A stretch of 64,000 nucleotides of DNA from Plicaturopsis crispa FD-325 SS-3. Taxonomy: Eukaryota; Basidiomycota; Agaricomycetes; Amylocorticiales; Amylocorticiaceae. The position numbers and the translations under genes were made by a program. The notes under the pieces were generated by a model. The model had not been told where the DNA came from, did no database searches, and saw nothing but the letters and a program-made list of their open reading frames with translations. Below, piece after piece: positions 1-64,000 of the stretch. Where the stretch lies: positions 1,654,884 to 1,718,883 of the forward strand of contig KN832558.1 of assembly GCA_000827205.1 (NCBI GenBank), given 5' to 3'. The stretch's first letter is position 1. Every line of letters starts with the position of its first letter.

Positions 1-3000
1 CACCGACGACGGTGCATCATCCCCCGCAGCGCCGGGCAGTAGCATCTCCCGATCTAGATGCCTTGGCGGGGCCCGAGGCAACATATTGTCTGGGAGGAAC
101 GACTGCTGCATGGACGGTCCGTGGTGCATGCTAGACTCGTACCGATGTTGGTTGGGCATCATCCGAGTGTCTGTGTAGCTGTGCATATAACCTGGATATT
201 GATCCTGATATCCTTGAGACGGCCCGCCTGCATTTGCGTATCCGGCGTGAGGACGAGCATCCATGCTGACGTAGCCAGCGTGAGGCGATCGGTGGTCCCT
301 GTCACCATAGGCGGAATACTGTGGTCGAGGGGCCCACTGCTGATCGTTATATCCTGGATGATGAGGGCTCCGAGATGATGGTGGCCGATCATAATACGTG
401 GATGGTGCAGGTGGACCAACATAAGAGCGGGGGTATTGGGGTTCGGAGAATCCCGTCGTATTGCGCACCTCGCGTGCATCGAATTGCGCTGGGCCACCGA
501 GGGGTTGTTGAGCAGGATGCGCGCGTTCAGGCGGTAGTTGTCCGAAGGCAGCATTGGGCGTATTCAATGGCCGAGAGGGTTGCTGTTGCATCGCGGGAGA
601 CGGATGTCCCCATCCAGACTCCTCTTTGACAGCGTAGTCATAGGATTTATCACGAGGACGGGGATCGGAGCCATCGGTGCCAGCCGGACTATGGCCAGGA
701 ATCCTCAGGGGTGGGCGCAACGCAGGCGCCCCATCGCGACGTACTCCATCTTGCCCATTGCTGGTGAAGTCGTAACCACCAGTGCCTTTGCCCGTAGAGG
801 GCGCTGGTGGAAGCGCCCCATCTGCCCGACTGTCTGAAGGTGACGTGTCTGGGAGGGAGGTCAAAGGAGACATAGACCCCAGGCCATGCACACTGCCGCC
901 CGCAATGGGAGCAGTTTTGCCTGAGGTCTTATACGCTGGACGGGGTGCCGGCCGAGCTGCTTGATCGGGCTTTGCTGCTATTGAATCTAATCCTTAGCAT
1001 GCTAAATGCGGCGAGTAGGGAAACAACGTACAAGGCACATTCCGACGTGCGACAGCTGCCGTCGATGGACTCGGAGCTTGACGCTGACGTTTCGCTATGA
1101 TGCACTGTGTCAGGCTCACGAACGTGATAAAAACTTGGAGGAACTCACGCGAAGGGCTGCCAGGTACATCTTCATTCACTGGCAGTGACGGGACCCTGCT
1201 AGTGTTCCTCTTCAGAGGACTAGCATGAACACTGCTAGCACTGACGCTGCTGTTCACGCTGTGCGCTCGGGTTGACTTCTTGGTGGGCCTGGAGTTCTTC
1301 TCCGATGATTTCGACTTGCGCTTTCTATGACCGACAGCGGCATCCTCGTATTCGGAGTCGGACTCAGCATCGTCCTGGAGAGACTCGTCGGATAGAAGTT
1401 GGATTACTTCAGGGGACGGAGGTGGTAGCTTTGTGTCGCGCGTTGTCGGTACCTTCTTGCGCCTGGTCTTGAGTTTTGGCGCAACAGGGAGGACCACTTC
1501 GACACGTTTGCCGGAGGGTTTAGTAGAGGACGCCCCACGGGTTTGCCGAGATGGTGCGTCGTCAACTTGATTGTCGACATCCATTTCGTCGGCAGTATTA
1601 TTGACAGATTCGACTTTTTTCGACTTTCCCTTCGAGGATTTAGGGACGTCGCTGGAGGATATCGTTCCATCTGCGAACATATACCGGCGTGCGACTTTTG
1701 AGCCCGGTGTGGGGCGCACCGTGGTGATAACAGGCTTTTTACTGTCCTGGAGATCTGTACAGCCGTTCAATACCATACCAAAAGAGAATCAAATATGATG
1801 GTATACCTTGTAATGTGCGTTTATCGGAACTCTTCATGAACTGCACCCTTCCGTCTCCAGTGGCCTGAAGGGCAGCGCGGAGGATGCCCTGCTCCGCGAG
1901 GGTGAGCGCTGCGATGCCTTTGTTTGCAGTCTTGCTCGACCCATCAGTCTCCCCAGGGAGTGGGACGTCGGCTGGATAGTTCAAGAGGACCATGCCCTGC
2001 TCGGCAAGGATCCTGCACAGAGACTTCCACGGAAGAAGATTCTTGCTCGGCCATTTGCCGCCTTGATCCACTAAGAAGGCACTATATCAGTTCCACCGTA
2101 CCAATCGTTGAGCTACGCCATACATACTGAACATTTGGCGGATGAGCTCCCTCACGATCTCCAAATCTGACACTTTGGAAGGTGTTTCGGCTCCATGCTC
2201 TGCTGAATTCTCAGCGGTGCCGTCGCTCGTCTCTTCTTTCCCGACCTGATCATGAAACGCCTCCGCTACCACGGACAATGAGACCCTGTTGCTAGATGAA
2301 AATCAGCATAACGGTCAGGGAGCAATGGTGAACAACCAATTACTAGATATGTGATTTGAAATGGCCGATGAGGGTGTCATTGTTTGCGCGGCATCTTTGC
2401 TCGAAAAACTAAGATAGTCGTCAGGATTCCTGAGTAAAATTTCATGCGCGATGAACAAAACATACCCCAGTGGCCCCGCTTGTCTCGTATACCCTGGCCA
2501 GTGAGCCGTCCTGGTTTACAACATTTCCTGCTATCACGATTGCGACGTCCAGTGAGTGCTTGATTGAATTGACGTTGATCTACAAAACCTATCCGTTATT
2601 TGTAGTCACATACAGTGTTTGAAGGATACGTACGATGCGAATCATTTCCTCAACAACCTTATTAAAGTCCCGTGCATGCTTCGCAACTGTTTTGGACGTT
2701 GTGGAGTACAGGAGCATAGTCTCGAAGGTTTCGAGCATCTCCTCCCAGTGTTGCGGATGGTCACGTTTGAACGCATCGTAGCAATTGGAACGTAACTCAA
2801 CATCTAAGAGATAACGTTAAGGATGCGAATTGGAAGGGAACAAGGTATGATATGCTTACTATCGGAGCCCTTGACAAGTTCTGCATTGTCGACACGCTTC
2901 AACTCTTGACCGAGATGTTCAACGAAATATTGTGCGTATATGTTCCAAGGGTTCCTAATGAACCCTGCTCCCCGCTGATGCTTGCGATACCAATCCGCAA

Positions 3001-4453
3001 CTTGAGATGGATCCATGTTGGTATCATCTGAGATGCGCCGGGCAATACGGTCCATTTCTTCAAATCCGGCATCAACGATCGCGCGTGTGGCGTTTGAAGG
3101 CCGACCACGGCGAGGCACAGAACCAGAACCAGACGCGTTTGGACTGGGACTTGAATCGTATGTGTATAGCTCTGGGTCGAAATCGTTTGTTTGAGTACGT
3201 GGAGAGGGTGCGTTGACCGTTGGGGACTTTGTTGGACTATTAGGAGCGTCATGACGAGCAGCTGGAGCTACGGGAGTTGGTGGAATGATATTTGTGACCG
3301 GAGGACGGCTTGGTGCTTGCGCACCGGCGATAGGATATGGCAAGGCTTCTTGAACGGCCGGAGGTATAGACACCACCGGGGGACCAGCCGGAGCGACGGG
3401 GCCGCTGTATGGGTTGTTGTCAGGTATATGGTGCAAATCTTGAAGTAGCGGACGGGGATATGGATGGTTGGTGGACGCATGCAAGGCAGAGTGGTCTGGA
3501 TAGCCCATCCAGCGACCATCCTGTGGATGTTCACGGGTGCGGAGATGGGCATTTGGCGGTGGTAAAGGGGACCGAGAACGCGACGATCTGGTGTGCTGGG
3601 CGTATGACTGTGCATGGTCGTGGTCGTGGATATATGGACTAGCGGCGTGTGACCCAGAAGGGTGGGATAAGGCGGGCTGGTTGTAGGGATGTGGTTGGAA
3701 TTCCGCCTGACGTGTTGAACGCGACAGGTTAGGTTCTCGGTCCTGCATGACAGCGTGTCCGCGATGACCTTGCGGAGCAAGCGACGAGGAGCCCATCTCC
3801 CGTTGCTCATGGCGATCATCTGTTGCCAGATAACTTTGCGGGCCCTGCTCTCGACCAGAATATAAGTGGCGGTCATCAGGGTGTTGACCAGTGTTCAAAC
3901 GCCAATTGTGGTCGTGCTCAGACGGCCCAGCAGGTAGCCCGATAGACTCAAAGCCTGCGTAGTCAAGATATTGCTTGAGCCCAGAATCATTAAATGCGGT
4001 CGCCGATGGAGTGGAGCCGGGAGGGTGTGATTGTCTGACGGTGGCAGGCGCGTCCATGGTGTGACTAGTGGGATGCAGGGGAATGGAGCGTGTAGACGGT
4101 GACGGTGTTTGTAAAGGGGATACCCTTGAGTCAGCCGTGCGTGTTGTTGCCGCGTTAGCGTCAGGTAGAAGCTGGGCGCGACGCTTCAACGCATCACCAA
4201 TGAATCCATCGTCCTTTTTTGAAGGGGTAAGCGACGTCCGCAAGCGGGTAGGGGTCTCAAGGTTGGGTTCTGGTGGGCGAGTACGGCGACCGCCACCCCC
4301 AACCTGTTCAGGATGGCATGAAGAGCGGGTCGGCGAAGGAGAATGGGTATTGAAGCTGCCAGGGATTGGCAATTCCACATTGGCCATTCCCGGCGGCGTT
4401 GTGTACGCTGCCATTGCTTGCTCCGTGCCAGGACTAACTGCGTCTTCTTCCAT
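1..4453 (-). CDS. Uncharacterised large low-complexity protein, C-terminus off the left edge
   Basis: I do not recognise a named family. The start is taken at the ATG at 4453, just after a clear 3' splice site (acgctag), so the 5' UTR probably has an intron. The first coding exon (2860-4453) is rich in P, S, H and Q. It ends in a better ordered stretch of about 80 residues with RRGRPSNATRAI, MDPSQVADWYRKHQ and NPWNIYAQYFVEHL. Further exons near 2630-2803, 2470-2580, 2345-2400, 2087-2290, 1800-2070 and 1115-1776 keep one open frame across short GT-AG introns. The 1-985 part is an open frame without ATG, rich in Y, G, H, P and Q (for example QWAPRPQYSAYGD), and runs past base 1. Lysine/serine-rich basic and acidic patches (KSSKGKSKK, DAESDSEYEDA) suggest a nuclear protein, but that is inference. 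Confidence 0.7.
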
Positions 4454-5711
4454 TTCTAGCGTGTAGTTGTCAGGATACAGGAGAAGTGTGATATGAAAGA
4501 TAGACCACATACTGTGAAATTGGACCGAAGCAATTTTGGTGTCAAATACGGATCGCGTCAAAAAAACGTGCTAAGGTCGAAAGTTAAGGCAAGTTCGGGC
4601 AAATGGATGGGTCGACTCGCACACCTTGATAGGTTTACAATATGCTGTTTTATAGTTTTGGGTGGTCGAGGCGTCAAGAACGAGCTGAAAAGGGATGATG
4701 AGTCAATGTAGAGATACATTGTCACTGCACAAACCTAGTACGTTTTGCAAGATGAAGATACAAGGGAATATATAGCCAGCACTGTGCTGATGAGTACCTG
4801 CAAATAGAATCTCTGGTCAGTCAACGCTAATGGGCGCCACGTATGACTTCAAATACCTGGTGTAGATAGCAAGATATGCAATAAAATAGGGCGATAATAC
4901 GAGATGAGACGTTGAAATTTGTCAGTGTGTGGGTAGCAGAATGGGGGAGAAAGATGGAGGGCAAATTGGGACTCAAACTACTCGTACGGTTGATATAGCC
5001 CCGCCCATCGAAACGACCGTTGGAAGGGCCGCGGTAGCCCACGCATATTGAGACCTTCGAGGCAAGCAATCAAGATGTTAAATGGAAAGATTGAAAAGTT
5101 TAAGCTGCAGCATTGGATGCAGAACGATAGAGGTGAGTGGTAGAGTGCTGAAGCATCCCAAGCATCCCCAGTATCGCTGGCATATGAAGCTTTGTCAGCA
5201 AGTAGGATCCAGCCAATCAGAGATCGAATAAATGTCGCGCATATCTTGTATCTCACCTGCACAGTGCTATCCTTGACCGGAAAAAATAAGAAAAAATGTG
5301 GATATACTCTTGAAACATGCCTGAGTACTCTGATACAATATGCAAGGAATTGTGTCAGGTGTGAATGTTTTATGAAGGTCTGGCAAGAAAAGTACATGAT
5401 TCAACGACTGAACGCCAAAGAATCCTACAGCGTTATTCAGACTCAACCATCGTTTACCAATGGGCCGTCGACCCAAGTACTCTTCCTCCAGCGAGCGTTA
5501 CATGGCTATCCGTCTTCAAAAGGCTGCATATGCACGAAGTGACAAGTCCGTAGCACTACAATCTGACATCGGTCACCACTGATTTCTTATATCTAGAGGC
5601 AAAGCAACTCGCAATGCGCGAAACCGCGCAGCGCGAAGCAATGAACACACCCACAGTGAATTTTCCCCATCCATAACCCGCCTAGCACCTCTGCCCAACT
5701 CTCTGGTCGAG
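4454..5711. other. Divergent intergenic region
   Basis: This 1.26 kb separates two head-to-head genes and probably holds both promoters and the 5' UTR, with at least one intron, of the leftward gene. Several ATG-initiated frames exist here, but none has a recognisable domain or convincing codon use. I see no RNA gene or repeat. Confidence 0.5.
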
Positions 5712-6173
5712 ATGGCATTGCGTCCACTCCCCGAGTCTGCCCCCCTCTTTGTGGAAGCTCTGAGTAGCCCAGATGCTCTCGATGAAGGTGGTCTTGAACA
5801 GTGGGATGATGATCCACCGTATCTGTCACCACCTCCACCCGAGACACCATCCGAGGATAACTACACGGCCCGCCTCGTTGAAGTTATGCATGGGCGGAGG
5901 CTTCGTATCGAGAGGGCCCGTGTTGCAGCTCGTTTGGCAGAGTTTAGCAGAGATGAAGATGGGCTGAGGACGACACTTGCAAGTGAGCTCGAGGAGATGC
6001 TTGTGAAGTGGGAGGCACTAGAGCTTTTCACAGCAGGTGATAGTAGTTGTTCGAGGCACCGTCGGATGGCTGAGCATTTGCTACAGTGGAGAGCAAGGCT
6101 AGTTTATAGTGCGCACCAAGAACTAGAACTACTTGGTAAAAAATGTACGGTTGACAAGAATGTTGGTTCATAG
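5712..6173 (+). CDS. Small intronless hypothetical protein, 153 aa
   Basis: A single open frame with an ATG at 5712 in context GAGATGG and a stop at 6173. I recognise no family. The N-terminal 50 residues are acidic and proline-rich (YLSPPPPETPSEDN). From about residue 55 to 145 the sequence looks helical, with regularly spaced charged and leucine residues (LVEVMHGRRLRIERAR, LASELEEMLVKWEALEL), which suggests a coiled coil or helical bundle. There is no signal peptide or membrane segment. It converges on the KDZ transposon gene, whose stop lies only about 40 bases downstream, so the two transcripts probably overlap at their 3' ends. It could be a host gene or cargo captured beside the transposon; the sequence does not decide. 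Confidence 0.55.
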   Translation: MALRPLPESAPLFVEALSSPDALDEGGLEQWDDDPPYLSPPPPETPSEDNYTARLVEVMHGRRLRIERARVAARLAEFSRDEDGLRTTLASELEEMLVKWEALELFTAGDSSCSRHRRMAEHLLQWRARLVYSAHQELELLGKKCTVDKNVGS

Positions 6174-6215
6174 ATTTGTAGCTAGATTGTACGACCTTTT
6201 TGCGTGATTGTAGAC

Positions 6216-9200
6216 TTACGACGACAATGGTAGAGCAAGAATAGATGACAAAAGGTAACTTCGAAACCAAACCATGTCCGCCTCGAGAAGTCCAGTAGCA
6301 TGGTAGCCACGGAATATTGAGACTATGGAGGCCAGGACCCACAGGCCACAGTCATATCCGTTTGTTTGATGTGCACAGTCCTAGCATTATAGAGAATCCT
6401 CAGCAAGACATATCACGATGAAAAACATAGATGACCAACTGATACAGGATGCGCAGTCCATTCAGTGGCATTCACCGATAGCGGATAGCCGTGGTCATTT
6501 GCAAGTGTAGCCATCCGCTGGACTAATTCCATGATGGTCTATCGCATGTAACATGTAGGCTGTAAGCAACTATCCGTGAAGATAAACAGCACTTACCTCA
6601 ACATCGCTAGACCATGCTCTCCGCCCGCACAGACTATCAAACAGAAATAACTCACTCCGACGAGGATATATTGTACATAGAACCCAGTGTCCTACTGGAG
6701 ATGTACGGTGAATCGGAACTATCCAGATATCTTTGAGCCAGTATGAAGAGCGTCGAATATTCCTCCATAGAACATCATCTGTTGACTTGTCGCGGATGCG
6801 AACAAGTTCAAATGTCGACAGGATCGCACATCGGGAGGCATTTGGAGCACTTGAAAGGGAGTGGAGAAGCCGTGCTCCGCCGTTCATGCAGTTGTCGTTC
6901 AGTCGGGCCGTCGGCGATGCAAGGATCCGGAGGTCGCTTGGCTCAAAGCATGCCCCGCGCGAATTGTTGTCGGCTCCAAGGATCCGTGAAGAGCATAGCT
7001 CAAACGGTGTTGGACTAGCGGGTAGGTGTTGTGAGATATTTTGGAACGTGTCCACGGTCAGCACATCCTGAACATATAACTGAGTACAATGGGATAGTCC
7101 AATCAATATGGGTTTACCGGCAATTTCCATATAATCGATGCAGACAACATGGCGGCGCTCGGAACATGCGGAGGCACCTCGCCATCAGACATGTCATCCT
7201 CGTCGTCAGAGGAGTCAGCCAGATAGTAGTCGAGGACGGTCTCTTCAGGCTCAAGCGGCACAATTTCGCTGTCATCGACATCGACAGGGCCTTGCGATGC
7301 ATCAGGGACAGTGAGCTGCACGGGTGTGATCCAGCGAAGCGGCATTGGAGGCAGACACGCAGACCCATCTCCGCAAAGGGTATCTGCAATAGCTACAGAA
7401 TTGGTGACGTGATGCTGAAAGCGAAGGAGGGATACAAATGGATTAGTCCAACGACTTCTGAGGAGTAGAAGTTGCTCGCGGCGTTGGCCAAGTAGAATAG
7501 CGAGTGATGAATCTATGTTCACAAGGTCAGCCAATCCTAGTGCGTAAAGACGGCACTAAGACGACATACTTGACTGTCTACGCAACGCAAGCTCAACAGC
7601 GGCAAGCTCTCGTCCAAACCATCTGCATAGATTGTCAGCTTCCAAACCAAGGCGGTGACGCTCTTCGAGGCATCGATCCAGCTTGAGCATTGCTCGTATC
7701 CCATCACGGACATCAGCATCTTCTAGCCATCGCGGTGTCAGCCCCTCTGACGGGGCAATCCACACATCCTCCATCAAGTTTGAGCCATCGCGAAGGTCGG
7801 CCAGCTTAGTCGGCAGAGGTTGCGGAAGAGGGATGGACCATTCGGGCTGGTGGAGTTCTTCAAGCTGTTGACAATATACATTGAATTTGCGGATTGCAGT
7901 CATCAAAGCTGGCTGCCTCTTAGCGATCGCCTTTCGTGTATGCTGGTGTAGTTTTGTGCCTGTTATACTTGTGAGAGAGAATGGGATACAATTTGATTTA
8001 CGACTCACCAAGTGGCTGCTGCTTGCCGCCGATAGCCTGGTCTAGTTTGTCCCACTCAAAAAAACTCCCTATCGCCCGTTTACGAATATTAATCTTGAGG
8101 TCGCGAGCCATTAAAAGTATCCTCACAAACTCGAGATCGACATCCTGTAATTCTGGGAAGGACGTGTGGATGTTCAGCGACGCATAAAGTGATTCAACCT
8201 TTGATTTGAGTCGGTCGTGGGTGCGTTCAAGTCCAGCCATGACGTCTTGCGTGTCGTGAGATGCCGGACCCTTGGATATGATGGTTTTCGTGGCGTGTAT
8301 TGCCTTTTCAGATGTATCCAGGTCCCCTTGAAGGACAAGCACGGTGTCGAGCTCCTTCTTGAGACGTTGTGGGGCATCTTCAAATTGTTTCAAGGTTACT
8401 ATGGTCGCAATAATGGATTTGAGACACTCACGGGCACGCAAGGAGAGTTGTGACGCTTTTTGAAGAGCCCATTGTTCGCGTAGATCTGGTAAAGAGACTC
8501 CGCAGGCATCGATAGTCTTCTGTGCCTTAGCGCCTTGGACGTTGATGCCCCGGCCAAGTCGACGGAGAATCCAATCGCCTAGATCGTCCCGCAGTTCAAG
8601 GCCTATTGAGGACGCTTGGCGATCGAGAAGCCATATTCGTCGGGAGCGCTGTATAGGTGTGAGTTCTGTAGGCAAACGATGCAGGCGCACGACTTACACC
8701 AGATGAACGGGTGATGCCTATGAGTTTGCGAAGGCGTGACCACAATCGCTCAACGCCCTCACCATCCGTCAGTCCAAGACCTTTGCGCAGTCGCGGGTTG
8801 TATATGAGTTGGCAAGACCACTGATGCCCGTACGCATGCATCGCACTGGTCACAAACACGAGACGACTAGTAATTGCATCTGAAAGAATGTCGTACTATG
8901 ATGATATCAGTTACATTATCAATGATTGATAATGCTGGGGCTTACAAGGCAAAGACTTCGATCCAGAACGCATCCTACATCGTATAGACAAACAACTGTT
9001 GCCTGGGGAGGGAGGAGCGCGTAAAGATGTTCCAGCAGTGCGACGGAGTACTTTTGTTGCTCGCCAGGGGTGTCAATGTTCGCAAAGAAGAGGGGGATGT
9101 CATGACGGCAAACAAGGGCCATCCATCCACTATCGTCGAATGCATCCATGTTTGCCTTTTGCTTGTTACCATTGGCGGCAGCATGAGACTCTTCGCAATC

Positions 9201-10742
9201 GTCTACAGCCTCATCAGGAACCTGCGGAGAATACGCCCGGGGGGTCTTCTTTCGTGCCGCGTCAATGCGCTGCCCGACTGCATCCACTTGCGCTTTCGGA
9301 ATAACATACTGTGGGTCATAGAAGTGTGGGCTGTCGCCCGCAGCACGGCGATGTCGGTGGTGAAAGTTGCCATCTGTAGCGACATGTACATCACCGCCCC
9401 TAAAAAGTATACGTTTAGCTGATGATACGATGCGCAAGCTGGTGAAGAACTCACACGTCAAAAGAGTGCCCAAATGCGAGCCCTCCAAAGCAAGCAGGGC
9501 ATCGCTGCTGAAGTATTCGAGCGCATTGACCGGGTGTGGAAGACGGCGGAATCTTGGATTGGGGAGATGCTGTAGACTCGGGTTGGGCAAGGGATGTCGG
9601 GGTGGCATTGCGCAGAGGTGGAAGCTCCGGTGAAAGCATTGGGTCGGGCTCCAGGTCATGTCCGTGAGTCTTTGAGCGGGCATCTGCAATCTCTGTGTCG
9701 CAATCTCGGATCGCAGCATCTATGCGCTCTTGGACACGGAGTTGCAGTATGTCATGCCATTGTATAGCGCTCCCTAAACTTCTGCGGAAGGGATCACTGA
9801 TTCGTTCTCCCTGGGTTTGATATTAGTTTCCTCCCCTTCGAAGACAATATGGTGTATTTACCTTTTTGTTGATCGCGTGAAAGCCTCTCCGTGTATAGAA
9901 TGAATGTAATGCTGACGCCATGGCATTCACTGCATCGCAGGAGCGCTCAAATAAGGCGTGGTAGAAGTCGAGGAGCTCAATGGAGACAGCCATGCGAGGC
10001 TGAGAGGGAGACGTGGGGAAGAGGCCGTGGCGTATGAGCACTTGGTGAGTTGTGTCGCACTGGCAGCCATGCACATCGATAGTCTTGAAATCTATCCTGC
10101 AATCAATAAGTGGGCTAGACAGAACGTGCACGACAACTCACGGTCAAAGTATAGGCAGAGTATGTCGGAAGATTTGACTTCCATGCAACCCCGTAAGCAT
10201 TCTCCGTAAATATGGTCCCCAACGGGAACGACAGCCTTGCTCATGGTTCGGTTTGTATAGTGGAGGAGAGACTCGACTAAGGATGGTGTTAGCGATTTCC
10301 AACTAGCGTATAGTCGGTTGGCTTCCGCGTCAGGTAGAATACGCCTTTTCTGGGTTTTCTGGGGGGTTTCTTCGACGGTTTCGATGTGAGCAGGCGAAGA
10401 CTCTTGGTCGGGCTGCACACCAGGTGCATTGTCGTCTACCCATTCGTCGTCAACATCCATGGGGTGCTCTGCCTCTTCTTCACGTAGCGCCTGGAGCCAT
10501 GGAGCAACGGCAGGTGCATGGTCATCAGTGGTGTCGTGGCTTTGAGCCTGGGCGTCTTTTTCATCCTGATGTCTCAGTTCTTCGAGCCGCTCTAGCAGAC
10601 GCCGCCGTTTAGCATCATGGCCAGGTATTTCGAACTTTATGCTGGTCTTTTTCTTGTCACGAGGCCTGCGAGGACTGGCAAAGTGCTTCCCTAGTCCAAA
10701 GGATACCGGGAGGTCACCGCGACTGCGTGGAGGCGATGACAT
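6216..10742 (-). CDS. KDZ (Kyakuja-Dileera-Zisupton) transposase with N-terminal CxC cluster and C-terminal Ulp1 protease
   Basis: This is the probable mobility protein of a KDZ DNA transposon. After a basic, disordered N-terminus comes the cysteine cluster known from fungal KDZ proteins (GECLRGC, then DVHGCQCDTT), followed by the helical VSIELLDFYHALFERSC segment. The DDE-type core follows: ATDGNF (Asp at 9372-9374), NIDTPGEQQ (Asp at 9072-9074) and TDGEGVERLWSR (Glu at 8758-8760). The C-terminal part is a Ulp1-like cysteine peptidase with the histidine in GHWVL (6687-6689), the aspartate in LFLFDSL and the cysteine in QTNGYDCGLWVL (6348-6350). About ten short introns separate the exons. The first ATG in frame is at 10742; the frame stays open slightly upstream from a non-ATG codon, so another first exon is possible. 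No stop or frameshift was found in the exons I followed, so it may be active. Confidence 0.85.
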
Positions 10743-11300
10743 GGACTTAGCAGCTGGGGCAGAGACAGGGAAAAAAGACACAGTTGGTATTCGAAGGAAG
10801 TGTACCGATACATTGATAGCATTTTAGAGCCATTGTAAGCATAGAGTTCGTCTGTCGCTGGTCTGTGGGATGGATATTCGAGATGATTGTTGGCGAGTGC
10901 ATCCACCTCAACATGAGAGTGCTGCAAGTCGGTGGTGGTGAACATTGAGTCGGTAGATGCCTTTAGATGCTTGTAGATGCATAAGTACAGGACACGTATG
11001 TCAGTAGAATGAGCGACAGCGTAGGAGTGCACGCAGGCGCCGTTCTGGTCTCATTTTTGCCATCATCTTAGTCAGCGGCAGAAATGAAACCATTCGGCTG
11101 AGTTTGAACTTTGAACAAGGATCCATCGATATCCATCCATGGCCAAGGATCAGGATGCATTGTGGCGCATCGTACCAATCCTCAGAATATCTAGTTCTAT
11201 TTATATGTGGGAGCATCGAGGATGTAGGCCTCGGAGAGCCTTTTCACTCAACATAAGAACCCCGTCTCAAAGGATAAGAAAGAAGCAAGAAGGTCATGCC
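10743..11300. other. KDZ upstream flank; no gene seen
   Basis: This stretch lies between the first ATG of the KDZ gene and the broken 3' end of the retrotransposon. It should hold the KDZ promoter and one transposon terminus, but I could not find a matching inverted repeat by eye near 6.2 kb. Short frames here have no recognisable content. Confidence 0.4.
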
Positions 11301-12141
11301 TTAGGTGAAGCACCTAGTGTCCGATTGAGCAGCGCGATCGAGTAATGCGATTGAGTCGGGAAGTCCATAAGCTGCGATCGCATCGTAGAAGCCAGCAGGA
11401 GCCAAGTAGTCAAAACCCTTCATCTGGTCACGTTTGAGCGCGTAAACCGGTTGATGATGACGATGAGCCCAGCATTTGAGTCCGGCTAGAAAGCTCATGA
11501 GGTCGCGGGTCTGAACGCCTTGTTGTGTCGCGACCTGCGTTTCGGGGATTATTCCGAGGCGAGTCGCATATGGGTTGAGCGAATAGTTGAGCCATGACAT
11601 CGGCGAGTTGGCGAGGAAATTGGAAAGGAATAGTCCGCGCCAGTTCGAGAGGTCGGTGCGGATACCACGCTTATGAATCATGATAATGGTCATGTCCTTG
11701 AGATCACCAGGAAAATGTGCGTGCATCGCAACATAATTGTGGAGATCGAGAACTAGGAGCAAGGCATTATCTGAAAGCGATTTGACGCACCATTTCTCCC
11801 AGCCATCTGGCCCTGGGGACGGTCGTTGATTTCCGCGGCGCAGCATTGCTCGGAAATCGTCAACGGCGGCAGGCCTCGGCCAGACAAATGGGTCGTCCTG
11901 GACCTTGTCCCGAATCGCATTGACAGATGGAGTGGATAGCCATGGCTTCGGAATCGCAGGAGGAGGATCGTGGTGATAGAGTTTCGAGAAATACTCTCGC
12001 GTTGTCTCTTTCACCTCGTCTGGGTCTGTCGCCAGGTGATCTGATTGATCCAGTCGATTCACAGCCAGGGGAAGAGCAATAAACGTGCTCTTGTCCATAA
12101 GCCGTTTAGTAGACTGTCCGCGCAACATCTGCAAAAAATTT
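11301..12141 (-). pseudogene. Truncated LINE reverse transcriptase fragment
   Basis: This is the continuation of the LINE frame on the far side of the insertion, beginning around FLQMLRGQSTKRLM. It carries the fingers region of a non-LTR reverse transcriptase: PSPGPDGWEKW, then the IIMIHKRG and NWRGLFLSNF motifs. The palm motif A region is RDQMKGFDYL, with its aspartate. The frame stops after LLDRAAQSDTRCFT, before the expected YADD motif. The frame differs from the upstream ORF because the inserted length is not a multiple of three. Confidence 0.75.
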
Positions 12142-12577
12142 AGGTTGCTGAGAGCGTCTGACAACTCTCTCAGCGCTCTCAGGCTCTCCGCAACCTAACG
12201 CGATCTGAGAGGTGCTGACAGACGCTCTCAGAGCTCTCAGCATCTCTCAGACGCCACGTGCCCGCATCTGATCGCAAGCAAGACTATGTTCGCGTTTGAC
12301 AACCTTTCCTACTACGAAACAGCATGTAGCTTGTTTTGTGGGCAAGCTGTCCCTCCGATTTTTCTTCCTGTAGCGTGTAGGCATAGCTATACCATGGTGC
12401 TTTACCTTGAGATTATTTACACAGCGAGAGTCCAATTATTGAAGCAACAGGAACATTATTACTGAATCCAATCGAGCCCCCCGCGCACGCTCGGCCCGAG
12501 GTTCTCAGATGTTCTCAGAAATGTGCCGAAACTGACAACTGCTGAGAGCGCTGAGACACCTGAGAGTTACGCGAGCA
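12142..12577. mobile_element. Short non-autonomous element with CTCTCAG/CTGAGAG-rich ends, inserted in the LINE
   Basis: About 435 bases interrupt the LINE reading frame. Both ends are packed with the heptamer CTCTCAG or its complement: 12148-12154, 12167-12173, 12176-12182 and several more up to 12250 on the left, and near 12541-12565 on the right. The 15-mer TCTCAGCGCTCTCAG-like block occurs at both ends in inverted orientation. The left end can also fold on itself, with AGGTTGC at 12142 pairing with GCAACCT near 12190. There is no coding capacity. Clustered subterminal repeats and a small size suggest a MITE, perhaps hAT-like. No target duplication could be defined, so the edges are approximate. 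Confidence 0.55.
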
Positions 12578-15500
12578 TTTTCCCTTTTTGCAGATGAACG
12601 AAGAGGAAATAAGAAACTGGTTACGTTTGCGCGCTCGTGCGTTGATTTGTGCGAGTTTTGCCGCAAACAGTTCCTTGCGCAGCATCTTCTGTCGTTGGTG
12701 CAAGTAGTCAATAAGAGAGACACAGTCCGAGAGAGACGTATCTTCTTGGTACTGCTTCGCATAGTCGACATATGCGCACTGGGAAGCGAAAGAGACACGT
12801 ATGTCCTGGTGCCCGATCGACTTCGCAATACGAATCGCACCGCTGACGTTGCGAACCGAGGCAATGAGGCCGCTAATCTTGGGCGTTAAGATGGATTTGT
12901 GAGACTTCGTGAAGCGCTTATTCCTCCCAAACGAGTCCTCCGCTGACGACACGATGATATGTGTGAGCATGTTGTAGCGCGAGAGGAAGGAGGCGTCGTC
13001 GATAACGGGGTGTCTCAGGCTAGGCTCCGCACGGATTTTCTTGTCCACGTTCTCACGGAACACGTCGAAGCGAGCTTTCTCGGCCTTGCATGGGTACTTG
13101 ATGCGTGGCTCAGTGGTCCATTGACTTGGCGCATTGGCAGGCTCTGTCATGGGTAACGCTGTCCGAGAAGTAGCTGGTGCCTGGTAGTTTAAACGGGCAA
13201 CAATTGCGCGATGGTCCGTGAAAGGGATCCAGTCATTGTAGCCGTCTGCGACCCCGATTTCGCTGTCCAAGACTGTTGCCTTCGATGTGACGACGCGGTC
13301 AATAATGCTGCCGCCAGTAGAAGCTCCGCGAGCGCGACAAGTCCAGCTACGAGAGCGATCCCTATCGGCATCAAGAGACCATAGATCAAGCGCATTAGCA
13401 TGTTCAAGAAACTGGAGGAATTGGGAGCGCGCATCGAGGCCACCCGACGAGCGTTCGAGGGCAGATACAGTAGCGTTGAGGTCCCCGGATAGCGTCCATG
13501 AAGTAGTGGTTGCGCGACATAACTGAGTGACGTCAGACCAAAACGACCTTGTTTCGTTGGAGTCTCCGGGGTTCCACGGGGCGTAGGCACCGATGAAGCG
13601 ATGGCGAAACCCTTGGCCGCTAGAGGACGTTAGAACCACATCAATGACAATGATTCTCCCCCGCAGCGAGGCCTTTGTTGTTACGACACGCTGCGATATC
13701 TGCAAGTCTTTCCGGATGCCGACAACTACACCCCACTTGAAAAAGCGGCTGTTTGTCTGTCGTACACCAGGCTCTTCAAATATGTTGTATTCGCAGTTAG
13801 GCAAAGTAGAACTCAGCTTCGAGTCTGTCTTCGTCTCCGTAAGCACGAAAACATGAGGTTTTCTTGCGTTTATAGCGGTGTTGACGTGGTGGACAGTACC
13901 CGGGCTGATAAGTCCATTTGCGTTCAAGGCGTAGACAGAAACAGGTGCGGCATGCGCTTGAGTTGGCAACGCGGAGGTTAGGTTGGCAAAGAAAAGAAAG
14001 CACAGAGCGATCATCAAGATTGATTTTGAGTTCAGTGACGGCGGGGGCTTGGATATATGTTGTACAAGACGGACACATCGAGGTCTAGAAAAGGGACAAG
14101 AAAACACGCGACTCGTGATACTGCCAACCGCCTCTCTTATATTTCCGACTACGAGGTAACAGGAGCACCCAGACTTGCGGTGGGGCTTGTGGTACTCGTG
14201 TTGCATCGTGGGCGTCAACGAGCGGGCTGGCGAAGCATCACGAGTCGCGCTTAGCGAGCTCGATGGGAACGAGCAAAACTGAAGGCTCACATTGTCTACT
14301 GCACCATCAGGGGAACGCATAAGCTGGTCGTGATCGATGACCTTGTTTCTGCTCGCATCGGCGGGCCTGCTAGTAGACGTGCGAACGCGCTTCGCTGGCG
14401 TCTGGCCTTCGAATTGAGACTGATCATCTCTTTCACCGCTGCTGTGCTTATGGCGTGAGGTGGGAGTAGGCGATGTGGGATCGTGAGTGGCTGCGAGAGC
14501 TTTTCCGAATAAGCCCATGGGAGGAGCGGGGATTTGCGGACGAGGCAACACGTAAGTGCTTGCGTCGCGAGAGGGTTCGCAGGAGGGAGACGCAGGCGTA
14601 GAAGTGGTTGGGGACATGTGAGCGGGGGTATCCGTGAATCCAGAGGCAATGGGAGGAGCGGTGGTCGAGGGGACGGCGTTTGCAATAGTGCGACGTGGTG
14701 GTGCGCCGACGATGTCTCCTGTGGTGCCTCCGAGCATGGCGGAAAAGCCCGTGTCCGATGCGCGAACTTCGAGACGCAACTTTGCCTCCTGATCTCTGAG
14801 CAATGCAATCTGCTCCTTGCATTCCCGGACTTCTTCCGCGGTATCGGCGTCCTTCAGGTCCCTCCGTGCAGCCATCAGGTCCATCGACACATGGTTGAGC
14901 ATCGAGTTCAGCTGCTGGGTGTTGTTTAGTACAATGAGGGCTCTGTGGTTGCGTGCCTCGGCTTCCTGGATGCCTTCGATTGACGATACCATTTTAGTCA
15001 TCGCCGTCTCGATGTTACCTACTCGCGCGGTGGTTGCGGCAACGTCGCGTCGCAGCTCCTTCAGAGACTCCGTGATACCGTTGAGGCCCTTTGCGAGCTC
15101 CTGACCACCCGTGTTGATCATCCTGTAGTTATCTTTCCTGTATATCCCTTTGCTGTTACATGTCCACAGCAGCTGCGGAGGCGTGAGATTGGCCCAGCGT
15201 TTTCCGAATGCGTCCTCGAAAGCCGTTCCCGAGCGCAGAACACGAGCGGTTGACTGCCAGTCGCACATATGGAAGATGAGCGCGTCGGGATCGCCCGGTG
15301 GGAATCTGTACGTGACGATGTGCTGGCTGTCGGGGGGAAAGAGCGAGGCGATCCAGCAGAGAATGGGGGAGTCGATGCCGTCGTAAGAATTAATGCCGTT
15401 GATGATGATCTCGAAGGCATTGCAGATTTCGATTTGGCGGCCGCGTGCGACGATGAGGGGAGAGTCTGAGACTGAGCTGATCTTCAGCTCGCGCTGATCA

Positions 15501-16168
15501 CAGATTTGATCGACATGGGATGGGTTGGCCATGGACAGGACAGCGCCACCCGCATTGACGTATGAGTCCGCGACGTGGAGGCCCTTGCCGTCGAGGTAGG
15601 AACAGATTTTCTTCACTTTGTCCAGGATTGCCGGAGAGATTTCCACGCGTCTGCCTTGAGCCGAGGCGGGTAATTCGTCAGGTTTGAACAAGTTCGTGAA
15701 ACGCACCCAGCTGCGCTTGTCCTTTCCGGTAGTGGTCGGGGACCATGCTACTTCCCACGTTGGCTGGTCATTCCGCAATGCGTGAAGCCAGACCTCCAGC
15801 AGATCACAGCGTGGTTCTTCTTCGTCTGGGGAAGGCGAGCAAGGGAGGCGAACGTAACACGAGGTGGATGTGGGAGCTGATGTGCCGCGGTCGCGGGAGC
15901 TGTAGGGTCTGACCTCGACTGGTATGACTGAGAGATCTTTGATCGAGGCCGAGAGCCGGGTTATTACACCTTCGACAGTAGGCACGGGGTCTGCGAGAGT
16001 CGTTTTGGATGGGTCATATACGCCGCGGATGATGAGCTCCATGCCTGATGGGACAACAATTTCCGAGCCGTCAGCTGCGGTCGTCGTCGGAGCAGGAGAG
16101 AATATGGGAAGTAACGTAGTCCGTGCTCGGAATGGAGGGGGTTTTGGGGTGGATGGGGTAGAGTTCAT
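12578..16168 (-). pseudogene. LINE ORF: coiled-coil ORF1 region fused to APE-type endonuclease
   Basis: One open frame of about 1200 codons starts at an ATG at 16168 and runs into the inserted element. Residues 1-380 are an unassigned region. About 380-470 form a predicted coiled coil (VRECKEQIALLRDQEAKLRL), followed by a P/S/T-rich linker. A hydrophobic stretch near residues 710-730 (LMIALCFLFFANLTSALP) precedes the endonuclease at about 745-1000. The endonuclease shows the family landmarks ALNANGL, LTETKT, WTLSGDLNATVS, GGSIIDRVVTS and FTDHRAIVARL, so the metal-binding and catalytic residues look intact. No CCHC zinc knuckle was seen. The frame leaves LINE sequence at FICKKGKC and continues for some 16 residues into the insertion before a stop. 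Confidence 0.8.
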
Positions 16169-17479
16169 TTTGGGTAGGTATTGAACAACAAGCAGACGGT
16201 GGAAGATTCAAGCAAGGCAAGGAAAAAACAAGATATCAGGCTGGTTAACGGTTAACGGTAAGTATTAGACGGGGAGTTATGGGAGAGTATAGAGCGTATA
16301 TTCGTGCAAAAATGGAATGGAGTGGAGTGAGGTGAAAACAAGGAGCAAGACGCGTTTTTAACGAAGATTTGAGCCACGAATTAGAAAAAGGTGTTCAAGT
16401 GGGGGTTTTAGTGGGCTGGGAGTTGGATTTTTCAGAGTTTGAGTGCAGGTTTAGAAGTAGGAACGTGAGTAAAACGCAAGGATGTGGGTATGGGGCGCGT
16501 CGGTGGTGGTGGTTGTTGTTGTTATGGGTAGTTCATGAAAAGCTGCATAACCCGCGTGAACACCATGAACCGATTTCCGTGCCGGATTCAGTCACGAGGC
16601 GCAGCCGAGCGCCCGTCGCGCCTCGCGTCGCTGTCCTTTCATGCGCCCAGATGCCCACCCTCCAAGTCGTTTCAGGCCCGCCGGCCTGATGGACTCGGAT
16701 ACGGGACCGCTATGCTAACGTACGTACCTAGGGAGAGGTGAGTGCACCGAAAGGATCATTGACGACACCTCGACATGACATGCATGGTTCGGTTCTCCAC
16801 CGTTAGCGCTCCGCGCTCTTGACGCCCGCCGCCGCCCACTGTGACAGCGTCGGTGACCATAACCAGCATGTCTAGGGCTGCAGCTGCAGCACCATGTCAA
16901 TCTGCGACGCCGACACCCGTGGTCTCCGCACCCGACCCTGCGCAATCCATCGTTCTCTGCAATCTGCCTCTGAAGCTCTGTGAAGAAGGGGAAACTTGAA
17001 GGGAGAACGCGGTTGGGAGTGTCAGGTGGCGTGGGAAAATGCTTTGACAGTGTCCCAAAAGGGACAAAGGGTGCTACTACGAAACCTGAAAACTTATTAC
17101 ATAAGTCTCCAGGAACTTATTACATAAGTCTCCAGGAACAAGTTACCGCTACTTACTTACCACTCCCAAGACTGGCAGGTCTTACCGTGCAAAGAACGCA
17201 TGTGAGTCTTTTCCTCTTTGCGCCAATGCTGACAAGGCTTCTAGGTCATTTCGACGGGTCTCAGTGGCGTTCGTTATGTCCTCCTGACCAGGACTTCCCA
17301 ACATGACAGCACGGCGGTGGTGCGTAGGACGTCAGCGGCTGAGGTGCGCATATATACAGAAAATGTATACGCCTCGTACTGTCCGTCGTTTTCTTCCGCA
17401 CCAGGTAGCCTTATTTTTGAGTTTGTCGGTTCACAACTCACCAAATGATCCACCGAACATGTAGACGCAATTCTAAATC
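16169..17479. other. Intergenic region upstream of LINE remnant and F-box gene
   Basis: The part next to 16168 would be the LINE 5' untranslated end. It contains simple-sequence patches, such as a GGTGGTGGTTGTTGTTGTT stretch near 16504. A TATATA box sits at 17351-17356, about 125 bases before the F-box start codon. I see no gene. Confidence 0.45.
17091..17136. repeat. Perfect 23 bp tandem duplication
   Basis: Two adjacent identical 23-base units, each starting AACTTATTACATAAG and ending CTCCAGG, occupy 17091-17113 and 17114-17136. Each unit contains the near-palindrome CTTATTACATAAG. It lies in non-coding sequence upstream of the F-box gene. Confidence 0.8.
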
Positions 17480-18766
17480 ATGGACGTCGAGAGAATCGGA
17501 CCTCCGAGTAGTGGGCGGCACCATTCCTTCATCGTGCAAGGCCAGCATGACTCTCCACATTCGGCAACCGACATATCGTCCCTACCAGTTGAAATCCTTT
17601 GTTCGATTTTCAAGAGCGCACGCGCTACGACGTGGAAGGCCACGGAGACGTCACCGCTACCCTCACAGGTCCTGTTGACACACGTGTCGCGTCACTGGCG
17701 CGCTGTCGCTATCAATATGCCCACTCTCTGGACGGTTATTGATGTCCATACGTCTTGGCATGCCCGGGGGCTCCTAGACGCGCACATTACTCGCTCACGG
17801 CCGCATCTACTCTATATATCCTTGCGATGGGACCACATTGACGAGAATATTGGGGGCTGCAGTGACAGATGGATCGTTTTTCGCGGCTCATTCAGCGGAT
17901 GGTCTCGTTTGGGTCTCTTTGTCGACCACGTTCTGGCCCCGAACCTCGAGGAACTGTATCTGTCCACTCCTTATCCGTCCTCCAGCCGTGCAACACTTTT
18001 GGCACCTCGTCTATCATGTTTGAATTTGACAGGCGTGTCGCTCTCAATAATTCGCCCTCCCCTACCCGCTATACGCACTTGTGTGATCAACACCGGTGAT
18101 CATCACGACCCAATCGACCTCGCCCTGCTACGAATCTTGTTGTCGTCCTCGTCACAGCTGACCGAGTTGTCGCTGGGACACGAAGCTCTTCCTCTCGAAT
18201 CGGAACCTATCCACCTTCCTTCTCTTAGGTCGTTTCAAATTTCTGCTTATGATAGACAAGACGTCCTCTCCATGTGTCGAGCGCTATACGTACCAGCACT
18301 AGAAACCTTCAAACTTCTTGGCTTTGACCAAGGCCTCTTGGAAGCCTTCCTCGATTTCTGCCACAGCACCGAGCACGTCCATGATAGGTATCCAAATTTG
18401 CAGTCCTTTTTCCTGCTAAACACCCCCCTCATCCCCGAACTCATGATCACTCTGCCTTTCATCACAAGCGTCGTTCTGGGCAACGCTGACTGCGAATGCT
18501 TCGAATGCCTCTGCGTCGACCGGCAACTACCCGCCTACCCATCCCCCTTGTGGCCTCAATTGCGCTCGCTCACGGCTAGACACGTCCGTGTACCATTTGA
18601 AAACGACCTTCGTGGCATCGTGTCGTCGCGTATCGCCGCAGGCTGCCCTCTATCTAGCGTGGCTGTGAGCTCCAGCGGTTCGTGGCGGCTAGATCCCAGA
18701 CTGCGATCCTGGCTTCAAGAACGCGTTCCGTCGGTGGATATTCACCACGTCCACTCCGAAGATTGA
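17480..18766 (+). CDS. F-box protein, 428 aa, intronless
   Basis: An F-box (about residues 30-80) opens with ISSLPVEILCSIFKSA and includes the typical tail VSRHWRAVAINMPTLWTVI. It is followed by a leucine-rich C-terminal region with irregular LRR-like units (LEELYLS, LTELSLGHEALPL, LRSFQISAYD). Such proteins are substrate receptors of SCF ubiquitin ligases: the F-box binds Skp1 and the repeats bind a target. Agaricomycetes carry many lineage-specific copies of this layout, and the substrate cannot be read from sequence. The start at 17480 is the first ATG of the frame; a TATATA box lies about 125 bases upstream. There is no sign of degradation. Confidence 0.85.
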   Translation: MDVERIGPPSSGRHHSFIVQGQHDSPHSATDISSLPVEILCSIFKSARATTWKATETSPLPSQVLLTHVSRHWRAVAINMPTLWTVIDVHTSWHARGLLDAHITRSRPHLLYISLRWDHIDENIGGCSDRWIVFRGSFSGWSRLGLFVDHVLAPNLEELYLSTPYPSSSRATLLAPRLSCLNLTGVSLSIIRPPLPAIRTCVINTGDHHDPIDLALLRILLSSSSQLTELSLGHEALPLESEPIHLPSLRSFQISAYDRQDVLSMCRALYVPALETFKLLGFDQGLLEAFLDFCHSTEHVHDRYPNLQSFFLLNTPLIPELMITLPFITSVVLGNADCECFECLCVDRQLPAYPSPLWPQLRSLTARHVRVPFENDLRGIVSSRIAAGCPLSSVAVSSSGSWRLDPRLRSWLQERVPSVDIHHVHSED

Positions 18767-19425
18767 AGATCCACCTACGCATAAGACGCTAGCCCATGCT
18801 ATCATGACAGATTCGCTTACCAAAGTAGGCTTTGGTTGCTGTCCCCGGAATCGAGACTGAGCTCCTCTTTCAGATCCTACATCTTACTCCCGTTGTCTCT
18901 TTAGCCTCGCTGCCTCCTTACAGTTCTATGGACACAATTGTATCAATGTTAAAGAATGCCACCTCTTTAGGTACATCTTATAACGGCGCTACAGATTACC
19001 TGGACATTGCACTGAGCAGGACCTGTTGAGATATCTTACTTCGTCTGTGGTACTCCCGACGGAAAGCCAGGGGCTATCAATTTCGGAATCTATGTCACGA
19101 GGGCTATGCCAGGGTCAGCGCGTTCTATGGGACTTTCGGGGGGCATGGTTACCGCGTATATGCGCGTCCTAAGTGCCCACGATCGTAACGCTCAAGAGGT
19201 TTTCCGACTACGTGCAGCGAAGAAGCTCTTAAGCTGAAAGGATTTGGCGTACTGTGAGTCTATGACTACAAATGACTATGTTACTTATCAGTTATATAGA
19301 AGCCTTGAACACATCAGCCCACTTTCGCGGACGTTCAGGGCAATTCTTGCATTCCGTCGGATGGTCCGGACTATTTCAAGGCGCTACCTCTCTGCTCGAT
19401 CCTGGTCCTTCACTACAACTTCAAG
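18767..19425. other. Intergenic region between F-box and P450 genes
   Basis: Only short frames without recognisable domains occur here. The region probably contains the F-box 3' UTR and the P450 promoter. I see no repeat or RNA gene. Confidence 0.4.
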
Positions 19426-21763
19426 ATGGCCGTCTCAGTTCTTCAGGCTGCCGTCATCGCCGCCTTGTCGTGGGCACTTTGGCGTACGTTCCAGAGGATA
19501 AGCAGGAAGTCTACGCTTGATAACATCCCTGGCCCACCCTCGGAATCGTTTGCTACAGGTATCTCCACGTGAAACTAGCGTAGTCCCATTGATGTACTGA
19601 CATGGAGTAGGAAATCTGAAGCAGTTCTTCAGTGCTGGTTCTTGGCCGTTCCACCTTGATTTATTCGCGAAATTTGGCAAGGTGGTCAAAATCAACGCCT
19701 TGTTTGGTGTGAGTCTCTCACGAACTGGCAGTTGTATCTTTGTATTGACCCTCTCTTGTAGGACAAGCAGCTGTATGTTTATGATCCCCTCGCTATGTAC
19801 CACATTGTGGTCAAGGATCAAAACATATTCGAGGAAACATCGGTTGCCATTCAGTACGCATGCTTACTTTCCCTCCCCCGACAAGTCCTAGACGTCATCT
19901 TTTTCAGAGTGAATCAAGTCTTCTTCGGAAAAGGTCTTCTTGGTAGTCTTGGTGCGTATCCAATTACCAACTCGCACCGCATACATTCAAACGCCTATGC
20001 CCGTATTTCAGGAGAGTCACACCGCAGGCAGCGCAAGCTCCTCAACCCGGTGTTTTCCATCAAGCACATGCGCCATATGATGCCCATATTTTATGATATA
20101 TGCGAGCAGGTATGCCCTTTATTTCTATGACAGACCGTCTCTCAACCCGAAGTACGATTTATCAGATGCGGGATGTTATAAAATCTCAGCTCGTCGACTC
20201 GGATGGGCCTCAGGAGCTCAACATGCTCGACTACCTGTCCCGCACTGCCCTTGAGCTCATCGGACAGGCGGGCCTTGGATACTCCTTCAATGCATTGAAT
20301 ATGGAGAAGGAGAATAATTTTGCTACGGCAGCAAAACAATTTCAGTACGCCGCCCTCAACCAGACCCTCCCGGAAACTGATTTGCAGAAACTGATTTTTT
20401 ATCTAGGCCTTCCGTGATGAGAATTTCCATCGCATTGCAGTGTCTCCCGTTCTTTGTGAAGTTGGGCCCAGCGTGGTTTCGACGATTCTTAGTCAACCTC
20501 ATACCATCAAAAGATGTGCGACAAGTCCGCGATATGGTCGATGTAATTGAAAAATCGTCTGTCGACATCTTCGAGGGCAAAAAGCGCGCGCTTGCGGAGG
20601 GCAAGGAGTCAGTGCTCCAGCAGGTGGGCCAAGGCAGAGACATCATGAGCATATTGCGTAGGGAGACTGCTTGGCCTTGTATCAGTTGTCGAACGCTCAC
20701 ACATCATTTTATAGTCAAGGCCAACATGGAAGCTGACGAAGCTGAACGTATTTCCGACGAGGAGCTCATAGGCCAGATGTCGTGCGTCAAATAATCCTAG
20801 CTTGAAACTTGAAGCGCTAGCGTTACTTACCGATATAACCACAGCACTCTGCTATTCGCCGCCTTTGATACAACCTCATATGCCCTAGCGCGTATCCTCC
20901 ACTTACTGGCAGAGCATCCGGAGGTCCAAGAAAAGCTACGGAATGAAATCACTGAGGCGCGTCGGGAGAAGGGTAATCTAGACTACGATGAGCTCGTTGG
21001 TCTTCCATATCTCGAAGCCGTGTGTCGTGAGACATTGCGCGTGTAAGTGCATTACAGTGCTCAAGTCACGGATACCAACGCTAACGGCTAGTACAGTCAC
21101 GCACCTGTTCCTTTCTTGTCTAGAACGTTAGTCGCACCGAGTGTGCCCTCGATTATATGCTCACCAAGTCACATCGTATAGCACGCGCAAGGATATTGTC
21201 CTACCGTTGTCACAGCCGATTAAAGGCGTAGACGGGTCTGACATCCACAGCATCCCGCTGGCCAATAACACCAACGTCATCATGGGTATCCTCGCTATCA
21301 ACCGCGACCCGTCGATCTGGGGCCCGGATGCGGCAGAATGGAAGCCTGAGCGATGGCTTGCGCCCCTCCCGGACAGCGTCGCGGACGCCCATGTTCCCGG
21401 CGTATATGCCAACATGATGACGTTCCTTGCTGGATCGCGGGCATGCATGTTCGTGCTCCGTACCTAGTATTCAAAGAGCGATCCATCTGACTATCCAACG
21501 TTTTATTCTGCAGTGGTTTCAAGTTTTCGCAACTGGAGATGAGTGAGTCTACATGCGTTCCCTTCGCGCGACATTGATGTTCACACCTTTATCTGGTCGT
21601 TTCAGAGGTGGTTTTGTCTTTGCTTCTCGAATCGTTCCGGTTTGCTCCTGGGACAGAGATTGCGTGGAATATGGGCGGAATTCAGTGGCCCGGGCCTAAG
21701 GTCAACGCGACTCAAAAGCCTGCATTGCCATTGAAAGTATCACTGGTCAATGCCAACGTTTAA
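19426..21763 (+). CDS. Cytochrome P450 monooxygenase
   Basis: A haem-thiolate oxygenase of the ER membrane, about 540 aa over roughly a dozen exons. The N-terminus MAVSVLQAAVIAALSWALW is a membrane anchor followed by the proline hinge NIPGPPSESF. Exon 1 is 19426-19558 and exon 2 starts at 19611. Later landmarks in order are the I helix FAAFDTTSYALAR, the K-helix ExxR in EAVCRETLR, the meander WKPERWL, and the haem loop FLAGSRAC-(intron)-IGFKFSQLEM, whose cysteine codon lies just before an intron near 21445. Spliced frames are open throughout and the stop is at 21761-21763, so it looks functional. The I-helix motif has AFDTTS in place of the usual AGxDTT. The substrate is unknown; the neighbours do not form an obvious metabolite cluster. 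Confidence 0.9.
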
Positions 21764-22291
21764 AGCACAATGCTATCACATACACATACCTGTACTTTAT
21801 TTATTTAGTGGTTCCTTCTCCGGGTCAATACGATGTACTTACTACTTAGCTTGCGTCGGCCAGCTACCCAACGATTTTAATTTTCAAGTTTTCGACCCGT
21901 TCGAGTTCAATTAGAATCTACTTAGATGGAAGCCGACCTAGCAGTGGCCGCGGTCTTATGTTTACCGACTCGGACACGATCACTTGCAGGCAACTTGCCC
22001 TTGCGTCTATACGATTCAAAAAGCCAGAGACTGCGCGTCAGTCAGGACTGAGCACTGCCAGCCGGTGAAATACAATCCAACCTGATAAAATTGTAAGCAA
22101 GTGTCGTCGATGGCATGGCCATCCTTCAACTTGAATTTGCTGATACATCGTCTGACCTCATGACACCATAGGTATACTACAAAATCATCGATCTACTAGT
22201 GACACTATCAACGAAGTTCGAAGGATCTCCGTCTGGACCACTCCTTGGCGCCGCCGCCTGGATATCTCCAAAGAGACCATTATACCTCGCG
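21764..22291. other. Intergenic region
   Basis: About 530 bases between the P450 and the F-box/WD40-like gene, on the same strand. It holds AT-rich 3' UTR-like sequence just after the P450 stop. I see no gene or repeat. Confidence 0.4.
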
Positions 22292-23828
22292 ATGTCGCTG
22301 CTCGGTCTCCCGAGTGATATCCTCATCATCGTCCTGGAGAACCTTGACAGTCTTCATGACTTATCCTCTGTAGCTTTGACTTGCCAGTCCCTACACGCAT
22401 TGGTGACCACCACTTTTCTTCCACATTTTCTGTCTATCCTGACGTCACGTTCCCGTGCTACAGGTGGAAGATTTTGGATGGGCAGCTTACCTGCGCTCCC
22501 ACGAGCACCCATCGTTCAGCCTCTCGTGCGCTAATTCTACGTGGAAGCCTCGTACGCGTCTACGATATGATACACTGGCCGACCATGCTTGGTCTACAGT
22601 GGAGTTCCTAGCGCGCCCCTTGTCTCCCCCGTGGCAAGGGAAGCTGCAGCCTTCACTGGCTATCAATACGTCCAGACTCGTCGTTGGCGCTGGACGCCTC
22701 ATCTACTCGTATACATTCTCGCACTCAGAAATTAGTAGTGCCCCTTCCGTATATTTTGAAGGATCCTGCACCGTTTCTGACCGCCGCGATCGAGGCCGAG
22801 ATATAACTAGCCTTGCGTTTGTTTCCGATGGCGGGATGGACCGCACGCTGATTGTTGGATTCGCGGACGGAGCGGTACAGCGCTTCGTTATCGAACCATA
22901 CACGACGAAAAACCACAGTCACATCAAAGTACGAGAGCAAATTACCAACGATACGTTCCCATATCATGGCGGAGACCTCATCGAAAGCATATCGTCTTCA
23001 GGACAACATGCGCTATCATTATCGTCGAGCGGCAAGGCTGTCGTCTTCGACGGCTCCGATAATCCATCCATGTCCGACGGGATACATCTTCAATCACGGA
23101 GCTGGTCATCCTACCTCTCGATGAGTTCTTCGACTTCGTATGCTGCGTTTGGGACATCCTCTGCGACGCCCCTGGCTATACATCCTCTCTCAGAGACAGG
23201 ACTTTCACCCCTACCTTCGTCGCTTCTTGCCCCTTCTGCACGCCACGCAGTGACGCACAGTGCAAAATCTTTAGCGGTGTATGGAATCACCACCGCACCC
23301 GCTTCAGCTCCATGGGGAGTGTCCGAGCAAATAATTGTGTCTGGGTGGTATGACGGCTTTGTCCGGGTACACGATCTTCGTGCCTCTACGCACATCCACG
23401 ACACGGACACGCATGGACCAGCACCACTTCCCCCTGTGATGTCCCTACACGACCCATGGTCAACCCAACCCATATACTGCGTATCTGCTGGTGGGGGAAG
23501 TTCGAGCTACATTGCAGCCGGCTCCGCACGCCACAGTGTCGTGTCCTTCTGGGACTTCCGCTACCCCAATGATGGCTGGAGTGTCCACGCGCCGGGAAAC
23601 GACTCGTCCCCCGTGTACAGCATTGTACTCGAGAGCTCTCGGTTATTCGGTGCCACGCAGAGCAGAGCTTTCGTATATGACTTCGGGCCTTCTGTTACGG
23701 AGCACACGTATCCTAGCCTTCCCCGTCCTCGATATCCCGACGAGGCGCTCCAGTTGAAGAAGAACAGCAGGGGCATCGATTACTATGTCACAAAATACAA
23801 GCACGATCGCAACGCGGAGGTCTTTTGA
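22292..23828 (+). CDS. F-box and WD40-like protein
   Basis: The N-terminus MSLLGLPSDILIIVLENL with VALTCQSLHAL is an F-box. A 61-base GT-AG intron, probably from the gtgacc after SLHAL to the ctacag before VEDFGWAAYL, joins it to a long second exon. That exon has beta-propeller-like units: GRDITSLAFVSD, DRTLIVGFADGAVQRF, EQIIVSGWYDGFVRVHDLR and SARHSVVSFWDFR. These are WD40-type strands with poorly kept WD dipeptides. It is most likely an SCF substrate adaptor of the FBXW kind, about 490 aa. The intron choice rests on frame and length only. The C-terminus DYYVTKYKHDRNAEVF is charged. Confidence 0.75.
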
Positions 23829-24212
23829 GCATAGATTGCCAGTCGACGGGACAGCTGCAGATTACCTGTTATCACATCGCTGGCAGTGTAGGCTGGATTT
23901 TGCACGCATAGATGCAGGAAAGGAAGCAGTAGATTCAGATAGTTCCAGATGTGCGAGTTACAAACAAACAGAGCAATAAATGACGAGGCATGCAATAGAT
24001 CAACAGATGAGTAGGAGTAGAGGGACTGAGAGATAGAAAACAAGCCTAGACGGGGCTTGTGACAGGCATTCAACAATCTAGAGAAATCAAAAAAGTCCCA
24101 AACATGAACGACAGATCGAGCCCTAAGATAAAACAGTGTCGAGAAGATATTGATACGATGGCGTGTAGGATAGTGACGGAGCAAATTGAAGGCTAGTCCA
24201 TGCTGTGGGAAG
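23829..24212. other. Convergent 3' intergenic region
   Basis: About 380 bases between the stops of two converging genes. Open frames here on the minus strand have no recognisable domain. I see nothing else. Confidence 0.4.
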
Positions 24213-27200
24213 TTACTGAGTCTGGGGTTGTTGCGAACGCGTTGCCCAGTTAAACAGCTGCCGCATATCACTTGCGGGCGTTGAGTCGGCCGGCTGTTTG
24301 GGTTCGACCATAAGACTAGAAAAGGAGTTAGCGTATGAACGGGCTAGATCGATATGTGAAGCATACCTGCGGCGGTACAAATCATTGAGATCGCCGTGGT
24401 GCTTCGATTTTTCGAAGAGGACGTTGAGGTACTCCTGAACCTCAGGTATTGCCTTAAGATTGTAGGATACCTGGAATCGCTGCATGTCTACATAGCGCAG
24501 TTAGATAGGCGTTCAAGGTACTATATGTAGAGAACAGACGTACCCTGAACGATTCTGGCCAGTTTGTGGTACTTGTTGAAATTCAGCAATTTCTTGTCCG
24601 GAGCTATAGGAGAAGCTCGATGCGAAGGATTTCCTTCTCGACAGAATGTAACGTCCGTCAAGTAGAGGCCTGTTGCGACAAGCTCAACAGTTGCGCATTG
24701 AAGGATTCGATTGAAACTTACCTAGGAACGGTACAGCCGGGGGTGCCGTGTTACGGAGCTTCTGGCGATATTCACGGTAATTCCGACCATGGTCGGCCAG
24801 CCTTCTTAATGACTCGAGCTGCGACTTGTTCTTTTGAGGTAGACCCTGCCACGTTTGATGAAGCCGCGATATCGTTGAAGAATCCAATGCCGCAAGGATG
24901 GATCTAGGCGTGCTATAATTGTGCATGGAAGCACACCGCTGAACACACGCTGTGAGCAATGGAGGGGAGAAGAAAAAACATGGAGGGCTCACATCTGCGA
25001 CCTTGATGAAAAACTTGATCAATATCGTCCGCTTCTTCGTATCCTGCTCGTTCAGAATACTTTCCGCGACCCATCCAGTGATCACCGTACTCAGTGAGGT
25101 TACAGCTTTCACGTTAGGAGTCTTGGCACCCGCCTGGCCTGTCTCCATGACCTCGTCTGGCTGAATCGCGCAGTACAGCTTGGACTCCATGATACTCATT
25201 TGCCTCGCGAGCTCCAATGCGTCGAAGTCGGTTATCACGATAGAGGAAAAGTTGCGACTTCTCAGAGACGCCAAGAGGCTCTTGGTCATCATCGGTCGTG
25301 GAATTTCTGATGACGGGAGAGAAGGTGGGTTTATGGACATGCCAGGATCGCGTATCCGATCGCCCTTCGGGCTGACGGCGTTTTCGGGCGAGTGTATGCG
25401 CAAGTCAATGAGCTCCAATATCCTTTGCGAAGGTCCGGCGAAATATGGTGCCAATGCGTTGCGAGTGAAATCAGCGAGCATATCTAGCACAACGTCGTCG
25501 ACCGAGGGACGCCAGTACATCTCCAGCCATAACTTGATGAAATTCGAAACCCGAAGGCGGACAGGGATGCCTTTGCTGCGTTGCCAAAGTCGAATGTCCT
25601 CGTCGGTGCTATTTGACGGCGGAAGGATATTGTAACGGGTGATGATGGCACTGACAAGTTCGAACGGCGTCGAAAAGAGGCGGAATGTGAGGAAGAAGAC
25701 GGCGGAGAAAGCAGGATCGACAATACTGTCGTGGGGAGTCATCTTCTCGACTAAGACATCAAGGGTAGCACCAACGAGATGGCCCTCGCTATTGTAAGCA
25801 ACATCCTCTAGAGGGTAGTCATGCGAGAGCATATACGGCGTGCCATTCTTGTCGACAGGCTCGGGGGGAACCGACGGCAAGCGACCATTGTATATTTTTT
25901 CTTCAACTGACTTGGCCGACTGATGCGTCCGCATACTGCCTTCCCAGGTAGTCCTGTCATCGTCCGTGCGCTCCGTGCGCGCGAAGGAGGTAGGCGAAAG
26001 CTGGTCCGGTTCGATGAATTCGTTGCGGTCAATATGTAGCGGCGAAGGGAGGCGTTTTGTAGCTTCCGGCGATGAAGGAGAAGTATCCGGCGAGCCGATG
26101 GGAGACCTCGCGAAAACGTCGACAGGATGTCCGAAGGCCTCCCGAACGGTGATGTTGGGGATCCGACCAGATGACGGAGTCTGCGCCTGGATAGTCATAT
26201 CCTCATCATCATCTGGGGTACCAAAGCGGTACAAGTTCTGCAGGGCATGCATACTTGCAGCCTTCCCAAGGGGCGACTTGGAGAAATGGTTCGGCGTGAA
26301 GAGCTCGTTTCCAGAGTCCTTGATGGTGGGCAGATGGATGATGAACTGCTTCTCTCCTACAGAGCGATGCAAGCACATCTTCACAGAGGCGACGCAGTCG
26401 GCCCCGGCCTTCAGTGCACCTGTCGCTGACCGCAAGAGTGTCGTCTTCTCCTCTTCCTCCGTCATCATTGGAGGAAGCTGGATAGTGAGCAAGCGCACGG
26501 ACTCCGCAAGGGAGCTCGTTACGTTGTACAGCCCCTCCTTGGCAGCGCGCAAGCTCCCGATCCTCTGCGCTGGCACATCTGGGTGATGCATGACGGCCTC
26601 CACGATGGTGAGCAGTTTGCAGACCATCTCAACTACCTCGCGCACGAGATCGTACATGTGACCCGTACTGGAGGCATGCGACGACCGCGAATGTGAATGG
26701 GCGTGGCCGATGAATGCAGCGATAGTGGATAGGTAGTTGTCGTGTGTATGCCTGAGTGCCTCCATAACTTGGGCAGTACTCGAGGGACCGGCGGGAAATG
26801 CCGGGGAGGCAGGCGTCCCCACCGATGATGCCGATGAAAACGAGGACGATGAAGAGGTGCTGCTAACGGAGAGCATGCCTTGTCTGTGGCCCATCGAGGA
26901 TTCCTTGGGAATGTACTGGTCCAGTTTCGAGCGTGCAACGACGGACCGGTGCGGGAGGAGCGGCGCCGAATCATCGCCAGCAGTGATCCTGCGCTGACTT
27001 TTAAGGTCTCCCAAACTCTTCGCACGCATCGCGGATCCTGGTGTGGACGGTCGGTTCCGCACGGGTGTTTTCTGGTTGTATGCATTCCGTTGCATGCGAA
27101 AGGCCTCATCTCCTTGATATGGCGTGGGCGTCATATCCTGACGCTGGAAGTCACTGCCATCTCGATACCATCCGTTGCCTGCTGCAGCGTTCAGTACGAC

Positions 27201-28350
27201 TCCCGGCTGTTTCTTTTCCGGTAGATCAACACCACATTGCACAGCGACCGCTAGAAATCGCCGGACATGGGCGAATACCTGCCCGCCCATGCGTAGCATC
27301 ATCTCGACCTCCGTTTCGCGTTGGTCTTCATTGTCCATTTCCTCCGAAGCTTTTTTGGCCTGTGCGACCAAGGATGCAAGGACGGACAAAATCCGCTTTC
27401 GTTCTTGAGAGAGAATGGGATGTTGTTTGAGCACAGGGGATTCCCGGGGAAGGCATTCGGTCGCCGAGAGCACGGAGCGGACGCATGATATTATACAAGC
27501 CGTCGATGGCTGGAAGTGCGCTATTCGGTTCGTTCGGACTGCGTTTTGCAAAAGCGACAGTCCGTGAAGTAGGGGAACCATAAGCGGGGGACAGTATGTA
27601 TCGATATCGGAGCCAAGTGCATCCGTCACACTTGGACGGTGATCGTGGCGCACATAGCCGTTATGACCTGTTGGTGAGGGGGTCCTGGGCCATGTCGGCG
27701 CAGACGCCGTAGAAACGGTATGTGCATGTCGCTGTCGCTGTAATCATAAGATGTCGACGATGAACATACGTATGCAATAAACAGGATACAACACCCACGG
27801 GTACACGCGTCGTATCTTCCTCTGCCGACGTATTCATGTCCGCATTCACATAATTACTAGGGAACCAGCCTCTCCGTCCCTCCAGCTCACCATCCCACCA
27901 GCCACTGGAATCCCGATTTAGGACATGTATAACCTGCCCAGCACGGAAGGCAAGACATGTCGCGCTCGCTTGGTCAGGCGAGTAGTCGTGCATTGCGAGT
28001 ACATACTCCGATCCCAGCCGTACGGTCTCGTCCACGTTCGGAGTTGAGGGACTCGTCATTGGGGAGGATCGTCTGCCTGCATCGGCAGATGTGGAAGCGC
28101 CGACGTTCGAAAGTGGGAGGGATACCGAGGAGCCGTTCGCAGACGAGGGGGCGGGAGAGACGATGGAAAGGGTAGAGGTGGACGAGGCAGTAGACCCACT
28201 GCGTAGTCTGCGACCGGCGGCATTGGTAGAGAATGGAGAAGGAGAGCGTTGTGATGGCGCTGTGGTCCGACTTCTCGGAACTTTCCCTGACGAAGGCCCA
28301 GCGAAAGCATCGACAGATGTGTCGATATACAACTGCTGAGACGAGTACAT
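24213..28350 (-). CDS. Ras guanine nucleotide exchange factor, Cdc25 type, with SH3 domain
   Basis: It activates Ras-family GTPases by promoting GDP release. From the ATG at 28350 there is a Ser/Pro-rich start. Next is an SH3 domain: YVLAMHDYSPDQ, LAFRAGQVIHVL, SGWWDGELEGRRGWFPSNYV. A long regulatory middle follows, then RasGEF_N (GHLVGATLDVLVEKMTPHDS to FFLTFRLFSTPFELV) and the catalytic CDC25 domain. In the last region, VITDFDALELARQMSIMESK, RCASMHNYSTPRSILAALDS, LYLTDVTFCREGNPSH and KLLNFNKYHKLARIV are all present. Introns lie near 27780, 24970, 24690, 24510 and 24340. The frame stays open 5' of the ATG through non-ATG codons, so an extra first exon is possible. Architecture matches yeast Cdc25/Sdc25-type proteins (SH3, REM, CDC25). 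Confidence 0.9.
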
Positions 28351-29633
28351 TGTTTGTCCAATAGGGGGGAAGTGCACTGAATTATGGGTAAGGTGAGAGG
28401 GTGCAGGTTGCACGCTCGGTGAGGGCCGAATGTTTGGGCGGGTGTAGACGAGAACTTTGAGCGGATGAGATGCATGCGCCACAATACGGGGATTTCAATT
28501 GCGACGTACAGAAGATGACCACGGACTCGCAAGCGGAATCTCAGAGGTTCGTGCCGACCTCAGGTCTAAACGTTAAGCACGTTGATCCCCGGCAGAACGC
28601 GTCCGTCGCGTGCGCAGGATATGGCAGAGAGGTACCACGATCGAGTGAAAGTATATGGGACGTGTGCGCGCGTAATGGCTAGTGTGTTCTGTCGTGTTCG
28701 TGGGGCTAGAGTACAGGTTTGCCGGTATAGACACGGCACCGGTGTTTTTGGTGTAACGCACGCGACAAGGTTACAGTGGATATAGCAGCTACAGATGTAG
28801 GCTCGGTCGTCGTTGTCGTCGTCGTTGGGGCCGCCGCCGTCGTGGTCGTGGTCAGGAGCAAAGGGTAACGCAGCAAAAGCGAACCGAGCGAGATAGAAAC
28901 AGGTCAAGGAGAAGGAGAAACCGCATAAACCGACAGATTCTGCAGATGAAAACTACTTCGGTCCCATATTTCAACATACCCTAACATGCGCAAATACCTT
29001 CTGCACCGGGTTCCGACAGGGTTCCGACGCAGGCCACGAGGCTCGCAAACTGCGGTGACCTGACACTGGATGGCTTTCGACTCGTCGGATGTTGCTTTTC
29101 CTGCACTTGTGTCGCTCGCTGTAGGTACGGTACTATGGCGGCAATGCCTATCTCTTATTGGACACAGCGCGTATGCTCTCACGGAACCGCAGTTCACCTT
29201 CTCAAGAAGGTATCCGATGCTCGCTACGATGCTACCGGAAACCACGCCCTTCCTCCTGTATGCTGTATGCGCAGAGGAAAGTGCCAGTCATCCGTCCGAT
29301 TGCATGGGCGTTTATTAGGAATCAGGAAAGTAATGTTTGCAGGACTATGGACGTCGTAGCCAACATCCAGTGCGCGGTCTCGCCCTCTCCATGATCGCTG
29401 GTAAGTTCTGACTCCTATAACTAGCCGTCGACGACGCATTGAGATACAGGTCTTCTTTGGATTATATCAGCTACAGGGGGACATGAGTAGCTCTAACTAG
29501 TAGCGTGCACCGCGCGCATCCGCGATGGGTCTTTGAACAGAAGGGCCGGAAGTAAATGGCTAATCTTTGAAGTGAGACCCTCGTGGTTATTTAAACAACT
29601 CCAGTGCATCCACTGACACGCACACTACTACAG
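28351..29633. other. Intergenic region, no supported gene
   Basis: 1.28 kb divergent region between the RasGEF and the small membrane-protein gene. A frame near 29070-29318 (starting MAFDSSDVAFPALVSL) has a hydrophobic stretch, but nothing else supports it. There is a TATTTAAA box at the right end (29588-29595). Confidence 0.4.
29588..29595 (+). promoter_or_regulatory. TATA-like box
   Basis: TATTTAAA lies 46 bases upstream of the ATG at 29634. The position fits a core promoter of the small membrane-protein gene, with a very short 5' UTR. Confidence 0.35.
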
Positions 29634-30091
29634 ATGACCTTCAACATGCCAACCCCTCCGCTTATTGCACCGATAAAAATGCACGCAGAATTCAAGTGGA
29701 TGGATTCCGATACCACGGCGACCCCAGAAATCGATGACTTGACGTTGTCCAAGGTGATTTCCACTCCCTACCCTTCTTCTTGTGGCGAGCATTTACCAAT
29801 CGTCTCCTATGTGATTTTCTGCAGGGCGTAGCGATCTGGCTCGGGATAATGGGAGCCATGATCTTGACGAGCGTGATATGCGCGCTCTGGAGGTGAGCCG
29901 CGGCGGTCATAGAAGTGTCCTTGAGTCTTTGCTAATGATCTGCCTGCAACTGTAGAACAAGCAAGCATGGGAAATATCGTGCAGACCGTCCAATCTTCCT
30001 CCGAAACCAGTATGGCGAACGCTGGGATACCCCGTCAAAATCGGATTCGAAGGCGCTGCTTGCGGAGCCTCATGCGTACAGGAACGATTAA
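29634..30091 (+). CDS. Predicted small single-pass membrane protein, 107 aa, three exons
   Basis: Three exons, 29634-29753, 29825-29892 and 29956-30091, join in one frame across two GT-AG introns (gtgatt...tgcag and gtgagc...tgtag). The product has an acidic N-terminal part of 40 residues (KWMDSDTTATPEIDD). A membrane segment at residues 41-62 (GVAIWLGIMGAMILTSVICALW) falls exactly on exon 2. A basic tail of about 45 residues follows (TSKHGKYRADRPIFLRNQYG). I recognise no family. A hydrophobic helix coinciding with one exon, with charged flanks following the positive-inside rule, argues that it is real. The topology would put the tail in the cytosol. No transcript evidence is available. Confidence 0.6.
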
Positions 30092-30910
30092 TCGCTCGCT
30101 CACGACGACATTCCTGTTCGTGTGGCTTCCTACAAAAGATCGGGCACTATCGCAGATAATTGACATATGTCCTCCTTCCGTCCCCTCCGAGTGGTGCGGG
30201 TCCTGTCCGATATATCATTGACACCAACCATTGAACCAATGTCAATAATTGATACCTCTCATGACTTTCCTAATCTTGCAACTCGCCGATTGAACTAAGT
30301 TCTACCTACGGATCTTCATCCGTTCGTACGGCTCCCTCTGACCCCTTACGATGTTACTCTTGAGTAGCACGACAACAGTACGATAAGTTGTGAATCATTT
30401 CGATAGACCACTCGTATACACAGGCTGTCAGATATAAGGTTTACCGTTGCGAATCGTGCCTGCTGATGTACATGTGCCTGGCCGCCGCAATAAGCTGGTC
30501 AGCCTGATCCCGGATAAACACGCGGCGGAAACGTAAAGCCCAATAGCGCCCGTGCGTTATTTGCGGGGAAAGCCACCCATGCGCTGTATACATGCCCGAA
30601 CAATATTTGGTCCATGTCAGGAGGTCGTGCTTTACCGTCGTATGCGTGAAAAATGGACATGTGAGTACGCAGAGTATGGAACAGGCGTTTGGTGGCGTCC
30701 CGCTCACGAACTTGGAAGGAGCAGCTTGTGATTCAGAAATCACTGCGATCTACTTAGCGGATGGGAGAGTGGATGAACCAGGGCCCGCAATTATTTAGTG
30801 TGTCCTTAGCATGCGAAGGCTGTGTCCCTGCAGAGCAACTCTTTTTTCTGCTTCCAACATCTCTCGTTTCTCGTTCTCTTTCCCTGCGTTTGGTGCGCGC
30901 ACAGCCGACG
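30092..30910. other. Intergenic region
   Basis: About 820 bases. A minus-strand frame at 30441-30743 is open for about 100 codons but has no recognisable motif. The right end should carry the promoter of the methyltransferase gene. Confidence 0.4.
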
Positions 30911-33900
30911 ATGCTGAATCCACATCCTGTTCGTTTGCGAAAGTCGTCTTCTGCGACCCCGCCGACTTCTTCGCAAAAATCGCGGCCACGGGCGCACTCG
31001 AACGCTACCGCCCCCTCTCGAATAACCCAAACGCACGAGAGCTTACAGTCAGAGCAGTATCTGGGCCCCTCTGAGCTCTATGCCCAATTCCCTGGTCCGC
31101 CGCAGGCCTCGCCTACGAAGGAAGCCCCTCCGCAGGCCTCCTCGAGTGCTACGCGTTCTCCTCCTCCCACTCGCCCGATGAAAAACCGCGAAAAACAGCC
31201 CCAGGGGGAGTATTCAGGACCTTCTGAACAGTATGCTCAGTTCCCCGGTCCACGAGAGACTTCGAAATTCAAAGCGCACACTTCGAAAAGTGCCAAATCT
31301 CGCCCGACCTCTACTCACCTAACCCCTGAGCTACCCATCCGGCGCCCCATGTCACCCCCTGCACGGCCAGGGCAATACATGGGGCCCTCCGAACTGTACG
31401 CCCAATTTCCCGACCCACCATCTACACCCGCACCCTCGACGCCCATACCATCAGCGTCAGTACCTCCTAAGATACCCCCTCGTAACCCTGCTCGGAACTC
31501 CGATTCTAAGCCACCACGCCAACCGAAATCATCCAAGCGCCCATCCACGGCGACAGGCGTATCCCCATTCCGATCTAAGTCCCTGGCTGTCCAACCAGAC
31601 AAGTCTGAAACCGCGTCTTTGCATTCGGCGCATAACGTTTGGGATACACTCTTGCAGAGACGACGGAGTACTGACGGACATGCTGGAAAGGACGCGTCCG
31701 CACGCCCGCCCATGTCTCCCGTACGCGAGAAGAAGCGCGCTTCGACATTGGACTATGTCTCAGACATTCCCATCCCCACCGCGATGGGCCATTCCGTAGC
31801 CTGGAGCGCCAATCTATCATTTCCTGCGCAACGATCCCCTACCACTGCCTCTCGTACATTAGCTTCCAACCATACTTCTACGTCGGGGTTACATAGTCCG
31901 CGGTCAACCACTGCAACTCCAAACTCCCCACGTTCGGCTTCTGCACAGAGGTCGTCGATGAAAGTATCGGCAACGAAGCCCATTGCACCCAGCGTCCGGA
32001 AAGCGTTGCAGGCTGCACCAAAAGCGCGTTCGCAGAGCAACAAGTTCTCTACGCTGGACCAAACAATCCTTGCGGAGCTACGACGCACACTAGAAGCGCG
32101 TGCGTCGCAATTCGTCTTGAAAGGTACAGTTTTTCATCCACATTTTTTTTCGTTTCCCGAGCTACGCTGTCGCATTTGACACCTCCGTATCTCCAAGCAT
32201 TGTCCCTTTTCTGACTCTCGAAACGTAGGGCCCCCTTCCCAGCAGCAGAAACATCATCCCTACAAAACTGGTGAGGTCCCCTATCCCAGGAGCTACTCGC
32301 GGGAGGCCGTAGATTTGTACGTGTGCATATTTTCCGATATACAGCCACAATACTTACGCGGACACAGAGATGTTTGGGAGACCGTATTTTGCCGGCAGCT
32401 CTGCGGTAGTCCAACGTGGCACGTCTTCGAAGAGGGCGAGACGCCGAAACGAGTGTGAGTCCATTGTTTCTATCTTTTGACCAAAATGCCCGGTCATTTG
32501 AGACCGAGTCGACTCTATATGTCTGGATTGGCCTACGCTCGGAGAAGCATGCCCTACTCCGACACTTTTTACGAACTTTTATGCGCTCTTCTGGTGCTCG
32601 AGCGCTTAGCTGACACACTCATCTATGATTCTCCGCTCATTTTAGACTGGACATCGGCTGCGGTAAGGTTAACAGAGGGAGAATCTATACGCATTGAGCT
32701 GACATTCTACGCAGGTACGGGCGCGTGGATATTGGACTGTGCACGAATGTGGAAGGTGCGTGCTGGAATTCAGTCCGATGTTTTTGCATCTACCGAGGTT
32801 CTCACACCTGTCTTTCACACGTAGGACGCGCATTTCGTCGGGCTGGACATTGTGCCGCTCCATTCAGACCTGCGGCAGGTCGGGTCGGCAGACTTGGCGG
32901 CGCGGGTCACTTGGGTTCAGGATAACTTGTGCGTTTCTTTTCAGTCCCATGTGGTTATACGTGCTAAGCAGTAAAATAGTCTGGAGCGTCTTCCATTCCC
33001 AAACGAAGAGTTCGATTTCGTGTGAGTCGGTCCATTGTCAAGTCTTTGGATGTGCTTTTACACTCATCCGACATGAAAAGGCACATCAAACGCATTGCGC
33101 GCGGTGTCCCAGAGGACAAGTGGGATGGGCTACTCGAAGAGATAACCAGGGTAATGCGCCCCGGCGCTGCATTTGAGGTGCGTCTCTAACCTGTTTGTCT
33201 CTATTCAGAGGAGAGTGGACCTCCTTCCACGTGCGAACGATGGATTGGGCACTTCAGCGCCCCTCCGATCACGTTCGCGGCCTTCAATTTAGGCTCTTCA
33301 CACATACCAGACGTACCGCTGTTCTTCCCTCGCCTTCTGTTCGTGCACTATTTCCGTCACTTTCGTCTCTGGGGTATACCACATACGACCCCGGAGGATG
33401 AACGGCTTTTTTATTTGTCTTCGTCACCTAACTCACGCCATGCATCCTCGACTCTGATGTGTGCCTTTCTTTCCTTTCGCAGATGATCGAAGAAGACTTG
33501 GATTTTCCTGGAAAATCGCCTAGCACTGACGAAGATGCCGATGGGCACTCTGACCCAGAAACGGATCTCGAGACCAAGGCCGACACGGACACGATGGCCT
33601 CTCATTCTCCTGGGCTTTCCTACTCACGACCTCGGGCATCATCTCCGTCTCCGCCATTCTCGTATTCCGATGCTGACGAGTCCGATCTTGAGCTTAACCC
33701 CAGCCCAAATCGCCACTTCTCAGAGAATGCTAGCCCGGACGATGTTTCTCGTACAGATTTTCCGCCGACTCCCCCACGGTCTCTCTCACCTTCGCCGCCC
33801 TCAGCCCCGTCCCCGCAGCCGATGGCCATCGAAGACGTTGATCAGATGTCAACTATAGCTGAAACAGGCGATGATAGCCAGCAACACACGCCACGCAGGC

Positions 33901-35717
33901 CGCTGACCCCGAAAAACGAACCACAGTTTGACGGTAGCTCTGAGGGGGGTTCTTCACGAGAGCCTCCACCCCGTCCAATGGCACCGGAGCCGACGACACC
34001 CAAGTCTGGACGGCCGACCTCGTTACGAATCCAGACGCAACCCTCACAGCCCCAGTGGCTCACCAATGTGGGCAGAGGTCTCCCGAATACATCACCGCAG
34101 TCGATGCAGCGTCCGCGTGCGTCTACGTCAAGCTCCCAGCTCAGCAGTGACAGCGCTTCTATGTTACCTAGCTCGTCGGTGGCACAAAAACTTTACGCGC
34201 TTTCTCCGACGGCATCCCGGCCCTCTTTGACCTCACCGTCTCGTCCCCCAGTGCTGCGCTCACGATCCCACTCCCATGCGCAGCTACTGCAGACGCAGAC
34301 GCAACGTCACGCTCCCGATCTCTCCTTGTCCACAACAGCATTCTCCCCGACAACTGTTGATTTTGCCCCGCTATCTAAATCCACTTCCCTCGGAGCCACT
34401 GGCCTCACAACACCTTTTCTTTTACGACCCGTTGGGAAGCAGCCACGCAATCCCCGGGATCATGCGCTTCTTGAACTGATTTATGTTGAGATGCATGCCG
34501 CCCGTTTCATCAACCTCGCACCACTGTCCTTACTCGCCAACTCGCTGAGTACTTATTTCAAAGGTGCAGAATGTTTTGATGTTACCAGTCTTGCTAATAT
34601 TGACGAGAACGTATTCAGATGTTCGTACCCACCCACCGCTTGTGCTCACATTCCCTCCCCTGCCCCATAAGTGCTCCACTGCAGAACAGCAGCGTTACTC
34701 GTGGCCTTCATCTTCTTCCAGTGACCCTCCCTCGGATCTCGACGAATTCATGAACACCCCCCGCGCTGCAGATACTCCTCGAACAAATTCCTCAGACTCA
34801 ATGCCTAAGGACAATGGTAGCAACGACGCCGCAGAGAAATCACACTTCGTCTCGCTGGAGGGACTCCTTCTTGGCGCGTCTCCATACGTGTCTCTGGATA
34901 CGTCCCGCATGTCTGCTCTGTCTCCCTCTGCGCGCCCTCTTCCCAGCGTAGCCATGGTCACTGAGCCACAGTCTGGCATGGATGTAACTTCTGCCGACCA
35001 CTCTGCGCTCTCCGCATTGAAGATGCGTCTGCCGAATACCAAACTGAACTTCGACCTTCGCACATTGAATTTACATCTAGCGGTGCGTGCGTCAGAGGTG
35101 GTCGCATGCGCCGAGTCTATGTGGGAATGGGTTCTTGAATATCAAGCGCAGGAACGTCGGCATCATAGCGGTCAATCAGGGGATCCGTTGAAGGCGGAGA
35201 TTGCATCGATGACAAGGACAGAGTTCGACTCCCTCGTCACCCGGTTTGACCTGTTCGTGTTTCCTATCATCTCTATTCGTGCCTTTCTGACCGGTGTGAC
35301 AGTGATATGAGGGACCACATGGGGCTTGGGTCCGCAATTGAAAACCGTTCTGGTTGGAGCATTTCTCCATCCGCGAAGACGCAGGACCGGAAAACCTTCG
35401 ATAATGACTGCGCTAAATGGGCTCAACATGTGCGCGACAAACATCGTGCAGATGCGTACCGCCACCCCTATCGTCATACTAGTGACAGAAGCGGCCCAGA
35501 GCTATCGGGTAGCACAAGAAATGCGACTGCAATATCTCCGACATCTATCAGAAGCGCATCTACAAAAACCTCTACTCGTCATCGTCGGGCCAAAACAGAG
35601 TCGCAGATGCTCACTCCCGAGCCATCAATTTCTGGCGAGGCGTCTTCCATCGCAATGCCCTCACCATCACGAAGGCTATGCCGTACTATGCGTGTATTTG
35701 TTGCCTGGAAGGCTTGA
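30911..35717 (+). CDS. SAM-dependent methyltransferase with long disordered extensions
   Basis: A class I methyltransferase spread over many exons. The N-terminal 400 residues are disordered and Ser/Pro-rich, with three copies of a GPSExYAQFP motif. The catalytic fold begins around SREAVDL-DVWETVFCRQLCGSP (exons 32229-32316 and 32368-32454). SAM-binding motif I, VLDIGCGTGAWILDCAR, is split over three exons, the middle one only 17 bases (32646-32662). Motif II follows (HFVGLDIVPLHSDL, exon from 32825), then LERLPFPNEEFDF and HIKRIARGVPEDKWDGLLEEITRVMRPGAAFE. A long disordered insert after MIEEDLDFPG interrupts the fold. A later part (HALLELIYVEMHAARFINLAPL and the 35 kb exons) probably completes it. 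The stop is at 35715-35717. The substrate is unknown. The layout resembles fungal methyltransferases of the LaeA-like fold, but I do not assign that role. Confidence 0.8.
31055..31417 (+). repeat. Three protein-level repeats, GPSE-x-YAQFP
   Basis: Within the methyltransferase N-terminus a 15-residue unit recurs at 31055-31099 (QYLGPSELYAQFPGP), 31208-31252 (EYSGPSEQYAQFPGP) and 31373-31417 (QYMGPSELYAQFPDP). The sequence between copies is not conserved, and codons for the same residues differ between copies. The repeat therefore looks selected at the protein level, not like a recent DNA duplication. Confidence 0.85.
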
Positions 35718-36363
35718 TTCTTGCTCGAGCTACGGAATGCGCCGGGACTCCGCCCACTTTCGCATCATGTTCTCCTCCCAGGGCATCCACTCCGCCCTAG
35801 GTATCGCCCATGCAATAACTTTATTATTCCGAACGGATATGGATCGGACTACCTCTGTAATTTTATTTGTCTTTTTATGAATGTCACTGCCTGTAGTCGT
35901 GCTGAAGCCTTGTACTTATGCTTTCATTATCCCGATTCACCACGTTTTGTATTACTAGTCGAAAAATGGATGCTCAGCCCTTGATGAGCGGTGGCGTATC
36001 CCTGGTACTTGCAGGGTACTTGTATCTGGTATCAGCTCTGATCAGTGTATAATCGCTGGTGCCTCCGGAGTACATGCGACAGTTAACGCGTAACATGGCT
36101 GATACTCATGAGTAGTAGATGCACATAATATATGACATTCTACGGATATTTCCCCACCACTTCATACTTGGTTTTCCACAGCTTTCACACCAATGCCAGT
36201 GCCCGGTAGATTATGGAGTTCTGTTCAAGAGCAGAAGACGAACTAGTGTGTAGTAATTTCTCTTCGCAGCATGAAGGGATTGGCAGAAAAGCAGGACTGG
36301 CAACAATGACTGTGTTGAGTGTCATAGAGTCAGGGAAGAAATAGACTTGACTTACTGGACTGA
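35718..36363. other. Convergent 3' intergenic region
   Basis: About 650 bases between the stops of the methyltransferase and F-box genes. Sequence is AT-richer and holds probable 3' UTRs. I see no gene. Confidence 0.4.
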
Positions 36364-37543
36364 TCAGACATCCCTCCACAAGCTTTCACTGCTTGCATCA
36401 CTGTCAATATCGCATTTGCCGTTGTGAACTCGGACGATCATCCTGTCGAAGTCGTACACGAAGACCACACATGTCACAGACGGGCAATAAATGCGCAACT
36501 CGCTCGCCAGAGCACGTAGCGCAGCGCGGGAAGTAGGTGCGGGATCCCATTCCGTTACCTCAAGTTCTACGGATCGTAGCTGGGGAAGAAGGCGGAGTAA
36601 CCTATAAAAATGCAGCCGCTTCAAGGGCGGTTTGATTGTTTGAGCAGAAAAATAGATAGGATAGCGTGACACGAACCTCTTGACCGTCGATAGGAAGCAC
36701 TAGGGTGCCAATGTAACGTAACTCGGCAAGCGGGTGCATATTAGCCACCGAGGAGATAATTTCCATGGAGAATGATTCGGTGTACGAGGAGTCTGCGATG
36801 TCGATTGAATGCACATTGCGTGAGGAGAGTCGTATCTTGGAGAACAGCGACGACATCTCCGCCCTTTTCTCGTCCATGTCAGTCCTAGAAAAGCATGTTT
36901 TGACGTGCGTAATAGGCCGACCGGGAACCAAGGCTACAGCTGCCTCGGTAAAGGTGCACTCCAATATCGCAAGATTAGGGAGGGCAGGCACGTCGGATGG
37001 GGGGATTGCGGTAGACGAGGTTCCGGGGGTATCAGAAAGATCGAGGGTATGGAGGGATTTAAAATCTGCGATGTACAGATCGCGAAGGTCAACTTGAGCA
37101 TCCAGGAACTTGACCAAGTCGTGGTCCCACTCAAAATCACAGTGAAAACTGCGCAGACGGAACGCGGCGTGGCTCAATATTGCCGCCCGCGGAGGATCTT
37201 CGATGCCGTTGAAATGGAGATTTAAATGTCGGAGCCGTGTGGTCCTCGCCAACGCACGAGATAGGAGATTCCAATAGTCAGTGGGGAGAGATTCCACCTC
37301 CCCATTCTCGTCCTCGGGTACGGATAAAGTCAAGGCCTCAACGAGTGTGGACACGCGAGGCTGGTCGCTGAGTGATTCCCAAAGGCGTAACGCGGAGGAT
37401 GTATTGCTGATGTAGATCGTGTTGTATAAGGCTCTTTCAGCGGCATATTGAAATCCTTTCGAGGTGCGGGACAAGGCGCAGATATCGATTCGGTCCGTGA
37501 TTCCATTGATGATTAAACGATACGCCTCCAATGACAGTTCCAT
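36364..37543 (-). CDS. F-box-like protein, two exons
   Basis: The start ATG at 37543 opens MELSLEAYRLIINGI, followed by ALSRTSKGFQYAAERALYNTI, a form of F-box common in agaricomycete families. A leucine-rich region follows (LRHLNLHFNGI, FRLRSFHCDFEW, LRDLYIADFKSLHTLDLSD). A 54-base intron (gttcgt...ccttgaag, near 36622-36675) joins exon 2, which reads RLHFYRLLRLLPQLRSVELEV and ends with CVVFVYDFDRM before the stop at 36364. The product of about 375 aa is probably an SCF adaptor with degenerate leucine-rich repeats. The intron was chosen because it is the only nearby GT-AG pair that keeps the downstream frame. Confidence 0.75.
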
Positions 37544-39152
37544 GTACTATGGGCACATCAGACTATCGGGGCAGATATATCAGAGTGCATAGATGACTAT
37601 AACATAACCCATCGGACATACCTGTTCTATGATGTGAACGAGAGGAGCAGCCGTATGAATCCTCGAGAACACGGAGTATAAAGCGCTAAAAAATGCCGTT
37701 GTCAATCGAAGCAGCCTCAATGGGTCAGGGACTCACCAAGAGCTCAGAGTCGGTACGAGGGGTTCCGTGCAAAAAGTCAACGAGGCTGCTGGGCGCATTT
37801 AAGAGTCTCTATTTATATTAAATGGAAAGGTTTGACAAACGCGGGGGCGAAAGGGAAGAGGAAGTCGCCGGAGCCATATCGGATCCACCAGAGTTGTGAT
37901 CTTCGATCGCAAGCACCAATCCCAGGCAATAAAACTGACTTTTACACGGTGCGTAATAAAAGTTCATGACTTACCGTATGCCCCCGAGCTCGCGAGTGCC
38001 TTGAGCCATTCCATTCGATGGTATCGGAGCCGTAGCTTGGCATACCAACGAGAAGGCTATCAATCCACGTGAAGATCGTGTGCGGCCTCGTCGGTGAATG
38101 CCTGTCGACCGTCGGCAATAGCTGTCAGGGCGTAAGCATTTTGGCAACGACGAAGGAACATCTAGGTACACCTAGGAACAAGGCTCTAAAGGCAAAGAGA
38201 ACTTTTGAAAGAGTTCCATCCGGAAGATGAATGCTACTTACTTAGCAATCCCATTTTGAACGGATAGAATGTCCGGCTTGTGAAAACAAGATTTTCTCTT
38301 CAAAGGAAAGGCTCTAAAAAGTTATGTCAGACGAGCGCGCCATATAACATAAGGTCCCCTTAGCGTTGCTTTCGCTATCGCCTTGCAATATCGCATGGCG
38401 AGGCATGTCGCTTTCCATGTAATGCATCCGTCTCGCCTTGGTCGCGCCGAAGTAATAATGGGAGATGCCGGACCTGCGCTAGCTCACAAAGTAAGTTTGC
38501 ACCAATGGAAGGGCACTCACCGGCCCCGAGGGCCCAGGATACTATGCATCGTGCAACGTCATGGGAAGAGGAGTTATCTGTGATTCCGCCGCGAGGGAAA
38601 ACCGGACGGTATTCCTAATATGCTTGTACTTCATAGCACATGCGAAGAAGTTAGGAGCACGCGATATCTGGGGCCGGAGAGCGGCTGAAAACCGTCGGAC
38701 AAACAGAACCATGCTTATCCGTCAGCCACACGCATAGCTCGCTAGCAGTGCGCCTCACTCGAGTAGGGCGAGGATGCCGGTCGTCCTGAATAGGACAAAC
38801 AGTCGCAGTGATGGGAGTCCGTAGCCTGACCGACTCCCATAAGTGTGATGCACGCTGTATGAGATACGTGCGTCAGAGAAAAATGGGGCGCTCGAGATAG
38901 TGCGCTAGGAAGCGGATAGAGAAAGGCGAGGACTTTACGATGAACTGAAGCTACCATTTGTGCCAATTCAAGCCACCTCGGGTTTGTGAGGGAAAGGGCA
39001 ATTACAGTGCGTGCAGGCTCGATGCAATTCATTGCGACTTGCGAGAATTAAAGATACACATAAAACCTAAGTACGTCTTTTGTTGTCAGAGTACTGCGAT
39101 GCCGAGCGAGAAATCGGTAGCATTACCTAGACACGGGACCGCTCATCCATCG
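37544..39152. other. Intergenic region, no supported gene
   Basis: 1.6 kb upstream of the F-box gene and downstream of AP-2 sigma. Short frames only. A 9 bp inverted repeat, ATGGGAGTC...GACTCCCAT with a 12-base loop, lies near 38816-38845; it may be chance. I see no tRNA or other RNA gene. Confidence 0.4.
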
Positions 39153-39861
39153 TTACTCGAGTTTCTCTAACTCTTCCAGTCGAGCTAAGACAACGTCTTT
39201 GCTGGTCTCTTCGATTTCCCCGGCCAAAAATATCTCATCCAGTATAGCATACACCTGAAGCAGTGTATTACTGTTAAGTTTGTCTGCTTGAAATGGGCGG
39301 CACATACCTTATAGAAGTTGAAGACAAGGTCTAGCTCGCAGACGTTGTCAAAGAAAGTGTCTAAGGGAGAGATATATTAATATGCATTGCATGTACAGCA
39401 GTTTTATTGCCGTTTTACCTAGAACCTCCACGAAAAGGTGAATTGCCTCCAGATATGCCAGCTCGTTGTCGTTAGCGTCCACGCAGATGCAGAAGAATAG
39501 CCCCGCATATCTCCGATAGACGACCTTGTAGTTCCGGAACTAGGAGCAATCCCATCAGGACAGCTTCACATGGTGAGATGAATGTGGCGACCGACCTCGA
39601 CGAAGTTGGACTGGTACTTTTGGTCGCGCGGTGCCACTAGTCTGTGTACCTCTCCACGTAGTCTGACCTAGAGGGACATGTAAGAAAGCGCAGTCGATAC
39701 CATGCTGTCACCAGAACCTTCTCCTCATCGTCGTAGGGAACATACCACTTCGACAGTCGCGTCTTTCCTTGGCGGTTCTGACCAGGCAGACCAATTTAGT
39801 ACGCAAGTCGTGGAATGTTTGTGAGCAACCACTCTACCTGCACAAGTATGAACCGAATCAT
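39153..39861 (-). CDS. APS2: AP-2 complex sigma subunit (clathrin adaptor small chain)
   Basis: This is the small core subunit of the plasma-membrane clathrin adaptor, which recognises endocytic cargo. Six exons were placed base by base: 39838-39861, 39718-39777, 39596-39667, 39419-39539, 39308-39360 and 39153-39254. They give 143 aa, the usual length. Landmarks are [60 protein letters not shown] and [18 protein letters not shown], then [22 protein letters not shown] and the [14 protein letters not shown] context fit AP-2 better than AP-1 sigma, which starts like MMRFMLLFSRQ. No fault is visible. It lies head to tail with a Glo3-type ArfGAP gene about 340 bases upstream. Confidence 0.95.
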
Positions 39862-40201
39862 GATCGCAGTGTAGAACTAGAACCTCTCGAGTGCTGGAAC
39901 GCTGCCAGTGGATTGGAAGTGCTACCAAGTCAGTCCAGGATGCCTCAGGCTGGACAGGGGCCAATATGCCTAACTTATTTATGCCGCGAGGAGGCTATTA
40001 GTATGTAGAATCAGGTAGAATCCCGTCAAGCCATTTATGAAAGTCAGGATCTTGTGAAGCACAGTCATACCATACTGCACAACGTTTGGAGGAGTTGAAA
40101 CGCTCCTGAGTTCACGACAAACGATATCTGACAAAAAATATTCCAAAAATCCTATCTCCCGTATGCATAACATCCATTCCTACGACACGTAAACTGCTCG
40201 T

Positions 40202-41927
40202 CTATCGCTCAGACATTTGCGCCAGATAGTCAGAAAGCTAGGTCGACAAACAAACGTCAATGCTGGTATCGGACAATGGACAAGAGAACACGATACCTTC
40301 AATGCTCCAGCCCTAATATTCTCTCCGACATTCTGAACGTCCGGGTTGGCCATCACTCTCTGTAAAGCTTCATAGGCAGCGAGCTCCAGGTTGGCCAGGC
40401 TTCCTCCATCATCCCTAGCCGGCACGCCGTCATCTTCTTCCTCACCGCGCCCAAAGTATTGATTGGAAGAGATAGCGGTGGCGCCTTGGAATGACTGTAG
40501 CCGTGACTGCGCCTCGCTGACCGCAGACGGGTCGTAATCATTCCGGCCAAAGTACATGTCTGAAGAAATGGCCTTTTGGTTGCCGAATTTCTCGCGAGCA
40601 GCCGTAGGGGCATCATCCGGAATGGGAGTTGAGCTGCCGATGTACAGTGTGACGTGAGTGATGTGATTTGATCGCAGCAGCAGCGGACTTGAGCTTACCC
40701 TGGTCTCGACGAAGATGCAGGTGGCGTTGAAGGCAGGCCACCAAAACCTAACCGCCCGAAGCCCATGCCCAGTCTCTCTACATTACCATTATTATTACCC
40801 GTCCGGCTGATGCTTGCCCGCGGACCAATCTCTGCGGCCTTCTTCTTGCGGGAAGCAAGCTCGAGGGCCTCTGCCTGTTTCCGGGCTTTCTCCTCTTCCT
40901 CCTCTCGCTGCCGATCATAACCAAGTTGCTTGATGCGCTCGGCTTCAGCGGCTGCCTTTCGCTCGGCTTCGGCAAAATCGATGGGTGCTGCAGCTTTCTT
41001 TGCACCAAGGCCGCCAAGTTTGGATTTCTTGGCCGCTGTCGCGTTGGACGATACCGTTGTTGTTGAACTCGACGAACCAAGACGAGAAGCGCCAAGCTTT
41101 CCAGGTCTTCCGTTTGCAGCAGAAGAGCTAGAGCGAAGAGACGACGAGCTGACAGTGCGTGGCGCAGTGGGTCCTGTGGAGGACGCGCGTCCAATAATGG
41201 GAGGTGATGTGATCGTTGGCGACGACGGAGATTTTGGGGTGGCAGCTTTGTCCCAAGAAGAAAAGAAATCATCGTCTTCTGCTGGCTTGACAGCAGCAGC
41301 AGGAGCAGCTTCAACACCTTCGACGACGATACCGAAAGGGAACCTGCGAAATGGTTCAGCAACTAACCAGTACACTGACAGAGGATACATACTCGGCGAT
41401 GTCTTTCTCAACGCGTGAGGCCAGCTCTTGTTTGTAGAGTTCTGCGACACGACTAGTATACTTTTTCTTCTTGTCGGAATCATGTAGTAGGGTCGATCCG
41501 CCGTGCCGAGTAAAGAACTCGGTAGCGGACGTGTTCCCGCCAACTTTCATAGTGCGCATCTGACTGAGCTGCCATGTATCCAAGTTCGTCGAGCTTTGTG
41601 TGCACAAATGAGACATAATTGAGCATCAGATGAGTACGTTCATCCGGAATGTATATGTACTGAGACGTGCAACGTACCGAACGAAAGTGATATGTACGCC
41701 CATGTTTCGATGCATACTAGAGCAATCGAGGCATATGTACACTCCAAATGTAACGCTGGACCATGTCGGGTTGCGAGCCTGGCAGTCGAAACACATCTAC
41801 ACGTCGTTCGGCGAGAACGTGTCAATACTGCTTCACAAGCTGAATACAGATTACTCACCTTGTTCCCCTTCTGCGCCCTCAAAACCTTGAAGACCTGGTC
41901 GGTCTCTGCCTTTGTGGGTTCCGACAT
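40202..41927 (-). CDS. GLO3: ADP-ribosylation factor GTPase-activating protein, Glo3/ArfGAP2-3 type
   Basis: It stimulates GTP hydrolysis by Arf1 during COPI coat cycling at the Golgi. Exon 1 (41859-41927) encodes [19 protein letters not shown]. The second exon carries the zinc finger [20 protein letters not shown] then [19 protein letters not shown], with the catalytic arginine in the last block. The next exon has [16 protein letters not shown] and [13 protein letters not shown] Ser/Ala-rich middle and a Lys/Glu-rich helix ([19 protein letters not shown]) follow. The C-terminus has two Glo3-motif repeats ([10 protein letters not shown] and ISSNQYFGR) and ends [11 protein letters not shown], stop at 40202-40204. 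These repeats distinguish Glo3 from Gcs1/Age2. The start ATG at 41927 fits the family N-terminus. Confidence 0.92.
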
Positions 41928-43264
41928 TGCGAATAGCGTTGAAATGAGGCGAGATAGATGTTGTTCGCTGTCAGGTTGGGTGAAGCAGCAGCGCCGACCT
42001 TGAAGGCAGTGAGTCGGTGCCAATCGCGTCTCTCGGATGTTGCCGAAGCCTGGCCGAAGCAGCCACACAGCGCCGCAAATCTGTCCTTCTCGATGACAAG
42101 TTCAACGTTGCTTGAGTCTTCACCGAGCTGGAAAAATGCAGAAACGTGAGTCGTCGACGCTGCTTGTGCTGATGCTTTAATACATATCGCAAGTTTTTTC
42201 GACGTCAATGGCGCATGTTCATTAAAATCCGGGTCTGACACGCTCGTTCTTCCAGACCCTCCGCTATGATACCAAGCACACCAGATTTGGTTCCTTTTCA
42301 AGGACAACTTGAGGTATCCTTTATCTCCCTGCTATGTCTGTACCCATTCACAGGTGTCGAGTCTCTGCCGGCTTCTGCCCCGATCTCACCAGGGATGCGG
42401 ATGGTTTGGACTCGGACCAGGGCCACTCAGGGCCCCTCTCTACGCGGTGAGGGAACCCTCCCCAGCAAAACAGCAAGCTGTAGATTCATTATGGCGCTGC
42501 CTGCTGCCTGCTGCCGCTTCCACTACAGTGACCCCGTAACTTCCTTGTCGCTTTTATGGAAAGTCATTCACAGGTTCTCTCTCTCACGGAATTGCCTCGC
42601 CCGTCGCAGCCTCTTACAGTGCACCAGGAACAACACTTCTCTCCTTAGAAACTGCTGGTCAGCCTGAACCAGTATAGTGTATACCCGGCTAGTGATATTC
42701 TCCTGGGCTCTGTCGTTTTGATCGTGGGCTGACTGTCTGTCCCTCTAGTTACCAATACCTTCCTCACCTCGGGTATTATGCCCTTCCTCGGAAAGCAATG
42801 TGCTCTCTCTGCATCCGTTGCATCCTTCTGGTACCATTGAATGTTTTGAAATGGAGTGTCTCCTGCGACATTGTCTTGCCGACACATCCCACCAGGGCGT
42901 CACCGAGCTCCCGAGTCATCGATACGGCTAGTACTGATCCATCCCTATCAACAAGCCTTAGAAATCCTGAACATCCGTAAGCACTGCTGCTCTCCCTAGT
43001 TACTGCCTATCTTGCTAATGGACGTTGCCCTCTGTCACACACACCAAACCGACCTGCCCCAGCACGCGGGACATGACCCTCACCATACTTACGCAAACGT
43101 CAGTATGTCTTGCGTAATACACTGTTCCGTCATACCTGACGTCGTCGCACGAGCAGCATCATGCCCCGCACATATTCACACAGAGTTCTACAAAGCTGCG
43201 CGGCAAGGACTGCATACATTCATATCTATGTCCTGCATCTATACAATATCTGCCAAAGACCAAG
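41928..43264. other. Intergenic region with an unresolved possible spliced gene
   Basis: 1.3 kb. On the plus strand a frame opening near 42266 (MIPSTPDLVPFQGQLE) is followed by several plausible short GT-AG introns and an open stretch at 42750-42980 (YQYLPHLGYYALPRK). I could not join them into a protein with any recognisable domain. It may be a decayed or rapidly evolving gene, or chance. Confidence 0.25.
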
Positions 43265-43653
43265 ATGTCCAACGACTCGGCGGACCAACAACGCGGCCAT
43301 GGTCAGCCAATGCATGTTGATCGAGATCTTCAATTCAGGAACCGGCGATGCTGGCGCAAGCTTCGTCACCACAGCAAGGCCATTGGATAATACCATTCCG
43401 TGAAGGGCCCCGTCTTGGAACCGGTATGTGCAGTCGTTTATAAGCCTCGTGTGCACCTGTATGCACCTGTCGGATGAATTTCTACTCAATCGCAAAGTCC
43501 CAGTGGGAGATCGGCGAGGTCACAGGAGCCACGACGTGGGCACAGTCCGGCCGTGAAGAACACCGTGCCGGAGAAGCAGAAATACAAGCCCAAGCCTTTT
43601 CCGAAGGCGTTACGACCGTGCTGGTAGCTAGAGGAGGGATTGGCAGTGTGTAG
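43265..43653 (+). pseudogene. Decayed CsbD-like gene
   Basis: The parts resemble fungal CsbD-domain stress proteins, which are small, repeated and hydrophilic. From the ATG at 43265 the frame reads to HHSKAIG, then a TAA at 43388-43390, then YHSVKGPVLEP. Family members usually have glutamine (CAA/CAG) between the G and the YHSVKG. A probable intron starts at 43424 (gtatgt). The second part continues SQWEIGEVTGATTWAQSG then REEHRAGEAEIQAQAFSEG. After that the expected TTDR segment is frameshifted and the frame ends at 43651-43653. A nonsense codon and a frameshift make a pseudogene likely. The match rests on remembered family patterns, not on a search. Confidence 0.6.
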
Positions 43654-46593
43654 ATGGCAACAGAAATGAGCAGATTTACGGTCTGTTCTACTTTCCATCT
43701 CCAGTACCAGGTGGCATAATATTGACACAGACACTCAGATTTTGCATGTAATGCGAGGTAAGACGCTGGCAAAGTACTGCAGGAGGCCCACAAACGGCTG
43801 TTTGTGTCGCGGGTCGCGAGTCGCGATCCAGAATCGGTTTTCTTGGGATCATGCATTGCACCGTTACGTGCGCACTGAGAATTGTTTGTCCCGTGCACAA
43901 CCCGTGCAGTGTCGTGTGTTGAGAATACTCTCATGTTCATTGGGAGGTATACAGAGCACTTATGGGTCAATACACGCTAGTTCTGCATGTCTGTGACGTC
44001 GGTGGCGCCTTCCTGATCCTGGACCTGCCTGATATGTTGTCTGTTCTTGGTTGGCTCGCTGATGGGCCATGCCGTAACAAATAAGCATCGCGGCGAGTGC
44101 TTCTTTTACTTGAAGCCAACGTAGGTTAACGTTTATACCGCTCGGTTAGCGTTTGGTAGCCCCAAAGCTCAGCAGGTTGTTTGCGATGACTGGACTCCTC
44201 TGCCGGAGTGTATCCAGGCGGTCAGATGCTGATGTACCGAGCCACGATGCCTTGCACGAGTACTGCAGGCGAAATAACAGGTATGCGGGTGTAGCCAACT
44301 CGGCAATAACTTACTGTGATATGAACGACAAACAGGTGGTGGCCGTAAAGCGGTAGGCCATCTTGATTATATGGCGTGCATGTTCCGCCCCATTTGGGAT
44401 ATACCCGAGTCAGTTCTTTCGTTTTGTCCCTTCTCATACTGTTTCTCGTTCTGATATCCCACAGCCGCTACACGGTGGATCCTTGACCCCTGCGCGGAAC
44501 AAATGTGAACCTACGTGATATGGTGGAGTATCCTCTCGACTGGCAGCACGTTCACGGCACCTCGCTCCGGCTACAAGTCTTGCATTATATACCGACCGGT
44601 GCGTGACGAATCGCTGACTGTTGTTCGACTGCTGATCATTTCAGTTGGTCCAGGTTGGTCCCACTGCTGATAGCGCGAGATATAATTCTATGTGCGCTAT
44701 CAGATGTGATAGGAATCTGAACATAGGGACGGCAACGCCCCTACAACGTGGGGCATACTAGTGTGGTCACAAGAAGATTGAAATTATCTCACCCGTTTGT
44801 ATGCCCGAGGCATAGGCTTTACGGAAATACTGCGGAGGCGCTGAGCGCTACGCCGTGCGAGTGAGTGCCGATCATGCTCGCCCCGGCGCTCAGTCCAAAG
44901 TGTTTCTTTATGCAGCTCGTCCGACCACGGAACAATGCTATCGGTATCTATGGCTGTCGGTTGAGTTCCGGGAAACTTCTTGCGTCTGGAGACTCACACG
45001 ACGCTTCTGTCTTCCGCGTTAGGGGGATCCTGAACCATCAGGTGTTCAGTGATCCGTCGCCGTTCCCTGAATCCCCGTCTTTCTCACTGCGACGAGTGAT
45101 TCTCTCTCGCTCGCTCCTTCCGCAAACGGTGCGTTTCATGCGCCGTGCGTAGCCCCAGCACCCCATGACCGCATCTAACGGGTCACCTCGAAGTTTAGCA
45201 TTGCCGTCTAGCTCATCCAGTCCATGATGAGTTATGGGTCACAGCTTCTGAAGGCGATCTGCACCGGCTATGGACCCATCGCACACTCGGATAACTCACC
45301 ATAGGAGCTCGCAACAATGGTGGCGCCCCGTACGTATGCGTGTGGCTATCTCGCACTGCTCTGTAAGTAAATGGACCTGGATTTATCGCTTCGACTGGTC
45401 TAACGAAATTTGCCTAGGAAATATATTCGGGCCGCAAGGACACCAGCCGCTCCGAATTCATGCCGCATGTCGAGCGCCACCACTGAACCATGGAGCGCTT
45501 CCTCGGTGACATGTATTTACGGCGGCTCAACTCCCCGCGATAGTGAGCGTGGCCCTGCGTGGCCTCTTCATTTCTATGCGTGCATGTCACGGAATCTCCG
45601 GCGCTTAGGTGCGTCAGATAGTGTTCCTTGCTCTACGCTCATTCCGGGATACCGACTCCAGCCATCTGATGGGGCCAGCATAGAACAAATAAATTCTTAG
45701 AACTCATGGGCATATGTATCTCTTCAAGTGGGGCAATATAGTGCGATTCAACGTGGTGTCTATCGGGTAAAAATCGATAACGGCTCGAGAGGCTGTGTTT
45801 TGTTGAACGCAGTACATTGACAATTCCATTTTCGTGAGCATCCCGGGCCCCGCCTTGCGCTCCTTTGTTTCGTTTTGCAAGGTCCGCTCGAAGAAATCGG
45901 TTAGATCAATCATATTTACCAGTGCCTAGCTATCTTGGCCTATCAGCTGATTGAGAGATGCGTAAGGGGACAGGGGGTGCGATGTAGTATGTAACGGGCT
46001 AACTGGTGTTGGAGGAGCCCGGAGTGGGTCGTCACCGACCAGCGCCCGGCGTTCAAATACCTATAAAGCTGCTTGCGAATGAAGCCTGTGGATTAATTAT
46101 TCCCCCACCCTCTCGTCGGACCACCCAATTGTGCAGACACTTGATGCATTGACATCGCCCCCGCTCTGCTCTGCTATTTTGCATGAAACCCGTGCCGTGC
46201 TTCGCACCTTGCCTTTCGGCGTGGTTGTAGCTAGCGCTGGTTCATAGCCAAAATAGTAGGCAGAGCGTCACCGATTGTCATCAACATCGAACGATGCATC
46301 TGACAATCGACGAGAGGCTCCCCTCTATTAGCATTCCAGACCCACTCATGTTTTCTTGTTTCGGCCGTAGTATTTCGAAGTCTTCTTGCGGCGGAATTGG
46401 TCTCCGGGAAAGGGAGTTGGACTAGGATCTTTGTCGTTCGAGGAAACGACAGTCCGGTGCGGATAATAGCGACCCATGCACGTCGGAATGAGGCGTAGAT
46501 GGAAGGGTTCTGTGCGGCCAGGCGGACGGTTATGTGATGGTTCGCTGTATAGTTCGTACCTCCCCTCATGACTTGCATCGCGGGAGTCTGCTA
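43654..46593. other. Gene-poor island, 2.9 kb
   Basis: No frame here has a recognisable domain on either strand. A short candidate on the plus strand, 45318-45700, has a plausible gtaagt...cctag intron and would encode a basic Ser/Arg-rich peptide, but nothing else supports it. Together with the adjacent pseudogene and Helitron-like elements this looks like decaying accessory DNA. A sequence near 46185-46215 (AAACCCGTGCCGTGCTTCGC) resembles a worn Helitron 3' hairpin. Confidence 0.35.
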
Positions 46594-47245
46594 TCTATTA
46601 TATTAAATTGCAGCTGGTGACACAAACGACAAAGACAAAAAGACAACCTGATTGGCTGACGACTGACAACCGGAAAGACAAATCGGATACGGAAAGCCGC
46701 AACATCAAGCATCCTGGCAACGGGCCATCGCAGCATCCCCGGCTATCCGGATAACCCGGAAACCGGTCCCGAGGGCGCGCAAGTGGCGCTCCCTCATTAC
46801 TGCAGTTTTGGCCAGCCAACATAGCGGCACTGGCACCGTGACGGGGAGGCACAAATGCGATGCTGTATATGGGAACACACTTTGCACTGGCGTATATAGA
46901 ATTGACCACATAATGCAGGGAGGGGTTTTATTTGCTAAAGAGACCACAGTAGTAGTAGAATTTTGAAGAAATGCAGGCCATAGGCAGGACAACATGAATG
47001 CATGACGGGTGTCAGCAATTGAATACTTACAATCTTATAAACAAGTCAGTTACACCAGGCCCTGAGCCGCCCAACCGAAGGTTGGCGGCGAAGGGCTTCA
47101 TGAATGTCAAGCAAATTGTATTTTCACTATTAGATTACCGTGATTTTGATTTTTCAAGTTACTGTAATCCATAAAACAGATGAGGCCTAGGACCTGCAGC
47201 CGCATGTGCATTGTAAAATCCGTGCGGTGCACGGGTAACTGCTAG
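46594..47245 (+). mobile_element. Non-autonomous Helitron-like element A
   Basis: The left end is TCTATTATATTAAATTGC preceded by A. The right end is a hairpin (CCGTGC at 47220-47225, loop GGT, GCACGG at 47229-47234), seven bases, then CTAG at 47242-47245 followed by T. These are the hallmarks of Helitrons: 5' TC, 3' hairpin plus CTRR, insertion between A and T, and no inverted repeats or target duplication. The 652 bp element has no Rep-helicase coding capacity. It shares conserved internal blocks with element B: CACAAACG 27 bases from the left end, CTGATTGGCT soon after, and a CCTGAGCC...GGCGGCGAAGGG block about 180 bases before the right end. Confidence 0.65.
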
Positions 47246-48681
47246 TCTCTTCTACAAAAGAGAGTGGACATACACAAACGGGCATTCTGATTGGCTAGAC
47301 AAACCGGACCGGAAAATGTAGCCGGTACCGGACATCGTCGTGCAGACGTGCGAGTTAAATGGAGACGCGGTACGCGTCTGAAATTTCTCGATCGCGTCGG
47401 CTTGCGTTCAAACGTCGAGGATGCGAAACGTCGTTCCACAGCTGGCGGAAATTTCTCGAAGGCGCCGCCAGTATTTACAGACGACGGGCCCGCTGGGAGA
47501 GGTGCCCACCACCGACTCGGATGCGACCCACTGGCACACGACGCGACTCGGACACGACACACTCTGGACAGCCATGCGTCGACTTGCGCTCAGTAGACGG
47601 CAGCACTAGATCTGGAAGATTAACGACGGACCCCAGGACGCCCACCAACAACTCGGACACGATCCACGGGACGCGACGCGACGCGTTCTAATACGGACCT
47701 GGCACGGTTGTTAAGCCGCACATGAAAAATCCGAATGGCCAATCCACTAGCGGCTGGCGGCAACGCAGAGGGCACACTTCAGGAATATACGTGCGCCTCC
47801 GAGGCTCCATGTTTCTCGAAGGCGCCGCCGGTACTTAAGTACATGCTTACATACGACGACGCCCTAAGGTGCCCACCAGCAACTCACCGGACACGAACGG
47901 TGCGACGCGACAGATTCTACGAGACTGGCACGGGTGTTTAGTGGCATGTGAGGACCTAAAGGCCCATTCCACTAGCGGTTAACGGCGTTGAACGCGGGGT
48001 GCACATTTCGGATGGACGTGCGTTTTGAAATTTCTCGAAGTCGCTAAACACTGAGCATTTATTCAATGATTCAGGTTCATTTCAGTCGTACGGGTTGTCC
48101 TAGAACGTGTAGTGCGACACCTGTATACGCTGTGCTACGGTGGGCATGGGTGCACGCAGATAGTACTGGATGAGCTAAGTACGGGAGATGTAGGTGCTGT
48201 GTACTAACGTCTTAGGAAACGACGTCGGAGGTAGGAAATGCTGACAAAAATTTGATTCACAGGGCTCCCAGTATTTGCAGACGCCGCGGGGCACACGGGT
48301 GACAGGCAGGAGCGGTTAAAAGGTGTGCAGGCTCACAGTGAGTACAACTGGACATCAACAACCTAAGATATATGCTTACGATGTATCATGATCTCAACTT
48401 TGCCAATTCCAGCTCGGACACGCAGCGCAGCGGCGTAAACATTGGAGTCTGATTCAGATGGGTTGGCGCACTCTGTACATGGGCCCCTGAGCCCGACCGA
48501 CCAAAGGTCGGGCGGCGAAGGGGCCCAGTCGAGACGAATGCTTGATACAAATGTAGTTCGCCATACGTCTGTAAAAGTATAGCTATAATGTACGCACGAC
48601 GACGGTGTGCAAGGCTCGCTTTGCATTCAAGTGTGCGTAGTAAACGTTAGAAACCCGTGGCGTAGCACGGGTACCTGCTAG
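47246..48681 (+). mobile_element. Non-autonomous Helitron-like element B, abutting A
   Basis: It begins TCTCTTCTACAAAAGAGAG immediately after the CTAG of element A. It ends in a hairpin (CCCGTG at 48654-48659, loop GCGTAG, CACGGG at 48666-48671), six bases, then CTAG at 48678-48681 followed by T. CACAAACG starts exactly 27 bases from its left end, as in A, and both have CTGATTGGCT shortly after. The right part has the same CCTGAGCCC...GGGCGGCGAAGGGG block about 195 bases from the end. At 1436 bp it is longer than A because of internal diverged direct repeats. It has no recognisable Rep or helicase coding sequence. Confidence 0.65.
47452..48300 (+). repeat. Diverged direct repeats inside Helitron B
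   Basis: TTTCTCGAAGGCGCCGCC occurs at 47452-47469 and 47812-47829, and a shortened TTTCTCGAAG at 48031. CCAGTATTTACAGACG at 47468 recurs as CCAGTATTTGCAGACG near 48268. TCCACTAGCGG occurs near 47741 and 47964, each after a TGGCACGG-like block. The units are 200-360 bases apart and partly deleted, so they are old duplications. Confidence 0.6.
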
Positions 48682-49115
48682 TTAGTATAAAATTCATAAA
48701 TCCGAGTTCGCTTGATTCGGCCGACGTCGTTCTCATTACACAGTGGCACCGAACGGCGGCGAACACTATGCCATATACATAGCGTAGACGCGTTGCAGCC
48801 GTCTTCGATTTCATGCGCAGCACTTTGCGAGAAAAGAGTCAGTATCTGGATACAACATGATTTCGGTAGCATGCACCAGGAAAACTCTCACCACGAACAG
48901 TGTGAGATTGAAGACTCAGAAAATGGTCAGGATCGTGTTAGGTGCAGAGACGACACTTGGAAGTGATAAACACAAGCGAATTAGTGCTGAGCAGGTGGCG
49001 CGGACTCGTGCTATGTCATTGACTTATGTTCGGAAAATTCATTCTGAACAATTGATACATTCCTTGGGTTCGTGAGACGCAAGGTATTCCAAGAGATATA
49101 TCATACAAGCACTCA
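48682..49115. other. Intergenic region
   Basis: About 430 bases between Helitron B and the stop of the ubiquitin-conjugating enzyme gene. Short frames only; nothing recognised. Confidence 0.4.
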
Positions 49116-50024
49116 TCATTTCAATAACTCTTCGACCACTCTATCCTCGTTGATTTTGGCGACATTCGCCCCCCGGTAGTTCAGTCGCCGCAGGACGTCA
49201 ATCTGGGAATTTTTTGGAAGACACAGGTGCCATTCGTACGTTGAATTGAAAGATGGATTGCAGAAAAGGTACGCACCACTTTCCCTCTCTCGAATCCGAT
49301 TGCCTCAAACTGGTCCACGTGAGCTTTCTCTAACCCTGCCATTGCGACTTCATCTCTTGCTGCCGACGCCTTCCCAGACGACTTAGACTTTGCACCAGCA
49401 CCACCAGCATATATCTGCGTCCAGTACCGCGCGGTATCGTTGAAACTCCCCTTGCTCGTCGTGAAATGCTTCGCGACTTCAGCATCCTGCGGATCGTTCG
49501 GTTCCGGAGAGCAAAGAAGAGATTGTAGGGATATGAGTGTAGATTTGAGCGTCAGTACCGGAGACCAAGCGTCCTTGAGGATGTCTGGGCTCCACGCGTC
49601 AATGAATGTCACCCAATCGCTGCTTAACAAATGCTCGTACCAAGACAGATCGCCCCGCTAGCGGAGGATACATTCGGATGATACACCTTGGTGATAAACT
49701 TCATCTTGACAGGCTGAAAGGGATATGACTCCGGTATCACGATGTCCTGGCGTCCCCGATCCCTTAGGATGTCGCATCGTGTTGGATAAACGCGTGGCTC
49801 ACCACTTCAAAATGCCCGCCCTCATATGGCGTATCCTCAGGACCCGGGAACGATCCTTTCAGATGAAATGGCGATTCATCGATGAGGTCAATCCTGATGT
49901 TGGAAGTCTTGTCGTTCTTGCAGTCTGTCCCGGGTGGCACAGTCAGGAAGGCCGATTGTGGGATAGGAAAGCATGGGAACTGACCGGCGATTTCCTTGTT
50001 CACTCTTCGCAGGCGAGCGTCCAT
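49116..50024 (-). CDS. UBC1: Ubiquitin-conjugating enzyme E2 with C-terminal UBA domain (Ubc1/UBE2K type)
   Basis: It carries activated ubiquitin and, in this subfamily, builds Lys48-linked chains. The start ATG at 50024 gives [13 protein letters not shown], joined by an intron to [17 protein letters not shown] and [20 protein letters not shown]. The next exon reads [33 protein letters not shown], with the catalytic cysteine codon at 49645-49647, and then [20 protein letters not shown] after a 5' splice site just past ICL. The C-terminal UBA is [15 protein letters not shown] joined to [20 protein letters not shown] and VEELLK. HPN, the active cysteine and the UBA are all present. No abnormality is seen. 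Confidence 0.93.
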
Positions 50025-51372
50025 GATATAGCAGGAAAGATAGGGCGAAAGGTAGCAAGAAAATGGGTGTCACGGTGTCAAGCAAGTACTGACTGCAGCA
50101 AAAGAACTTAGCCAAATCTCGCGGACACGCCTTGCGATCGAGCCTTTCGTGTCGCGGATCGCGAAACGCCAGTGGTAGGCGGTTACGTAATCAATGACCC
50201 CTTTGAATTTCCCCCGACCGCTATACTTATACTTTTTCACGCGCATCCGAGTTCATCATAGGCGTACTAAAGCACACACCGGCCGGTGGAATACGACTCA
50301 GTTTCTGCGTCCTAGATGCTCTCCGTAGCTCTGTAAGTCTTGCCGTTGCGATTTTGTTTGCAGTCTCAGTAAGTTATGTAAGGCATAAGTATCAACGATG
50401 GTACATTGTCGGAAAAGAGTCGATTATACTGTACTTATTCCTTGCATATAGCTCATTTGTTCGCTTACCTCGAATACGGTAGTATTTACAACACAAGCCA
50501 CTCGCTCGGATCTGGTTCAACTGTCGCCCGCAAGGGTCTTCAAGGTGCGATTGCTGCAATTTTGCGCATTCGATTCAGTTTTATGAGTTTGTGTCAGACA
50601 GACCTCTTCCACGCTGAAAAGCTATTGGACTCTACGCATAAACCCTCCAAGGGTAAGTAACGTCTAGAATCGACACCCATTCTACTGTGCCTTGGCTCGC
50701 GTAGGGCATCTCGGGCTGTATGCATCTGGACTGGTCAACCAAACACTGCGGAAGCAAAAAAAGAAGCATCTGTGTCCCAATAAGGCAATTTTTTAAGGAT
50801 GTCGCCCACTCGCAGATTCGTGGAAACTTGGGCTCTCTGTCTATACCTTGGCTGTATTTTGTACCTTCTCCCTAAATGTCATCGACACACAACGCTCCCG
50901 AGCGAAAGGTCGCAGCGCCGCCGCAACAAGTCGAAGTCGAATCCCGCTTCACTTTACGGGTGGCGGACGACAGTACTGGACAAACCATGTACCCACTGGC
51001 AGGTTGACAGCGGTCACGCCTATATGTTCTGCACATTATAACCGGTATGTGGTCCAAGTCGCATGTGCACTATGACATTGAAACCCATAGCAACAACTCA
51101 CAGCTGAAACGCTCAGCAAACGATTGTGGGGTACATCGCGGCGGATGCAACTCGGAGCTCTGAAGTCTGGGCTCCGCACGTCAAATGCGCATCCGCATAG
51201 CTCTGCCTGCCTAGGATACATCCGCTGCGGGGCCGTCGCCTAGGAGCACGCTATATAAACCAAAATCATCAACTTCCGTATTCATCTATCTTCAGTCTTC
51301 CGCCCACCAACTCCATAACCATTCGCACGTACTCCATCCACTACTTCACACATCGTTTCACTCTCGCTCGCC
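50025..51372. other. Divergent promoter region
   Basis: 1.35 kb between the E2 gene (leftward) and the glycosyltransferase gene (rightward). It contains a TATATAA box near the right end. Frames at 50406-50660 and 50799-51041 lack recognisable domains. I see no repeat. Confidence 0.4.
51252..51258 (+). promoter_or_regulatory. TATA box of the glycosyltransferase gene
   Basis: TATATAA lies 115 bases before the ATG at 51373, followed by a C/T-rich leader with repeated TCCATC/CTCGC stretches typical of highly expressed fungal genes. Confidence 0.5.
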
Positions 51373-54300
51373 ATGGCTGGTCCTCTACAAGTTCCCGAGC
51401 CTTCCTACTTCATGTCGCCGCAGTGGAAGAGCAACTCTCGTCCTGATTCGCCAGTCGCCAAATCCGTGTCTCCTGGGACACCGCAAGAAGGAAGCGGGCT
51501 CCTGCGTCAAAAGAGCTCTGATTCTCAAAAGAGTCTCGATGCGCAAGACCTGCAGCGTTCTCTCTTCAAGCTTGATCGTAAAATAAAAGTAAATTTCAGC
51601 GACCTCCTATTCGACTTCAGTCCGCTGACGAAATTTCTTAGAGAAAGTCCAGACTATCGACATGGTCTCACGACCTACGTCGCGATGACTCCTCTGTAGC
51701 CTCGACGGACAGCAGATCTTCTCGGGACACTGCGGACTCCTTCTGGGGTAGGATCCATGCTCGTGAAGCGTCGACGACATCGCTTTCCACCAGTGGATCC
51801 GGCACTCACTCGCCTTCAGCAAAGGAGCCCGCATTCGTTCGCACGGAGCTGGCGCGCATTGAAGAACCTTATGAATGGGATCCCGCCGCTGAAGATACCA
51901 TGGCGGAGTCTTCTTCCTCTGAGACCTCGTCCCAGTATCGCCACCCTCGCAGCCTCCGCAGCTTTGAGGAGTACTCCTCCACCCCGTACACCGCGACTAC
52001 CGGATCATTCCAGGACGAGGCTATTCTAGACGAAAACGGCGACGAGATTCCGCAAGTGACCCCTAGATGGGAAGAGGTCGATCCTCAGATTCCTACACAA
52101 GTACCAAATGCATCCACCTGCACGCTCGCCAACGCCGAGATTCCTACAACACACCCCTGGGTAGACGCACCCCCTTTCACCGTCTTAGAACGGCCTGTGC
52201 CTGTCATCCATAAAGTCCGCGCCACGGTCAAGATCACGATCTCCCTCGCCATTGTCATCTCTTTGATCATCGGTTACGCCGTTAAGCTGAAGATCGTCAC
52301 CGTCGGCTTCTGGTCTTTTGGAATGTACGGCCTGCTCCTTTGCATCGGTATGTTTATGCTCCCTATCTTTTAGATGCATAGCTAACGCATAGATCGTTAG
52401 ATTTCGCTGTTCAGGCCACGGCTGCTTCCATAAACAGGCGAAGAGTCAACAAAATCGCCCTCGAATCCGATGTCGATAGAGACGTCAAGACCTTACTGGA
52501 GCTCAAGGCGGCTGGCAAGGACACTGCCGAACACATCGCCCGCATGCGGGAGGTGAGCATCGCAGTAGTTGGTTACCGGGAAGATGAGGAAGCTTGGATA
52601 AAGGTTAGCCTCATCGCTTGATTGCCTATCTGCTATTCTCACCGTATCCGTTTGCAGTGTCTTCAAAGTCTTCAAGCCCAAGAGTACCCCATCAAACACA
52701 TCATCGGCGTCGTAGATGGCAATGACGGGCCAGACTTGGACATGGCCACTGCGTTCGGGAAAGCTTTCCCGGAAGACGAGCGCCTCATCGTCCACCTCCC
52801 GGTCCTGCTTTCCGTCATGTACACGGAGAAATATTGGGAGACGATCAAATCCATGGACGTCCGCACCCCCACCCGTTGGGAGTTCTTCAAGATGTGGTTC
52901 ACTCAGGCACCCCGCGAGGGGCAGCACGAAGCCCACGAAATCGCCTGGAACCACGTCCTCGCCTACGTACACAAGGCCGCTACTGAGGGAGGTTGGGCAA
53001 ACTGGAAGGGGATTTGCTTCTCGCAGCCTCACGGTCACAAGCGCCACGCCATGTTCACCTCCTTCGTCGTCGGTGCTTATGCTCTGGGCACCCGGGATGC
53101 AATGCTTACTACGGACAGCGACACATACGTCCACCCCGACGCCGTCACTCATCTCCTCTCCCTGCTTATGAGCGATGTCCGGATGGCGGGTGTCACTGGT
53201 GACGTTCGCATCTGGAACAAAGATGATTCGTTCTTGGCCCTCATGTCTTCGTTGCGGTACTGGTTTGCCTTCAAGTGAGTTTATCGGTTTATTTCCCTTC
53301 CCGACTTCGATCTGACGATGATTTTCTTTAGCGTTGAGAGAGGCTGCCAGAGCGCTTTCCGCTGCGTTGGATGCCTGTCTGGACCGCTCGGTCTTTACAA
53401 GACGAGCGATCTTATCAGCGTATTGGGCCCATGGATCTTGCAATCTTTCCTCGGCAAAGACACTACGTTCGGCGACGATCGCCATCTCACCAATCGTATC
53501 CTTTCACTCGGCCACTGGACTGGTTACTCGCATCTCGCTATGTGCGAGAGTGACACTCCCGCCGGATTCGTGCGCTGGGTCAAGCAGCAGACTCGTTGGT
53601 CCAAGAGCTTCTTCCGCGAGGCGTTCTGGTTCCCCAAGAGCTTCGCTTATCAGCAATTCTGGCTTACCGTGGAGACGACGAAGCAGTTCATGTATCCCAT
53701 GATTCTGACTGCCACCGTCTTGAAGATGGTATACCTTCCCCGGAACTGGATCTACCCCCTCCTTTGGCTGGCGACGATGTTCGGTGTCGCTTTCATCAAG
53801 AGCACCTACGGCGTCATCTGTATGCGCGATCCGACCTACTTCCTCTTCGGTATCTACGGATTCATGGTGAGCACCTACTCCATGCATTCTGTTTGCGGTC
53901 ACTGACTATTCCTTTCAGTACTTCTTCGGTCTTTTGCCTTCGAAGTTATTCGCTGGCTTCACGGTCGGCATTACTACGTGGGGTACATCCGCACGGTCAA
54001 AGTCGGAGGTGCAACGTCCGGAAAGTTTCTATTCGCGTACGACGCACGTTGGACAGTGAGTACCTCGCTCTTTCTATCTATTCCGCATATCTGACGCATG
54101 CCTTTAGTCTTGTCGTGTGGTACACCGCGCTCGCCGTCGGTCTTGCCTACTTCCTGTCGTCCATCTTCCAGATCGGCGCGCTTTGGCTGATCTCGTTGCT
54201 GTGTGTGTTGCCCATCATCCACCTCTACCTCGATGTCATCGTTGGCGAATCCCAGTATGCCTACTACCTCCTGAAGAAGTGGCAGAAGAAGCGTCTGACC

Positions 54301-54924
54301 GTACAAACCGCTGCCGCTGCCGCCATCGACCTCGAGAAGGCGCAAGGCCTCAGACCTTCCGGCATGAGGATGCCCTCCTTCGTCCGGGCGAAATCCCATA
54401 CTCTCGCACCCAGCTTACTCGTGTCGTCGCCGCGGTCGTCGTCGTTCTACTCTCGTTCCAGCTCTCCCGTTTCGTACACTACGCGTTCATCCGTTGGGAC
54501 CTTCGACGTTCCGTCGACTATCATCGAAGGCATCGCGGTCCCGACCACTCGTCGACGTCAAAACTCGACAGCGGGAAGCAGTGGTCTCGTTCCCATCAAC
54601 GAAACGGTCTTCGGCCCTAACGAGGATTCTTTCGAACTCACACAACTTTCCGAAAAGAGCCTGGCCGCTACCAGCAGTACGGACATGACGCCTCGGTCGA
54701 GCATATCCGCCTTTTCCACCACCTCGTCTGGCCCGCTTCCTCATCGCGGGTCGATTTTCTCCTTGGCATCGTCTACGAGCACTGCGGTGTCATCGGTAGC
54801 ACCAGCATCCATCACGGTCACCAAACCGAAGCGGTCCCACAATACTAGCACTCGCAGCTTGGAAAAGAAGGGACTTGGACTGCTGCGGGTTAAAAACAGG
54901 GTGGAGGCGGTGAAAGCCCTGTGA
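51373..54924 (+). CDS. Membrane glycosyltransferase family 2, hyaluronan-synthase-like (Cps1/HAS type)
   Basis: A processive polysaccharide synthase of the plasma membrane, over 950 aa in about seven exons. A disordered N-terminus (exon 1 ends at LDRKIK, then RKSRLSTWSH) precedes two membrane helices near 52220-52360 (KITISLAIVISLIIGYAVKL, FWSFGMYGLLLCI). The catalytic domain follows: VVGYREDEEAWIK, GVVDGNDGPD, TTDSDTYVHPDA (DxD), LSGPLGLYK, FGDDRHLTNRILSLG and the QxxRW motif in QQTRWSKSFFRE. Further helices lie near 53690-53880 and 54110-54250, and LPSKLFAG then TTWGTSAR resemble the end of vertebrate hyaluronan synthases. A Ser-rich cytosolic tail of about 200 residues ends at 54924. GDDRHLTNR and QQTRWSKS favour the HAS/Cps1 branch over chitin synthases, which have QRRRW. 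The product is inferred, not shown. Confidence 0.85.
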
Positions 54925-55188
54925 TCTCTACTACATCTCTGCCTACTACTTACTCTATACACACTAATTCTTACCTTTTTCTTACCACTAATAATACGCT
55001 GCTCTGGTCGGTACAATATGGACAATACTAGTTACTGTCATCTCCTTTCGCATGGTAGAAAATACACGAGCTCAAGCCTCCAATTTGTCCAAACTTTCGT
55101 GTGCAACAGTCAGAGCCTTCAGATCGATTCAGATGCCACGGTCTTCTTCAAGTATAGACTTTGTTCTCGCGTGCTCGAGCTCATTGTA
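54925..55188. other. 3' flank of the glycosyltransferase gene
   Basis: T-rich sequence with CTTACC/CTAATAATAC patches is the probable 3' UTR, followed by the target site of the inverted-repeat element. The copy of the 8 bp target duplication TCATTGTA is at 55181-55188. Confidence 0.4.
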
Positions 55189-55671
55189 AGGACCCCGGCT
55201 TATGCTCATAGAGGTTGTATCCTAAAATCGGCATTTTTGACCCTTTCCGTCCGCACGATTTTTGGCCCGTTCCCGTCCGCATTAGGATCGGACTACCAAT
55301 TTTCGGCGAAATCTGTCCGCATTCGCGATACATGCTGTCGAAAACACCCATCCGTCCGCATCCCCGCCAAATTATGGATACAACATCAAAACCGACGCAC
55401 CTCCGCCTCGCCGGGGGGTCCGACGCCGGGCCGACGTGACCCCGCACCAGCTTCATGTACGGAGGCCGGCGGCGGCATGCCTCCCTCACCAGTTCCGTCC
55501 GCACAGGGATCGAACGTCGCTACCGACGGTCCTCATCCGTAAGGCGGAAAGATCGTACATTTTTCGAAATTTTGGCCTTTCCGTCCGCACTGGGATCGAA
55601 CGTACGCGATTTTTGGAGGCCAAATCCGTCCGCATTAGGATACAACCTGACATAGGATAAGCCGGGGTCCT
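55189..55671. mobile_element. Non-autonomous DNA transposon (MITE) with 38 bp inverted repeats and 8 bp target duplication
   Basis: The left end AGGACCCCGGCTTAT... at 55189 is matched in inverse by ...ATAAGCCGGGGTCCT ending at 55671. The repeats extend about 38 bases to GGTTGTATCCTAA, with a few mismatches in the middle. TCATTGTA flanks both sides perfectly (55181-55188 and 55672-55679). The interior has five perfect TCCGTCCGCA copies (55246, 55351, 55494, 55580, 55625) and two one-mismatch copies (55272, 55312), all on the same strand. There is no transposase. An 8 bp duplication fits hAT elements, and Zisupton elements of the KDZ group are also reported with 8 bp duplications. Confidence 0.85.
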
Positions 55672-55679
55672 TCATTGTA

Positions 55680-55989
55680 CCGTACACTCGCGCTCGGCGC
55701 TCGACGTTGAAACATCAAATCTCTGGCTCGGAAACCTATCTGTCATTTCATCCAGTTCAAATAATCAGACCACAATCTGACAAACTTGAGTAGAGCTACT
55801 AGACATCGGAGGCAACTGCCTAGGCCATTCGGGAAAGCGTCGCTGGCGTCCAGAATCCAGATCACGCCGGCTCGCCAGCATCGCCCCAACGCTCCAGGAG
55901 CTTTATAGCAGTCAGGTCAGGGCATTTGCTCCAGTCCCCACCTACTTCACTCAACGCTTTTCACCAGGATCCGTCGGAACGATTTTCTA
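55680..55989. other. Upstream region of coproporphyrinogen oxidase
   Basis: About 310 bases between the MITE and the HEM13 start codon; presumably the promoter. A TTTATA sequence occurs near 55899. Nothing else seen. Confidence 0.4.
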
Positions 55990-57024
55990 ATGTCTACACA
56001 AACCGACAGACCGATGCGTGAGCAGGTAGAGGAGTATATCCTCTCGCTCCAAGACGTGATCGTCAACGCATTCGAAAAACTCGATCCCACTGCGCCTCCC
56101 TTCAAACGCGACTCCTGGGTTCGCGCTCAAGGAGGCAAAGGCCAATCCTGCGTCTTTGCCGCCCCTTCGTCCTTGACAACTCCCGCCAACACTGTTCTGG
56201 AGAAGGCGGGGGTCAACATCTCTATAGTGCACGGCAATCTCCCGCCTGCAGCTATCAAGCAGATGCGTGCCGATCATTCTACCATTCCCTACGACCCGGA
56301 ATCGAATACGAGCCTCCCATTTTTCGCTGCCGGTATCAGTCTCGTTATCCACCCCCGAAACCCAAGCGCGCCAACCGTCCACGCCAACTATCGTTATTTC
56401 GAGATCACGGATCCGGCCGAAGAGGGCACGATCCTAGCTTGGTGGTTTGGAGGGGGCTGTGATCTCACACCGTCCTACCTCTTCGAGGAGGACGCGAAAC
56501 ATTTCCACGGGACGTTGAAATCTGCCTGCGATCAGCACGGCGCCGCTTTGTATCCTGCCTTCAAGAAATGGTGCGATGAATACTTCTTCATCCCTCACCG
56601 TAACGAGGCGCGCGGGATCGGAGGGTTGTTCTTCGACGATCTCAGCGACGGTCCTCACAAACGTTTTGTCGACCAGGACGCAAGACCCAAAACTGCGGCC
56701 GACATATTTGCCCTCATCCAAACTCTCGGCAACGCTTTCGTGCCTTCCTACTTGCCTATCTTAGAGCGTCGGATGTCTATGCCGAGCGACGAACACAAGA
56801 GGCGATGGCAATTGATTAGGCGGGGCCGTTATGTGGAGTTCAACTTGGTCTACGACCGAGGGACCAAGTTTGGGTTGATGACTCCTGGGGCTAGGATCGA
56901 GAGCATCCTCATGAGTCTTCCTGAGACAGCGAGGTGGGAGTATATGAGCGAGATGGGCAGTGAAGAAGGCAGTGAAGAGGCGAAGTTGTTGGAGGTCTTG
57001 ACCAATGCCAGGGAGTGGGTATGA
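55990..57024 (+). CDS. HEM13: Coproporphyrinogen III oxidase (oxygen-dependent)
   Basis: It converts coproporphyrinogen III to protoporphyrinogen IX in haem synthesis, using oxygen. The gene is one exon of 344 codons with ATG at 55990, close to the usual length for fungal enzymes. Family signatures are present in order: SWVRAQGGKGQSCVF, FFAAGISLVIHPRNP, VHANYRYFE, WWFGGGCDLTPSYLFEED, KKWCDEYFFIPHRNE with ARGIGGLFFDDL, RRGRYVEFNLVYDRGTKFGL and ILMSLPETARWEY. The histidine in IHPRNP and the arginine/aspartate of the FFDDL region are kept. No presequence is visible, which fits the cytosolic fungal form. The MITE lies about 320 bases upstream and could affect its promoter. Confidence 0.96.
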   Translation: MSTQTDRPMREQVEEYILSLQDVIVNAFEKLDPTAPPFKRDSWVRAQGGKGQSCVFAAPSSLTTPANTVLEKAGVNISIVHGNLPPAAIKQMRADHSTIPYDPESNTSLPFFAAGISLVIHPRNPSAPTVHANYRYFEITDPAEEGTILAWWFGGGCDLTPSYLFEEDAKHFHGTLKSACDQHGAALYPAFKKWCDEYFFIPHRNEARGIGGLFFDDLSDGPHKRFVDQDARPKTAADIFALIQTLGNAFVPSYLPILERRMSMPSDEHKRRWQLIRRGRYVEFNLVYDRGTKFGLMTPGARIESILMSLPETARWEYMSEMGSEEGSEEAKLLEVLTNAREWV

Positions 57025-57951
57025 GCAGGCGACTGTACCCTGGTCTGTCGAGGGACATGGACAGTGGTCAAGAGCAGGTGTATATCAAATAATGTTGTAA
57101 GTATTCAATCTGGGGGGCAAACGGTAAACATATCTACTATGATCCTGATCGTGTCTATGTCATGCGAAAATGAGGCCCGCGATGTACGCCCACTCATCCT
57201 GAGGCCTGAGGTATGGCAACCTCGTACTGCTTGGTATCTGTCGGTGAAACACGGTTTGTGATTTCATGTTTGGCGCATTTTTCGGACGATGCCCGAATTC
57301 CTCGTTGCCTCTCCGTCGCCTAATGAACCTGAAGGTAGACATTGTCATAAGTTACAGAGGTGGATGCAACAGCTTACGACAGCGTACCGAGCAGCAACTT
57401 CGGTACCCCCTAATGGAGGACTCCGTGGTCGACACATCCAGAGAGGGCGAGGTTGACACTGACGGCGTTGAAGTCACCGGCAACTAGCAGAAAAATGAAG
57501 GGATAGCGCGGTCAGGGAAAGAGACGGCAATGCTGTTGAGAAGCGCCAGAGACAGGCCCTCTTTGCGAATGTCCTGGGTAACGCAATCAGCGTAAGTCAC
57601 CAGAACGCACCTGAGCCCACGGCCTACGGAAACCAGTCAAATAGAGAGCATTCGTACGGGGGGATTCATGCCTAATAAAATCTATCGCATTTGTAGGGCC
57701 GTCGTGTGATCATGACGAAGTGCGACACAGATGTGATCCTATAGCCCAGCGTCCTTTCTTCCCGTGTAGTTAATTTCAGTGCGTACAATGCCATACATAC
57801 ATTATACAAATGACTTTTTCCGATTGGGCTACACTGTCTAGATCAAAACTGACGACCTCGTTAGAAAATTAGGATATGGGAGGAGACCAATGCGTACCAT
57901 GTTGGATAGAAAACATTGCAGCACATAAGAAGCGTTTTGAGAGAAGGACGT
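57025..57951. other. Convergent intergenic region
   Basis: About 930 bases between HEM13 and the anthranilate transferase gene, whose stops face each other. Short frames only. I see no repeat or RNA gene. Confidence 0.4.
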
Positions 57952-59091
57952 TCAGCTCAGTTTTGATTCCGCTTCGACGCCAGCTATGCGGAAGGCTTCC
58001 AGCGCTTCCCATGCCTTCCCAGTCGTTATACTTTTCCGCGCCAGCTCGACGCCATGTTCGAAATTATCGGCCAATTTCGCGACGAACAACAACGCAGAGG
58101 TATTCATCAGCACGAAATCCAGTAGCGGTGCAAGTTTGTCGGGTATCGATTCTCCCGATGTCAAAAGCGTTCGAAATGTCTCCGCGTTCTCGGAAGGGCT
58201 GCCACCCACGACCGCCGAGATGGGATGGGGGCTCAGTCCGAAGTCTGATGGGCGAAGAGTTTTTTCCGTCACGGTGCCGTCGATAAGCTCCCATGCATAC
58301 GTCTCTCCAGCACAGCTAATTTCATCGAGGCCCTCGGCACCGCAGACGACGAGTGCGCGCTCGACACCGCCATCGCGCAGCGATTGTGCGAAAGTATCTC
58401 CGAGCTCGCGTTCGGCAACACCAAGCACCATTCCACGAGGTCGGGCAGGGTTGATGAGAGGGCCAAGGACATTGAACATCGTTCGGAATGGCAAGGCTTT
58501 GCGGTACGGCGCTAAAAGGGCCAAGGAAGGGTGGTAGTGCGGTGCAAGGATGAAGGTGAAGGGAATGTTGGCAATGGGCATCGGTGTTCCAGGCGTGGGT
58601 GCTGTGAAGAGGCATCCAAGCGACTGAAGGAGATCGGCTGAGCCTGAAGTCGAGGTCGACGCTCGACTACCATGCTGTTCCATGTAAATGACTTGCAAGT
58701 CACTTTACTATTGCATATTGCTCACCTTTATAACCCGCGCACCAGCACCTGCTGCGACCACGGCCGCTGTGGTGCTAACATTGAAAACATTGAATCCGTC
58801 CCCGCCCGTGCCAACGATGTCCACTACAAAGTCTTGTTCGGCGTTCTCGATGGCAGCTGTCAACGCACGCTCGCGGAGTACGTCAGCGGCAGCTGCAAGA
58901 TGCTCTGGCCTCCTCTCCACGCGCTCTATGTGAAGGGCTGCCAGAAACGCGCCAATCTGGGCTGGGAGAACGGCGTCGGGGGTAAAGAGATGATTTAGCG
59001 CTAGTTTCAGATCGGCTGGTCTGAAGTACTCGGGTGTCTTAACCAGTTTACTTAGCAACGGTTTGAAGGATTCAGGGCTATAGTCAGGCAT
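57952..59091 (-). CDS. TRP4: Anthranilate phosphoribosyltransferase
   Basis: Second enzyme unit of the tryptophan pathway: it joins anthranilate to PRPP to give phosphoribosylanthranilate. Two exons, 58726-59091 and 57952-58674, are joined across a 51-base GT-AG intron. The start is the ATG at 59091 ([16 protein letters not shown]); an upstream GTG in frame is not used here. The glycine-rich PRPP motif [18 protein letters not shown] is complete. [20 protein letters not shown] corresponds to the KHGN...SADVLE motif, and [16 protein letters not shown] to the NxLGPLxNP motif. [27 protein letters not shown] and [12 protein letters not shown] complete the fold. The length of about 363 aa is typical. 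No defect seen. Confidence 0.95.
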
Positions 59092-59576
59092 GTTGGGAGA
59101 CAGAGTCACAGAGATCCAGGGAACGAGGTTTGCTAGCGTGGAAGTAGTGAGTCAAGGAAGACCGGGCGCTCGAGTCAGCTTCACAGGCCGTAAACATCGA
59201 CAGCGCTTGCACCCTTGATAACTTCAAGTTTCTCCGGATGAGACTGGCGAGGACCCAATGGCGCTCTCGTAGTTGTGTGTTTCATACACACGCTTTACTA
59301 GTAGAATTTATGTGCCTCGCTTTGGCCTCGCTATATGAAATCACGAATGTGAAAATGTCAATGTAAAAGGACCTCGAACCCTGATATCTCGGACCCCAGG
59401 TACCTGCTAGCCACTTGGAAAATGCAGTCGATCTTCCCATCACAGCGCGCTCATGTCCCCAGGGCGACACCGACTACTTTCGCGAAGTGATGGGGCGATG
59501 TGGCATGTTCAATTTGAACTCCTATTGGATAGTCACAACGGCTACTTACTCAGCCTACAGCGTACATAGACGTATA
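59092..59576. other. Intergenic region
   Basis: About 485 bases upstream of the anthranilate transferase and downstream of the peptidase. Short frames only. The 10-base palindrome CAGGTACCTG near 59397 is followed by CTAG, but without a Helitron-type hairpin. Confidence 0.4.
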
Positions 59577-62547
59577 TCAAGGCAATGCGAGGAAAAGAGG
59601 CATCAGCTTGGTCAGGTTCGGAGTACCGACGCCTAAGGGGAATCAATTTTAGGGTATGATGTCCAAAGCGGCAAGACATACCAGTGACAGGATCCCAGCC
59701 GGTGGTTCTGAGACCGACCATATGTTTAGCGGGATTTCCACAGGGAAGCGCGAGAGCTGTACATACGCAGTGAAGCCGGGCGTTCCGCAACCTTGATTGC
59801 CTCCCGTGGTGATATCGTTGAAGGCATCTGCGAAGTCAGCCGAATATATCTGCAAAGAATTCGACATCATTCACAGGAGATACGCTCCTCAACAAAAACT
59901 TACAGCTGGGTTGATAAAACCTGCAAAATCACGAAGGGAAATCAGACGTCAAAGCATTCTTCAGTACTGGTTAACGTATTGGAGAACATACCGACTGGTC
60001 CCTTTCCAGCGGCAATGCGTGCATCGTTGACCAGCGTTATCAACGATCCTACTACAGGGGAGGAAGCAGATGTCCCGAAGACGAGATTGAATTCACCGTC
60101 GATGCCTACCCGGGTAGGCATTAGTTGCGATAGAAGCCAAGACTCCAAGTAAGGTCAGACATACCAATTACATAGTTGGCGCTGTATGCAAGAGCGTCAA
60201 TGGACAAGGTTCTCGAGGCACCGCATTTTAACGTACCCGTTAGCAGAGAGATCTGGAAATGCCCGGACCTATACATGATATCAACGCCAACGAAATGAAG
60301 GCGTATGCATGATTGTACTCACTGTTCCACTATTGTTGAATTGTGCAGAGGTGAAGGGCGGCGGGGTTTCTGTCATAAATTTGCTGACGGCTGCAGCCTG
60401 ATATGAGGGCATCGCAAAGATGTTGCTGCAATATCCGACCATAAATATTTGATTGGACGACAAAGACATGAAGAAGTGCCAACCTGAATCCACCACCACT
60501 GAATATGACTTGCTCGCAGGCGCCCTCTGGATCGTTGACTGTGGACCCAGGATTGACTTGGGTCGCTAAGAATGCGGGGTGTTTCGTTTCATTATATAGA
60601 TGTTGCATGCCAAAGCCGTGACTTACCGCCCACAGCAGTCAAGAACGGGCAAGTCACCGGAAACCCGGGATTGAATTTGACTCCATTATTAGAGGGCCTC
60701 CCTGATGATGTAACAGTTAATGATGAATCGGCTGGTACAAGACCAGTAGCGTACCCCGAGCATTCAAGCAGACACCATTGCCACCAGCAACACCATCATC
60801 TCCAGAAGAGTATAGAACGGTTGTACCCAGCATCCCGAGTTTCCCTAGAGGTTTGCAGAATCAGAGCTACACAACACCGGGCCGTAGTCGCGATACGACT
60901 ACGGTATGAAGGCGAAAAAGGTGCTTACCGTATTCTGCGCATTGTCGTTGTGCATATGCCGCGGTCACGGAGGACTCATCCTGTCCGTATGAAACCGAAA
61001 CAACATTGGGTGGTTTCACGATGCCACACGATTCCGGACCTATAGGATGGAATTAGCTAGCGCACGTGGAGCCAAGATAGCAGAATAAACGATCTTACCT
61101 TTGAAACCGCCAGGAAGCGGATCTGGATAAATGCCGTCCTTGCATGATGAGCGAAAAATGAGCCCGCGTATAATATATATGTCATGGACGACGCGTACTT
61201 GAGTAGGATCATCGCCACCTTCGAATGTACAGAATGATGCATCGACAGCGTCGAGCCAGTTATTGAAAGACGCTCCTTGAATGGTCATCAGTGGGGTACT
61301 TGGATCTCAAAATGGCGGGTTCGAACCTTCAGTGAGGTCACCGGTCTGAAGGAGAGTAATCGGCTGCGGATTCGTGAGCGACATAGCGTATTCGAGATCC
61401 AGGTCACTCTCTCCATTGAAGTCGAAGCTTTGATCGGTTGTTTGAACGACAGCTTTTGAAAAACTGTTAGCTAGGACACATTTTACACCGAGGATGAGGG
61501 TCGTACCACCGTCAATGAGTACCGACGTCGGTCTGACGCCAACTAGGCTGGGCGAGAAATTCCTATACATCCAAAATCAAAACGATCGAAAATTCATCTC
61601 GCGCAGAAATATCAGGCAGCTCACGCAAAGAATAGGTCGAGATCCGATGCCAAAAATGCCTGGGGGGTGAATTCGACTGCGATGGGTCCATTGTCAGACA
61701 CTGCCAATTTGGTCTTACAGCAACTGAAAGCACTTACCGATACCGTAGGTGTTTTGTGCCGTCGCCACGGGGGTGTAGTTGACCGAGTACAAAGCTCGGA
61801 GGCAGTCCGGAGTGATCATTTCATCGCAGTTTGCCAGTGTTGGGGTAACGGTAACTTTTGCGCCATTTGTCTTTGGACCAGTTCTGGCGGACGGTAAGCC
61901 TAGGTTGGCACCCGACCGTTTCTTTAGAGCGGAAGGAACCACTGCTCGGTGGTTGAAATGCACTGTGGGCTGGATCAAATCGATATGCCGACGAATATGT
62001 GCCGGGACAGAATATGCCTGGCAGCCTTGGAAAGAAGATGTCAATAAACCACAAACAGAAAGAGAACAAAATAAGAAATACCGATTTGCTTAACATCGCT
62101 GGCTTCTTTGTGACGGTAAACGTGATACTCTGTATCCAGGAGGTCTTCTACCTCGTTTGCAGTAGCGTTAACTTCGATCCACCCTCGGCTTGGGGAGACA
62201 CGAATACGATTCGGCGCAATGCCAAAGTCAGTAAGCCATTCCTTAACCGCCGAGATGGTCTCATCGGTAGGTGCGAACGTCTCCACCACTTTTTCCGGTC
62301 GCCAATGCTGCCCATATTGCGGCGAGTCCGGGTGGGAGATCTCCATGAGCAGTTCTTCCAGGCGATGGAGATTTTGCTGACTCAACCCAAAGCGCATGGG
62401 AAGAACAGCGTTAGCCTCCAGCCGACCTTCCTTTAGCTAGTCAACAGGCTCCACGGCACGAGTCTCATGCACAATATGTGGCGACCGCTGGGAGGGTCTA
62501 CCATAGACGATCCCTGCTAGGACAAGGAAAGGAAAGAAGAGACGCAT
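59577..62547 (-). CDS. Sedolisin (S53) tripeptidyl-peptidase with an in-frame stop in the propeptide (possible pseudogene)
   Basis: A secreted acid peptidase of the fungal TPP/grifolisin type. The ATG at 62547 opens a signal peptide, MRLFFPFLVLAGIVYG. At codon 37 the frame has TAG (62437-62439), in the middle of the recognisable propeptide, which then continues LKEGRLEANAVLPMRFGLSQ and HPDSPQYGQHWRPEKV. Some fifteen downstream exons are open. They keep the acidic catalytic pair (GESDLDLEYAM), the oxyanion aspartate (YSSGDDGVAG) and the catalytic serine (FGTSASSPVVG). The C-terminus is TTGWDPVTG-VGTPNLTKLM, stop at 59577-59579. A 73-base intron ending in that TAG (gtctat...gactag) would stay in frame but would remove part of the signal-peptide end and propeptide, and has a weak 5' site. 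Nonsense mutation is my preferred reading. Confidence 0.8.
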
Positions 62548-63565
62548 GTCGACGATCTGGGGGTGTCAGCACGAGAGGCCAGGGAGGCCAACTCTTTTCG
62601 AGACTTTATGCATGGCTTGTCCAGATAAGAATCTAACTTGAGAGGCGGCGGATCATATGGCCCTTTTTGCTCTCGAATGAGCTGTTTGCACTCGATGCGA
62701 TGAGGGTCGTGCGTGGTCTCTTCGGATAGCGCGTAATAGTCTCGGGGAAAAGGAGGAAGGTACTGGATATTGGAGACCATAGGCAGACAGACGTTCCCAA
62801 GATCGCCAGTAGAATTGACTGGAAAAAGTCGCGGGATCCCAGAGAACTATTCAGGGATTCTGGAGCGCGTGGATCATGAATACCAGCGCGCATTCATTGC
62901 AACGAGACGGGTGCATTTGAGGTATGGAAATTCCCAGCGACCGAATGGATCGTGGGATGCAGCCTCCAAACCAGGCGTGGGGCGCGGTCAGTAGATACGA
63001 GAGCAAGTGCAGTCGAGTACCTTGATGAATATTATTGAGTGACGCCACATAACAAACAGAACCATACGAAACTTCCAACTGCTAACCGCGCCCCAACGCC
63101 TGGCAGCACTTGTTGTGGCGCGCGTGTTGGCCTTGTTTGTCCTTCCGGTCCACGGTCGGCAACGGTCGGATTTTTTCCAAACACAGTTTACAGTCGTCGC
63201 GTCTGCGACGCGGCAGTTAGGATGCACGCCACATACATACCTGTTGCCTCGAGTACAACATGTGGCCGTAGCTAGCACTCCGCAATAAATCCTTTCACTC
63301 GTTCAGAATACTGTCCCCATCTGACGGCCATGCCTCCTAACCTTCTCCAGCGTGTTCAAAATGTCACGGACTGTCTGCAACAAAATTCATTATCCGTATC
63401 TTCATACATTCATCATTTACAGCCGTTTTAAGAAAGGTTGGCAGTCGCGGCGATTTTCCGATATATATAGAAATTTCCGATTTGTAGTATTTACCGCCGC
63501 GTGTCGCGTCCTGAAGGCCTAAGGCTCACTGTGCTTCTCCTCCTCCTCGTTTTCGACCTGTAATC
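62548..63565. other. Divergent intergenic region
   Basis: About 1 kb between the peptidase (leftward) and the acidic-protein gene (rightward). An ATATATATA run at 63461-63469 lies about 100 bases before the right-hand ATG and may be its TATA element. Frames in this stretch have no recognisable content. Confidence 0.4.
63461..63469 (+). promoter_or_regulatory. TATA-like box
   Basis: ATATATATA, 97-105 bases upstream of the ATG at 63566. Confidence 0.35.
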
Positions 63566-64000
63566 ATGGCTCGTACTCGCAAATCTAGGCTCCTCGACGA
63601 TATTTCAGATGCTGGCAGTACAAGCACCGATCCCCTCAATACAATAGGCTCGTCGTCGGATGATGATGATGATCAAGACGAAGCAGACGCGCCGCGCGAT
63701 GTATACGAAGAGGACGAGAGCCACGAACACCGCAACGATGAGAGCCCTGACGAAGAGGAGAGTGAGACGGTCATAGCAGCATCTGATCCGGTGCAAACCA
63801 AGCGTAAGGGAAGGAAAAGAAAGCGGGTTGAAGCTGAAGGTGCGTCAGGGTGTTCTTCACACTCAGACACGAATACTGATATGCCTTAGAAGATGATACT
63901 GTTGTGAAGATCATTATCAAGAAGATTACCTACGACATCACCATCCTATCCGCTACTGAAATGGCCAAACCGGCAACCAACGTCGTTCCCCTGGCATCCC
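63566..64000 (+). CDS. Acidic N-terminus of an unidentified protein, cut by the right edge
   Basis: From the ATG at 63566 the frame encodes a basic start (MARTRKSRLLDD), then strongly acidic, disordered stretches (SSSDDDDDQDEAD, ESPDEEESE) and a bipartite nuclear-localisation-like cluster (KRKGRKRKR). A 50-base intron (gtgcgt...ccttag, 63841-63890) appears to join the second exon, which reads EDDTVVKIIIKKITYDITIL and runs off the window. A nuclear protein is likely. The family cannot be named from this fragment. Confidence 0.6.

Follow-up and report, generated by a model that had tools for sequence, protein, structure and literature searches.

Links between KDZ (Kyakuja–Dileera–Zisupton) transposons and Ulp1 domains or TET/JBP genes in fungi are described as known in the initial annotation of the locus considered here. 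Our literature search, outside which the PNAS 2014 paper on KDZ elements lay, yielded nothing joining a KDZ transposase or Zisupton with Ulp1, and nothing joining Peptidase C48, transposase, and basidiomycete; the consulted passages on Zisupton and proteases do not join the two either.

Ulp1 proteases have been described in transposons of other superfamilies. Ginger1 cut-and-paste transposases carry a C-terminal Ulp1 or OTU protease, and a role of ubiquitin or SUMO in transposition or repair has been suggested by the authors (PMC2836005). In plant Mutator-like elements (Kaonashi/KIU, Vandal VANC), VANC genes with Ulp1 have been linked to the hypomethylation of elements related to them (PMC13317346). 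The passages on Ulp1 in these two papers give no tested function (PMC2836005, PMC13317346). As for the KDZ elements themselves, the relevant passages describe Kyakuja elements as having no terminal inverted repeats, 7-bp target-site duplications, and CA..TG ends, while the words Ulp1, protease, and SUMO have zero occurrences in the main text of that paper (PMC12730594). Here, we analyze a KDZ–Ulp1 fusion in a 64,000-nucleotide stretch of the Plicaturopsis crispa FD-325 SS-3 genome (contig KN832558.1), hereafter the window, and its relatives in the same genome.

Structure and domains of the fusion gene

One spliced gene occupies positions 10742–6216 of the minus strand, with the ATG at 10742 and the TAA ending at 6216. 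According to the first splice model, it comprised 11 exons encoding 1330 amino acids with no internal stops, and all ten introns (49–65 nt) had GT..AG boundaries. Comparison with two paralogues, C17 and C27, added an eleventh intron of 54 nt (8431–8378, GTGAGT..GAAG), resulting in 12 exons (10742–10142, 10091–9862, 9810–9455, 9399–8946, 8895–8698, 8648–8432, 8377–8009, 7959–7570, 7512–7118, 7067–6597, 6538–6446, and 6380–6216) and a predicted protein of 1312 amino acids; the C17 copy has the same exon structure. If the additional intron is retained, the frame stays open and gains 18 codons, which restores the 1330-residue protein; such retention is possible because the acceptor is GAAG in the window, compared with CCCAG in C17 and GTAG in C27. 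The acceptor of intron 1 is likely the second AG, five bases past the first one, since the C17 acceptor is at the same aligned base. A cysteine-rich frame upstream of the gene (MALKCYQC..., approximately 10833–10747) was set aside by eye, being without a counterpart in the C17 alignment. The gene predicted from the sequence and paralogue comparison thus has exactly the span proposed in the initial annotation, and it is stop-free in both the 11-exon and the 12-exon models, in line with the uninterrupted frame suggested there.

The Pfam search, run on the 1330-residue model with curated cut-offs, identified, in this order, CxC1/CxC2, KDZ, and Peptidase_C48. The cysteine cluster (PF18802, PF18803; residues ~190–269, positions 9886–10175, intron included) is covered by overlapping matches to CxC1 (E 7.3e-7, 29.7 bits, cut-off 26.9) and CxC2 (E 2.3e-6, 28.2 bits, cut-off 27), both with a modest margin. 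The KDZ core (PF18758; residues 400–625, positions 8613–9389, introns included) has E 1.3e-50 and 172.6 bits with the gathering score of 26.6, and Peptidase_C48 (PF02902; residues ~1130–1301 by Pfam and PDB alignments, positions 6252–6890, introns included) has E 3.9e-12 and 46.9 bits with the cut-off of 20.7. As all four matches exceed the curated cut-offs, chance is excluded; no integrase family matched the protein in Pfam at E up to 1. Hence, by its predicted structure, one gene with one open frame encodes CxC, KDZ, and Ulp1, the order being that given in the initial annotation.

According to the alignments of KDZ copies, the transposase triad is complete and probably formed by D405 (9374–9372), D536 (8981–8979), and E596 (8751–8749). 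D405 is aligned with Asp in all nine sister-clade rows covering this position, and D536, which lies in the motif YDVGC, and E596 are invariant in all 18 KDZ copies aligned (18 of the 31 genomic KDZ places). The completeness of the triad and its first Asp at 9372 had been recognized in the initial annotation, but the other two residues named there are probably wrong. The supposed second Asp, D505 (9074–9072), is replaced by Thr in nine and by Asn in one of the ten sister-clade copies, whereas D536 is always kept; the supposed Glu, E593 (8760–8758), is found in 17 of 18 aligned copies, the remaining one having Ala, compared with 18 of 18 for E596. The AlphaFold model of the KDZ core of a sister copy, C36, is poor and unfit for fold search (mean pLDDT 43); its order of β1-Asp, β4-Asp, and helix-Glu is consistent with the alignment-based triad and at this quality adds little.

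In the Ulp1 domain, residues H1197 (6689–6687), D1214 (6638–6636), Q1263 (6368–6366), and C1269 (6350–6348) match the catalytic positions of Ulp1 and SENP1 in the PDB alignments, the protease keeping its full catalytic set, of which His, Asp, and Cys had been named in the initial annotation. Among the PDB entries, these residues align with 6dg4, a Ulp1-like protease (E 2.6e-7), with 1euv, the Ulp1 of yeast (0.0063), and with SENP1 (0.034 and weaker).

Paralogues, attached Ulp1 domains, and selection

Copies were sought in the own genome (33.2 Mb, 49 contigs), where 43 KDZ matches are grouped into 31 places; no KDZ relatives were found in viral contigs. At the DNA level, the closest relative of the fusion gene is C17:37286–41885 with 73% identity, followed by two short matches, and no near-identical second copy is seen in this assembly, which may collapse identical copies. 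The count of near-identical copies, suggested in the initial annotation as a check, therefore stops at one. The C17 copy encodes 1314 amino acids without an internal stop and shares 1048 of 1305 aligned residues (80.3%) with the window protein. The C27 copy is decayed: it has Phe in place of the catalytic Cys and, by eye, a stop in the linker as the frame was read and approximately 1.3 kb of extra sequence ahead of the protease.

The Ulp1 domain is attached in all three members of the clade, that is, the window, C17, and the decayed C27. A profile built from the window and C17 domains and run on six-frame translations found no Ulp1 at ten sister-clade loci of 9.5–9.9 kb (best E 0.2), while it scored 6.4e-15 for C27, which is outside the profile build, and 4.9e-107 for C17, which is in it; 18 further KDZ places lay outside this search. 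The genome-wide Pfam scan for C48 yielded eight matches, of which two fall on KDZ members of the Ulp1 clade (C17 and C27), but it overlooked the split domain of the window and so is insensitive as a negative. Host-type Ulp motifs were noticed by eye at C2 and C11.

Selection was estimated by the Nei–Gojobori method for the window and C17 copies. The overall dN/dS is 0.084, with 0.07 for the N-terminus, 0.036 for KDZ, 0.077 for the middle part (residues 626–1070), and 0.097 for Ulp1; the ratios are rough, since dS is near saturation (1.1–1.5 in KDZ, the middle part, and Ulp1, and 1.1–2.8 across all unsaturated parts). Residues 300–399 form a looser stretch (0.32), and dS is saturated in the CxC part (pN 0.04) and in the loosely constrained linker 1070–1125 (pN 0.25). 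The aligned introns are 38–63% identical. Low dN/dS across both KDZ and Ulp1 indicates that the protease has been selected together with the transposase, its constraint being somewhat weaker than that of the transposase core, and thus the element probably benefits from it. Such low ratios, obtained from a pair of copies, record constraint in the past and are no proof of activity today. With C27 as the outgroup, whose residues were taken from local alignments possibly running slightly into introns, 24 replacements are assigned to the window and 36 to C17 among 1091 sites (900 the same, 131 ambiguous); hence, the window copy has no sign of relaxed constraint.

The two-gene unit and its possible nature

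Directly downstream of the fusion gene and convergent with it lies a small gene on the plus strand (5460–6173, exons 5460–5545 and 5597–6173). Its product of 220 amino acids, the N-terminus of which is basic (MGRRPKY...), matches that of C17 in 151 of 222 columns, with dN/dS 0.196. No Pfam family was assigned to the small gene, and searching the genome with E values allowed up to 10 retrieved only the window, C17, and one chance-level match. At C27, a relative that is also convergent was detected by tblastn (1.2e-8, residues 24–206, 25% identity) and by a profile (4e-5), and by eye it is frameshifted near the start; the same profile found no relative at the ten sister-clade loci (best E 0.13). 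As the small gene adjoins the fusion gene at all three loci of the clade, the two constitute a two-gene unit, in which the small gene would probably encode an accessory DNA-binding protein.

The minimal extent of the element with both genes, 5413–10794, was set by homology with C17 (blastn, 72.7% over 5490 columns); its true ends were not found. No inverted repeats of at least 20 nt occur in positions 1–20000 of the window, and end-versus-end comparison (10 nt exact, 12 nt with one mismatch, 14 nt with two) revealed none in the window; in C17 it gave one at 12 nt and one at 14 nt, and some shuffles give as many. The window has two pairs of CA..TG ends with 7-bp duplications where shuffling predicts 0.46; C17 has one such pair, a raw count, and C27 has none. 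We do not take these pairs as evidence; 8-bp pairs without the motif, sought in a narrower range, were absent. Thus, no target-site duplication clearly above chance was found.

Taking all this into account, we are inclined to regard the locus as an old low-copy two-gene KDZ DNA transposon, or a retired descendant of one, with a probable SUMO-type isopeptidase forming part, in cis, of the transposase protein. Judging by the families involved, the CxC/KDZ part would bind the element ends or target chromatin and the KDZ core would carry out DDE cut-and-paste transposition, while the Ulp1 part could free proteins at that site of SUMO or of some related modifier. These proteins might be factors of silencing or chromatin, repair factors at the break, or the transposase itself; as an outcome, the element might be spared SUMO-dependent silencing or turnover, or repair might be eased.

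The absence of terminal inverted repeats and of duplications beyond chance would also fit a domesticated host pair, that is, an immobile KDZ–Ulp1 gene and its neighbor now serving the host, for instance in the regulation of chromatin or SUMO. The existence of two intact, strongly constrained paralogues, each in a single copy, and the window branch without an excess of replacements agree with this as well. However, Kyakuja elements have no terminal inverted repeats in any case, according to the passages describing them (PMC12730594), the fully kept DDE residues are directly explained by selection for transposition, and copies at differing loci, the third of them broken, are expected of mobile elements. 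We consider domestication somewhat unlikely, yet a serious rival.

The low-copy transposon reading includes a SUMO role of the protease, which is inferred from its family, as is the escape from host SUMO control proposed in the initial annotation. Modifier specificity varies among C48/CE-clan enzymes, and the Ulp1 part could instead act on ubiquitin or NEDD8, or autoprocess the fusion. The best PDB match is an Ulp1-like SUMO protease, which makes a non-SUMO enzyme unlikely, although Ulp1 and SENP1 are matched only at E 0.006–0.6. The search for SUMO genes by Rad60-SLD matched eight genomic regions, and the four read by eye are three ubiquitin genes and one other ubiquitin-like gene, no SUMO gene being resolved among these four. 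A SUMO-interacting motif (IVPL/LVPL with acidic flanks, linker residue 1022) was seen in the window and C17 copies and is not claimed, as such motifs number two per real protein versus about one per shuffled protein.

The initial annotation suggested that this copy may be a live source element, an autonomous transposon that is still mobile. The open frame, the complete catalytic residues, and the lack of a replacement excess on the window branch are in its favor, as is the CpG observed/expected ratio (0.93, compared with 1.04 for the whole window), which argues against heavy methylation-driven decay. At the same time, a near-identical second copy is absent, the ends are not identifiable, and two splice sites, the GAAG acceptor of intron 6 and the GTCCGT donor of the second gene, are weaker than their C17 counterparts. 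Moreover, relative to C17, this copy has less CpG (0.93 vs. 1.10) and more TpG/CpA (1.21 vs. 1.13), a mild sign of past methylation. With a single copy, no terminal inverted repeats or duplications beyond chance, and two weak splice sites, mobility is unproven; the same features, together with the CpG/TpG shift, speak against a currently amplifying element, and a live source seems quite improbable. Finally, it is hardly credible that two separate genes merely appear fused, since, despite the loosely constrained linker (pN 0.25) of this predicted fusion, the coding region stays in frame between KDZ and Ulp1 and shows no intergenic gap, exon boundaries and phases match in both copies, and the constrained sequence between the domains makes two transcripts unlikely.

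Comparison with known systems

The fusion protein resembles other KDZ transposases with CxC in the CxC-then-KDZ order and the DDE residues, and differs from them by the C-terminal Ulp1, which was not detected at the ten sister-clade loci searched in the same genome. It resembles Ginger1 in that Ulp1 is C-terminal in the same protein as the transposase; in contrast, the Ginger1 core is gypsy-integrase-like rather than KDZ, most of the families listed have terminal inverted repeats, and the hosts in the table are animals (PMC2836005). As in plant Mutator-like elements, Ulp1 is transposon-borne, and the plant gene is linked with silencing escape, but there, according to the passages concerned, it sits in a VANC-type accessory gene (KIU) of another superfamily (PMC13317346). 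The two intact diverged copies and the broken one in a single genome form a natural comparison for the role of deSUMOylation in transposition or silencing escape.

Another parallel is provided by TET-positive KDZ elements. Six Tet_JBP matches were found in the genome, five of them over the cut-off, and the KDZ copies lying 2–8 kb from three of these (C28, C31, and C1) belong to a remote clade in the KDZ phylogeny; the fusion element differs in that the exon-by-exon search found no TET/JBP match in the window. The TET/JBP-bearing Kyakuja of Agaricomycetes are alike in being KDZ elements with an enzyme possibly countering host silencing, but, in the passages describing them, that enzyme is a dioxygenase acting on DNA, compared with the probable isopeptidase here, and the elements have 7-bp duplications and CA..TG ends, features not established for the fusion element (PMC12730594). 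A bolder and less likely possibility is that, within a single KDZ clade, the transposase has come to depend on a deSUMOylating enzyme acting in cis as an obligatory component, co-selected with the DDE core; if so, this enzyme would parallel, at the level of protein modification, the demethylating TET/JBP enzymes that transposons carry.

Sister family and weak KDZ matches

The sister clade of the KDZ–Ulp1 clade comprises ten copies, found on contigs C6, C36 (two copies), C38, C17 (near 662 kb), C37, C22, C42, C21, and C24 (near 83 kb) of the same genome, and their core proteins are 80–94% identical to that of the copy at approximately 14 kb of C36. No Ulp1 was found beside any of these ten loci, eight of which lie on contigs shorter than 52 kb or at most 50 kb from a contig end. 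Two weak KDZ matches, C17:306041 and C24:173956, are located inside long open frames (744 and 746 aa, respectively) and possibly represent another lineage; a match to Peptidase_C48, the Ulp1-type protease domain, lies in a 989-aa frame 8 kb away from the former.

Neighboring non-LTR retrotransposon remains

Beside the KDZ–Ulp1 element, non-LTR retrotransposon remains occupy 11301–16207 (minus strand), with a 1230-aa frame whose endonuclease match is weak and below the cut-off, and a separate frame judged by eye to be reverse-transcriptase-like. Their presumed tail (11197–11307) has an 87% match on C17, close to the relative of the KDZ–Ulp1 element on that contig.

Motif resembling a SUMO-interacting motif, and Rad60-SLD matches

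The linker preceding Ulp1 in the window protein contains IVPL with acidic flanks (7264–7253, minus strand), resembling a SUMO-interacting motif, with LVPL in its place in the C17 copy; such matches in the two copies show no excess over the shuffled expectation. Tandem matches to the Rad60-SLD domain occur at C2:1220681–1221582 and C3:132813–133978, the latter array being read by eye as polyubiquitin with introns.
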